Shown here piece by piece: positions 1 to 38,303 of a stretch of 38,303 bases of DNA. The number at the start of each line of letters is the position of its first letter. Position 1 is the first letter of the stretch. A program made the position numbers and the translations under genes. Under the pieces are notes generated by a model. It ran no database searches and was not told the DNA's origin. It saw only the letters and a list, made by a program, of their open reading frames with translations. Source of the stretch: a virus. The stretch is taken from positions 1 through 38,303 of the IMG/VR virus record IMGVR_UViG_3300013137_000048; one strand, written 5' to 3'.

Positions 1-471
1 GGTCATTAAGCCCAATTGTTGCCCTGTTGTTCCAGAAGTAGTTATGTTATATATGACTCCTGTAGCATTGCCTGTTGGAAGAGTCTTTGCCAAATGAAGC
101 GCAGCGGTTGGACTCGTCGTCCCGATGCCGACCCTTGCATTAGTCGTATCTACATTCAAAACACTTGTTACTCCATCTGCCTTTAGAAACTGGATAGCAG
201 TCGTTGAGTCTGCTGAGGGATAGATTTTAGGCGTTTTGAGATAGTTGGTGGCAATGACTGAGGGGAAGGTAAAAGTACCCACTGTGGTTTGGGGTGTGGA
301 CTGGTCAAGTTTAAGATAGCGGGGGTCGATTGTTGCATATAACGAAGTTCCGTCAATAAGCATTGCTCCCGTAACCGGATTGACCGCTATTCTTGTCGGG
401 GTATTTAAATCTAGTGTCGAAACGCCAGTTATAACGGGAACCCTATTATTATCTCTAGTTGACCAACTCAT
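1..471 (-). CDS. Tail fibre-like protein, C-terminus cut by the window edge
   Basis: An open frame starts at ATG 471 and runs off the left edge (157 codons visible). It begins MSWSTRDNNRVPVITGVS, a tag shared with three other structural genes here, and continues with a motif RVGIGTTSPTAALHLAK that is common in phage tail fibres. Its ATG overlaps the stop of the upstream 42-aa gene (ATGA), so translation is probably coupled. If the window is circular, the frame continues in phase into the partial frame at 38178-38303, giving a protein of about 198 aa with a charged C-terminal helix. The fibre role is inferred from the motif and position; no receptor-binding domain is visible. Confidence 0.7.
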   Translation of the reverse strand, partial: MSWSTRDNNRVPVITGVSTLDLNTPTRIAVNPVTGAMLIDGTSLYATIDPRYLKLDQSTPQTTVGTFTFPSVIATNYLKTPKIYPSADSTTAIQFLKADGVTSVLNVDTTNARVGIGTTSPTAALHLAKTLPTGNATGVIYNITTSGTTGQQLGLMT

Positions 472-596
472 GCCACCTCCACAATTACGGCGTTAGTAAC
501 CGCATTAACGGCTATTTTAGTTGGAGTAGAACCGTCGACACTAGATACTCCGATTAGTGTAGTTACCCTATTTTCGTCACGTTCTGATTCTGCCAT
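468..596 (-). CDS. 42-aa tag-only peptide
   Basis: ATG at 596, stop TGA overlapping the next ATG. The whole protein is essentially the shared N-terminal tag: MAESERDENRVTTLIGVS, followed by an ITxIAVN-like segment and ending VIVEVA. Identical in layout to the first 40 residues of the proteins at 1-471 and 37695-38132. It follows directly after the promoter-hairpin cassette at 603-651 and so opens that transcript. It may be a free virion-binding peptide or a remnant of a fibre gene; function unknown. Confidence 0.6.
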   Translation of the reverse strand: MAESERDENRVTTLIGVSSVDGSTPTKIAVNAVTNAVIVEVA

Positions 597-602
597 AATA
601 TT

Positions 603-651
603 AAAAATCCCGTACCAAACGGGAAGATATAACCTATGAGAAATTATACCA
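603..651 (-). promoter_or_regulatory. Promoter-AGGTTA-hairpin cassette 1
   Basis: On the minus strand: TGGTATAAT (643-651), AGGTTA seven nt further (630-635), hairpin CCCGT/ACGGG (609-623), T-run (603-607), then the 42-aa gene. One of six copies. It begins immediately after the coiled-coil gene's stop and can both terminate the upstream transcript and start a new one with a 5' hairpin. Confidence 0.65.
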
Positions 652-653
652 CT

Positions 654-1175
654 TTAAGACTGCATAACTCTCTGAAGGTAAGCCTCCCTTTCCTTTATTT
701 TCTGTTCTCTTAAGTCAAGATTGTCCTTTCTTTCCCTAGCAATGGCAACTTCCTTAGCCATCATTGCCTCCCTACTTTTAATGTCCGCCTCTTTTTCTTC
801 CAAGTATTTCTTTAGTTTATCTTTAACTTCAATCTGTCGATTAAGTTCAACATTTAATTCCGCCAGTTCGTTCTTCTTTTGGTTGTACTCGACACTCAAT
901 GTATTTATCTCCAATACCCGCTTATCGAGTGCTTCTTCCTTTAGCCTAATCTCGGTTGATGTCTTTTGATTATACTCAATAATGGATTTTAACCTTTGTC
1001 CTTCTGCTTCAAATTCCGTAACCTTAACTTCCAACTCTTGATTCTTAGTTTGTAGCTTATTATCAAATTCTTCTAAGAGTTTGTTTTTTGTTTGTATTCT
1101 CTCATCTTCAGAGTTTAGAAACTCGATGATTTTTCCAATTTCTGCTAGCTTAGGTTGAATATCTGAGTATTTCAT
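654..1175 (-). CDS. Coiled-coil structural protein
   Basis: 173 aa, almost entirely heptad-like charged helix (for example ELAELNVELNRQIEVKDKLK), with no enzyme motif or membrane segment. The start overlaps the stop of the upstream 79-aa gene (ATGA). Its position, last gene before the tagged fibre cluster and after the head genes, suggests a tail or fibre assembly component or tail chaperone. This is inferred from composition and place only. Confidence 0.6.
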   Translation of the reverse strand: MKYSDIQPKLAEIGKIIEFLNSEDERIQTKNKLLEEFDNKLQTKNQELEVKVTEFEAEGQRLKSIIEYNQKTSTEIRLKEEALDKRVLEINTLSVEYNQKKNELAELNVELNRQIEVKDKLKKYLEEKEADIKSREAMMAKEVAIARERKDNLDLREQKIKEREAYLQRVMQS

Positions 1176-1411
1176 ATTTCTACATCTACCTCTTTTTCAA
1201 TACTCTCTCTATTGGCTGGGATAGTTGGGTTTAAATTCCTAACATTTAGAATGTGATCTAACAGGTGTTTTCTAACGTGTGAGAATATCGGTTCTTCAAA
1301 ATAAGAGATTGTCATTGACGGAGCAACAAATTTAAGAGGGTGTCCGTCACCATTAATATCATAGGTTACTGAAAAGTCGTTAGAGATTGGATTATATAGA
1401 GCTTTTTTCAT
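1172..1411 (-). CDS. Hypothetical small virion protein
   Basis: 79 aa. It contains FSVTYDINGDGHPLKFVAPS and a conserved-looking HVRKHLLDHILNVRN segment, resembling small hypothetical proteins found among phage head-tail genes. It overlaps the upstream 56-aa gene by 20 nt and the downstream coiled-coil gene by 4 nt. No catalytic or membrane motif. Probable structural or assembly protein; specific role unknown. Confidence 0.55.
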   Translation of the reverse strand: MKKALYNPISNDFSVTYDINGDGHPLKFVAPSMTISYFEEPIFSHVRKHLLDHILNVRNLNPTIPANRESIEKEVDVEI

Positions 1412-1562
1412 CTAATTCTTTGAGTATTATCAGTAAGAGCTGAAAGAGCATTTTGGTTGTTAACTTTCCAGCCACATCCAGTCTGGCAAATGCTTCTTCC
1501 CAATGGCCAGCTTCTACTCTAACTCCTAAAACTTCGGATGCTTTTTGTCTTAGATTATCCAT
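1392..1562 (-). CDS. 56-aa hypothetical protein
   Basis: ATG 1562, TAA 1392; MDNLRQKASEVLGVRVEAG, with a hydrophobic helix MLFQLLLIILKEL near the C-terminus. It overlaps the stop of the 212-aa gene upstream and the start of the 79-aa gene downstream by 20 nt, filling what would otherwise be a gap in a tightly overlapping operon. Function unknown. Confidence 0.5.
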   Translation of the reverse strand: MDNLRQKASEVLGVRVEAGHWEEAFARLDVAGKLTTKMLFQLLLIILKELDEKSSI

Positions 1563-2193
1563 TTGTGAGTCGTGACTTTTTAAGTTTTTTCTTTTTGCCG
1601 TACCCTATCTCCCCAAATTCAATTCCATCAAGCACAGAGCCTTTGGTGTCGTCAACAGGTTCAATTTCTTCTTTTTCCGGTTCTTTTGCTCCATCAATTT
1701 CTCCCATAATCTTATCCAACGCTCTTTCCTCTGGTGTTCTTTGGTCTATTTTTTCCGGTTGTGCAGTTATTGGCTGATCATAAAGTCCATATTCTCTAAC
1801 TAATCCCCTATAAAGAGTTCCGTAAACTTTTGCTATTTCCTTTTCATCATTTGTCTTGGGAACGATATTCATGGTAGAGGCATTAACTTCATAAGGGTCA
1901 AGCGACAATCCTTTCTCCTCTCTGTTAATTTTAGACTTTTCCAAAATCTCATCAGCCTTTTCGGTAATAAGTTTATTCTTCATCTCAACCATGTACTTCT
2001 CGGCAATGTATCTAACTAACTGCATTTTACCTTCGCCAAAGCCCATGTCTTTACTCCTGTGTGGAATAACATTAGGAAACTTATCAAAGTAGCAAATGTA
2101 GTCATGGTCAGTCGGGTTATAAACCAACACCGTATCCATTGACTTACGGTATTGCTCTCGCTGCCAAGCATCAAACGATTGGTTTGGGTCCAT
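1555..2193 (-). CDS. Hypothetical virion-associated protein
   Basis: 212 aa. The N-terminal region (residues 20-75) contains VLVYNPTDHDYICYFDKFPN, followed by a charged middle and a lysine-rich tail (GKKKKLKKSR). No membrane segment or recognised catalytic motif. It sits in the operon between the tagged decoration protein and the coiled-coil protein, so a head or neck role is plausible. The ATG overlaps the 3' end of the GTG-started 56-aa gene upstream. Confidence 0.55.
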   Translation of the reverse strand: MDPNQSFDAWQREQYRKSMDTVLVYNPTDHDYICYFDKFPNVIPHRSKDMGFGEGKMQLVRYIAEKYMVEMKNKLITEKADEILEKSKINREEKGLSLDPYEVNASTMNIVPKTNDEKEIAKVYGTLYRGLVREYGLYDQPITAQPEKIDQRTPEERALDKIMGEIDGAKEPEKEEIEPVDDTKGSVLDGIEFGEIGYGKKKKLKKSRLTNG

Positions 2194-2341
2194 CTTTTTC
2201 TACATATGAAACAATAATCTTAACGCCAGGAATATGAACTAGGGTGTTTTCGTCTGCTTGTGATGTCGATTCCATCAGGCCAATTCTAATCCCATTCTTT
2301 CTACAAAAATCGGTGACTCTATTGAGTGCTGTTTTCTTCAC
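2171..2341 (-). CDS. 56-aa hypothetical protein with GTG start
   Basis: GTG at 2341, TGA at 2171; starts VKKTALNRVTDFCRKNGIRI and ends VSYVEKDGPKPIV. The GTG lies only five nt after TATAAT of an extended -10 (2347-2355), so the mRNA would be leaderless. A downstream in-frame ATG (LMES) would give a 35-aa product. It overlaps the next gene by 23 nt. Function unknown. Confidence 0.5.
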   Translation of the reverse strand: MKKTALNRVTDFCRKNGIRIGLMESTSQADENTLVHIPGVKIIVSYVEKDGPKPIV

Positions 2342-2346
2342 ACCGA

Positions 2347-2355
2347 ATTATAACA
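2347..2355 (-). promoter_or_regulatory. Extended -10 promoter TGTTATAAT
   Basis: TGTTATAAT on the minus strand, directly after the 177-aa tagged gene. There is no hairpin here; the GTG start codon follows after five nt, placing the expected start of transcription at the codon itself. Confidence 0.5.
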
Positions 2356-2363
2356 CAAGTGTA

Positions 2364-2897
2364 TTACAGTGCCGCTATATTACCATCAGAACTAAGTGGT
2401 ACAAAGCCACAATAAAAATCCATTGCTCCAGAAGTAGGGTTGGTTGAGGAGGTAAATCTATATTCGATGTTTGTTGCTATACTTCCGGTTTTTTGAACTA
2501 TTATTGAACCTGAAAATGGATTCATTCCGGCAGTCGCTGGCTGGAATACTGCACCAGCAGCGGCAGACTTAAATGTGGCAGCGGTTGCGGCAAGCACATC
2601 AGCAAGGATAATTGAACCAACTGGAGCAGCGTCCATTGTTGGTCCAGTAGCATTTGTTAGTTGTACTTGGGCGGTTTGATCGTTAATTCTGAAAGCTCCG
2701 GCTCGATGATTTCCAGCCAGTACGGTTGTAACTATTCCATAAAGTGATAAAACTTGTACGGTTCCGGTAATACCAAATAAGGGGATAACTAAAGTTCCGG
2801 TACTTATAAAAGTATAGGATTTTTTTACAATTAGTCCGTTTTGAAAGATAGGAACCCTATTTGCGTCCCTTGAAAAAGATTCTGTCGATGTTGGCAT
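2364..2897 (-). CDS. Tagged virion surface protein
   Basis: 177 aa. It starts MPTSTESFSRDANRVPIF, the RDxNR tag also seen at 1-471, 468-596 and 37695-38132, then becomes a beta-rich, Ala/Gly/Thr-rich domain (for example GTLVIPLFGITGTVQVLSLYG) typical of small capsid decoration or fibre proteins. It is preceded by a 71-nt spacer with two hairpins. It lies between the beta-helix protein and the neck-like genes. Structural assignment is inferred; the tag is seen directly. Confidence 0.6.
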   Translation of the reverse strand: MPTSTESFSRDANRVPIFQNGLIVKKSYTFISTGTLVIPLFGITGTVQVLSLYGIVTTVLAGNHRAGAFRINDQTAQVQLTNATGPTMDAAPVGSIILADVLAATAATFKSAAAGAVFQPATAGMNPFSGSIIVQKTGSIATNIEYRFTSSTNPTSGAMDFYCGFVPLSSDGNIAAL

Positions 2898-2908
2898 TGT
2901 TTGATTAA

Positions 2909-2968
2909 AAACTAATAATTAGTTTCTTATTTCTCTCCCCCGATTTGGGGGAGAGTTTAAAAACCTAA
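2909..2968 (-). promoter_or_regulatory. Two-hairpin intergenic element, degenerate cassette
   Basis: A near-perfect palindrome AAACTAATaATTAGTTT (2909-2925) sits beside a 9-bp perfect stem CTCTCCCCC/GGGGGAGAG (2933-2955). On the minus strand a CATAATT then AGGTTT precedes the GC stem, so it resembles the promoter-hairpin cassettes but lacks a consensus -10 and a T-run on the minus strand. On the plus strand the stem is followed by TTT. Confidence 0.45.
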
Positions 2969-3946
2969 TTATGTCGCTGTCGTTAACAGACCAGTTGTGT
3001 TGGAAGCGTAAACTGGCTCAACACGAACCTGATTAAAGGCATTTGCCCAATCGGTTGCACCAGTTGATATTGTTCCGCCTCTAATGATAATAACACCACC
3101 TGGAGCGGCATTAAGAGTCATTACAACGGTTTGTGTCAAACTTGTTCCGTCAACATAGTTGACGAAGGCACAACCATTAAAGTCAACAAACCTACCAATA
3201 TCATTAACACTATCAGCTCTCACATCTATTGCGGTTGCGGCAGTAGCGTAAGTTAAGAAACGACAACCTTCAAAAATAGTCTTTGATGCCCCACTTTGGA
3301 AATCAATCAAAGTGTTAGCAGCACTTCTGGCAACATTGTCGTTACCAAAGGTACAACCAACGAATCTGGTTTCTTCTGCTCCGCTCATTAAAAGAACTAC
3401 ACCGTTAGCCTCAGAGGCTGCAGTAGCGTCAGATAGGCCAGCAAAATGACAATTCTCAAAATAATTGTAGTCACCAGTAATACTTGCCATTACATAGCTA
3501 GTGGCAACTCCCTGATAGAAAGTTATATTTTTGAAAATACAACCATTCTCGGACAGTACAAATTGAGGTGTCGTGGTTGCGGCAGTGAGAGTAAAACTCA
3601 TGCCTGAACGAATACTGGTAGCAGTTGGAGCACCAGCACCGATTAAATGGGTGAATCTTTTTGCCCAAGCAATAGCAGCGGGTTCAGTAGTTCTACCAGT
3701 TCCGCCAGTTGGAGCAATCAAAACAACGTCATTATTACCACTGGTGCATTTATCATAAGCAGCAGCAACTGTTTTTAAAGCGTTATCTTCTGTCGAACCA
3801 CTATTTGCTGAATCACTACCAGCATACGGATCAACGTAGAAAATGTTACCAATAACGGGTAATCCGAGCATACCAGCTATATCATCTGGCATTATTTTTG
3901 CACCGTATTTTAGTCCGGTACAACCTGTATCTCTCATTTTTTGCAT
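2969..3946 (-). CDS. Parallel beta-helix virion protein
   Basis: 325 aa. After an N-terminal 35 residues comes NIFYVDPYAGSDSANSGS, the typical start of a right-handed beta-helix (pectate-lyase-like) domain, followed by repeated short strands with C/N ladders such as NCHFAGL, GCTFGND, GCRFLTY and GCAFVNY. Such domains serve as capsid fibres, tailspikes or polysaccharide-binding surfaces. No obvious lyase or hydrolase catalytic set is visible. Its place among head genes favours a head-decoration fibre over a tailspike. Confidence 0.65.
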   Translation of the reverse strand: MQKMRDTGCTGLKYGAKIMPDDIAGMLGLPVIGNIFYVDPYAGSDSANSGSTEDNALKTVAAAYDKCTSGNNDVVLIAPTGGTGRTTEPAAIAWAKRFTHLIGAGAPTATSIRSGMSFTLTAATTTPQFVLSENGCIFKNITFYQGVATSYVMASITGDYNYFENCHFAGLSDATAASEANGVVLLMSGAEETRFVGCTFGNDNVARSAANTLIDFQSGASKTIFEGCRFLTYATAATAIDVRADSVNDIGRFVDFNGCAFVNYVDGTSLTQTVVMTLNAAPGGVIIIRGGTISTGATDWANAFNQVRVEPVYASNTTGLLTTAT

Positions 3947-3952
3947 ATTGTT

Positions 3953-4090
3953 TTACTTGTTTAAAGCCTCGTATTCGGCTACTAAATAATAATCGGGGTG
4001 ATCTGGCTCCGTTTTAAGCCACTTAATCACATATCCTTTATAGAAACCGGAAACTTGTTTCAGTTCCTCTTTTTTTGCTATTTTGGGCAT
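3953..4090 (-). CDS. 45-aa hypothetical protein
   Basis: ATG 4090, TAA 3953; starts MPKIAKKEELKQVSGFYKGY and ends YYLVAEYEALNK. Highly charged, soluble. It sits between the decoration protein and the beta-helix protein, after the hairpin-rich spacer 4149-4210, with an A/G-rich leader (AAAAGGAAAAT) as a possible ribosome site. Function unknown. Confidence 0.5.
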   Translation of the reverse strand: MPKIAKKEELKQVSGFYKGYVIKWLKTEPDHPDYYLVAEYEALNK

Positions 4091-4148
4091 ATTTTCCTTT
4101 TGGTTTTTCCCTCTCGTTACACAGAACCGCTAAGGGCGAATAGATAAC

Positions 4149-4210
4149 TAAGACTTACGTCTTACCTCACCTCCCAACCGAAGTTGGGAAGTGTCAAAGA
4201 CTCTTAGTCT
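4149..4210 (-). other. Cluster of three tetraloop-type RNA hairpins
   Basis: On the minus strand, three stems follow the decoration gene: AGACT/AGTCT overlapping its stop, CCCAAC-TTCG-GTTGGG (4173-4188), and TAAGAC-GTAA-GTCTTA (4149-4164). The last two carry UUCG and GNRA loops, the two most stable RNA tetraloop classes. There is no T-run, so a terminator is unlikely; an mRNA 3'-end stabiliser or processing site is more plausible. Confidence 0.5.
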
Positions 4211-4941
4211 AAGAATAGCTTTACAGCAAGCATATAGCTGTCCGTAGAAGTTACGTTCATTGATTCACCAATGACAATTTCTCCTTCAGCACCACTAACA
4301 GGCTTGACTGAGCCAGCTACAGCAGCGGATCGGCTTACGCCTCCAACTGCATCACTAAAGTTAGTACCAGTATCAGCCAGAGCAGCACAAAGTCCGCCAG
4401 ACAGAATCCACCCATAGTAGGAGATGGTCATGGCATAAAGAGCCACACCAACAACACCACCAGTACAGGTAGTAGGACTGCTAATAACTCCATTGTATGG
4501 ACTTTTCCTAACGGTGACTTTTGAGGTCGAAGTTGCTACCGAAATTTTAATCGGTCTATCAACGTAGAAAGTACAAGCACCAGTCGTCGAAGTTTGCACG
4601 CTGTGGGATGTAATTCTAAAAGTTTGACCAATGCCCGTAGAATAGCTTACGAACAGTAAACCGTCTTTAAACAGATCGGCTGTAACGGCTGTTCCACCCA
4701 AAGTTACGGTGAAATAGTTGTTGCCAGCTGTACCAGAGGTAACCACCATATTATTGAAGTTGGTATCTTCCGCTGATTCTTGGAGCAAATGTCCAGTTAC
4801 CAGGGCTACACCACCATTCTTAACATAGCGGTATCTGTTGCCATACTCATCAATGCCAAGTTGCCCCAAACGATGAAGCGGGGTTGCCGATTCTTCGTAC
4901 AGGTCTTGACCGATAAGGGTTGCACCAGCTAAGTTTGACAT
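4204..4941 (-). CDS. Capsid decoration or head-associated protein
   Basis: 245 aa, starting MSNLAGATLIGQDLYEESAT, with AAGGA seven to eight nt before the ATG. Beta-rich with many T/S/G/V residues (for example NNYFTVTLGGTAVTADLF) and no catalytic motif. It follows the major capsid gene directly (25-nt gap), the usual place of a head decoration or cement protein. Assignment rests on position and composition; it could instead be a minor head protein. Confidence 0.55.
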   Translation of the reverse strand: MSNLAGATLIGQDLYEESATPLHRLGQLGIDEYGNRYRYVKNGGVALVTGHLLQESAEDTNFNNMVVTSGTAGNNYFTVTLGGTAVTADLFKDGLLFVSYSTGIGQTFRITSHSVQTSTTGACTFYVDRPIKISVATSTSKVTVRKSPYNGVISSPTTCTGGVVGVALYAMTISYYGWILSGGLCAALADTGTNFSDAVGGVSRSAAVAGSVKPVSGAEGEIVIGESMNVTSTDSYMLAVKLFLD

Positions 4942-4966
4942 AGTTTTATTTCCTTATAGTTAATTA

Positions 4967-6076
4967 TTAAACTCCGTTTACACCGGTTAACCTACCACTT
5001 CGGCGGAAGCCTTTAGCCACAACTTGTCCAATGACATAGAAGCGGGCAATCATACCTGCCTGATTAGGTAGAACTAATTTTTTCTGGTAGAACCAGCCAT
5101 TGAACTCGGAGGGAAGATCGAGAGCCTCAGCGCCAGTGCCTTCATAGGCAGACATGGTTCCAAGATTCACTTTTTCCACGAACTCTTTGTACTCATCCGG
5201 AACTATTGCACGTCCCATCCAGTCATAGCAGTTTTCATTCAAAAACCACAGTGTCTGAGCGGTTGCAAAGTTGTCTTTCAAAATACCCCTTCCACGGTAG
5301 GAAAGAGCTGAAAAACCAGCTCCATTCTTTTGAGCTTTTTCCATATTTGAACCACGAATAGAAACGGATGGGTATCCATTGCCATTGTAGTCATTACGGA
5401 CATTCGGTTGCAAAAGCTGTTCGTACAAAGACCACACGGTTGCATTTGACAAGCCGACATTTGGTTCTTGGCTCTCTAAACCAGCAGCTGAAACGGTATC
5501 CCAAAGGGTTGCCATTTTAGCTAAGGTTAAAGTACCACCGGACGCAGTTCGGGTTGCTTTAAGCGTAGTGTAGGTAGATCGAGATTGACCACCGATTGTG
5601 GAAACATCAGTAGCATCGTCAACGATAGCACCAAGACCCAAAGGCTGGTTTGCAGTACCGTCTGAATACACCGAAGTACCAAATCTTTGTAAAACTTCCG
5701 CAGCGGCTTTTTCGTGTTTGAAAGCAGCCAGAGGAATAACACCAGCAACACCAGTATTAGCAAAAGATTCCAACATGATTGAAACTTCTGGCTGGGTGAA
5801 GGCTGTTTGTGCATAGGACAGGGTAACTGTCGAATTTACTGCTGCACTATTAAGAGTTTCCAGTCCGACAAAGAACTCGCCCTGAGTGTCTGAAACGACA
5901 TCCACGGTGACATCTTCTGTCTTACCCAGAAACGGTTTACCCATAGAAAGCAGACGGGAGAAATAGGTTGGAGCCCCCAAGATGTTATCGACAACTTTTG
6001 CGTGAAGTGCACGTTGGGTTGTCCCATCTACACGGGCTGAAAACTGAATTCCGTCTGGAGTATAACTATACGCCAT
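4967..6076 (-). CDS. Major capsid protein, HK97-fold type
   Basis: 369 aa. Position right after the scaffold-like gene and before the decoration protein, its size, and its pattern fit an HK97-type major capsid protein: an N-terminal arm, FLGKTEDVTVDVVSDTQG, a long central helix region (FKHEKAAAEVLQRF), and a C-terminal beta segment ARFYVIGQVVAKGFRRSGRL. It forms the icosahedral shell. There is no separate maturation protease gene nearby, so scaffold removal must use another route. Its transcript probably starts in cassette 2 and carries a 5' hairpin. Confidence 0.75.
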   Translation of the reverse strand: MAYSYTPDGIQFSARVDGTTQRALHAKVVDNILGAPTYFSRLLSMGKPFLGKTEDVTVDVVSDTQGEFFVGLETLNSAAVNSTVTLSYAQTAFTQPEVSIMLESFANTGVAGVIPLAAFKHEKAAAEVLQRFGTSVYSDGTANQPLGLGAIVDDATDVSTIGGQSRSTYTTLKATRTASGGTLTLAKMATLWDTVSAAGLESQEPNVGLSNATVWSLYEQLLQPNVRNDYNGNGYPSVSIRGSNMEKAQKNGAGFSALSYRGRGILKDNFATAQTLWFLNENCYDWMGRAIVPDEYKEFVEKVNLGTMSAYEGTGAEALDLPSEFNGWFYQKKLVLPNQAGMIARFYVIGQVVAKGFRRSGRLTGVNGV

Positions 6077-6110
6077 ATTCGTTTTCTAAATTATTAAGTA
6101 GGTTAACAAC

Positions 6111-6163
6111 AAAAAACCCCGACCTGAGTCGGGGCTTATTTAACCTATGAAATAATTATATCA
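6111..6163 (-). promoter_or_regulatory. Promoter-AGGTTA-hairpin cassette 2 (upstream of capsid gene)
   Basis: Minus strand: TGATATAAT (6155-6163), AGGTTA (6141-6146), strong stem CCCCGAC/GTCGGGG (6117-6134) with loop TCAG, and T6 (6111-6116). As a terminator it would end the scaffold mRNA; as a promoter it would start the capsid mRNA with a protective 5' stem-loop. Confidence 0.75.
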
Positions 6164-6164
6164 T

Positions 6165-7019
6165 TTATTTCTTTACCCTAAACATATCTAAGAAAGAGGT
6201 TTTGTGCAGTTTAGCGTATGGCATCACTTCTTCCTTTTCCTCTGTGACAACTCCCCTTCCGGCAGAAATTGGAGCATCGGCACCAGCTGGTTGTGAACTT
6301 GGTCCCTTGTAATAATTATTAAATATCCTTGATATTGAGGTTATCGGAAGTTGGCCGGACTGAACTCTCTTGTCGTTAACTTCTTTCATGGTCTTAAACA
6401 ACTCAAACTTGGCCTTTTTGCCAACATCATCCGGATTATTTTCATCAACTATTTTGGGTAGTTTCCCGTTCTGATAAAGTTCTGTTAATTCCTCATCGAG
6501 CATCTTATTAAAATCTTCCTCAAACTGCTTAGACTTAGCCAACGACGCTTCTCTGGCCTTAGCATCTTCCTCCGCTTTTAGTCTAGCGGTTTCTTCTCTC
6601 TGTTCTAGTATTTTGGTAAATTTAAGTTCGGCGATTCTATTTGACTCCCTAACAATCTCATTGTAATCGGTTGGGTTTCTTCCCTCTCTTTCAAAAATAG
6701 GAACCATCTCATCTTCCATTTTTTCTTTCTGTTCTGCTACTTTCTGTTCGTCAATCTTTCTTTTTTCTTCCTCAGCCAATCTTTGAGTTACCTTCTCGGC
6801 GGCCTGTTCTGCAAATTTGTCTGGATCAAAATCAACAATGGTTTCCTCATCTTCAATGGGTTTTTTCTTTTCAATCTCTTTCTCAACTTCTTTTTCTTTT
6901 TCAACAATCTTTCCATCAACCACAATCATTCCCATTTCCTTGCTTGCTTGCTGGTCTATAACTTTCTGTATCTCTTGATTATTGTCAGATATGTCCTGTG
7001 TTTTCTTTCTGGGCATCAT
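6165..7019 (-). CDS. Scaffold-like protein
   Basis: 284 aa, dominated by charged helical sequence (for example EKEKEVEKEIEKKKPIEDEE, then Q/E/K-rich coiled coil at residues 70-190) and ending in a basic C-terminal helix, SFLDMFRVKK. Size, charge and position between portal and major capsid protein match phage scaffolding proteins, which hold the procapsid together and are released before packaging. No serine-protease signature is visible. Two adjacent ATGs occur at the start. Confidence 0.65.
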   Translation of the reverse strand: MMPRKKTQDISDNNQEIQKVIDQQASKEMGMIVVDGKIVEKEKEVEKEIEKKKPIEDEETIVDFDPDKFAEQAAEKVTQRLAEEEKRKIDEQKVAEQKEKMEDEMVPIFEREGRNPTDYNEIVRESNRIAELKFTKILEQREETARLKAEEDAKAREASLAKSKQFEEDFNKMLDEELTELYQNGKLPKIVDENNPDDVGKKAKFELFKTMKEVNDKRVQSGQLPITSISRIFNNYYKGPSSQPAGADAPISAGRGVVTEEKEEVMPYAKLHKTSFLDMFRVKK

Positions 7020-7041
7020 TATTTAAAACGATAACACCTGA

Positions 7042-7050
7042 ATTATAACA
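7042..7050 (-). promoter_or_regulatory. Extended -10 promoter upstream of scaffold gene
   Basis: TGTTATAAT on the minus strand, about 22 nt before the scaffold ATG. The -10 overlaps the first of two direct GGTGTTAT copies (GGTGTTATAATTCAGGTGTT) one and a half turns apart, which may be an operator. No hairpin. Confidence 0.45.
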
Positions 7051-7055
7051 CCAGA

Positions 7056-7211
7056 TTATTTCTTTGGTTTAAAGTTTGGATTATGCTCAACAGCTTGGAG
7101 TAATCGTTCCTGTTTTTTGGCCTTTTCTTTAGTTGTCGCTCCGTGTGATTTTCCTGTTTTCTTAGTAATCACTTGGTACTTTCCACCTTTCTTTCTAATT
7201 TGGTATGGCAT
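7056..7211 (-). CDS. 51-aa basic protein
   Basis: ATG 7211 with an unusually good Shine-Dalgarno AAGGAGG seven nt upstream; stop at 7056. MPYQIRKKGGKYQVITKKTG is followed by a lysine-rich helix (TTKEKAKKQERLLQAVEHN). The start codon is adjacent to the stop of the upstream 56-aa gene. Small basic proteins of this pattern are common beside phage portals; it might bind DNA or the capsid, but this is inference. Confidence 0.55.
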   Translation of the reverse strand: MPYQIRKKGGKYQVITKKTGKSHGATTKEKAKKQERLLQAVEHNPNFKPKK

Positions 7212-7382
7212 TTAATCCTCCTTAATAACTTTTTTAATCTTAGAATAGTAGTTTGGGTCCTCTTTCAGATGAGCCATGACTATTTTGTTTATCATCTCAG
7301 GCTTGCCATGAGTTATGTCGTCATGTTCTCTTTCTACCGACATGCCCAGCTTTTTTTCTTTTGGGATTATTCTTAGTTTCAT
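7212..7382 (-). CDS. 56-aa DUF5661-like protein
   Basis: ATG 7382 overlaps the portal stop (ATGA); TAA 7212 abuts the next ATG. The core SVEREHDDITHGKPEMINKI followed by VMAHLKEDPNYYSKIKK matches my memory of the small DUF5661 pattern (E-H..-ITHGD...-KIAL-HL-E-PDYY) found in phages and metagenomes. No known function. The HD/TH pair might bind metal. Confidence 0.5.
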   Translation of the reverse strand: MKLRIIPKEKKLGMSVEREHDDITHGKPEMINKIVMAHLKEDPNYYSKIKKVIKED

Positions 7383-9412
7383 AGCATTCTCCCAGAACCC
7401 GCAACCTGTGTTGGTGGAGCAGATTGAATATTACTGGTATTGCCAGGTGAAGGCTGTCCTGGTTGTGAGCCAGTTTCAGACGGTGTAGCACTTGGAGCAC
7501 CCGCTGATACTGAGGTTATTGATTCTGGCGTAGGTGGAGCACCATTAGGAAGTGGTGCGGTCAACAACTTTGCCGCCAGTTCTTCTGGAGATAGTTTTTG
7601 GACAATCCTTAGTAAATAATCCTGTGGATTAGTTTTAAACGTAATTAGAGCTTCTGTTCTTCTTTCCGGATTAGAAATTCCCATATCCTTGTAAAAGTTG
7701 TATGGGTCAATAATTCCGGCCTTAAGCATTTCTAGGGCATTTCTTTGTGACTTTAATTTATCAGTTCCGGAAGCTTTAATAGAAACCTCCATTCCGTCAG
7801 TAACAACATCCCGATTAAGTTTGAAATAAGTAACAACGCCATTATCGCCCAACAGTTTTCTCCAATGATCTTTTGTATAACGCAACTTAATGAACTGTAG
7901 TGCCCATTGAGCCATCCACTCAAAAGCAGCATTTACGGTTTCTTCAGCCAAGTCGTCTGCTCTAGTAAAGTCTGCTTCTCTGGCTATCTGGTTTGTAGTG
8001 GCTACATCTGATTGAATTTGTCCTCTAACAGCAGAAGCTCCGGCTACTGCATACATCCTTGATCTGGAATCATTTAGTGAGGCATATTCCTGTGGAGCTG
8101 GTCTTTCCGGAGCAATATATTTATGAACCGTGTTTACATCATTGTCAACTAAAATATCTTGATCTGGGTCATTCATGTCCATATTCTCCAAAGTGTCACC
8201 ATCGAGTCCAGCCTCTTTAGAAAAGACATGTTTGCCTCTATTTTTTAGTTCCTGAACTATCTGCTGACCCGTGTCATCCATATTTTGTTGATTGTTTATA
8301 TTCTGTTCTATCCGGCTGGTTTCGTCGTAGGGGATTTTGCCAAACTGGTCATATCCAAAGAAAAAGTATGGTTTGCGTGGATATTGGAAATAATTGTGAT
8401 AAATAGTTTCCACTTTCATTCCCAGAGGATCAACTCCGGTCATGACACTACTCATCATTTCTTCTGCCGTTAACTGTCTTTTACTTGACTCCTGTGAGGG
8501 ATCATCATAAACAAAATACTGTTCCTCTCCCTCGTAGTCAAAGTTGGGATTCCTCATCTTTTTTAGAACCACATTTCCATATTTCCAAATAACTCCGGAA
8601 ACTTTTTCCCACTTGTCATTCTTTTCTTTAAGCCAGTCAAACCAAACTTCCTTTATTTTTATCTCTGTTGCCATTCCTTTCCACTGTTCCTCTCCCTCTT
8701 TCAGTATTCCTTCAGCGGTAACTCTTTCTATAAATTCAGTTTTTGCTTCTGGAAATCTAGCAATTACCTCCTGAACCGTAATTGGCAAATACTCGCAAAT
8801 GTAGCCCATGTCATCAGAGTTGTGTGTAGTACAGGTATGGTCAGCCACGATATTGTTTGGATGAACTACATCAAAACGATAATCATCACATTCGGGGTCC
8901 CATCTAGCTTTAAGTACGGCGGTAAAATAAACGGGATGGTGTCTAAGGGCAACTGAAACGGAAGCCTTTATCTTTCTCTTGTGTAGGTCTGTGTTTACTG
9001 CTAAAGATACGTTTTCTGCTGTTTTTTCAGCTTCGTCTTTATTAATCCCCTTACCGTCACCAGCCTCAACAATAATATCCGGCCATTTTGATTTAAGCAG
9101 TGGGTCGATAGAATTTTCTATTTCGTAGATAACATTGTCCTGATAACGACTCTCGTAAATTTTTAATTCTTTATTCTTTTCTTTTTCCCCTATCTGTCTG
9201 CCAAAGCGGAAAATTTCATTCTTTCTTCTTCTTTCGGTTAGATTGTAATTTTTTTCGTAAAACTTTTCAGACGTTTCAACTCTTTTATTGACGATCTGAT
9301 ATGTTTCCAAATCGCTTATGTCTAACGATAGTGGGTCTTGTATGTCGTTAATTCCCTCTTTTCCATTGATTTGATATTCCAACGGTTTTGATTCAAGCAG
9401 ATTGTCTTGCAT
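7379..9412 (-). CDS. Portal protein
   Basis: 677 aa, the size of portals from P22/T7-like phages. It has an N-terminal charged helix, a beta/alpha wing (WFDWLKEKNDKWEKVSGVIW), a central motif NYFQYPRKPYFFFGYDQF, a long stem region (SRIEQNINNQQNMDDTGQQ), and a Pro/Gly/Ser-rich C-terminal tail (GAPSATPSETGSQPGQPSPG) likely to be disordered or barrel-associated. It forms the dodecameric DNA gate at one vertex and docks terminase. It is located between terminase and scaffold. Cassette 3 lies directly upstream. Confidence 0.8.
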   Translation of the reverse strand: MQDNLLESKPLEYQINGKEGINDIQDPLSLDISDLETYQIVNKRVETSEKFYEKNYNLTERRRKNEIFRFGRQIGEKEKNKELKIYESRYQDNVIYEIENSIDPLLKSKWPDIIVEAGDGKGINKDEAEKTAENVSLAVNTDLHKRKIKASVSVALRHHPVYFTAVLKARWDPECDDYRFDVVHPNNIVADHTCTTHNSDDMGYICEYLPITVQEVIARFPEAKTEFIERVTAEGILKEGEEQWKGMATEIKIKEVWFDWLKEKNDKWEKVSGVIWKYGNVVLKKMRNPNFDYEGEEQYFVYDDPSQESSKRQLTAEEMMSSVMTGVDPLGMKVETIYHNYFQYPRKPYFFFGYDQFGKIPYDETSRIEQNINNQQNMDDTGQQIVQELKNRGKHVFSKEAGLDGDTLENMDMNDPDQDILVDNDVNTVHKYIAPERPAPQEYASLNDSRSRMYAVAGASAVRGQIQSDVATTNQIAREADFTRADDLAEETVNAAFEWMAQWALQFIKLRYTKDHWRKLLGDNGVVTYFKLNRDVVTDGMEVSIKASGTDKLKSQRNALEMLKAGIIDPYNFYKDMGISNPERRTEALITFKTNPQDYLLRIVQKLSPEELAAKLLTAPLPNGAPPTPESITSVSAGAPSATPSETGSQPGQPSPGNTSNIQSAPPTQVAGSGRML

Positions 9413-9420
9413 TATTTAAA

Positions 9421-9471
9421 ATAAAACCCCGCAGTAAACGGGGTAAATGTAACCTATGATTAATTATAACA
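9421..9471 (-). promoter_or_regulatory. Promoter-AGGTTA-hairpin cassette 3 (upstream of portal)
   Basis: Minus strand: TGTTATAAT (9463-9471), AGGTTA (9450-9455), stem CCCCG/CGGGG (9427-9443), T4 (9423-9426), then ATG of the portal gene about ten nt later. Confidence 0.7.
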
Positions 9472-9472
9472 C

Positions 9473-9724
9473 TCATGTATTTGTTCTAACCATATATTTT
9501 CTCTTACATCTCCGACACTCAACGATTATCGGCATATTACACGGAGCCCCACCTGGAAGGATAAAAGCGATTCTTCCTTTGTGCTGAAACAGGGCTTGCC
9601 CACAATTATTGCAAAAAAACATATGAACCTCATCTGGGTCATCTCCCCTATCTACTACTACTGTAGTTACAGGTATCTCTTTCTCAACCAGAATATTCTC
9701 AACCGTTGTTACTTTAACAATCAT
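9473..9724 (-). CDS. Zinc-ribbon protein
   Basis: 83 aa. The N-terminal half is acidic; the C-terminal half has CNNCGQALFQHKGR and ECRRCKRKYMV, a CxxC/CxxC zinc ribbon with an additional Cys between. The ATG overlaps the terminase stop (ATGA), so it is translated with TerL. It could help terminase or portal bind DNA, or bind host RNA polymerase; the sequence alone does not decide. Confidence 0.6.
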   Translation of the reverse strand: MIVKVTTVENILVEKEIPVTTVVVDRGDDPDEVHMFFCNNCGQALFQHKGRIAFILPGGAPCNMPIIVECRRCKRKYMVRTNT

Positions 9725-12700
9725 TGTCTGTCAAAACGATTTAACGAATAAGCGTCCACTTTTGGTAATTTAACATTTCCAAACTTAGATAGGTCAATTC
9801 CGATTTGTTTACCGTTCTTCATTACAGCAGTTAAAATCTTCTGAGTATCTTCCCTATGCAAAATACTTCCAGAACCAGCATCTATCCACCTGATATGTTT
9901 TAGGGCATACCTACTGGCATCACAATTTGAAACCAATATTCCGTTAGCAAAATACATCCCTGGTCCAACTTTTAGGTTATAGACTTTTCTTTTTTGGTCT
10001 TTTGACACACCAACGAGAGCAATAGATCGACTTAGAATATTTGTTAATAGTGAAAGTTTGGTTGCAAGTTGGACAAGTTTTTTGAATATTGTCAACACCG
10101 GATATTCGCCGATATTTTGATTTGCAGTTATTGGAGCAAAATCTTGACGAATAATTTGTGGAAGTAAAAACTGTTTTACATACCTCACAGTTAAACTCTT
10201 TCGGTTTGATCGAGCCGATTGAGATTTGCCAATGCTTCGAGTGCCATATTCTACCCTCCTTACTGGCGTGCCATTCTTTTGTAAGTTCTCTAATATCCGC
10301 CAAATGTTTTGTCCCTCTTTTTCTATATTCACCATCTTCCCATTTGAGTTTTGCATGAAAAGACCTATGTTCTGATTTTTTAACCAAAAATAAATTAGAT
10401 ATGGCATTATTTCTAGTATTAAAATCCCGATGGTGTACCTCAAAACCGATTGGAATAATCCCATTAAACGACGACCAAATTGCGGTGTGTAGCCGTTTGT
10501 GGTTAGAGCACCCCCCTCCTGGTAGGTGATATTTTCCATCCCAATTATATGTTCTGCCTTGGAATTTAATTTTATTTGGTGTATCGGCAAAAATCCTTTC
10601 TTCGTAGCTATCGGATGATTTGGAGTGCATATTAGTTCGTTTCCATTACTAAATTTATATCTATTTGTATTATATATCCCTGTGCATCCACAGTCAATAA
10701 CAGGAAAGTATCCTAGTGGAGTTTCAACCAAATCATCTACTCTAATATCTTCAATATTTACTTTTCCCGCCTTAGTTAAAACCTTAGTTCCGGCAACAAA
10801 ACAATAATGGTCATTTTGGTGGGTGTCCAAGTCCTCAATCTTCTCGTCATCGTAAACCAAAGAGGGAAGGGTAGTAATTAGTTCTTTACAGTTTTCAGCT
10901 ATCATCCAATAGGGTTTTCCATCCGGAGCAATAGACAACCATTGGTGCATAGCCGTCCAACCTCCAATACGGTCATTACTGGCTGGTTGAATAAGAATAT
11001 TATTTCCAGCTCTAGCAAACTGGTTGGCAATACTCATACTCATATCGTTTCCTCTGGTAAACATGGCAGGATCACCCCTAACCCAAGACAATTCTTTGAC
11101 ATCTAATCCAAATCTTCTCATTTCCCTTTTAATAGCTCCAGCCCATTCAGTAGGTGTCTTTTCAACTCCGGTTACTTCCATAAAAGTCCAAACTCGGTTA
11201 AAACTGGTTCCCTCATGTTTTACCACCTCTATTGCCGACAATTCAAATGCAAATGGGGCAGTTCTTCCCCAGTCCATTCCTGCAACAAAAGTGAACGATT
11301 TTGAAGGAATAAACGGTTGACAGACATGAAGATGGTTTCTAAACTCAGAAAAGAATTGTCCGGAAAAGATATTCCAATCTCCCTCCAAATATGCCTTAAC
11401 CATGTCTGGAGGCAAATCCTTTAGTCTTTTTATGTAATTAGGGTCAGCATCAGTTAGTGCCATGTTGTCCTGAACTTTAGCCTGAACGAAATCAAAATCT
11501 TCCGAATCTTCATTTGGATTAAAGTTTCTGTCAACAAAAATTCTTTTTACCCACTGGTGTCCACGTCCGCCAGGGTTTCCCGTAAGAAGCATGGTTGGAA
11601 TCCCGCCATTGTTTTTAAACTCCAGATTTGAAGTACGGTTCGATGATCTTAATATTTTAAAAGTATCTTCTTCGTGCTGTGTCACCTCATCAATACTTAT
11701 ATCCTCAAACTCACGCCCCTGATAGGTAAAAACGTCATCAACATTTTGTAGATAGGAAAACTCGGTTATAGAACCGTTAGGCCAGTAAATTGCTTTTTCC
11801 GACTTATTAAACCAAGTTCGTGTTTGTGGATATTCCTTAAAAAACATCCGAATATGGTTTGAGAGTAATTCCGGATAAGAACGTCGGATAATTAATCCCT
11901 TAGTATTTGGATACTTTAACCGCCTAATCATTTCCCTAGCACGAACTAAGTAGCTATTATGAGTAACTATAAAATCATCGGTTAAATATAATCCGTCCTC
12001 ATCATCTAATGTGATGCACTGTGCTTCTTCTAATCCCCAATATTTTATAGATTTTAATCTTAAATACGAACTCCCCAAACCACCATTAAATGGTAAGTTC
12101 CTTTTTTTCTTTCTCTCTAACTTGAATATTTTACTATTATCTCGTAATCGTATGTATGTTCGATATTTGTCTAAACACATAACCCTTATTCCATCCTTAC
12201 CAATATAACTAGACCTTTGTTTACTGATAGTCGCCTTACCACCCAGACTTTTAATAATAAATCGCACATCTTCTGATAACTGTTTACTAACAGTGGTGTA
12301 TTCACAATGTCCCCTGTCGTCCATGTAACCATCACCATCCATCAAACCTCTCAACAGTTCTAATCTCTGTTCTATAGAACCCATTAAATACACACTTGGT
12401 ATAAATTTATCTTCAGACTTTTTATTCCATAATCCAAATTTCTCAATTTCTTTTTTTAATTTAAGTCTGTCATTTATACAGTGAGATAGTTTTCTGCTTC
12501 TACTATTGACGGGATAACCATCCCTTCTCACATTTTCAACGATATCATTATCGTCACTGGTAAACACAGTTGATTTACCTCTGAAACATCCTTCTGCAAT
12601 TAGAACCCCTAAAGTATATGGTTTTATGGGTAGACTCTTTTCTTCATATTCTATTTCTGAACACATTGGGATTAAGATGTTTGGAGTTACAGTGGAGGTA

Positions 12701-13089
12701 GACTTTTTAACTTTGTCTAATCTATTTATTAATTCAGATGTCGAACTCACAATCCAGCCATCGCTTCTTCCAACTATTTTATACTTCCACAAATGATCTA
12801 ATGTTGCCAATGTTTTTGAACCATCTATAAAAGATACTTCATATAATGGTTTTACACCTTGTGGATGTATTTGTTTAACTCTGGCAACCTTACCCGATGG
12901 AGTTATCAACTCTTGTCCAATTTTTACATCTCCCATAGTTATAAATCCGTTAGGTGTAAGCAAAAAAGAGTGTAAAGATTGGGCTTTTCCACCTCCCTTG
13001 GCTCCGCCATAAAACAAAACTGGCGTTTTATAGCTCTTTTCCAGGGCAAGTTTCTGCTTAGGTTGCAGACTTATCTTTATCTGATTCAT
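9721..13089 (-). CDS. Large terminase subunit precursor with two inteins
   Basis: The packaging motor: ATPase plus DNA-cutting nuclease. ATG at 13089 is preferred over an in-frame TTG at 13098; neither has a good Shine-Dalgarno, and the start overlaps the TerS end, so coupling is likely. After removal of two inteins (343 and 293 aa), the mature protein is about 486 aa, normal for TerL. Walker A is split: YGGAKGGGK is followed by intein 1, then SYLVRAREM. Walker B is EDISIDEVTQ; the coupling motif is LLTGNPGGRG. The nuclease motifs are FVAGMDWGRTAPF, WVRGDPA and NDHY/CDASRYAL, the last split by intein 2. So both the motor and the nuclease are inactive until splicing. Confidence 0.88.
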   Translation of the reverse strand: MNQIKISLQPKQKLALEKSYKTPVLFYGGAKGGGKAQSLHSFLLTPNGFITMGDVKIGQELITPSGKVARVKQIHPQGVKPLYEVSFIDGSKTLATLDHLWKYKIVGRSDGWIVSSTSELINRLDKVKKSTSTVTPNILIPMCSEIEYEEKSLPIKPYTLGVLIAEGCFRGKSTVFTSDDNDIVENVRRDGYPVNSRSRKLSHCINDRLKLKKEIEKFGLWNKKSEDKFIPSVYLMGSIEQRLELLRGLMDGDGYMDDRGHCEYTTVSKQLSEDVRFIIKSLGGKATISKQRSSYIGKDGIRVMCLDKYRTYIRLRDNSKIFKLERKKKRNLPFNGGLGSSYLRLKSIKYWGLEEAQCITLDDEDGLYLTDDFIVTHNSYLVRAREMIRRLKYPNTKGLIIRRSYPELLSNHIRMFFKEYPQTRTWFNKSEKAIYWPNGSITEFSYLQNVDDVFTYQGREFEDISIDEVTQHEEDTFKILRSSNRTSNLEFKNNGGIPTMLLTGNPGGRGHQWVKRIFVDRNFNPNEDSEDFDFVQAKVQDNMALTDADPNYIKRLKDLPPDMVKAYLEGDWNIFSGQFFSEFRNHLHVCQPFIPSKSFTFVAGMDWGRTAPFAFELSAIEVVKHEGTSFNRVWTFMEVTGVEKTPTEWAGAIKREMRRFGLDVKELSWVRGDPAMFTRGNDMSMSIANQFARAGNNILIQPASNDRIGGWTAMHQWLSIAPDGKPYWMIAENCKELITTLPSLVYDDEKIEDLDTHQNDHYCFVAGTKVLTKAGKVNIEDIRVDDLVETPLGYFPVIDCGCTGIYNTNRYKFSNGNELICTPNHPIATKKGFLPIHQIKLNSKAEHIIGMENITYQEGGALTTNGYTPQFGRRLMGLFQSVLRYTIGILILEIMPYLIYFWLKNQNIGLFMQNSNGKMVNIEKEGQNIWRILENLQKNGTPVRRVEYGTRSIGKSQSARSNRKSLTVRYVKQFLLPQIIRQDFAPITANQNIGEYPVLTIFKKLVQLATKLSLLTNILSRSIALVGVSKDQKRKVYNLKVGPGMYFANGILVSNCDASRYALKHIRWIDAGSGSILHREDTQKILTAVMKNGKQIGIDLSKFGNVKLPKVDAYSLNRFDRQ
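9925..10803 (-). mobile_element. Intein 2 in the TerL nuclease motif, with overprinted HNH frame
   Basis: 293 aa inserted between Y and C of the nuclease motif NDHY/CDASRYAL. Block A is CFVAGTKVLTKAGKVNIEDI with Cys1; block B is LICTPNHPI (TxxH pattern); block F/G is KVYNLKVGPG and YFANGILVSN followed by Cys +1. The residue before the terminal Asn is Ser rather than the usual His. The region between blocks B and F, about 218 codons, has no LAGLIDADG in the intein frame. It is open but featureless there, because the nuclease is encoded in another frame. Splicing residues look intact. Confidence 0.85.
9977..10630 (-). CDS. HNH homing endonuclease encoded out of frame inside intein 2
   Basis: 217 aa in the -1 frame relative to TerL. 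HNH core: RLHTAIWSSFNGIIPIGFEV then HHRDFNTRNNAISNLF, with a trailing EHRSFH (H66/H67, N74/N75, H88/H92). Two zinc clusters follow: CEVC...FCSNNC (148-169) and CPTC...YCSRWC (186-208). The frame starts inside intein block B and stops exactly at block F, filling the usual endonuclease slot. ATG 10630 has only a weak GGAA upstream. The first 13 residues are a shadow of block B, so the natural start may differ. The enzyme would cut intein-free terL genes to spread the intein; this is the family role, inferred here. Confidence 0.75.
   Translation of the reverse strand: MHSKSSDSYEERIFADTPNKIKFQGRTYNWDGKYHLPGGGCSNHKRLHTAIWSSFNGIIPIGFEVHHRDFNTRNNAISNLFLVKKSEHRSFHAKLKWEDGEYRKRGTKHLADIRELTKEWHASKEGRIWHSKHWQISIGSIKPKEFNCEVCKTVFTSTNYSSRFCSNNCKSKYRRISGVDNIQKTCPTCNQTFTINKYSKSIYCSRWCVKRPKKKSL
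11956..12984 (-). mobile_element. Intein 1 in the TerL Walker A motif, LAGLIDADG type
   Basis: 343 aa between Lys and Ser of the P-loop GGGK/S. It begins with Ala (AQSLHSFLLTPNGFITMGDV) instead of Cys or Ser; block B is KTLATLDHLWKY; two dodecapeptide endonuclease motifs are LGVLIAEGCF and LLRGLMDGDGYM; the end is LYLTDDFIVTHN followed by Ser +1. Ala1 inteins splice by direct attack of the +1 residue on the N-terminal junction. Acidic residues are present in both LAGLIDADG motifs, so the nuclease may be active. Confidence 0.85.
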
Positions 13090-13558
13090 AGTCAACAATA
13101 AGTATTTGGATATTTCCTTGTTCCTTTATTTCCCCCTGAAGTTGACCTTTTAGTTTTAAAGCAGTTTCCAGATATTTGTGCCTAACTCCATAATCTGGCA
13201 ATTCAACAAAATTATCTCCTGTTCCCTGAACTTTATTGGCTTCTCTCAGTCCTTCTTTCAAATCAAGAGCCAATTCTTCATCTGTAAGTCCAATAGCGTC
13301 CAGAATGTCCATCATTCTTCTTTTTACCTCCATAGTTTCAATCTTGGAATTAGCGTTAGATGCCATTGATTTTGTATATCCAGCAGCCAGAGCAGCCTCC
13401 TTTGAACTCATGCCCGAAATTTTATTCTTTATGTACCGATTAACTCTGGGATCGATATTTACTCCTTCCATTTTCTTAACCTCCACCCTTAACCGATTAG
13501 TGGGTTTGGGTAAAACTACAGGAACATCTTTTGGATTAATTCTTGGTTTACGATCCAT
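13058..13558 (-). CDS. Small terminase subunit
   Basis: 166 aa. A helix-turn-helix region, IKNKISGMSSKEAALAAGYT, then a helix (RRMMDILDAIGLTDEELALD) and a C-terminal beta/tail segment (IQILIVDYESDKDKS) match TerS proteins that recognise phage DNA and present it to TerL. AGGAG lies seven nt before the ATG. The 3' end overlaps terL by 32 nt, and the start overlaps the 85-aa membrane protein gene. Length fits the family. Confidence 0.75.
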   Translation of the reverse strand: MDRKPRINPKDVPVVLPKPTNRLRVEVKKMEGVNIDPRVNRYIKNKISGMSSKEAALAAGYTKSMASNANSKIETMEVKRRMMDILDAIGLTDEELALDLKEGLREANKVQGTGDNFVELPDYGVRHKYLETALKLKGQLQGEIKEQGNIQILIVDYESDKDKSAT

Positions 13559-13805
13559 TTTTTACTCCTAAATCGTCAAATGCCTTTTTAACCTCGTCCA
13601 TTCCCTCGTAAAGCGATTTATTCTCCCTCCTGTCAATTTGCTTAATAGTTGGCCTCATTAACGGTCCTGGTTTAATTTGGCTCATCTTAATCTTCTTTTT
13701 AATCGTTTCTGCTATTAACGGAGTGTTAATCTTTTCTCCCCGACCAATGAAATAACCAAGCAAAAAGGAACTTATTGTGATAATAAACGTAATTATTTCA
13801 GCCAT
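13548..13805 (-). CDS. Small membrane-anchored protein
   Basis: 85 aa. An N-terminal transmembrane helix, ITFIITISSFLLGYFIGRG, is followed by a basic linker and a charged cytoplasmic tail (SLYEGMDEVKKAFDDLGVK). It overlaps both neighbours. Membrane-anchored proteins beside terminase genes are of unknown role in small phages; it might tether packaging to the membrane, but there is no direct evidence. Confidence 0.5.
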   Translation of the reverse strand: MAEIITFIITISSFLLGYFIGRGEKINTPLIAETIKKKIKMSQIKPGPLMRPTIKQIDRRENKSLYEGMDEVKKAFDDLGVKNGS

Positions 13806-14100
13806 AGTAAGAATCAGTGGTAGGAACCGCTTTTTTTATATCTTCCTTAGTAACCTGTAAACCTTTCGTTCCAAACGCTTTGAGATACTCAGAAGAAAGT
13901 TCGCCTGATCTAAAAGGCTGTAGGATGTCTTTGGCAAACTGCTTTCGTTCTCTTTTGATTTCTTCTGAAGTGAACTCAACAGTTTCAGACAAACATCTCG
14001 CTGATCTTTTGTCAGAGCAATTTTTACATGGTAGGACACCCAATGTCGGGTGGAAAGTTGATTCATTTTTTTTACATACCGGACAGGTTCTTATTGGCAT
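13798..14100 (-). CDS. Zinc-finger protein
   Basis: About 100 aa. N-terminal zinc ribbon CPVCKKNESTFHPTLGVLPC and CKNC, then a helical basic region (EEIKRERKQFAKDILQPFRS). ATG 14100 is preferred; a TTG at 14106 is also in frame. It overlaps the GroEL 3' end by 29 nt and the membrane protein gene by 8 nt. The layout resembles small phage transcription or packaging accessory proteins; function not established. Confidence 0.55.
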   Translation of the reverse strand: MPIRTCPVCKKNESTFHPTLGVLPCKNCSDKRSARCLSETVEFTSEEIKRERKQFAKDILQPFRSGELSSEYLKAFGTKGLQVTKEDIKKAVPTTDSYYG

Positions 14101-15625
14101 TGTCAATGTTAATTATACAAGCTCCGGTGGTGAGAATTTGACAAGCTACAGATACCGAATTTTTAATTGCTTCTTTACTAACCTTTGCAGGGTCAATAAT
14201 CCCAGCCTTAAACATGTCTTTTTTAGCCCCATCTGTAACATCTATTCCAAATTCCGGCCTTTCTTCCATTTCCAGCATTAATCTCATTTTTCCGGAGTTA
14301 AGATTGGCGTGTTCCATTAACAGGTTAAAGGGAACCTGAATTGCCTCTTTTAAAACCTTTTCTCCAAAAGAATCCCCCAAAACTTTAGAAATAGCATTAT
14401 AAATAACCTCACCTCCAGCCACAATTCCATCCTGTAGGGCGGCTCTGGTAGCGGCGACAGCGTCCAATACTCTCTCTTTTCTCTCTTTCATTTCGATTTC
14501 GGTATGCCCACCTACCTTAATTACAGCTACTCCTGAAGTTAATTTTGCCAATCTTTCAGTTAACTTGGCAGTTTCAAACTCAGATTCGGTATTTTTAAGT
14601 TTGGACTTGATCTCAGAAACCCTATCTTTAATTTCTTCTTTCTTTCCTTTTCCACCTACAATTACCGTTGTATTTTGGTTAGCCGTAACCCTATCTGCCC
14701 TACCTAAGTGTTGCCTGGTTACATCTGCCAATTTAAATGTTTCTTTAGAAATAAAAGTACCTCCGGTGAGAATGGCAATATCTTGAAGCATTGCTTTTTG
14801 CTTATCCCCAAACAGGGGGGCTCCGACACAAAGAATATTGTGGTTTCCATTGGTTTTAGTTACCACCAGAGACGGTAAAGCATTCCCTCCAACCTCCGGA
14901 GAGATAATTACCAAATTGGCTGTTTCGTTACTAAATCCGGTAAGAAGTGACTGAAGTTGGTGGAGATCATTTATCGGATAGTCTGTTATAAGAATTTCAG
15001 CATTTTCTACAGTTGCTTCTCCGGTATCCGGTTCAGTTATAAAATAAGAACTTAGATAGCCCTTATCAAATCTCATTCCCGACTGTTGGTCAACTATAGT
15101 GTCCGATCCTTTACTTTCCTCAACGGTAACAACCCCATCAATTCCGGCGTTAAAGATAGTTTCTCCAACTAAATCCCCCAACTCAATATCTTCTGCCGAA
15201 ACTCTAGCTACCATTTGGGTTTCTTTCAATGTTTTAACCGGAACCGCAATCTGTTCTATTTCTCCAACCAATTTCTTTGCCCCAGCCTCAATCTCTTTTC
15301 TCAAACTCATTGGACTTATTCCCGATTCAATTAGTTTTTGGGCTTCCCCAACTATGGCGTTTGCTAAAACTATAGTAACGGTGGTTCCGTCACCAACCTC
15401 TTTTACCTGTTTTAAAGCTGCTTCCCTAACAATCTTTATTCCTAAATCTTCAAATTTGTTTTTAGAACTGACCACCTTAGCCACAGACACCCCGTCATGG
15501 AGGACTATGGTTTCATATCCCTTATCAATAGCTACATTAAGTCCTTTCGGACCAAGGGTTAGGCCAACAGACTTAGCCAAAGTATTAATTCCTTTCAGAA
15601 ACCGTTTAGTTTTAAACGTAATCAT
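14072..15625 (-). CDS. groEL: Phage-encoded chaperonin GroEL
   Basis: 517 aa, slightly shorter than bacterial GroEL (about 540). LTLGPKGLNVAIDKG, HDGVSVAKVV and GDGTTVTIVLANA form the ATP site, and RVLDAVAATRAALQDGIVAGG carries the catalytic Asp and the C-terminal signature. The equatorial, intermediate and apical regions are all present. The C-terminus is NKNLSGM instead of a GGM-repeat tail. It forms the folding ring with the co-chaperonin immediately upstream (ATGA overlap). Phage chaperonins usually fold the capsid or other virion proteins; its place directly before terminase and head genes fits that role. Confidence 0.92.
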   Translation of the reverse strand: MITFKTKRFLKGINTLAKSVGLTLGPKGLNVAIDKGYETIVLHDGVSVAKVVSSKNKFEDLGIKIVREAALKQVKEVGDGTTVTIVLANAIVGEAQKLIESGISPMSLRKEIEAGAKKLVGEIEQIAVPVKTLKETQMVARVSAEDIELGDLVGETIFNAGIDGVVTVEESKGSDTIVDQQSGMRFDKGYLSSYFITEPDTGEATVENAEILITDYPINDLHQLQSLLTGFSNETANLVIISPEVGGNALPSLVVTKTNGNHNILCVGAPLFGDKQKAMLQDIAILTGGTFISKETFKLADVTRQHLGRADRVTANQNTTVIVGGKGKKEEIKDRVSEIKSKLKNTESEFETAKLTERLAKLTSGVAVIKVGGHTEIEMKERKERVLDAVAATRAALQDGIVAGGEVIYNAISKVLGDSFGEKVLKEAIQVPFNLLMEHANLNSGKMRLMLEMEERPEFGIDVTDGAKKDMFKAGIIDPAKVSKEAIKNSVSVACQILTTGACIINIDNANKNLSGM

Positions 15626-15909
15626 TGTTCAACCTTTAAACAAATATCTAAGAATCTACAAACTCTATATTCTTTCCCATCAATATTTATCGTTTCATGC
15701 CCCCATGAACGGTGAAAGACAACATCCCCAGGTACAACTGTAGTTTCCATCTTCACCCCCCACTCATTAATCACACTATTCCCCACAGCCACCACTATTC
15801 CTTTCTGTTGCTTTTCAATGTTTGTTTCCATGACATTAAATTGGGCAATACTTTCATCTGTAACCGGAGTCACCAGGACAAATCCTGGCATGGGAACTAA
15901 TTTACTCAT
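15622..15909 (-). CDS. groES: Co-chaperonin GroES-like
   Basis: 95 aa from ATG 15909, chosen over upstream starts because GAGGAAA lies about nine nt before it and homology begins at KLVPMPGFVLVTPV. GroES core: KGIVVAVGNSV, VVPGDVVFHRSWG and a final beta strand. The region that should be the mobile loop (GGIVL in GroES) reads SIAQFNVMETNIEKQQKG. The hydrophobic tripeptide that docks on GroEL is therefore altered, as might be expected if it has co-evolved with its own phage GroEL. It overlaps GroEL by ATGA. Confidence 0.85.
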   Translation of the reverse strand: MSKLVPMPGFVLVTPVTDESIAQFNVMETNIEKQQKGIVVAVGNSVINEWGVKMETTVVPGDVVFHRSWGHETINIDGKEYRVCRFLDICLKVEQ

Positions 15910-16030
15910 CTTTTGTTTCCTCAACATATAAATAAGGCGAATCAATCCTCACCGCCCGTTTAAAAATAAGCATAAGAATCAATTTAATTCTCTCCTTTAG
16001 GTTAGGTTCTATCTCAATAAACTTAATCAT
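15902..16030 (-). CDS. 42-aa hypothetical protein
   Basis: ATG 16030 overlaps the preceding stop (ATGA); TAA 15902 lies eight nt inside the groES start. MIKFIEIEPNLKERIKLILM, with a short hydrophobic helix then a charged tail. Its 3' end contains the groES ribosome site, so its translation may gate groES. Function unknown. Confidence 0.5.
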   Translation of the reverse strand: MIKFIEIEPNLKERIKLILMLIFKRAVRIDSPYLYVEETKDE

Positions 16031-16167
16031 CTTCCCATTGGATTAGTAACGATACACCTTTGAACCGTATTGCTCACCAGACTACAAGTAAGCTCTCTTG
16101 GCAGACTAATAGTGTAAAGATAAAACCCAAGCATAAGAACCGTTAACAAATCAAATAGTAACCTCAT
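16027..16167 (-). CDS. 46-aa membrane peptide
   Basis: ATG 16167, TGA 16027. MRLLFDLLTVLMLGFYLYTI is a single transmembrane helix, followed by a short Cys-containing tail (RELTCSLVSNTVQRC). It overlaps the genes on both sides. Unknown role; single-helix peptides early in a phage operon sometimes act on host membrane functions. Confidence 0.45.
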   Translation of the reverse strand: MRLLFDLLTVLMLGFYLYTISLPRELTCSLVSNTVQRCIVTNPMGR

Positions 16168-16381
16168 AGTTTACCCACTTCTTAATTAACTTCCTTACAA
16201 TTCTGCTTCTATTAATCCTAGTCATTCCCGTAGCCTTCCTCTCCTCTGCTATGGCTTCATCAAATGCCTTCAGTTCATCCTCATTCCCCAAGACTATACT
16301 CACATGAGGAAATATCTTCTTCTCTCTCTTAAACGGTATCCTATTCATTCTAGCTATCTTATTCTTTACCCTTGCCGTCAT
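16151..16381 (-). CDS. Possible ribbon-helix-helix regulator, first gene of the late operon
   Basis: About 76 aa from ATG 16381 (a TTG at 16390 falls in the -10 and is unlikely). Basic N-terminus KNKIARMNRIPFKREKK, then beta-like HVSIVLGN, helix DELKAFDEAIAEERKAT, and INRSRIVRKLIKKWV, which resembles the second helix of CopG/Arc proteins. The promoter -10 ends only eight nt before ATG, so the mRNA is probably leaderless. As first gene it could autoregulate the late promoter. The RHH call is tentative. Confidence 0.45.
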   Translation of the reverse strand: MTARVKNKIARMNRIPFKREKKIFPHVSIVLGNEDELKAFDEAIAEERKATGMTRINRSRIVRKLIKKWVNYEVTI

Positions 16382-16389
16382 ATAGGCCA

Positions 16390-16418
16390 AGTATAACTTA
16401 GGTATTAACTTTTGTCTA
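16390..16418 (-). promoter_or_regulatory. Leftward promoter of the late operon
   Basis: Minus strand -35 TAGACA (16413-16418), 17-nt spacer, -10 TATACT (16390-16395); each matches the sigma-70 consensus in five of six positions. Expected start about 16383, two nt before ATG 16381. Confidence 0.7.
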
Positions 16419-17163
16419 GTTTCCTTTGTTTTCTAAAATTTTACCTGGTTTACTAGGCTTAACTTTAACTTAGGTCGTAGGTTTGACTAATATGTTTGCA
16501 CAAATAGACCAGTAATTAATCACACAAGGTAACCCCCCAGACACGTTGACATTGCCCCCTCTAAACCCAATCCCCTACCCCCTACTGCCCACATAGTAGT
16601 ATCTACAGCCTTACAGTAGCCCCCCTAGTGAACAAAAAGCCCCCTGATGTATTGCTACACCCAAGGGGCAATTTGCTGTTTTGTCTATTAACTAATTACT
16701 TAGTCATTGCAATTATAGCAGATATAATCTATATTTATTGCATAGACGATGTTTCATCTATCTGTAACAAAGACTAAAGCTAAGTCCCAAACAGCAGGCC
16801 ACATGGAGCAGGTGGGATACAAAACCCTAAATAAGAAGTGTTTGGATAGAAGCTAAAAAGTGAACTACTAAATGGCATTTGCACCTGGTAGTTCCTCTCT
16901 TCCTCTTACGGAATGCAGTTAGTTAAGCAGAAAAAATACCTGTTGTTAAATACCGGTATGGCTAAAGACTAGTACAGAAGTTAGACAAGATGACAAGAGT
17001 ACACTATTCTAATTCCGAAAGACTATCGGAAACTCCCCTCAATTCTTTCAAAGGGGAAGGCGGTTGTAATTACTCAATCCCAAACTTTAATCTCAAACCC
17101 AAACTAAACACTAACTCCCCTACTGGAAACTAATATAAGAGTATTTAAATAGACTGTACTAAT
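16419..17163. other. Non-coding control region between divergent operons
   Basis: About 750 nt without a credible gene. It holds a candidate minus-strand small RNA (16634-16720), a C-rich tract on the plus strand (16530-16625), an imperfect stem with GAACTAC/GTAGTTC arms (16862-16893), a perfect hairpin TTCCGA-N7-TCGGAA (17013-17031), and a CCCCT/AGGGG stem just after it. This is the natural place for a replication origin, but I see no regular iteron array or clear AT-rich unwinding block except toward 17.14-17.28 kb. Confidence 0.5.
16634..16720 (-). ncRNA. Candidate small RNA with own promoter and terminator
   Basis: Minus strand: extended -10 TGCTATAAT (16712-16720), then about 70 nt without a good ORF, then a stem GCCCC/GGGGC (16639-16643 with 16665-16669, extended inward by three more pairs and one mismatch) followed by T5 (16634-16638). 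It is a complete promoter-to-terminator unit upstream of the late promoter. It could be a regulatory RNA or an origin-associated primer. Confidence 0.45.
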
Positions 17164-17258
17164 GGGGTCAAACTATAGGCTTGTTAAATAGGTATATTTG
17201 ACCCCTTTACAATAGATGTTAAATAGTCTATAGTAAATATAGCTAAATACATTTAGCT
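17145..17258 (+). promoter_or_regulatory. Early rightward promoter with flanking palindromes
   Basis: Plus strand -35 TTTACA (17206-17211), 17-nt spacer, -10 TATAGT (17229-17234). Just upstream is the inverted repeat GGGGTCAAA/TTTGACCCC (17164-17172, 17197-17205). At the expected start is the palindrome AGCTAAAT-AC-ATTTAGCT (17241-17258). TTAAATAG occurs three times (17145, 17184, 17219). The two palindromes bracket the promoter as operators would. Confidence 0.65.
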
Positions 17259-17279
17259 TATTAAATATTAAATATAAAT

Positions 17280-17423
17280 ATGGAAAATATAGATAATTTC
17301 CCTATAATAGACATAGATACAGCCATGAGTGAATTGGCAACCATTAATGAGTTTCAACCCCTAACAGGCAAAGACATAGAACCGGATATGTTAGAGGCGA
17401 TTATTAATTCTAATTTAAAATAA
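17280..17423 (+). CDS. 47-aa acidic early protein
   Basis: First gene after the early promoter: ATG 17280, TAA 17421-17423. MENIDNFPIIDIDTAMSELA, ending LEAIINSNLK. Acidic and soluble. No Shine-Dalgarno; an A/T-rich leader precedes it. Small acidic first genes of phages are often host-takeover factors, but nothing in the sequence proves that. Confidence 0.5.
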   Translation: MENIDNFPIIDIDTAMSELATINEFQPLTGKDIEPDMLEAIINSNLK

Positions 17424-17459
17424 ATTAGTTTTAATTATAAGTTTAGATAATAATTAAAT

Positions 17460-17753
17460 ATGATACGAACCATAAATTTTTCTCAATTTTGTGACTCATT
17501 TTCAGATACATATAAAAATAATTTTAGTTATGAAGGTAAGCGGGCATTATTCGACTATTTGGAACAATTAAAGGACGATACCGACAAGCCTATGGAATTA
17601 GTTACAGCAGTTTTGTGTCGTGAATTTTCAGAGTATGATAGCTTGGAGGATGTACAGATTGACTATGAAAATATTGTAGATATAGATGATTTACAGTGCC
17701 AAACTATAGTTATTGAGTGTAGTAATGGACATTTAATTATTCAGCAATTCTAA
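17460..17753 (+). CDS. Conserved-type hypothetical phage protein
   Basis: 97 aa. INFSQFCDSFSDTYKNNFSY then EGKRALFDYLEQLKDDTD, later REFSEYDSLEDVQIDYENI and ending HLIIQQF. I recognise this layout (F..F...NFSYEG..ALF.YLE...D..... SEYDSLEE) from widespread small phage and plasmid proteins without known function. Strongly acidic. No Shine-Dalgarno. The stop overlaps the next start as TAATG. Confidence 0.6.
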   Translation: MIRTINFSQFCDSFSDTYKNNFSYEGKRALFDYLEQLKDDTDKPMELVTAVLCREFSEYDSLEDVQIDYENIVDIDDLQCQTIVIECSNGHLIIQQF

Positions 17754-17827
17754 TGATAAAACGCATACTTGAACTCATAACTCCGCTTCTTATCATTTTA
17801 AACATTTACATTTATCTACAACTATGA
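17753..17827 (+). CDS. 24-aa membrane micropeptide
   Basis: ATG 17753 overlaps the preceding stop (TAATG) and its TGA overlaps the next ATG (ATGA). MIKRILELITPLLIILNIYI is one hydrophobic helix with a basic N-terminus, ending YLQL. The exact coupling on both sides argues for translation, though a gene this small may only serve to couple its neighbours. Confidence 0.4.
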   Translation: MIKRILELITPLLIILNIYIYLQL

Positions 17828-18072
17828 ACCAATATATGACCGAATTAGTAAACTTAAAGCCCCACGATGAAATTCAATCTATCACTAATAGAGCATTAGA
17901 TAAGGGCTACCCACTCATCACCACCGCCGGACATGGGTATTTAGTAGTGCCAAAGGGGGATAAAAACTATTCAAAGGCTCTACAGATTGTAAGCTATGGC
18001 TATAAAGGAGAATTAGCTATATATCTTGAGGAGGACTGCGAAGCGGGAGAGTTTTTAGACAAGTTAGATTAA
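17824..18072 (+). CDS. Hypothetical early protein, GHGYLxVP type
   Basis: 82 aa. TAGHGYLVVPKGDKNYSKAL and ELAIYLEEDCEAGEFL match, from memory, a common small phage/plasmid family with a GHGYL...YLEEDCD pattern and no assigned function. Soluble, acidic C-terminus. Follows the micropeptide by ATGA overlap. Confidence 0.6.
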   Translation: MNQYMTELVNLKPHDEIQSITNRALDKGYPLITTAGHGYLVVPKGDKNYSKALQIVSYGYKGELAIYLEEDCEAGEFLDKLD

Positions 18073-18092
18073 CTGCTATACTACTTCAAACT

Positions 18093-18359
18093 ATGAATAT
18101 AAATATTGATAGCGGGGGAGAGTTTACAACCATTGATTTTAACCTAGCCTGTATCATTTCCCTAAAATATCCAATCAAAGAGATAAGAAACGATCAGGGG
18201 CGGGGGGTATTTGTCTTTGACTACATTCCAGAGTTAGACCAATTTGTTAGCGATTATTGGTCAAAGAAATTGTTGGTCGAACCGATAAGCCTTACCAATA
18301 CTATGAAAACCACTAAACAAAGGCTATACAACGAAATTATCAATAAAAAAGAGATATGA
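18093..18359 (+). CDS. 88-aa hypothetical early protein
   Basis: MNINIDSGGEFTTIDFNLAC then IISLKYPIKEIRNDQGRGVF and a basic C-terminal helix (TKQRLYNEIINKKEI). A 20-nt gap precedes it and an ATGA overlap follows. No recognised domain; the alternating beta/helix pattern suggests a small globular protein. Confidence 0.5.
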   Translation: MNINIDSGGEFTTIDFNLACIISLKYPIKEIRNDQGRGVFVFDYIPELDQFVSDYWSKKLLVEPISLTNTMKTTKQRLYNEIINKKEI

Positions 18360-18682
18360 ATATAAGTTTTACCGATGACGAATTAAACTATATCAAGTGG
18401 GCGTTAGCTTATAAAATAGACTGGGTTGGAGCTAAAATAGTTGATAAAATAAAAGACCAACAACGACTACACTTTACCAGAGGCTGTTGCAAGCATCATT
18501 TTGGAGAATATATAGGCAGAGTGGTGTGGTGTATGTACTGTCAAGCACAAGGCACCAAGGAGGGTCAAAGTTGGCAGTTATTAAAGGAATTCCCAGATGA
18601 TTATCAACCAGACAAACCAGATAGCGAAACTATTGGTGGAAATAAACAAAAAATGGGCGGGCAAACATCCTTGTCTTTATGA
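18356..18682 (+). CDS. Possible zinc-binding early protein
   Basis: 108 aa. Residues 42-66 have CCKHHFGEYIGRVVWCMYCQ, a Cys/His cluster that could bind zinc. The last 29 residues overlap the next gene in another frame and end in low-complexity GGNKQKMGGQTSLSL, so the natural C-terminus may be an extension past an older stop. Unknown role. Confidence 0.5.
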   Translation: MNISFTDDELNYIKWALAYKIDWVGAKIVDKIKDQQRLHFTRGCCKHHFGEYIGRVVWCMYCQAQGTKEGQSWQLLKEFPDDYQPDKPDSETIGGNKQKMGGQTSLSL

Positions 18683-18824
18683 CAAAGATTATTGGCAATA
18701 TAGGGGCGACAAGCTTCGCTGGTATGCTCTTAAAAAGCAATACGATCTATTAAAAGAGGCGAATAAAAATAGACCATTAGAGGGTGATGAATTGGAGCAA
18801 GCGGTTAAACTTCTATTGAAATAA
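18597..18824 (+). CDS. Hypothetical early protein overlapping its neighbour
   Basis: 75 aa from ATG 18597; the protein-like core begins at LLVEINKKWAGKHPC, so a TTG at 18633 or GTG at 18636 is an alternative start. KLRWYALKKQYDLLKEANKN is a helical basic segment. It overlaps the upstream gene by 86 nt from ATG, or about 50 nt from TTG/GTG, unusually long for this operon. Function unknown. Confidence 0.5.
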   Translation: MIINQTNQIAKLLVEINKKWAGKHPCLYDKDYWQYRGDKLRWYALKKQYDLLKEANKNRPLEGDELEQAVKLLLK

Positions 18825-18845
18825 TAATACAATCGTGATACAATC
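18816..18845 (+). promoter_or_regulatory. Early promoter with paired TACAATC boxes (copy 1)
   Basis: TTGAAA (18816-18821), 17 nt, TACAAT (18839-18844). TACAATC occurs at 18828 and 18839, exactly 11 bp apart, the second forming the -10. ATG 18851 lies six nt after the -10, so the mRNA would be leaderless. Confidence 0.6.
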
Positions 18846-18850
18846 TGCCA

Positions 18851-19507
18851 ATGTTTAAACTACCGGATAACTATAACGACTTTCCAAGAGTAACCACCAT
18901 CCTTCAAACACTAGCCAAAGAGGGCTTAACAAATTGGTACATCAAGCAAGGGGCAAAGATACAAAGAGAACATAAACCGGCAAATGAAAATGAACTATTG
19001 GAAATATTTAATAGTAACTCGGATGGTATAAAAAACAGGGGAACTGACATACATGGCCTAATCGAAACCTATTTTAAAACCGGAAAGCACCCGACACCCC
19101 CACCGCATTTAGTTAAATTTTACGCCGGATTTAAGAAACTTTTGAAAGAACATGAGGTAAGTCCGCTATTAAATGAAACACCGATATTTAGTGCCAAGCA
19201 TGGGTATAGAGGAACCTGTGATTTTCTCGGCTATTTTGACAATGATTATTCGATTATTGACTGGAAAACTAATGAAAAAGGTTATATTTACCCCGAAGTT
19301 GAGTTGCAGTTATCGGCTTATCGCCATGCTTTATGGGAAATGGGGCACAAGTGTTTAAGAGCCAAAAGGCGGGTAATAGTTTTTACCATTGCTGGGGATT
19401 ATAAAACAAAAGTGCTGGGAGATAAGCAGTCATTTAAACTATTTACCAATATAATCAATCTTTATCATTGGAGGAAAAAAACTGAAAATCAATGGAAATC
19501 AAACTAA
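18851..19507 (+). CDS. PD-(D/E)XK nuclease, RecB/Cas4-like exonuclease
   Basis: 218 aa. N-terminal RVTTILQTLAKEGLTNWYIK; then NRGTDIHGLIETYFKTG (motif I-like H), GYRGTCDFLGYF (Asp of motif II), YSIIDWKTN (DxK, motif III) and EVELQLSAYRHALWEMG (QxxxY). These are the hallmarks of the RecB-nuclease/Cas4/lambda-exonuclease-like fold. In phages it usually processes DNA ends for recombination-dependent replication or degrades host DNA. With RusA downstream it would form a minimal recombination set. The promoter immediately upstream drives it. Confidence 0.75.
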   Translation: MFKLPDNYNDFPRVTTILQTLAKEGLTNWYIKQGAKIQREHKPANENELLEIFNSNSDGIKNRGTDIHGLIETYFKTGKHPTPPPHLVKFYAGFKKLLKEHEVSPLLNETPIFSAKHGYRGTCDFLGYFDNDYSIIDWKTNEKGYIYPEVELQLSAYRHALWEMGHKCLRAKRRVIVFTIAGDYKTKVLGDKQSFKLFTNIINLYHWRKKTENQWKSN

Positions 19508-19671
19508 GAGGCCATTCAAATCCAAAACTAAGAGAGTTGTGGTTGAAAATTGCTTATGCCTACTCAAAGGGAGCAAGCGTTGTGGAGATAGCTAAAAAGA
19601 CTGGATATAGCCGAACTCATATTTATTGGATTTTTAGGCAGTTGAGAAATATTAAGGATACTAATACTTGA
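19492..19671 (+). CDS. Small helix-turn-helix DNA-binding protein
   Basis: 59 aa, ATG 19492, TGA 19671; MEIKLRGHSNPKLRELWLKI then ASVVEIAKKTGYSRTHIYWI, an HTH with a recognition helix SRTHIYWIFRQLR. GGAGG lies well upstream. It sits between two promoters that share paired TACAATC boxes, so it is the best local candidate for the protein binding them. Confidence 0.65.
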   Translation: MEIKLRGHSNPKLRELWLKIAYAYSKGASVVEIAKKTGYSRTHIYWIFRQLRNIKDTNT

Positions 19672-19697
19672 CAAGTATAATACAATCATGCTACAAT
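19668..19697 (+). promoter_or_regulatory. Early promoter with paired TACAATC boxes (copy 2)
   Basis: Perfect TTGACA (19668-19673), 18 nt, TACAAT (19692-19697). TACAATC at 19681 and 19692, again 11 bp apart. The flanks also resemble copy 1 (ATAATACAATC, TGCTACAATCTAAT). ATG 19706 follows eight nt after the -10. Confidence 0.65.
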
Positions 19698-19705
19698 CTA
19701 ATCAA

Positions 19706-19942
19706 ATGAAATTAACCTATTTTAACAATTGTACCGAACAGGAAAAAGCGTTAAGAATTGCTTACCAGTGTATTTCATACGCTTATGGTGATAATGCTAT
19801 CTTTTGTTATAACTGTGGCTGTTTATGTACCAATAAATATACTTTGCCTATATGCGAGGATGCCGAAATTGAAAATAGCATAACTAATGTACCCTTTTGT
19901 AAAACCTGTTTTAATAATTCAATGATGGAGGATAGAATATGA
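19706..19942 (+). CDS. Cysteine-rich zinc-binding early protein
   Basis: 78 aa from ATG 19706. The upstream ATG at 19688 lies within the promoter and is unlikely to be transcribed. CYNCGCLCTN and CKTCFNN, with CTEQEK near the start, form a two-CxxC zinc site. Probably leaderless mRNA. The stop overlaps the next start (ATGA). Function unknown. Confidence 0.6.
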   Translation: MKLTYFNNCTEQEKALRIAYQCISYAYGDNAIFCYNCGCLCTNKYTLPICEDAEIENSITNVPFCKTCFNNSMMEDRI

Positions 19943-20106
19943 ATATAGACATACACAACGCTGTCAAGATCACCGCTGATGAACCGACACGAGGAACAAA
20001 CAGTTGGTTTAGAACACTCTATATCTACACCAAAGACGGCCAAAAGATAGAGATTAGCCTTTGGACTGACAAGTTCAACCAATTACTCATTAAAGCAGAA
20101 GAATGA
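19939..20106 (+). CDS. 55-aa hypothetical early protein
   Basis: ATG 19939, TGA 20106, ATGA overlaps at both ends. MNIDIHNAVKITADEPTRGT then LYIYTKDGQKIEISLW, a compact beta-rich protein. No motif recognised. Confidence 0.55.
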   Translation: MNIDIHNAVKITADEPTRGTNSWFRTLYIYTKDGQKIEISLWTDKFNQLLIKAEE

Positions 20107-20474
20107 CAAATCAGATAAATATGCCGGAAGCGATTGCATCTGTAACCTATACTCTCGAAACTCCAAGCGGTTTTCCAATTCTTTTTACCCTAAGAGGTGA
20201 AAGTGCTAATGATTTACTCAAAACCATGAAAGAGGAGATTGAGCCGTTTTTATCTACGGAAGGGTTTAAAGCTCAGATAAAATCTTATGGTGGGTTTAGT
20301 AAAGCCAAAAAAGAGGTGGAAACTGTGCCGGATCGCCAATGCCCTAAGTGTTACTCACCTCTTGTTTACGGTACAACCAAAGACGGTAAGAAATTTATAA
20401 AATGCTCTACTCAAAAATATAATTTTGAAACTAAACAGAAATATGGCTGTGAGTTTTTTGAGTGGGAGAAATAA
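20103..20474 (+). CDS. Zinc-ribbon protein, possibly nucleic-acid binding
   Basis: 123 aa. An N-terminal alpha/beta domain (TYTLETPSGFPILFTLRGES) and a C-terminal zinc ribbon, CPKCYSPLVYGTTKDGKKF then KCST and GCEFFEW, like topoisomerase I C-terminal zinc fingers. It may bind single-stranded DNA in recombination or replication. The structured leader 20479-20567 follows its stop. Confidence 0.6.
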   Translation: MTNQINMPEAIASVTYTLETPSGFPILFTLRGESANDLLKTMKEEIEPFLSTEGFKAQIKSYGGFSKAKKEVETVPDRQCPKCYSPLVYGTTKDGKKFIKCSTQKYNFETKQKYGCEFFEWEK

Positions 20475-20478
20475 GCAA

Positions 20479-20567
20479 GCAGGTTAACACGTTTAGGCTC
20501 TAACCATTGTGGGTTAGAGAGAAGGGGGAGCAAATAGTTCCTGCGACTACTAGCCCCCCCTCTCTTT
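20479..20567 (+). promoter_or_regulatory. Pseudoknotted RNA leader or intergenic structured RNA
   Basis: Three pairings visible: GCAGG (20479-20483) with CCTGC (20540-20544); CTCTAACC (20498-20505) with GGTTAGAG (20512-20519); and AGAGAaGGGGG (20518-20528) with CCCCC..TCTCT (20556-20565). The third crosses the first, making an H-type pseudoknot. It ends 30 nt before the RlpA-like gene, separated by an A/T-rich stretch. It may be a regulatory leader, a terminator variant or an mRNA-stability element. Confidence 0.55.
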
Positions 20568-20597
20568 AGCTCACAAATATTAAAAATTAAAATAAAT

Positions 20598-21182
20598 ATG
20601 AATAAAAAGAAAATAGTGAAAGTGTCGTTTTTTGATAGACGTTGGCGTGGTTTAACTTTCAAAGAAATTATTATATTTACTATGCTTGGTTTAACTTTTG
20701 GTGCGTCAGTTTCTTTCACTTTATTTTATTCTCTTGTCCGTTCTCCAAGATCATCTGTAAAACATATAGAACCGACAATAAAGCCTACCCCATGTCCTAC
20801 TCCTACAAAGAATTTAGACATTGGAGGAAATAAACCTCAAGTGTTTAAATTAGTTTCGGCGGTGTTGGCAAAGGAAACTGGGAGTTGGCATGGGATCGCT
20901 TCCTACTACAGCAGAAGCGGGTGTTTGGGGTGCAGTAAGACTCTTACAATGGCTAACGGCCAACCCTTAAACGACAACGCTTTTACAGTGGCTTTCAACC
21001 GTCTTCCGCTAGGATCGAAGGTGAGAGTTATCAACGCCAAGACAATGATGTTGGTGTATGCCACTGTCACAGATCGAGGAGGATTTGAAAGGCTGGGAAG
21101 GATTATCGACATTACTCCGGCAGTCAAAGACCAAATAAATTGTGACGACTTATGTTCGGTGATCGTGGAGGAGGTATTATAA
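20598..21182 (+). CDS. Membrane-anchored RlpA-like double-psi beta-barrel protein
   Basis: 194 aa. Cytoplasmic basic start, transmembrane helix IIIFTMLGLTFGASVSFTLF (residues 25-45), a Pro/Thr linker (PTIKPTPCPTPTKN), then an extracellular double-psi barrel: GIASYYSRSGCLGCSKTLTM, ANGQPLNDNAFTVAFNRLPL, GSKVRV, VTDRGGFERLGRIIDITPA. RlpA-type domains bind or cut peptidoglycan glycan strands; the usual active-site Asp may be in VTDRG or IIDIT. Four cysteines (GCLGC and NCDDLC) could form disulfides. In a phage early operon it might remodel the host wall or block other phages. The cysteine-bearing variant reminds me of Microgenomates proteins. Confidence 0.75.
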   Translation: MNKKKIVKVSFFDRRWRGLTFKEIIIFTMLGLTFGASVSFTLFYSLVRSPRSSVKHIEPTIKPTPCPTPTKNLDIGGNKPQVFKLVSAVLAKETGSWHGIASYYSRSGCLGCSKTLTMANGQPLNDNAFTVAFNRLPLGSKVRVINAKTMMLVYATVTDRGGFERLGRIIDITPAVKDQINCDDLCSVIVEEVL

Positions 21183-21292
21183 TGGGGAAAAAGAATAGGT
21201 GTAAGTGTACTTTTTACAAGCTCCAAGAGTATGGCCTGACTACTCCCAACCACGCTCCTACCTGTCCTCTTTACAAGTTAAATAAGAAATGA
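21182..21292 (+). CDS. 36-aa Cys-rich small protein
   Basis: ATG 21182 overlaps the preceding stop (TAATG); TGA overlaps the next start. MGKKNRCKCTFYKLQEYGLT then HAPTCPLYKLNKK. CKC and C with a His suggest a minimal zinc site. The 3' end carries the recurring junction motif AAGTTAAATAAGAAATGA. Function unknown. Confidence 0.5.
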   Translation: MGKKNRCKCTFYKLQEYGLTTPNHAPTCPLYKLNKK

Positions 21293-22035
21293 AAACACTA
21301 CGACTGACCGCTAAAGATTTTAAAGATACCACCCACTACTGGAAAGAGTATGTCGGAAAAGAAGATGTGTCTGATTACGACGGACATATCGAAATTGAAG
21401 CTAATCTTGGATGGGTAAAGTTTAATTCCATAAAGGCTAAGGGTCATATTTGGGCAGAGTCTGGATCGGGAATCAAGGCTGGATTGGGAATCACGGCTGG
21501 ATCGGGAATCACGGCTGGATCGGGAATCACGGCTGGATCGGAAATCACGGCTGGATCGGGAATCACGGCTGGATGGGGAATCACGGCTGGATCGGGAATC
21601 AAGGCTGGATGGGGAATCACGGCTGGATCGGAAATCACGGCTGGATTGGGAATCACGGCTGGATGGGGAATCACGGCTGGATCGGAAATCACGGCTGGAT
21701 CGGGAATCACGGCTGGATCGGGAATCAAGGCTGGATTGGGAATCACGGCTGGAGATGGAATCACGGCTGGATTATCCATATCTTGTAAGACTACCCTATC
21801 AATCGGTCTTAGGATATTTGCCGGATTATGTTTATGGCGAGAACCAACCAAGGAAGAACTGGAAATACGCTGTGGTAAGTTAGTGAAAGGAACTGTGGCA
21901 TTTGGAACATTAGTAGAAACTGGACTGGTAGAAGAATCTAAGACCTTAGAAGGGAAAGAGGTGAAGGTAACAATAGATGGTACAGAGTACACGGCAGTTA
22001 TCAAAGAGGGTTATAAGTTACCTAAAAGCAAATGA
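21289..22035 (+). CDS. Beta-solenoid protein built from 17 six-residue repeats
   Basis: 248 aa. N-terminal domain MKTLRLTAKDFKDTTHYWKE to residue 55, then 17 hexads of the form [SLWD][GE]I[TK]AG, then a unique C-terminal domain (LEIRCGKLVKGTVAFGTLVE and KEGYKLPKSK). The Ile-x-Ala-Gly periodicity of six fits a left-handed beta-helix rung. The frame is chosen over two others open across the repeat because only this one has sensible flanking domains and ATGA overlaps. Function unknown; a rod-like spacer or interaction surface is likely. Confidence 0.65.
   Translation: MKTLRLTAKDFKDTTHYWKEYVGKEDVSDYDGHIEIEANLGWVKFNSIKAKGHIWAESGSGIKAGLGITAGSGITAGSGITAGSEITAGSGITAGWGITAGSGIKAGWGITAGSEITAGLGITAGWGITAGSEITAGSGITAGSGIKAGLGITAGDGITAGLSISCKTTLSIGLRIFAGLCLWREPTKEELEIRCGKLVKGTVAFGTLVETGLVEESKTLEGKEVKVTIDGTEYTAVIKEGYKLPKSK
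21466..21771 (+). repeat. Tandem 18-bp coding repeat, 17 copies
   Basis: Unit TCGGGAATCACGGCTGGA with few variants (TTG/TGG for TCG, GAA for GGA, AAG for ACG, GAT once). The near identity of DNA units points to recent expansion by slippage or unequal recombination. All units are in frame, so changes in number alter only protein length. Confidence 0.85.
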
Positions 22036-22154
22036 CCACCCCTACCATCATTGAGAAGCTAGATTGGGAGACACTTCAAAACATACTCAATGATCTGGTT
22101 CAAGAAGTCGGCTCCCAAGTTACTAGGGACTACGAGGACAAACGTGGGATATAG
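22032..22154 (+). CDS. 40-aa acidic hypothetical protein
   Basis: ATG 22032 (ATGA overlap), TAG 22154. MTTPTIIEKLDWETLQNILN then DLVQEVGSQVTRDYEDKRGI, probably one or two helices. A GGAAGGA ribosome site for the next gene follows its stop. Function unknown. Confidence 0.5.
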   Translation: MTTPTIIEKLDWETLQNILNDLVQEVGSQVTRDYEDKRGI

Positions 22155-22160
22155 GAAGGA

Positions 22161-22454
22161 ATGAGTGTAGACAATGAAGCCTCAAGACAAAAAGCCACAA
22201 AACGCCTCAAAGTCTTCATCCGTCAACTGTTAGAAGCCTCCTACATGGAAGGTTACAAGAAGGGAGTTAGTGATGAGATTGAGTGTATAGAAACATCAGG
22301 AGAACACGCCGATTTACGTTCCAAGCTCTCTACCCTAAAAGACAAGTTAGTCCCCTGCCCAAATTGTCAATCTACTAAAGACGAAATAGCCATTACCCTC
22401 AACAACACCTGTGCGGTGTGTAATAGGGAGTTAGAAGTTAAGACTAAGAAATGA
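22161..22454 (+). CDS. Zinc-finger early protein
   Basis: 97 aa, with AGGAAGGA just before ATG. Basic helix ASRQKATKRLKVFIRQLLEA, then CPNCQSTKDEIAITLNNTCA with CAVC, a treble-clef or ribbon zinc site, ending RELEVKTKK. Its end carries the gene-junction motif shared with neighbours. Possibly DNA or RNA binding. Confidence 0.55.
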   Translation: MSVDNEASRQKATKRLKVFIRQLLEASYMEGYKKGVSDEIECIETSGEHADLRSKLSTLKDKLVPCPNCQSTKDEIAITLNNTCAVCNRELEVKTKK

Positions 22455-22666
22455 ATAAGAATCTCCAAGCTCTACTACTTGGTTACATCCTCTTTGATGT
22501 CAACGGCAAGAAGTTTCTCACCTACGAGAAGGCCAGAACACACCGACTAAGTATCAAAGGTAACGTCTGTTTTAAAGGCTTTAGTCTATTCCGCCCCTTT
22601 AAGTTTTGGCGGAGTTTTTACATAAGAGCAGTACACCCCAAGCTAGAAGTTAAAGCCAAGAAATGA
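22451..22666 (+). CDS. 71-aa basic hypothetical protein
   Basis: MNKNLQALLLGYILFDVNGK then KGFSLFRPFKFWRSFYIRAV and ending KLEVKAKK. Very basic and aromatic. The last residues and DNA (GAAGTTAAAGCCAAGAAATGA) echo the end of the upstream gene, suggesting modular exchange at gene borders. No known domain. Confidence 0.5.
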   Translation: MNKNLQALLLGYILFDVNGKKFLTYEKARTHRLSIKGNVCFKGFSLFRPFKFWRSFYIRAVHPKLEVKAKK

Positions 22667-23241
22667 CCAAGACAATGAGAGAAGAACAATTCTATGAGTC
22701 CCGATGTTGTAAGGCTGATATTAAATGGGTTAATTCTGATGAGTGTACAGGCTATGCTGAATGTCGTAACTGTGGCAAACCTTGTGATATCACCCTAACC
22801 GATGCTGGAATAGACCAGCTAGTTGCCAATAACCATACCTTAACTTATCCAGACACGGGTAAAGGTAGTGGGATGAAGCCGAAGAATGAAGTTTCCCCAA
22901 TTATGGCGAAATCGCCACAATTAGAAACATCTAAAACACCCAGAGAGGAGTTTGATAGAAAGTTTGTTGACGACTTTGGAAGTATATCAGTCAAAAATAG
23001 AATGAAGGGAGAAAGTGAGTTAATTTTGGGAGATGAAGTTTGGAACTGGCACATCAACCAACTCCAATCAGTATTTGAGGAGATAGAGGATTTAGTTGGG
23101 ACGCACACCGAACACAACGGTCAATACTGTGATACGGGTGAAGATATGGAGTGGAGTTGTCGAAGTGAATGTGTAGAGATGGCAATCGAACGCATAAAAT
23201 CTCTACGTCAAAAGTATTTACCAGTTAAAGAAGAAAAATGA
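22663..23241 (+). CDS. Early protein with N-terminal zinc ribbon
   Basis: 192 aa. Residues 13-42: RCCKADIKWVNSDECTGYAE then CRNCGKPCDI, a zinc-ribbon pattern; a linker follows, then an acidic domain beginning EEFDRKFVDDFGSISVKNRM and a C-terminal stretch with CDTGEDMEWSCRSECVEM that may bind a second metal. Two-domain layout suggests a modular adaptor. Function unknown. Confidence 0.5.
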   Translation: MTKTMREEQFYESRCCKADIKWVNSDECTGYAECRNCGKPCDITLTDAGIDQLVANNHTLTYPDTGKGSGMKPKNEVSPIMAKSPQLETSKTPREEFDRKFVDDFGSISVKNRMKGESELILGDEVWNWHINQLQSVFEEIEDLVGTHTEHNGQYCDTGEDMEWSCRSECVEMAIERIKSLRQKYLPVKEEK

Positions 23242-23492
23242 CCAGAGAAGCCTTACTTTCCTGTCCCTTTACAGACGCTCAACTTGCTAGTCCACAAGGT
23301 AGAGATGAGTTAGGAGTATCGGCATTTTGTACTAAAGCAATTACCCAATACTGCCTATATGACTGTAGGTTTGCCACCTTGTTTGTCCTCCGTTCAGATC
23401 AAAAATCGGTAATAACCTATGACGATCCAATGGATGACTTACAGGAAAGGGCAATCCTGATAGTAAATTGCTGGGGTGCTAGAATAAGGTGA
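23238..23492 (+). CDS. 84-aa hypothetical early protein
   Basis: MTREALLSCPFTDAQLASPQ then ELGVSAFCTKAITQYCLYDC. Four cysteines in the first half; ends VNCWGARIR. Its last codons lie in the first copy of the 17-bp direct repeat flanking the structured RNA. Function unknown. Confidence 0.5.
   Translation: MTREALLSCPFTDAQLASPQGRDELGVSAFCTKAITQYCLYDCRFATLFVLRSDQKSVITYDDPMDDLQERAILIVNCWGARIR
23475..23491 (+). repeat. 17-bp direct repeat, left copy
   Basis: GGTGCTAGAATAAGGTG, matching the right copy at 23837-23853 in 15 of 17 positions. The two copies bracket the structured RNA. Confidence 0.65.
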
Positions 23493-23495
23493 TGT

Positions 23496-23833
23496 CGGAT
23501 AAGCTTCAATACTCCGGCTTACCGCCAAACTGGAGACTGGCGGGACAGATAAAGTCACCTGATAGAGAAAGCACTAGGCTAGCCTAATTGTGCGTTTTCG
23601 GGGCTAAATATGTATGAAGCTATTGCCCTGACTCTTAGCAGGTGGCTCCATGACTGTGGGGCGGAAGCCCTTGTTCGGCTTTTAAGCTGACGGCAGTACC
23701 CTTGGTCGTTGGAGGTTAAACGCTCATTAAAGTCCTAGTCGCCCCCCCTTGTGGGGGACAGATAGCTATCCCAAAAGGAGAAATCTACTTTTGCTAGGCA
23801 GAACCTACCCCCCATGTTAAATGGGGGGTTTTG
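23496..23833 (+). ncRNA. Large structured non-coding RNA with terminator, class unknown
   Basis: No ORF fits, but many stems do. P1 TAAGC/GCTTA (23500-23504, 23517-23521). P2 CCGCCA/TGGCGG (23522-23527, 23538-23543). The P1 loop CTCC (23512-23515) pairs with P2 loop GGAG (23532-23535), a kissing interaction. P3 GCAC/GTGC (23571, 23590) encloses TAGG-CTAG-CCTA. P4 GGGC/GCCC (23601, 23625). P5 AAGCC/GGCTT (23665, 23677). CGTT/AACG (23707, 23719). CCTAG/CTAGG (23734-23738, 23794-23798) encloses a C5/G5 hairpin, GATAGCTATC and AAAAG/CTTTT. The 3' end is a 9-bp terminator stem, ACCCCCCAT/ATGGGGGGT, then T-run (23807-23832). I cannot place it in a known family; tmRNA and RNase P signatures were not found. 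Confidence 0.7.
23807..23832 (+). terminator. Strong intrinsic terminator of the structured RNA
   Basis: Nine-bp stem (ACCCCCCAT with ATGGGGGGT), five-nt loop GTTAA, then TTTTG. It should reduce read-through into the RusA-like gene, which begins 20 nt later. Confidence 0.75.
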
Positions 23834-23836
23834 TTT

Positions 23837-23853
23837 GGTGTTAGAATAAGGCG
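23837..23853 (+). repeat. 17-bp direct repeat, right copy
   Basis: GGTGTTAGAATAAGGCG, 362 bp after the left copy. It contains the first base of the RusA-like GTG start. Removing one copy plus the RNA would leave the 84-aa gene and the resolvase gene overlapping, as other genes in this operon do. Confidence 0.65.
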
Positions 23854-24203
23854 TGACTGAAATAACAATAATAGGCTTGAGGCCATCTAGTAAGAAAAAT
23901 AATCGTCGCAATTTTCGTTGTGTTTCCCTTCCCTCCAAGGCTTACATCAAGTTCCACGATTTGGTGGCAGAGTTTATGCTTCCGTTTCGCCACCTACACT
24001 TCACCAAACCTCTTTGGATGAGAGTTAAATATGAAATTAAGGGAAAGTATAATCAGGACGTTGATAACGCCCTGGCTTCAATAGGTGATTGTTTACAGGA
24101 TTATGGAATAGTGGAGGACGACAATCTTCTAACAGACGTTCACATTGTAAAATCTAACGGCCACAAGGATTGGAGGATAGTAATACAGTTGGAGGAAATT
24201 TGA
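23853..24203 (+). CDS. rusA: RusA-like Holliday junction resolvase
   Basis: 116 aa, GTG start at 23853. ITIIGLRPSSKKNNRRNFRC (the KNxR basic motif), then YNQDVDNALASIGDCLQDYG and VEDDNLLTD, the acidic residues (D.DN...D...DD) that bind magnesium in RusA. It resolves four-way DNA junctions during phage recombination or before packaging. It is the last gene of the early block and is preceded by the terminator of the structured RNA. It ends seven nt before the convergent late block. Confidence 0.8.
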   Translation: MTEITIIGLRPSSKKNNRRNFRCVSLPSKAYIKFHDLVAEFMLPFRHLHFTKPLWMRVKYEIKGKYNQDVDNALASIGDCLQDYGIVEDDNLLTDVHIVKSNGHKDWRIVIQLEEI

Positions 24204-24209
24204 GGCTTA

Positions 24210-24500
24210 TTATCTGTGACGTTTTCTTCTGTGTTTGTTTATTTTTCTAGGTAAAGACTCTTGGCGACTATTTATCTTTCTGTTAATCCAACTATGCTCA
24301 CTTAGAAGAACCGGACAGAGATTAGACACTTGGTTTATATTAAATCTTCCTGTGGTAGAGAGTTGATCATAAAGTTCGGGGTCACGCTTGTAATCACTTT
24401 TTTGGATTATGTGGTGGATATTGTACCGTTTGTCGTGCGAGTCAATTCCATAAATTTCCCTTACCCTTAAACTATTCCGACGATATTCATTTAGCCCCAT
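24210..24500 (-). CDS. Small HNH endonuclease
   Basis: 96 aa. RYNIHHIIQKSDYKRDPELY then FNINQVSNLCPVLLSEHSWI give the His-His...Asn...His pattern; the C-terminus is very basic (RKINKHRRKRHR). It is the last gene of the leftward block, overlapping the metallophosphoesterase by 14 nt. It may be a homing-type nicking enzyme or a packaging-associated HNH protein; free-standing and unrelated in layout to the one in the intein. Confidence 0.65.
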   Translation of the reverse strand: MGLNEYRRNSLRVREIYGIDSHDKRYNIHHIIQKSDYKRDPELYDQLSTTGRFNINQVSNLCPVLLSEHSWINRKINSRQESLPRKINKHRRKRHR

Positions 24501-25428
24501 TTAACCATCTTTGGGCAACTTTTATATCCTTAAATAACTGCATTTTTCTTTCATTTGGCCATAGAGCCACCGCCCACCCTGGACTACCTGATCTTCCTCC
24601 TATTCCATGCTTGCGGGCAAATGAATCCTGATCTTTATAGGTTCCTCCAATACAGGCAACTCTATCTTTTCCACCCTTTTCAAAATGTAACCCTTCGGAT
24701 TGGTGGGTATGGCCTAAAAATGCTATATCAGCATTGGGATATTCAAAATCCATAAACCTCTTACAGGCGTTGGTTGGATTCAACTTACTGGTTCCCCAAT
24801 ATTTGTGTGCCATAGCCAAATCATACGTCTGAGAACCCCACATGATGTGTACCAGCCCTCCTGTAGTTAAGATGGGACACTTAAATCCTCCCAAGAATGA
24901 TTCGTACCAATCCTGTCCAGCACTGGCTCCAAAATCATTGTGATTTCCAAATCCCCATGCTCCAATCTTGGCCCTATCATCTAATCGTTTCATTCTCTGG
25001 ACTAAGGCTCTGGAAACTATTTGGGGAGGTAGCGGGTCTTCCATCATTCCCGAAGCCCATTTGCCCGTAGCATTAAAGTTGTCGGTATCATCTCCATTCA
25101 GAATGCAAAACATATTCGAGGTGTTTTCTACTATTTCCAAATGTTCCTGTAGTAAGTCAACATCCGATACTATTGAACCAAAATGTTCGTCTGTAATTAA
25201 GGCCACAACTAAGGGTCTATCTTGATCTCCAGCTGGTATCCAAGTTGCTTCTCTTTGTCCAATCTCAAACCTTTCGGCTACCTTTCTGGCTCTTGAAACA
25301 ATATCTGCCACCTCTGCAAAATCTGTAATCTGTACTTTTTTATCGGGAAAACTTAACCGCTGTTTAATTTCCGCTTCTGACCTAAATGTGCCATCGGGCA
25401 AGTATAAACCTCTCTCCCGATTGTCCAT
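24487..25428 (-). CDS. Calcineurin-like metallophosphoesterase
   Basis: 313 aa. Motifs in order: ALITDEHFGSIVSD (DxH variant), ILNGDDTDNF (GDxxD), GAWGFGNHNDF (GNH), LAMAHKYWG, and IAFLGHTHQSEG (GHxH). These bind the two catalytic metals. A 90-aa N-terminal extension (LPDGTFRSEAEIKQRLSF) with an HTH-like segment may contact DNA. Likely a DNA-processing or nucleotide phosphoesterase, as in many phages. Its location at the end of the late block beside an HNH gene is unusual for a recombination nuclease. Confidence 0.75.
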   Translation of the reverse strand: MDNRERGLYLPDGTFRSEAEIKQRLSFPDKKVQITDFAEVADIVSRARKVAERFEIGQREATWIPAGDQDRPLVVALITDEHFGSIVSDVDLLQEHLEIVENTSNMFCILNGDDTDNFNATGKWASGMMEDPLPPQIVSRALVQRMKRLDDRAKIGAWGFGNHNDFGASAGQDWYESFLGGFKCPILTTGGLVHIMWGSQTYDLAMAHKYWGTSKLNPTNACKRFMDFEYPNADIAFLGHTHQSEGLHFEKGGKDRVACIGGTYKDQDSFARKHGIGGRSGSPGWAVALWPNERKMQLFKDIKVAQRWLNGAK

Positions 25429-25442
25429 ATTACCCGCCTAAT

Positions 25443-25471
25443 TTGACGAATAAATAAGAATGTACTATACT
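25443..25471 (+). promoter_or_regulatory. Plus-strand promoter of a small RNA
   Basis: TTGACG (25443-25448), exactly 17 nt, TATACT (25466-25471); five of six consensus bases in each box. It points against the surrounding late genes. Confidence 0.65.
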
Positions 25472-25477
25472 TGTAGT

Positions 25478-25552
25478 AGCACTATGTATCATAGTTTGCT
25501 AACCCGTTCTCACTCACCCCGAATAAGTGAAGTTAAAGAGAGCGGGTTTTTG
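25478..25552 (+). ncRNA. Small RNA of about 75 nt, antisense to late transcript
   Basis: Starting about seven nt after the -10: hairpin ACTATG-TAT-CATAGT (25481-25495), then a long stem AACCCG/CGGGTT (25501-25506, 25543-25548) with inner TCACT/AGTGA (25510-25514, 25526-25530), and a T-run (25547-25551, continuing GTTTTATTTTTT). No ORF. Complete promoter, folded body and terminator. The loop holds an unpaired CACCCCG. Confidence 0.65.
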
Positions 25553-25554
25553 TT

Positions 25555-25794
25555 TTATTTTTTACCTTTTAAGTATAACTGAAAAGCGGTGGTTAATCGG
25601 TTGAGAATATAGAGAACTAATGCCCCCTGTTCAAACTGGTTTAGGGCAAAGTCTGATAATTGCAAACCATCATCTTCTATTCGGGCAACGACAAGGGGAA
25701 TGTAGAGTAGGGCAAGAGGAACTAAAAACAACTTGGCTCTTTCCCAAACAAAAAGCATATCGGACTTATTAAGCGTAAATCTTTTTGAATCCAT
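25555..25794 (-). CDS. Small membrane protein, holin candidate
   Basis: 79 aa with two hydrophobic segments, LFLVPLALLYIPLVVARI and FEQGALVLYILNRLTTAF, and a lysine C-terminus (LKGKK). It directly follows the amidase gene, the usual place of a class II holin. Pore formation is inferred from topology and position. Confidence 0.55.
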   Translation of the reverse strand: MDSKRFTLNKSDMLFVWERAKLFLVPLALLYIPLVVARIEDDGLQLSDFALNQFEQGALVLYILNRLTTAFQLYLKGKK

Positions 25795-25795
25795 A

Positions 25796-26590
25796 TTATT
25801 TCTTAACTATTAATAATTGTACTCCTAGTTTTACGAAATCCCACCCCGACATTCTTTCATACTTTGACAATTCCTCACACTTTGTTTCAAGTATTGCCAT
25901 TTGGTTCTTTAGTTCGAGGTTAGATTTGTTAGCAGAGTCTAGTTTCCCTTGCCAAGTCTGAACCTCTTTTTGGGAAGCAACCAAACTTTCGGACAAATCT
26001 TTGATCTTTTTTTCCAATTCCTTAAACTTATCCTCCACATTTTGAGGGGGTACTATATCATAGGCAACGTCAAAGGCTTTACATAAAGCTCTGGCAATGG
26101 AACTGGCTATCAAATCGGTATTGGCAAGAAGAATTTTGTCGTGGGGGTCGATACTTTGTCCCATTTCAAGCAAGACGCATGGAGTTTCGGGAGTAAGATA
26201 TTTCCACATATAATAAAATCTAGTATTGGCATTGGAATGAGAAACATAGTTTATCCCAGCTTCCTGAAAATAGACCTCATTTATGATCTTACAAATTCTC
26301 TGACTTTCTTTGGTAGCATTGTCTGTTGACGGGTCGGCATAATCAGCAAACCCAGAACCACCATCATTTGGATAGTCCATATCGCAATGAAGTGCTAAAA
26401 ATAAATCATAATCAGTCTTTGTTACTACTGAATCGTTATTAGCGTACCAATCTGTTTGATAGACCTGAAACCCTCTTTCTCTCATCATGGCCGATAATCT
26501 ATCCGTAATCCTTTTGTTGTTAGCCTGTTCCTCTGGAGCCCCACCTCCAGCCTTTCCCCAATGTCCTGATTGTAAGCAAATAGATTTCAT
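25796..26590 (-). CDS. Endolysin: N-acetylmuramoyl-L-alanine amidase (Amidase_3)
   Basis: 264 aa. Catalytic domain residues 1-180: CLQSGHWGKAGGGAPEEQAN (zinc His and Glu), DLFLALHCDMDY (second His), and CVLLEMGQSIDPHD (catalytic Glu). It cuts the amide bond between muramic acid and L-alanine. Then a coiled coil (FKELEKKIKDLSESL onward) and a short hydrophobic end, WDFVKLGVQLLIVKK, perhaps for membrane contact or oligomerisation. No signal peptide, so release needs a holin. It overlaps the preceding gene by ATGA. Confidence 0.82.
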   Translation of the reverse strand: MKSICLQSGHWGKAGGGAPEEQANNKRITDRLSAMMRERGFQVYQTDWYANNDSVVTKTDYDLFLALHCDMDYPNDGGSGFADYADPSTDNATKESQRICKIINEVYFQEAGINYVSHSNANTRFYYMWKYLTPETPCVLLEMGQSIDPHDKILLANTDLIASSIARALCKAFDVAYDIVPPQNVEDKFKELEKKIKDLSESLVASQKEVQTWQGKLDSANKSNLELKNQMAILETKCEELSKYERMSGWDFVKLGVQLLIVKK

Positions 26591-26913
26591 TGGTTCATCC
26601 TTCCTAATGTAGTTTGAATAACATCTAATCTCCTTATTATCTCACCATGTTGATAGTCATTGTTTTTCCATTTCTCCTGAGATAAGTCCAAGGGCATAAA
26701 CTTGGCACTATCATTCTCCATTGTTTGCTTAATTGAGTCTATTTCGGTTTCTATCGCCTCCACCCTGAAAGGAATTGTATTAGCAAGAGCAAGAGTACCC
26801 CACACAGAAGCTCCAGCAGTACCAACAATTCCAGTGAAAAAAATAAGTGCAACTTTCCATATATCAACAGTAATTTGTCTTGGCGTAGTATCAGTCGTAG
26901 CTTGATCATTCAT
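26587..26913 (-). CDS. Membrane protein with coiled coil, lysis accessory candidate
   Basis: 108 aa. One transmembrane helix, VALIFFTGIVGTAGASVWGT, followed by FRVEAIETEIDSIKQTMEN and a second helical segment (EIIRRLDVIQTTLGRMN). The TM plus coiled-coil layout resembles XhlA-like or spanin-like lysis helpers. It overlaps the amidase by ATGA, supporting a lysis role. Confidence 0.5.
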   Translation of the reverse strand: MNDQATTDTTPRQITVDIWKVALIFFTGIVGTAGASVWGTLALANTIPFRVEAIETEIDSIKQTMENDSAKFMPLDLSQEKWKNNDYQHGEIIRRLDVIQTTLGRMNQ

Positions 26914-26918
26914 AGTAT

Positions 26919-27215
26919 TTACATACCATTTTTAGATAAAACCGAAAGTCGATTTGTAAGTGCTTTTAAAATAAGTTCTGCCTCACTAGATGGAACACCT
27001 GCTCCAGCTGCCATAGATGGGTTATTAGCAGAAACATTGGAAACAACTGGTGAAGCAGAACCTTGTTGAGTTGGTGTTGGGATTGATTGTGCTCCTCCCA
27101 TTGAAGCAGGTGTTTGCTGATTAAGAATTGAGGTATCAATGCCCCTTGAGGCCATTGCCTGAGAGAGGGCATCAGTTCCCCCTAATAATTGTGAACCTGT
27201 ACCGAATTGTGCCAT
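26919..27215 (-). CDS. Low-complexity virion protein
   Basis: 98 aa from ATG 27215; a longer GTG-started version would begin inside the hairpin of cassette 4 and is rejected. MAQFGTGSQLLGGTDALSQA, then a disordered Pro/Ser/Gln stretch and a C-terminal helix SSEAELILKALTNRLSVLSK. It resembles small internal or neck proteins that accompany ejection proteins. Function unknown. Confidence 0.5.
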   Translation of the reverse strand: MAQFGTGSQLLGGTDALSQAMASRGIDTSILNQQTPASMGGAQSIPTPTQQGSASPVVSNVSANNPSMAAGAGVPSSEAELILKALTNRLSVLSKNGM

Positions 27216-27224
27216 AGTTGAAAA

Positions 27225-27275
27225 GAAAAAAGCCCCCACACGGAGGGCTTATATAACCTGTATTTAATTATATCA
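27225..27275 (-). promoter_or_regulatory. Promoter-AGGTTA-hairpin cassette 4
   Basis: Minus strand: TGATATAAT (27267-27275), AGGTTA (27254-27259), stem GCCCtC/GgGGGC (27232-27248), T6 (27226-27231). It precedes the 98-aa virion gene. Confidence 0.7.
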
Positions 27276-27279
27276 TTTG

Positions 27280-27366
27280 TTAGAAAAACGCTTTTGAAAT
27301 AAGCAAGTTCAGGGCAAGTTCTATATGTCCGGTTATTAAACAAATTATCGCAAGTAAAACTCTCAT
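27280..27366 (-). CDS. 28-aa membrane micropeptide
   Basis: ATG 27366, TAA 27280. MRVLLAIICLITGHIELALN then LLISKAFF, two short hydrophobic stretches. Ten nt after the stop of the 872-aa protein gene, ending just before cassette 4. Weak case on its own, but it fills the gap and looks like a membrane peptide. Confidence 0.35.
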   Translation of the reverse strand: MRVLLAIICLITGHIELALNLLISKAFF

Positions 27367-27376
27367 TTCCGCTATT

Positions 27377-29995
27377 TTACTTCTTTTTCTTTAAAAGTTC
27401 AAGTTTGGGTAGTTTATAAAATCGTGAAAGTTCTGTATACATTGGCTTAACATCAACTCCAGACTTAATAGCACTTTTTAATTTTTTCAATATTAGTTCT
27501 GGTGCTGGACGCTTAGGAAAAGAAACCGGATTTCCAGTTATTGGTATTGGAGGTAACTCTGATGGAGTTAGATTTTCCGGTATTACATTTGATGATATGT
27601 TTGGTAATGCTTTTGCTGGAGGATAAGGATTTGTAAGAGATTCTGGATTAATTGGTGCTCCCGCTATTGTGTTGCTAGTTAATGGAGATGGTTTTCCAAC
27701 AATAGCCCTATTTATAATAATAGACGGTGTTTGTGTTGCTTTTTTTAGAGCATTCACCTTAAAAGAGAAACCTCCCTGTCCGGTGATATTTGCCCCATTC
27801 GCTTTCAACGACATTTGCGGATATGCTTCTATTGCTGAAGATTGAAGTCTTAAAGATTCTTTAAGTTGTCCCGACTGATCTAATTCGCCCAAAATATCTC
27901 TCATTGCTTCTGATGCTTTCCATCTAAGAGAGGATAGTTTGTCAGTATCGGTTACCAGTTGTTTTCTATTCGCAAACCAGTTATCAGAAATTTCGCTATT
28001 AAATAATCTTCTTGTTTTATTTATTGCTGATGGTTTAGTGGAAACAACATCAGAAATTGCACCCTCAGTTGTTATAACTCCAGAATTAAGTTGAGTGTTA
28101 AGTTCTCTTTTGATTAAAGTAACCAACTTTGGATTTGTCTTTGCCACATCAGTTTCGTTTACGGCAGACATTATTCTATCTAAAACAGCCTGATGGCTCA
28201 TTTGTCCAACAGCAGAATCTGCTTGATTGGAAAAGTCATCAACCTCTTTTGCTAGTTGGCCCACTTTGGCTTTTAGTTCTCTTGCTATTCCGGTGTTAGA
28301 AATAGACTTTGTCATTTGTGCAACATCTTTAGCCACAGCTTCTGATCTAACAATATCTCTTGGATCAATATTCACAATACCTCTAGCTGCTGATTTTTGT
28401 AAACTAGTAGGTTCTTTTGGTAATTCTTTTAAGGTTTTACTAATTCCAGGTTTTTTTAAGGAGCTTATTCCACCTTTTATTGCTAGAATATCGAGTAATG
28501 TGGTCACGGGTTTATTCTTTATCCTCTCCCATGCCCTACCAGCAATATCTCCACCCTTTAATGGTTCTCCCAAGAGTTGGTTTGCCTCAAGAACACTTCC
28601 TTTCCCAAATTCCCAAAGTCCTTTAGTTACTAAATCCATTGGTGTTACGAAATGTCCCTTCTGGGCTTCCGCTTGTATATAGTCTAGCGTTGTCTTTGGT
28701 AATCCTAATATTCCATTAACAATGTCTTTGGAGTCATTTAGTGCTGCTTGTATTAGGTTATAATCTTCCTTTAAAGGAGTTCCTTCTTCCGTTTTCGACA
28801 ACGTCGTTGCATCTATTTTTTCCCCTCTCATTCCACTAGCCAGAATTTTCATCTTATTTTTTAATGTATTTATATCTGGCTCATTAACCTGACCTCTTTG
28901 TACTGGAACTTTACCAGTAAATGCTTGTTCTACCGTACTTATTAATGATCGACCCATTGGCTGCACTACTGGTACTTGTCCAGAAAGTATCGCCAATTCA
29001 TTTCCAGACAGGGCGGCTCCAAGATTATCTGCCTCTTTCTTTGTTAAAACTAAGTCAGAAGCTAATGAGTTTAATGTGTCATTGTATGTTTTACTGTCCA
29101 CGAGTCCTCTTTCATGTTGGTCTATTAGGTTTAGTATTGCCTCGGCTTGATTCGCAACTTTTTCTTTTAACTGAATTACTTTTATTGCATCTTCTTCTTT
29201 TTTTGTTACTGGCTTTGCTTCATTTATTCCATAGCCATTACTAGCCTTAAACTGTGCATTAATCTTGTCCATAGTATTTAAATCACCAGATTCTGATGCT
29301 AGTTTATAGTTGTATTTTAGTTTTATATTTTCTGGCGTATCGGTTCCAGTAGTTTGTGGAATATTCTCAAGTGTAGAAATAGGAGGAGTTGTTAATGTGG
29401 TACTTGTAGTGGTTTTTTCAGATGGAACTTCTGAAAGTTTTACAGAACTTGCTTCTCCGGAAATATCTTTCGACATTTGCAGTTTAGTCTGATAGTCCTG
29501 CATTTCCTGATCTCTCTTTTGTATTTCTCCAAGTTTATTGCCAATGAAAATATCAACCGTTTCGGGCTTTTCCCCTTTCTTTATCATATCCTCACGAAAC
29601 CTATTTACCTCATCATAGTTAATTTTAGTTGGGGCATAGGATACTCCGCCTACTTTGGGAGAACTTTTATAATATCCACCACCCGAATCTCCTCCGCCAT
29701 CAGTTATTATTGGTTCATATTTGGGAGTTCCGTCAGAATTTGTTTTTGATACAGGTTGGGTTGTATTTGCCGTCGAGATTGGTTTACCAATAACTTCTGG
29801 AGCAAATAAATCAGGGTCACTTTCTGCAATTTTACGAGCCAAACCTCTTTGGTATTCAACAAACGTAGAAACATCCGGCGACATTTCTTTTAATTGCTCA
29901 TCCGTTACATCGTAATATTTAAAGGCATTTCGGCCGATAGTATCTTCGCCATATTTTTCCTCCAACTTTTTTCTATTTATTGGTTTAATTGCCAT
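27377..29995 (-). CDS. Large internal virion (ejection-type) protein
   Basis: 872 aa. N-terminal helical region (MAIKPINRKKLEEKYGEDTI), a low-complexity Thr/Pro linker (EKTTTSTTLTTPPIS), an extended helical middle (IKVIQLKEKVANQAEAILNL and many charged helices), a Gly-containing stretch LLDILAIKGGISSLKK, and a Pro-rich C-terminal part. No lysozyme or protease motif seen. Its size, alpha-helical nature and position beside the 269-aa Ala/Gln-rich gene match internal core proteins of short-tailed phages that are ejected with DNA. Confidence 0.55.
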   Translation of the reverse strand: MAIKPINRKKLEEKYGEDTIGRNAFKYYDVTDEQLKEMSPDVSTFVEYQRGLARKIAESDPDLFAPEVIGKPISTANTTQPVSKTNSDGTPKYEPIITDGGGDSGGGYYKSSPKVGGVSYAPTKINYDEVNRFREDMIKKGEKPETVDIFIGNKLGEIQKRDQEMQDYQTKLQMSKDISGEASSVKLSEVPSEKTTTSTTLTTPPISTLENIPQTTGTDTPENIKLKYNYKLASESGDLNTMDKINAQFKASNGYGINEAKPVTKKEEDAIKVIQLKEKVANQAEAILNLIDQHERGLVDSKTYNDTLNSLASDLVLTKKEADNLGAALSGNELAILSGQVPVVQPMGRSLISTVEQAFTGKVPVQRGQVNEPDINTLKNKMKILASGMRGEKIDATTLSKTEEGTPLKEDYNLIQAALNDSKDIVNGILGLPKTTLDYIQAEAQKGHFVTPMDLVTKGLWEFGKGSVLEANQLLGEPLKGGDIAGRAWERIKNKPVTTLLDILAIKGGISSLKKPGISKTLKELPKEPTSLQKSAARGIVNIDPRDIVRSEAVAKDVAQMTKSISNTGIARELKAKVGQLAKEVDDFSNQADSAVGQMSHQAVLDRIMSAVNETDVAKTNPKLVTLIKRELNTQLNSGVITTEGAISDVVSTKPSAINKTRRLFNSEISDNWFANRKQLVTDTDKLSSLRWKASEAMRDILGELDQSGQLKESLRLQSSAIEAYPQMSLKANGANITGQGGFSFKVNALKKATQTPSIIINRAIVGKPSPLTSNTIAGAPINPESLTNPYPPAKALPNISSNVIPENLTPSELPPIPITGNPVSFPKRPAPELILKKLKSAIKSGVDVKPMYTELSRFYKLPKLELLKKKK

Positions 29996-29996
29996 G

Positions 29997-30806
29997 TTAT
30001 CCGGTTATGTTATAAGCACCCCAAGTTGAGTTATAAGGTGAATAGGCTGAAGATGTCTTTGTCTTTTCCATTTCTGCCTTATAGTTTAGTTCAGAAATAG
30101 CCAGTTGATTAGCTCTATTCTTTTCCGCTTCAGAGATTTGTATTCCACTTTGAATTTTGGCAATAATAGTGCTTAGTTCATTTTCGTTTTCCTTTGAATA
30201 GAGTGTAGTTTCTCTGGCCAACCTATCCGATAGTAGCGCCTGTTCTGATTGATACGGCAGAAGGGCTCTGGCGTTGTCTGCTTGGCCATATCCAAGTTGA
30301 GTGGTGAGAGTATTTTGTGCATTTCCAAGTGCCTCATTAGCTGTAGTTAGTGCCGGAGTTAATTCTGCTGTTTTTTGTCCAATTATTCTACTTAATTGAT
30401 TAGCATTAACATCAAACCCTCTGGTAGCAGCCGAATATGTCTGGGGCAATTCTCTTACTGTTCTATTTATATTGTAAGCATTTTCCTGTAATGTCGGTAG
30501 GTTTAGTTCGGCTCCAAGTCTTTTTGCCATAGCTCCCATTCCCTCTTGTCCAGCTATTGCTCCGGTGTATCGTTTTAAGTAGTCATTGGCTAAATTACTT
30601 TGATTGGCAAGAAAAGTAGCATTGTTAGATTTTTGTGTCCCCAAAAGATTAGTCGCTTCACCATAATCGGCGACACCCGTACCAGAAGAAGAACCGGATG
30701 TTTTCTTTCCAGCTCCTCCAGTTGCTTTGAAGTTAGCATCGGCCTCCGTATCCCCCCAACCCTGGTAACCACCATAACCTTGCGCAATAAGTGATGAAGC
30801 TGACAT
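29997..30806 (-). CDS. Internal virion protein, helical
   Basis: 269 aa. Gly/Ser-rich start (QGYGGYQGWGDTEADANFKA), then long Ala/Asn/Gln/Leu helices (TPALTTANEALGNAQNTLTT, AEKNRANQLAISELNYKAEM) typical of short-tailed phage core proteins. It is adjacent to and in the same transcript as the 872-aa protein and follows cassette 5. Confidence 0.55.
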   Translation of the reverse strand: MSASSLIAQGYGGYQGWGDTEADANFKATGGAGKKTSGSSSGTGVADYGEATNLLGTQKSNNATFLANQSNLANDYLKRYTGAIAGQEGMGAMAKRLGAELNLPTLQENAYNINRTVRELPQTYSAATRGFDVNANQLSRIIGQKTAELTPALTTANEALGNAQNTLTTQLGYGQADNARALLPYQSEQALLSDRLARETTLYSKENENELSTIIAKIQSGIQISEAEKNRANQLAISELNYKAEMEKTKTSSAYSPYNSTWGAYNITG

Positions 30807-30844
30807 AGTGTTTAACCTTTTACTGGTTTACTGTAAATCATTAT

Positions 30845-30894
30845 AAAAATACCCCGACTAGCGGGGTAGATGTAACCTATGTTTAATTATAGCA
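30845..30894 (-). promoter_or_regulatory. Promoter-AGGTTA-hairpin cassette 5
   Basis: Minus strand: TGCTATAAT (30886-30894), AGGTTA (30873-30878), stem CCCCG/CGGGG (30852-30866), TATTTTT (30845-30851). The -10 begins at the very end of the previous gene. Confidence 0.7.
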
Positions 30895-31398
30895 TTATTG
30901 ATCGGCAATAAAGCTAACGCCGGACAATGATGTCCAACCGTTTGTGGGAGCAATAGCTCCGGTTTGAACCGTACCATTAGATAAAACTCTCAATTCCCAA
31001 TAACCGGAAGTTGTGCAAGAGCAGACAAATATCTGGTTTATGGCTGGCCTCCAACCTTTAGGGAGTGTAAATATGGTTGTATATGAGGTTGTGGTTCCGC
31101 TTTTAATCAGTCCTCTAAAGTAAACAATTCCTGCAATCTTTCTTACAAAGCTGGTATCTGCCATTCCAAAGGTAGTGTCGTAATTAACCCAACTGTTTTG
31201 TAGAGAAATAGAAATCCATCCGGTATCTTCTAGGTGCCTTGCTTTGATAGTTTGTGGTGGAATACTTGACTGGCTTAATCTCCTTTCCTCAAGTGCAGTT
31301 AATCTATCGAGAATACCCCGATACTGTTCCTTAAAATCTAGTAAATCTTGTGCCCTACTCTCTGTTTCATAGGTTGGCGTGTTCTTTATGTCTGTCAT
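30895..31398 (-). CDS. Tail fibre tip or receptor-binding protein candidate
   Basis: 167 aa. A short coiled coil (LLDFKEQYRGILDRLTALEE) suggests a trimer; then a beta domain with VRKIAGIVYFRGLIKSGTTT, TIFTLPKGWRPAINQIF and GWTSLSGVSFIADQ. The Y/F-R-G-x-I ... FTLPxGxRP pattern is common in C-terminal domains of phage fibre proteins. It overlaps the large tail protein by one base. Confidence 0.6.
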   Translation of the reverse strand: MTDIKNTPTYETESRAQDLLDFKEQYRGILDRLTALEERRLSQSSIPPQTIKARHLEDTGWISISLQNSWVNYDTTFGMADTSFVRKIAGIVYFRGLIKSGTTTSYTTIFTLPKGWRPAINQIFVCSCTTSGYWELRVLSNGTVQTGAIAPTNGWTSLSGVSFIADQ

Positions 31399-34300
31399 TA
31401 TTCACTGAAGTTTCGTTCTGTTTCTAGGGTATCAACTTCAATCCCGACATTGATAAGTTGTGGAGAGGTAGAACTAGTCGAGGCCATATCTACCGCCCAT
31501 TGGTATTCTTTACATCGAGCAGTTGTGGTTGGAGAAATCAATAGTCTTACTTGAGTTGCCCCTACCGTACTCATAACCGGAGAAGATGTCCAACTACTAT
31601 TTCTATCGAGCTTATATTTTAAAGTAACACTTTCTCCAGTTCTTAGTGGTAAAAATGTAGCTACGGCAGTTAGTGCTTCTTTGGTTTTCCAAGTTAATCC
31701 TTCGTCCTGAACTATTCCCTCTATCGTTCCTGTGGGAGCCGGATCGTTTGAGGCATCTACATAGTCAACACCATAGGAAATTCCATCACGATAACCAATT
31801 AGAAGTTTTCTATTAACTACCATACAAAGACCAATAGAAACGTCATTGTCATAGGTTCCGTTGCTATTTACATAATCAAAACTCATTGAGTCGTTATAAC
31901 GGATGTTGATAGCTCCATAGGAATAAACCCCACGCTGAATTTCGGTTGAGTCAGACTCTCCAATTCCAAACTGAATGATAGATTTCCACATAGTTACTGC
32001 TCCTGGTAATATCTCAATATAAGTATCCGGTGACGATTTAGGTAATCTTTTGATCTTATCAGCCGTTTCTCCACCCTGATAGGTGAGCATATCTCCCTGA
32101 TACCCAGCCCAAACAAAGAGTTTTCCCCTAGAGCCAAGCAGGGCATTTATTCCACCCTCTGGTACGTCAATGTAGAAATTATAGGTGGTAGAGATACCAT
32201 CCCAGAAATAGACACGACCACTATCAAAGTCGTATATATTAGTTCCTTTGGTGCAACCTACCACAAAATATTCTCTCCAATAACCATAACATCTGGCTTT
32301 CCATCCAGCGGGGAAAGTAATATAGTTAGGATCGTATAGGGTTGCTTCGTACTTGGCTAAATATCTTTCATTTAAGATAACCAGGAATTGGAGCATTTTG
32401 GCTACCGCATGATATTTTGTATCTTCAACTAAGAATTGGAAATAGGTACGGTAATCTACCGTTGATAGGTTTGAAGTAGTGCCAGTAGTTACAGTTCCAT
32501 CTGCAACTGTTGAGGTGACATGAAAATGGTATGTAGCATTAATTAGTGGCCTCCAGACTGAACTAAAAGTAAATTCTAATTGTCCAGCAATAACTGAAGC
32601 ATTGGCGATAGTTGCAGAGGCAATGGTGACATTAGAAGCGTCGTGAACGGTTATCGTCCAATCTCCACTCCCCTTACTGGCAACTAATACCGAGATTGAT
32701 TTTTGAGGGTCTTTGGTTGGTACAAAAGATACCAAATCAGTTGATGCTTCAGAAATTGCAGTTGGAGGAGTATATGTTTGGCCTGATAAAATCTGTGACC
32801 TATCAATATCCTGTCTGGTGGTTGGGGATAGAAATGGAGTATCGGTTGAATAAGTAGGTGAACCTGTTAAGGTAAGATTATTGGCATTTGAAGTTCCATC
32901 TGTTGAGGCGTTATTTAGTGTGTAATAGGCAACTAGCCCTGGACTTGTAACAGCAATTTGAACATCACGATATTGAACTAACTCGCTTACGGTTCTTATA
33001 TCGTTCCATAGCCTAACTTCATCTATTTTTCCGTCAAAGAAGTTTCCTACTGCAGATGCTCCCTTGTGGGCTCCCAGATAAAGAGCAGAACCATTATCAG
33101 AAATAGCAGTCAAAGCTCCGGTGGCAGTTCCGAGAGAATTAGTATTTAAATAGAAAGTAGCAGAAGAAGCGGAAGCATCATAAGTAACCGCAACGTGTTT
33201 CCAGATTCCGGTGGTTAAATCACAAGGTCTGGCTAGAGTTTCAATGGCAGTTCCGTCTGTGGAAACAGATAATCTTAGTTGATAGGTAGTATTGGTTGAA
33301 AGAGAATTGTCCTGAGTTGAATTTAAAGTTGGAGATGTAGTTCCTGTTGCTGAAGTGAAATAGTCAACATGAATACGACCATCTCCGCCAGAACCAGCAT
33401 AAGATGTAGCAGTTCCACCTGTTGCTGTTAGTTTACTTGTACCAAGTGCTGCGGTAATACATTTAATTAAAATCGAACCCCCAGCTCCACCACCACCATG
33501 TCTATTAACGGCATCTCCAGCCCCGCCGTTTCCTCCATTTGTTGTAATTGAACCTGTTATTGTGGCAACGTCATTAGCATAAATACACACTATTCCACCA
33601 CCAGAACCCCCAGCACCAACTGTCTCGGCAGTATTAGTATCTCCAGCACCGCCACCGCCGCCACCAAAAACCATAGTCGTAAGCGATATATTTCCTACGG
33701 CACTACCTCCCGAACCGACTATAAAGTTGCCAGGATCGCTACCACCAGTAGCCGATGTTCCATTTGCACCATTTCCACCACCACCGCCGGAAGCGTTTGC
33801 ATAACCCTTTATACAGTAACCTCCACCCCCACCGTTACCATTAGCTGATGCCGATTCGGTTCCAGCTCCAGGTGTTCCCTCTCCCTGTTTTCCACCAGTA
33901 CCATTTGTAGCAGCTCCCCGATAATATCCGCCCCTAAATCCACCGCCAGTAGTGACACTTCCAGCCGAGTTGGCTCCAGAACCCCCATTGCTTCCACTTG
34001 CTGAAATTGCCCCGCTAATAGTTAAAGTTCCATTACAAAGAAAACCAAGTATTCCACCAACGGTTCCATTCCAAGCCTTGGCTGTCCACGTTTTACCTGA
34101 ATTAACCGTTACATTAGTATATTGCTTTAAAACTAAGACCTGTGCTCCTGTAGTGAAACTTCTCGATAAAGCGTTAACTAGAGTAATAGTTCCGGCAGTA
34201 TAAGAGGCTATTTCATTCCGTTCCCATAGTCCTGCTCCGGTTCCCTGTGATTGGTGAATTAAAAGTATTTGTCCTGTAGCAAAAGAAGCATTAGTAGCAG

Positions 34301-35048
34301 TTAACGACAAACTTCCAGATGTTCCGGTACAGGCACTATCTGTTGGAGCGTCTGTAGTGTCGGCAGAAATAGTCAAGGCTCCATCCGTTCCACTTCCAAA
34401 TGAGGCAGATACTCCGGCAATGTCAAAACGATAACTTCTGGTAGCTCCAGACTCATCCCACTTGCTAAGAATTGTTTTAGAAGCTCCTGTAGCTGGTAAG
34501 GTATCTGGGTTAATATATGCCTCAATACTTAAATCTCCGGTAATGGAAAGAGAAGCACTATCTGTCTTAGAACCATATTGTGTACTTCCATTTAATTCCA
34601 AAGAGTAGGTATTTAATCTAACTCCACCCTGTGCTCCCAGAAAATCGTCAGCAAATTGTGGATTTCCTCCCGAAAGTGGTCCATATCTACCAATTACCTT
34701 ATCTCCGGTGTAATAAACAAAATCATCTTCAGCAAAATATCCAAGTCCATTCCCATGACTTCCCACTACTGTTCTTAGTAAAGACCACGATCCGGCAGTA
34801 GTTCTTTTATAGAAATTGCCAGAATCGCCAATAATATAGGTATTACCATCCGTTACCTGTTCTCCGAACTTAGGCAAATCTACTACCACACTTCCTGATT
34901 CTCTCATTGCTTTGGGTTGAAGTTGTGGTTGGCGGGGATCGGTAGTGTCAATAGCACGGGAAAAAGCGTAAGAGTCCGGCTGTCCCTCTTTAATAAAATC
35001 TGCGGAACCATTGGCAAAACGATTTTGTGAACGTACGATTTTAGCCAT
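31398..35048 (-). CDS. Large modular tail protein: LamG domain split by glycine-rich insert
   Basis: 1216 aa. Residues 1-140 and about 900-1216 look like a propeller-type tail component (GNTYIIGDSGNFYKRTTAGS; GRVYFWDGISTTYNFYIDVP). Between them is a LamG/concanavalin-like domain whose two halves (146-212: YSLELNGSTQYG, LSIEAYINPDTLP; 589-700: WKHVAVTYDAS, FDGKIDEVRLWND) are separated by about 370 residues. The insert includes a glycine-rich stretch (350-530: NGGGGGYCIK, GGGGGNGANG, FGGGGGGAGD). Glycine-rich sandwiches form receptor-binding tips in T-even adhesins. Likely carbohydrate binding at the tail. Confidence 0.6.
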   Translation of the reverse strand: MAKIVRSQNRFANGSADFIKEGQPDSYAFSRAIDTTDPRQPQLQPKAMRESGSVVVDLPKFGEQVTDGNTYIIGDSGNFYKRTTAGSWSLLRTVVGSHGNGLGYFAEDDFVYYTGDKVIGRYGPLSGGNPQFADDFLGAQGGVRLNTYSLELNGSTQYGSKTDSASLSITGDLSIEAYINPDTLPATGASKTILSKWDESGATRSYRFDIAGVSASFGSGTDGALTISADTTDAPTDSACTGTSGSLSLTATNASFATGQILLIHQSQGTGAGLWERNEIASYTAGTITLVNALSRSFTTGAQVLVLKQYTNVTVNSGKTWTAKAWNGTVGGILGFLCNGTLTISGAISASGSNGGSGANSAGSVTTGGGFRGGYYRGAATNGTGGKQGEGTPGAGTESASANGNGGGGGYCIKGYANASGGGGGNGANGTSATGGSDPGNFIVGSGGSAVGNISLTTMVFGGGGGGAGDTNTAETVGAGGSGGGIVCIYANDVATITGSITTNGGNGGAGDAVNRHGGGGAGGSILIKCITAALGTSKLTATGGTATSYAGSGGDGRIHVDYFTSATGTTSPTLNSTQDNSLSTNTTYQLRLSVSTDGTAIETLARPCDLTTGIWKHVAVTYDASASSATFYLNTNSLGTATGALTAISDNGSALYLGAHKGASAVGNFFDGKIDEVRLWNDIRTVSELVQYRDVQIAVTSPGLVAYYTLNNASTDGTSNANNLTLTGSPTYSTDTPFLSPTTRQDIDRSQILSGQTYTPPTAISEASTDLVSFVPTKDPQKSISVLVASKGSGDWTITVHDASNVTIASATIANASVIAGQLEFTFSSVWRPLINATYHFHVTSTVADGTVTTGTTSNLSTVDYRTYFQFLVEDTKYHAVAKMLQFLVILNERYLAKYEATLYDPNYITFPAGWKARCYGYWREYFVVGCTKGTNIYDFDSGRVYFWDGISTTYNFYIDVPEGGINALLGSRGKLFVWAGYQGDMLTYQGGETADKIKRLPKSSPDTYIEILPGAVTMWKSIIQFGIGESDSTEIQRGVYSYGAINIRYNDSMSFDYVNSNGTYDNDVSIGLCMVVNRKLLIGYRDGISYGVDYVDASNDPAPTGTIEGIVQDEGLTWKTKEALTAVATFLPLRTGESVTLKYKLDRNSSWTSSPVMSTVGATQVRLLISPTTTARCKEYQWAVDMASTSSTSPQLINVGIEVDTLETERNFSE

Positions 35049-35051
35049 AGG

Positions 35052-36005
35052 TTAGGATATAGTTGTTGCCCATACTTTAAACTGGGGAGGATATGTCTTT
35101 GGCTGTCTTTTAATTAGGTGTCGATCATCTCTTGAATTGTAGGTACGGCATAGGCCAATTAGTCCACCGTTAATATTCTTACTATTAATATCTCTGGTAA
35201 AGTTCTTCTGATCTCCCGTCCAGAAAGAGTTTTCAAATTGTGCAGCTTTATCAGCATCCACCCTCACTCCTTTGTAGTAGTCAGCAGTAACTCCATCAAC
35301 CAGAATAATATGTCCTTCTTCCGGAAGTTCCGGTGTTTCACATATTTTATAGCTCAATGTGGCTGCAGTTGAACCCTCCCATACCGAGTCTAATTCTATT
35401 TCAGTTGCCGAAGTGTAGGTTTCAATCCTATACCAATAGCCATAACCATCAGCGTCAGAAGTGATAACCAACCATCTTCCTTCCATTGTTTTAGTAAAGG
35501 TAGTGTTTAGTCCGGTAACTGTGGTATCACCATGAGTCATGGTTACGGTTCCGGTTGTGTAGTCGGTTACAGATAAGTTTCTAAGCCTAATGAATCTGTT
35601 GAGGGTTAATGTGTAAACTCCCTGTGGTATTGGCCATATTCCATAATCATCTCTCCTTGGAAAAATGAATTGGGGAATAGCAGATGGTTGTATTTGGATA
35701 GCGTTTAACTTATCCCATTGTGATTGACTGTAGATTGTCTGAAGTGGATACCTAACAGAACCGATAGTAACCACCCCATTCTCAATCATGCTAGTTCCCT
35801 TGGGATAATGATAATACTGTTGACTAACTACAGTAGCGTCAGTAAAAGGCATTTGACTTTGGTAGTTCCTAAACTTAGACCAAACGAGTTGGTATCTCTG
35901 GTTTAGGTTTGAGTCAAAGTCTGCCAGTAAATTTGTTTCGGTTGAACCAACCTGTCCTACGTTTCTAAGGAATTGATTTTTTATGTCGAGGTAGCTTAAA
36001 CGCAT
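35052..36005 (-). CDS. Head-tail adaptor or tail-associated structural protein
   Basis: 317 aa. MRLSYLDIKNQFLRNVGQVG then TNLLADFDSNLNQRYQLVWS matches the start of phage adaptor proteins. FIFPRRDDYGIWPIPQGVYT precedes an Ig-like insert (residues 150-225: GDTTVTGLNTTFTKTMEGRW, YRIETYTSATEIELD). It sits next to the propeller-like tail protein, as adaptor and nozzle genes do in short-tailed phages. Family call is from pattern memory. Confidence 0.55.
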   Translation of the reverse strand: MRLSYLDIKNQFLRNVGQVGSTETNLLADFDSNLNQRYQLVWSKFRNYQSQMPFTDATVVSQQYYHYPKGTSMIENGVVTIGSVRYPLQTIYSQSQWDKLNAIQIQPSAIPQFIFPRRDDYGIWPIPQGVYTLTLNRFIRLRNLSVTDYTTGTVTMTHGDTTVTGLNTTFTKTMEGRWLVITSDADGYGYWYRIETYTSATEIELDSVWEGSTAATLSYKICETPELPEEGHIILVDGVTADYYKGVRVDADKAAQFENSFWTGDQKNFTRDINSKNINGGLIGLCRTYNSRDDRHLIKRQPKTYPPQFKVWATTIS

Positions 36006-36013
36006 ATTTTAAA

Positions 36014-36065
36014 TAAAAAAAGCCGTCAACAAAGACGGCATATTTAACCTAATTTAATTATAGCA
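36014..36065 (-). promoter_or_regulatory. Promoter-AGGTTA-hairpin cassette 6
   Basis: Minus strand: TGCTATAAT (36057-36065), AGGTTA (36045-36050), stem GCCGTC/GACGGC (36022-36039), T7 (36015-36021). The stem differs from the other copies while the flanks are kept, so the hairpin is conserved as structure, not sequence. Confidence 0.75.
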
Positions 36066-37691
36066 TTACCTTGCGAATGGGATTATCCCAGAACCGATTA
36101 TATCTTTTACTCCACCAGTTGTGGGAGCATCTTCAAATATCCAGCCAGAATTAATAGTTGTATCTACTGAATGACTACCAGCATACCAAGTAGCACCACC
36201 TGTGGCATTAGAATTACTTATATTGAGATAATCGGAAGATATTATTCCAGAGGATTTGGAGAGAGTGAATTGAGTGTTACCGGAATCATTATTTAAGGTA
36301 ATTAAATTTCCCGCTGTTCCAGATACTGTCCAAGTAGAAACTACCTGAATGGTATTCCCTAAAAACTTAATTGTATGAGGTGGAGTATCACACTTAAATT
36401 CATTAAAAGTGTTTGAACCATAGATTATAAATTCTCCAGTTCCTGAACCTGTTAACCATAAGTTATTGTATGCCTTACCCGTTTCGTTTCCCGTATCATC
36501 ATAAAAATAAAAAGTCTTGGTATTTTCCGTTGCGTCCGTAAATTTAATGGTTGAGGTTTCGGGAGAAATTGTGACACTCTGATCTGAGTACTGGTTAACT
36601 TGCCAAGCACCACCATTATTATCATTTCCTGTTGCTTCCCAAGTTCCACTCCCCATATAAATAGTTGGTGTATATCCTATATCAGCATAGAAATAAAAAT
36701 CATTAGCAGTCACATTGTGGTTATTAGCATCAAATGTTCCATTGTCTTGATAAAATCTTCCCGTAAGAATAAGGTCATCAAATAGAGATATATAACAAGT
36801 TTCCGGACATTCCGAAATTGATATATTTGTTAATATCACACCTGCCGATCTAATCGTCTCGTCAGTATCTGAGTAGAAAAAAATGCCACTAGCAGTCCAA
36901 GTAATGCCTTCTTCTAAAAATACTGACCCATAAACATTAATATCCGAACCAGCAATGGTAAATGTGTGTCCAGAATTGCAGGTGAAGTTGTGGAGGTCAC
37001 GACTTGCAACTTCATCCATTGTTATAGTCCCCCCACTTCCAAAACCTGAATTTTCATCTATAAAAACATCATCAGAAGATGTAGGAATTTCTGCAAGACC
37101 ATCTCCGCCACTTGACGTTGACCAATGCCCCTGAATAATATCTATCGAATAAACATAGAATATAACATCGTCATTAGCATCGGCGTTCCAACTACTAATA
37201 TAACTAAAAGAATTTCCCGAATGTGTTGGCGAGGTGGTATCCCAACCATAATAGACATAATCATTTGGAAGACTACCGCCAGTATATTCTATATCTATAC
37301 AATAATACGTTTCACTAATTAAAGAATACTGGTTAGCTCCAGAGAAAATAAATTCTAACAGTCCACCAGATATTGTAGTTATGTCTATTACGTCTGATGT
37401 AGCCAATGCGACTCCCGTTGGAACTCCAGTAGAACCATACGTTCCGGTCATGTTATATAATTTAGCTACAATATTTCCAGTCGGGTTTCCAGTTTTTCCA
37501 ACATAAAATTTACAACTATACAATGTACAATTTTGATTGGGAGTAAATGTTTGTCCAACTCGTGTTGCATTACCACCAGTACCGATAACGTGATTTTGGC
37601 TAAGATTATCAACACTATAACTATCTACGACAGTATGGCTAGACTGGTCACTCCAATTTCCCGTTCCTCCAACCCAAAACCTATCTGCCAT
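36066..37691 (-). CDS. Tail/fibre protein with inserted carbohydrate-binding-like domain
   Basis: 541 aa. It starts MADRFWVGGTGNWSDQSSH; the expected continuation HWSTSSGGDG...PTSSDDVFID appears only at residue 189. The 170 residues between form a beta-sandwich-like module (QTFTPNQNCTLYSCKFYVGK, GNIVAKLYNMTG, SETYYCIDIEY). The remainder is a repetitive beta-strand region (residues 215-480, for example FNEFKCDTPPHTIKFLGNTI) like a beta-helix. It ends DIIGSGIIPFAR. Likely a fibre or surface-binding protein. Confidence 0.55.
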   Translation of the reverse strand: MADRFWVGGTGNWSDQSSHTVVDSYSVDNLSQNHVIGTGGNATRVGQTFTPNQNCTLYSCKFYVGKTGNPTGNIVAKLYNMTGTYGSTGVPTGVALATSDVIDITTISGGLLEFIFSGANQYSLISETYYCIDIEYTGGSLPNDYVYYGWDTTSPTHSGNSFSYISSWNADANDDVIFYVYSIDIIQGHWSTSSGGDGLAEIPTSSDDVFIDENSGFGSGGTITMDEVASRDLHNFTCNSGHTFTIAGSDINVYGSVFLEEGITWTASGIFFYSDTDETIRSAGVILTNISISECPETCYISLFDDLILTGRFYQDNGTFDANNHNVTANDFYFYADIGYTPTIYMGSGTWEATGNDNNGGAWQVNQYSDQSVTISPETSTIKFTDATENTKTFYFYDDTGNETGKAYNNLWLTGSGTGEFIIYGSNTFNEFKCDTPPHTIKFLGNTIQVVSTWTVSGTAGNLITLNNDSGNTQFTLSKSSGIISSDYLNISNSNATGGATWYAGSHSVDTTINSGWIFEDAPTTGGVKDIIGSGIIPFAR

Positions 37692-37694
37692 GTT

Positions 37695-38132
37695 TTATAT
37701 TTCGTAACCACTAACTAGGACATATACGTTTCCAGCAGTTGTGGTTATTAGAAGATCGGCAGTATCCTCTCCACTTTTAAGCGGCGTTTCAAAGGTGTGC
37801 GACCATCCACTATTAGCTGCCAATTCAGCCTTCCAAATAGTAGAATCTCCGGCGGTCAGATCGTCTTCCAAGGTTATTGTTGAAGCGGCACTGGTATTGA
37901 TAAAAATATCTGTAATGTACCATCTCTTTCCAGAAGCCGGACTCCACACAATTCCGTCTGTTACCGCCCCAGCATTTGTGTAATATTTCCTAACTGGAAC
38001 TTGACCAACTTCGTCAACAATCAATCCTCCGGTAGAAGGATTTGCCTTAACAACTACCGGAGTTTCATTGTCAACATTTGAAACTGCAATTAGTGTTGGT
38101 ATACGGTTATTATCTCTTTTTGCATCTGCCAT
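37695..38132 (-). CDS. Tagged virion protein with beta-sandwich domain
   Basis: 145 aa, AAAGGA eight nt upstream. It starts with the shared tag MADAKRDNNRIPTLIAVSNV, then a jelly-roll-like domain (RWYITDIFINTSAASTITLE, GNVYVLVSGYEI) seen in small phage tail or decoration proteins. In a circular map it directly follows the tagged fibre gene (1-471 plus 38178-38303). Confidence 0.6.
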   Translation of the reverse strand: MADAKRDNNRIPTLIAVSNVDNETPVVVKANPSTGGLIVDEVGQVPVRKYYTNAGAVTDGIVWSPASGKRWYITDIFINTSAASTITLEDDLTAGDSTIWKAELAANSGWSHTFETPLKSGEDTADLLITTTAGNVYVLVSGYEI

Positions 38133-38165
38133 ATTTTTATCCTTTCATAAAATAGATAATATATA

Positions 38166-38174
38166 ATTATAGTA
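38166..38174 (-). promoter_or_regulatory. Possible -10 element upstream of the 145-aa gene
   Basis: TACTATAAT on the minus strand just after the partial gene's stop, followed by a 33-nt leader with AAAGGA and ATG. No AGGTTA and no hairpin, and TA rather than TG before the -10, so weaker than the cassettes. Confidence 0.35.
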
Positions 38175-38177
38175 CAA

Positions 38178-38303
38178 TTACAGTTTCGCTATTTCTGCTA
38201 ACTTCGCATCAATCTCCGTAATCATTTTCTGGTAACCTACTTTTTGAGACTCTAAACCTTCTTTAGTTACTGTCTCGGTTCGCTGTTCATCCACAACAAC
38301 CAC
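38178..38303 (-). CDS. C-terminal fragment of a gene cut by the right edge
   Basis: 41 codons plus TAA at 38178. It starts VVVVDEQRTETVTKEGLESQ and ends EIDAKLAEIAKL, a charged amphipathic helix. If the molecule is circular it is the C-terminus of the fibre frame that runs off at position 1, in the same phase; the junction would read GLMT-VVVV. Otherwise it belongs to an unknown upstream gene. Confidence 0.6.
   Translation of the reverse strand: MVVVDEQRTETVTKEGLESQKVGYQKMITEIDAKLAEIAKL

Follow-up and report, generated by a model that had tools for sequence, protein, structure and literature searches.

A putative composite mobile element: an HNH endonuclease gene overprinted on the linker of a viral terminase intein

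Inteins bearing an endonuclease are usually in-frame fusions of a splicing domain with a nuclease domain of the LAGLIDADG or HNH type. In the fractured genes, reportedly described by Dassa et al. in 2009, the intein is split and a free-standing endonuclease lies between its halves. The gene of I-HmuI resides in a group I intron. The ShiLan domain of mycobacteriophage DNA methylases is an HNH with zinc fingers encoded out of frame in a host gene that stays open throughout, and its patchy distribution suggests homing (PMC11855218, 2025). The TerL inteins of mycobacteriophages all lie in the ATPase domain of the terminase (PMC5050341) and TerL of cyanophage Mic1 has two inteins, one in the ATPase and one in the nuclease domain (PMC7156551). 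An out-of-frame HNH inside a splicing intein was not found described in the literature searched; a preprint by Gosselin et al. (2025) on a 'non-canonical architecture', outside that search, may contain cases.

The terminase ORF of the window, which is the whole stretch of 38,303 bases of viral DNA that was analysed, matches Terminase_3 (PF04466, E=1e-6) and PHROG terminase families, and it contains two inteins (Table 1). Intein 1 is the contrast case, its LAGLIDADG nuclease domain being in frame; its first residue is seemingly Ala and not Cys (GGGK/AQSLHS; slashes mark intein boundaries here and below). Intein 2 is inserted in the TerL nuclease-domain motif DHY/CDASRYA, with C+1 within the motif. 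Blocks A, B, F and G, the C1 nucleophile, the terminal Asn and Cys+1 are all present, as the first-pass annotation had noted for the splicing blocks, and both a Hint_2 match and the NCBIfam intein C-terminal model TIGR01443, above its cut-off, were obtained. The penultimate residue, commonly His in inteins, is Ser. When the AlphaFold model of the TerL-frame protein was compared by Foldseek to solved inteins, the best match was the gp41-1 intein (E=5e-7, target-normalised TM 0.85). The Hint halves are modelled with a pLDDT of 82-98, and the linker that joins them, mostly predicted to be disordered, with one of 36-75 and for the most part near 40. Intein 2 is best read as self-splicing in TerL.

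The nuclease of intein 2 is encoded in the -1 frame relative to TerL. Searches with the 217-aa product identified the HNH domain PF13392 (HNH_3, E=1e-13) and the PHROG HNH family phrog_15471 (E=2e-33), and the protein has the features of an HNH homing endonuclease, namely the HNH/His-Me motif and two Cys4 zinc clusters, both recognised in the first-pass annotation. Its AlphaFold model has a mean pLDDT of 89.8. The best match in a fold search, though weak, was to I-HmuI (1u3e), and a PDB sequence search with the HNH profile gave no match. The start codon lies inside block B and the stop overlaps the start of block F, so that the nuclease frame runs from one block to the other, as had been described. 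Across this stretch the TerL frame has no stop, against 25 in the third frame. The first reading had set this zero against about a dozen stops expected in random sequence; an expectation conditioned on one of the two frames is a fairer test. With the HNH protein fixed and codons drawn at the usage of the window, 6.2 TerL-frame stops are expected and none of 4,000 simulations was stop-free; drawing codons at the usage of the TerL gene gives an expectation of 7.3 (zero stops in 0 of 400 resamplings). Conversely, fixing the TerL-frame protein gives an expectation of 14 stops for the HNH frame.

Table 1. Features of the window and of its TerL gene, intein 2 and the overprinted HNH gene.
Feature	Coordinates	Strand	Basis or remark
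Window, 38,303-base virus record			IMG/VR IMGVR_UViG_3300013137_000048
TerL gene, single ORF, 1125-aa precursor with two inteins	9721-13098	(-)	ORF, Terminase_3, PHROG
Intein 1, P-loop, conventional, in-frame LAGLIDADG domain	11956-12984	(-)	PF14528 E=1e-8, PF05204
Intein 2, 293 aa in TerL frame	9925-10803	(-)	Hint_2, TIGR01443, AlphaFold/Foldseek
Intein 2 block A (C1)	10774-10803	(-)	
Intein 2 block B (TPNH), NELICTPNHPIA	10606-10641	(-)	
HNH start region: ATG 10628-10630, weak Shine-Dalgarno GGAA 10641-10644	10628-10644	(-)	
HNH endonuclease gene, 217 aa, ATG start, TerL -1 frame (offset 2)	9977-10630	(-)	PF13392, phrog_15471, AlphaFold
G_GGG_GGT, sole canonical -1 slippery heptamer upstream of conserved HNH core	10510-10516	(-)	Probably incidental
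HNH_3 domain, HNH residues 46-88	10367-10495	(-)	PF13392; invariant His and Asn
Zinc cluster 1 of HNH protein (CxxC...CxxxC)	10124-10189	(-)	Cys invariant in alignment
Zinc cluster 2 of HNH protein (CxxC...CxxxC)	10007-10075	(-)	Cys nearly invariant
Intein 2 blocks F and G, with S-N as the last residues ahead of C+1	9925-9984	(-)	Sequence VYNLKVGPGMYFANGILVSN

Intein 2 shares with the canonical endonuclease-bearing type a Hint domain and a homing-type nuclease between blocks B and F, but the nuclease is in the other frame, hence a separate translation product; the HNH is at -1 in the window and in every contiguous relative. In-frame inteins of this kind were seen only in three loci (L157, L162 and L170), whose long ORFs carry an HNH of a distant subfamily in frame with Hint. 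Fractured genes resemble the intein 2 family in having the nuclease as its own ORF between Hint halves, an arrangement found exactly in about 20 TerL relatives. The window and 144 distinct sequences differ from them by a continuous intein ORF overprinted on the nuclease, which would entail splicing in cis; host gene and intein of the window form one uninterrupted TerL frame and not two ORFs. I-HmuI has an HNH_3-type domain like the window protein but is group I intron-encoded; here the continuous TerL frame and the Hint blocks would account for the insert, as opposed to a group I intron. The ShiLan domain has the same combination of out-of-frame HNH with zinc fingers and open host frame, at the same offset. 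It differs from intein 2 by the lack of a splicing domain, a dispensable methylase as host and a ribosome-binding site that was not found (PMC11855218), while the intein 2 family has intact Hint halves, both detected in the window, a TerL host, Shine-Dalgarno enrichment and a far larger membership. The mycobacteriophage inteins (PMC5050341) are alike in host and unlike in site. The Mic1 nuclease-domain intein (PMC7156551) occupies the same site as intein 2 (DH./C..N/CDALRY), without an HNH in any frame.

A scan of viral contigs with a single protein gave no loci. When viral and genome contigs were scanned with an HNH alignment, 85 loci passed a first filter that required the HNH to be enclosed by a longer +1-frame ORF; of these, L120 and L142 were left out for want of an intein C-block. 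Another search used an intein alignment, with the C-terminus of the intein as its key, and brought 77 further locus identifiers, eight of them on contigs of the first search; the HNH was out of frame, at the same offset and under a contiguous ORF in 77/77, the match that retrieved the locus covering only the N-terminal part of the intein in 18 of them. A protein search of phage records revealed an HNH under the terminase gene, again at this offset, in Acinetobacter phage Highwayman, Tetrasphaera phage TJE1 and Rhodobacteraceae phage LS06. The total from the two collection searches and the phage records is 156 loci with 144 distinct HNH cores, the HNH being out of frame at one offset throughout. 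Genome matches span many bacterial phyla and archaea (Thermoplasmatales, Nitrosotalea), and one overprinted locus is on a Halobacterium plasmid with phage genes. The HNH start lies a median of 89 aa past C1 and its end 19 aa ahead of the intein end. In nearly all loci the host sequence is the TerL nuclease-domain motif, in slightly varying registers (nh/CxDALRY, dha/CDALRY, ida/CRYA). At L144 the overprinted intein is elsewhere, just before a Walker B-like motif (C/SFVDELDE), and this different insertion point extends the element type beyond the TerL nuclease-domain site. Judged from this sequence collection, the overprinted HNH intein is a widespread element type and no single oddity.

The two frames appear to be selected differently. 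Stops in the +1 frame of the HNH core average 5.65 in 46 free-standing and 5.9 in 20 split relatives, with a minimum of 1, against 0 in all 79 overprinted ones; since an open frame was how overprinted loci were initially picked out, the zero count is partly a matter of definition, and the bimodality with respect to the relatives together with the Hint-keyed search lessen this bias but do not remove it. By synonymous resampling, 4.3 of the 79 overprinted cores would be stop-free by chance. The avoidance is also visible inside the HNH genes: an ATG followed by A, which creates TGA in the TerL frame, occurs in 0/103 cases in overprinted against 36/112 in free-standing genes, and the A directly after the ATG start codon in 0/66 against 14/34. 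By these counts the need for an open TerL frame bends the HNH protein itself. Between closest pairs, which are not independent as several have a sequence in common, the synonymous fraction is 0.405 in the HNH frame against 0.192 for random mutation, and 0.218 in the TerL frame against 0.207, the excess being confined to the former. Third positions of HNH codons coincide with second positions of the TerL frame, and their variability matches that of the free-standing relatives. Stop avoidance, synonymous fractions and third-position variability together indicate that the nuclease is under purifying selection on its sequence, and that the TerL-frame linker is neutral and kept only stop-free; the AlphaFold models, confident for the HNH and of low pLDDT over most of the linker, agree with this. 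Sequence-level selection on the linker was rejected on the same variability and a neutral synonymous to nonsynonymous ratio. The proposal of the first-pass annotation that both frames are selected thus holds for sequence in the HNH frame and only for the exclusion of stops in the TerL frame.

Translation of the nuclease from its own start is suggested by the comparison of relatives. ATG opens 66/79 overprinted HNH ORFs, and ATG/GTG starts are conserved. Shine-Dalgarno cores (GGAG, GAGG or AGGA, 4-17 bases upstream of the start) precede 36/76 HNH starts (47%) against 314/3270 other ATGs in the same genes (10%, P=1e-16), the former figure being somewhat inflated by picking the better Shine-Dalgarno where there were several candidate starts, although most ORFs had one or two. 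Purines upstream of HNH starts peak at -11. About half of the relatives are without a strong Shine-Dalgarno, and many have a strong one in the place that corresponds to the start region of the window. The alternative with most left in its favour, yet improbable, is that programmed -1 frameshifting yields an intein-N-HNH fusion and that the nuclease is made only via slippage from the TerL frame. The canonical heptamer of the window (Table 1) and the presence of some such heptamer in 23/79 relatives would agree with it. Where -1 slippage would help, however, 30 heptamers are observed against 28.3 after codon shuffling, none has a conserved position among the 79 relatives, starts and Shine-Dalgarno sequences are retained, and the fusion product would be without blocks F and G. 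Frameshifting was rejected as a general mechanism for lack of heptamer enrichment. Slippage at homopolymers into an intein-HNH fusion, as had been suggested at first, is not supported in view of these counts and the relatives' own starts and ribosome-binding sites; GGATTTTTGCC (10586-10596) is no canonical -1 slippery heptamer. Conserved starts, Shine-Dalgarno enrichment and heptamers at chance frequency favour internal initiation, and the best general model is that the HNH is a separate, internally initiated protein, with a weak candidate site in the window.

We privilege, with a probability of about 0.88, the reading of intein 2 as a composite mobile element composed of a splicing domain in the TerL frame and a separate HNH homing gene in the -1 frame, which would home into terL and would have originated by invasion. 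A linker of some 190 residues, required only to be open, would connect the Hint halves, and the precursor would be made whole and then spliced. The -1 frame carries a complete HNH homing endonuclease gene, probably translated from its own start inside the terL message. The enzyme presumably cuts intein-free terL at the conserved nuclease-domain motif (D-H..DA-RY), and repair after the cut would copy in the intein together with the nuclease gene.

Two other readings of the locus are very unlikely. The insert could remain unspliced in TerL, as proposed for the ShiLan domain, in which an HNH likewise lies out of frame in a host gene that stays open and no splicing is detectable (PMC11855218); this accords poorly with an N-terminal Hint half in 75/75 testable loci and a C-block directly after the HNH in 83/85, with the C1, TxxH-type block B, terminal Asn and Cys/Ser/Thr+1 of the relatives' inteins, with the match of the TerL-frame model to solved inteins, and with the position of the insert, which interrupts a catalytic motif of TerL, on which packaging depends. 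The HNH could instead be a decaying remnant that is no longer made, its overlap a fossil, given that homing endonucleases commonly degenerate and that the window contributes just one sequence, placed on a long branch. Against decay, the catalytic His and Asn and the zinc Cys are invariant or nearly so across the alignment, closest pairs show purifying selection, start codons and ribosome-binding sites are kept, and the window ORF is intact. A sequencing or assembly error, with one-base changes at the homopolymers near both ends of the overlap hiding an in-frame fusion, is refuted by the comparison of relatives, since the same offset recurs in the 144 distinct sequences, isolate genomes TJE1 and Highwayman included, with 0 contiguous relatives in frame and the HNH stop preceding block F everywhere.

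Under the composite-element reading, closely related phages may differ by the presence of the intein, and this is the case for the relative Highwayman, which was compared to Acba_21, WCHABP12 and AP22. Highwayman is occupied (DA/intein/CRYAIEK); the same site is empty (DALRYALEK) in Acba_21, which shares 99.2% identity with it over the 909 terL bases immediately upstream, and in WCHABP12 (97.8% identity). The differences of Acba_21 are clustered in the first 25 bases 3' of the site (68% identical), beyond which identity is 100%, a pattern expected of a short co-conversion tract. This presence and absence between near-identical phages in the Highwayman group points to homing, which for the window would be by analogy. 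BP10 was dropped as an empty-site partner of Highwayman because their terminases are too divergent. This Acinetobacter phage (L010) has a related free-standing HNH just before terS and an intein-free terL, and its HNH belongs to the same supported subclade as that of Highwayman (L001), which is overprinted.

Free-standing HNH kin lie near a terL gene in 27/46 loci, and the Mic1 intein at the same terL site is nuclease-free. The likely origin is that a terL-adjacent free-standing HNH gene invaded a nuclease-free intein at this site, in the single stop-poor alternative frame. Loci L127-L161, mostly on rumen Selenomonadaceae contigs, form a well-supported clade of free-standing HNHs with several per assembly, which look like expanded copies. 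In the split relatives the HNH lies between the halves of the TerL intein. The N-half terminates close to where the HNH starts, and candidate C-half start codons, some with a strong Shine-Dalgarno, are found in front of the HNH stop or close to it. TerL-frame stops in relatives go together with this split organisation, and the frame is not routinely broken in continuous inteins. The separated C-block is in the same +1 frame in 18/21 loci, and all three forms, overprinted, split and free, occur together in one supported clade (SH-aLRT 95). The HNH family and terL site that overprinted and split forms have in common, the C-block frame and the mixed clade lead us to suggest, tentatively, that overprinted inteins are a distinct, widespread mobile class and also a bridge, from a free terL-targeting HNH gene to its entry into a nuclease-free intein in the stop-poor +1 frame, and then in some cases to splitting by later stops in the linker; the tree, with 70/141 inner branches under 80, is too weak for a direction among the three forms. 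The 21 loci include L102, on a Methanimicrococcus contig (1866-4146), in which the HNH and TerL frames are broken by TAG only. Read-through of TAG would leave both frames open and give a TerL of 760 aa with a full intein. Pyrrolysine is known from this host group, and TAG may accordingly be a sense codon in L102.

The overprinted arrangement is a blind spot of annotation: in the records of TJE1, Highwayman and LS06 the terminase is the only annotation over the HNH, and phrog_30251 matches the linker as terminase. PHROG families phrog_30251, phrog_15127 and phrog_35162, annotated as TerL and 'head protein', match TerL residues 816-852, 872-1062 and 1034-1062 (window 9925-10540). Profiles matching there suggest that some PHROG families are partly built on the overprinted linker and intein.

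The nuclease would be a separate gene overprinted on the linker of an intein, within an essential viral gene and across many lineages. It is a real and little-described way to build a mobile gene, present in phages of bacteria and archaea, and it supplies many natural cases of gene overlap where sequence is constrained in one frame and only stops are excluded from the other. The arrangement further illustrates by what path a free-standing homing gene could come to occupy an intein with no in-frame fusion, and it offers a testable route to natural split inteins.
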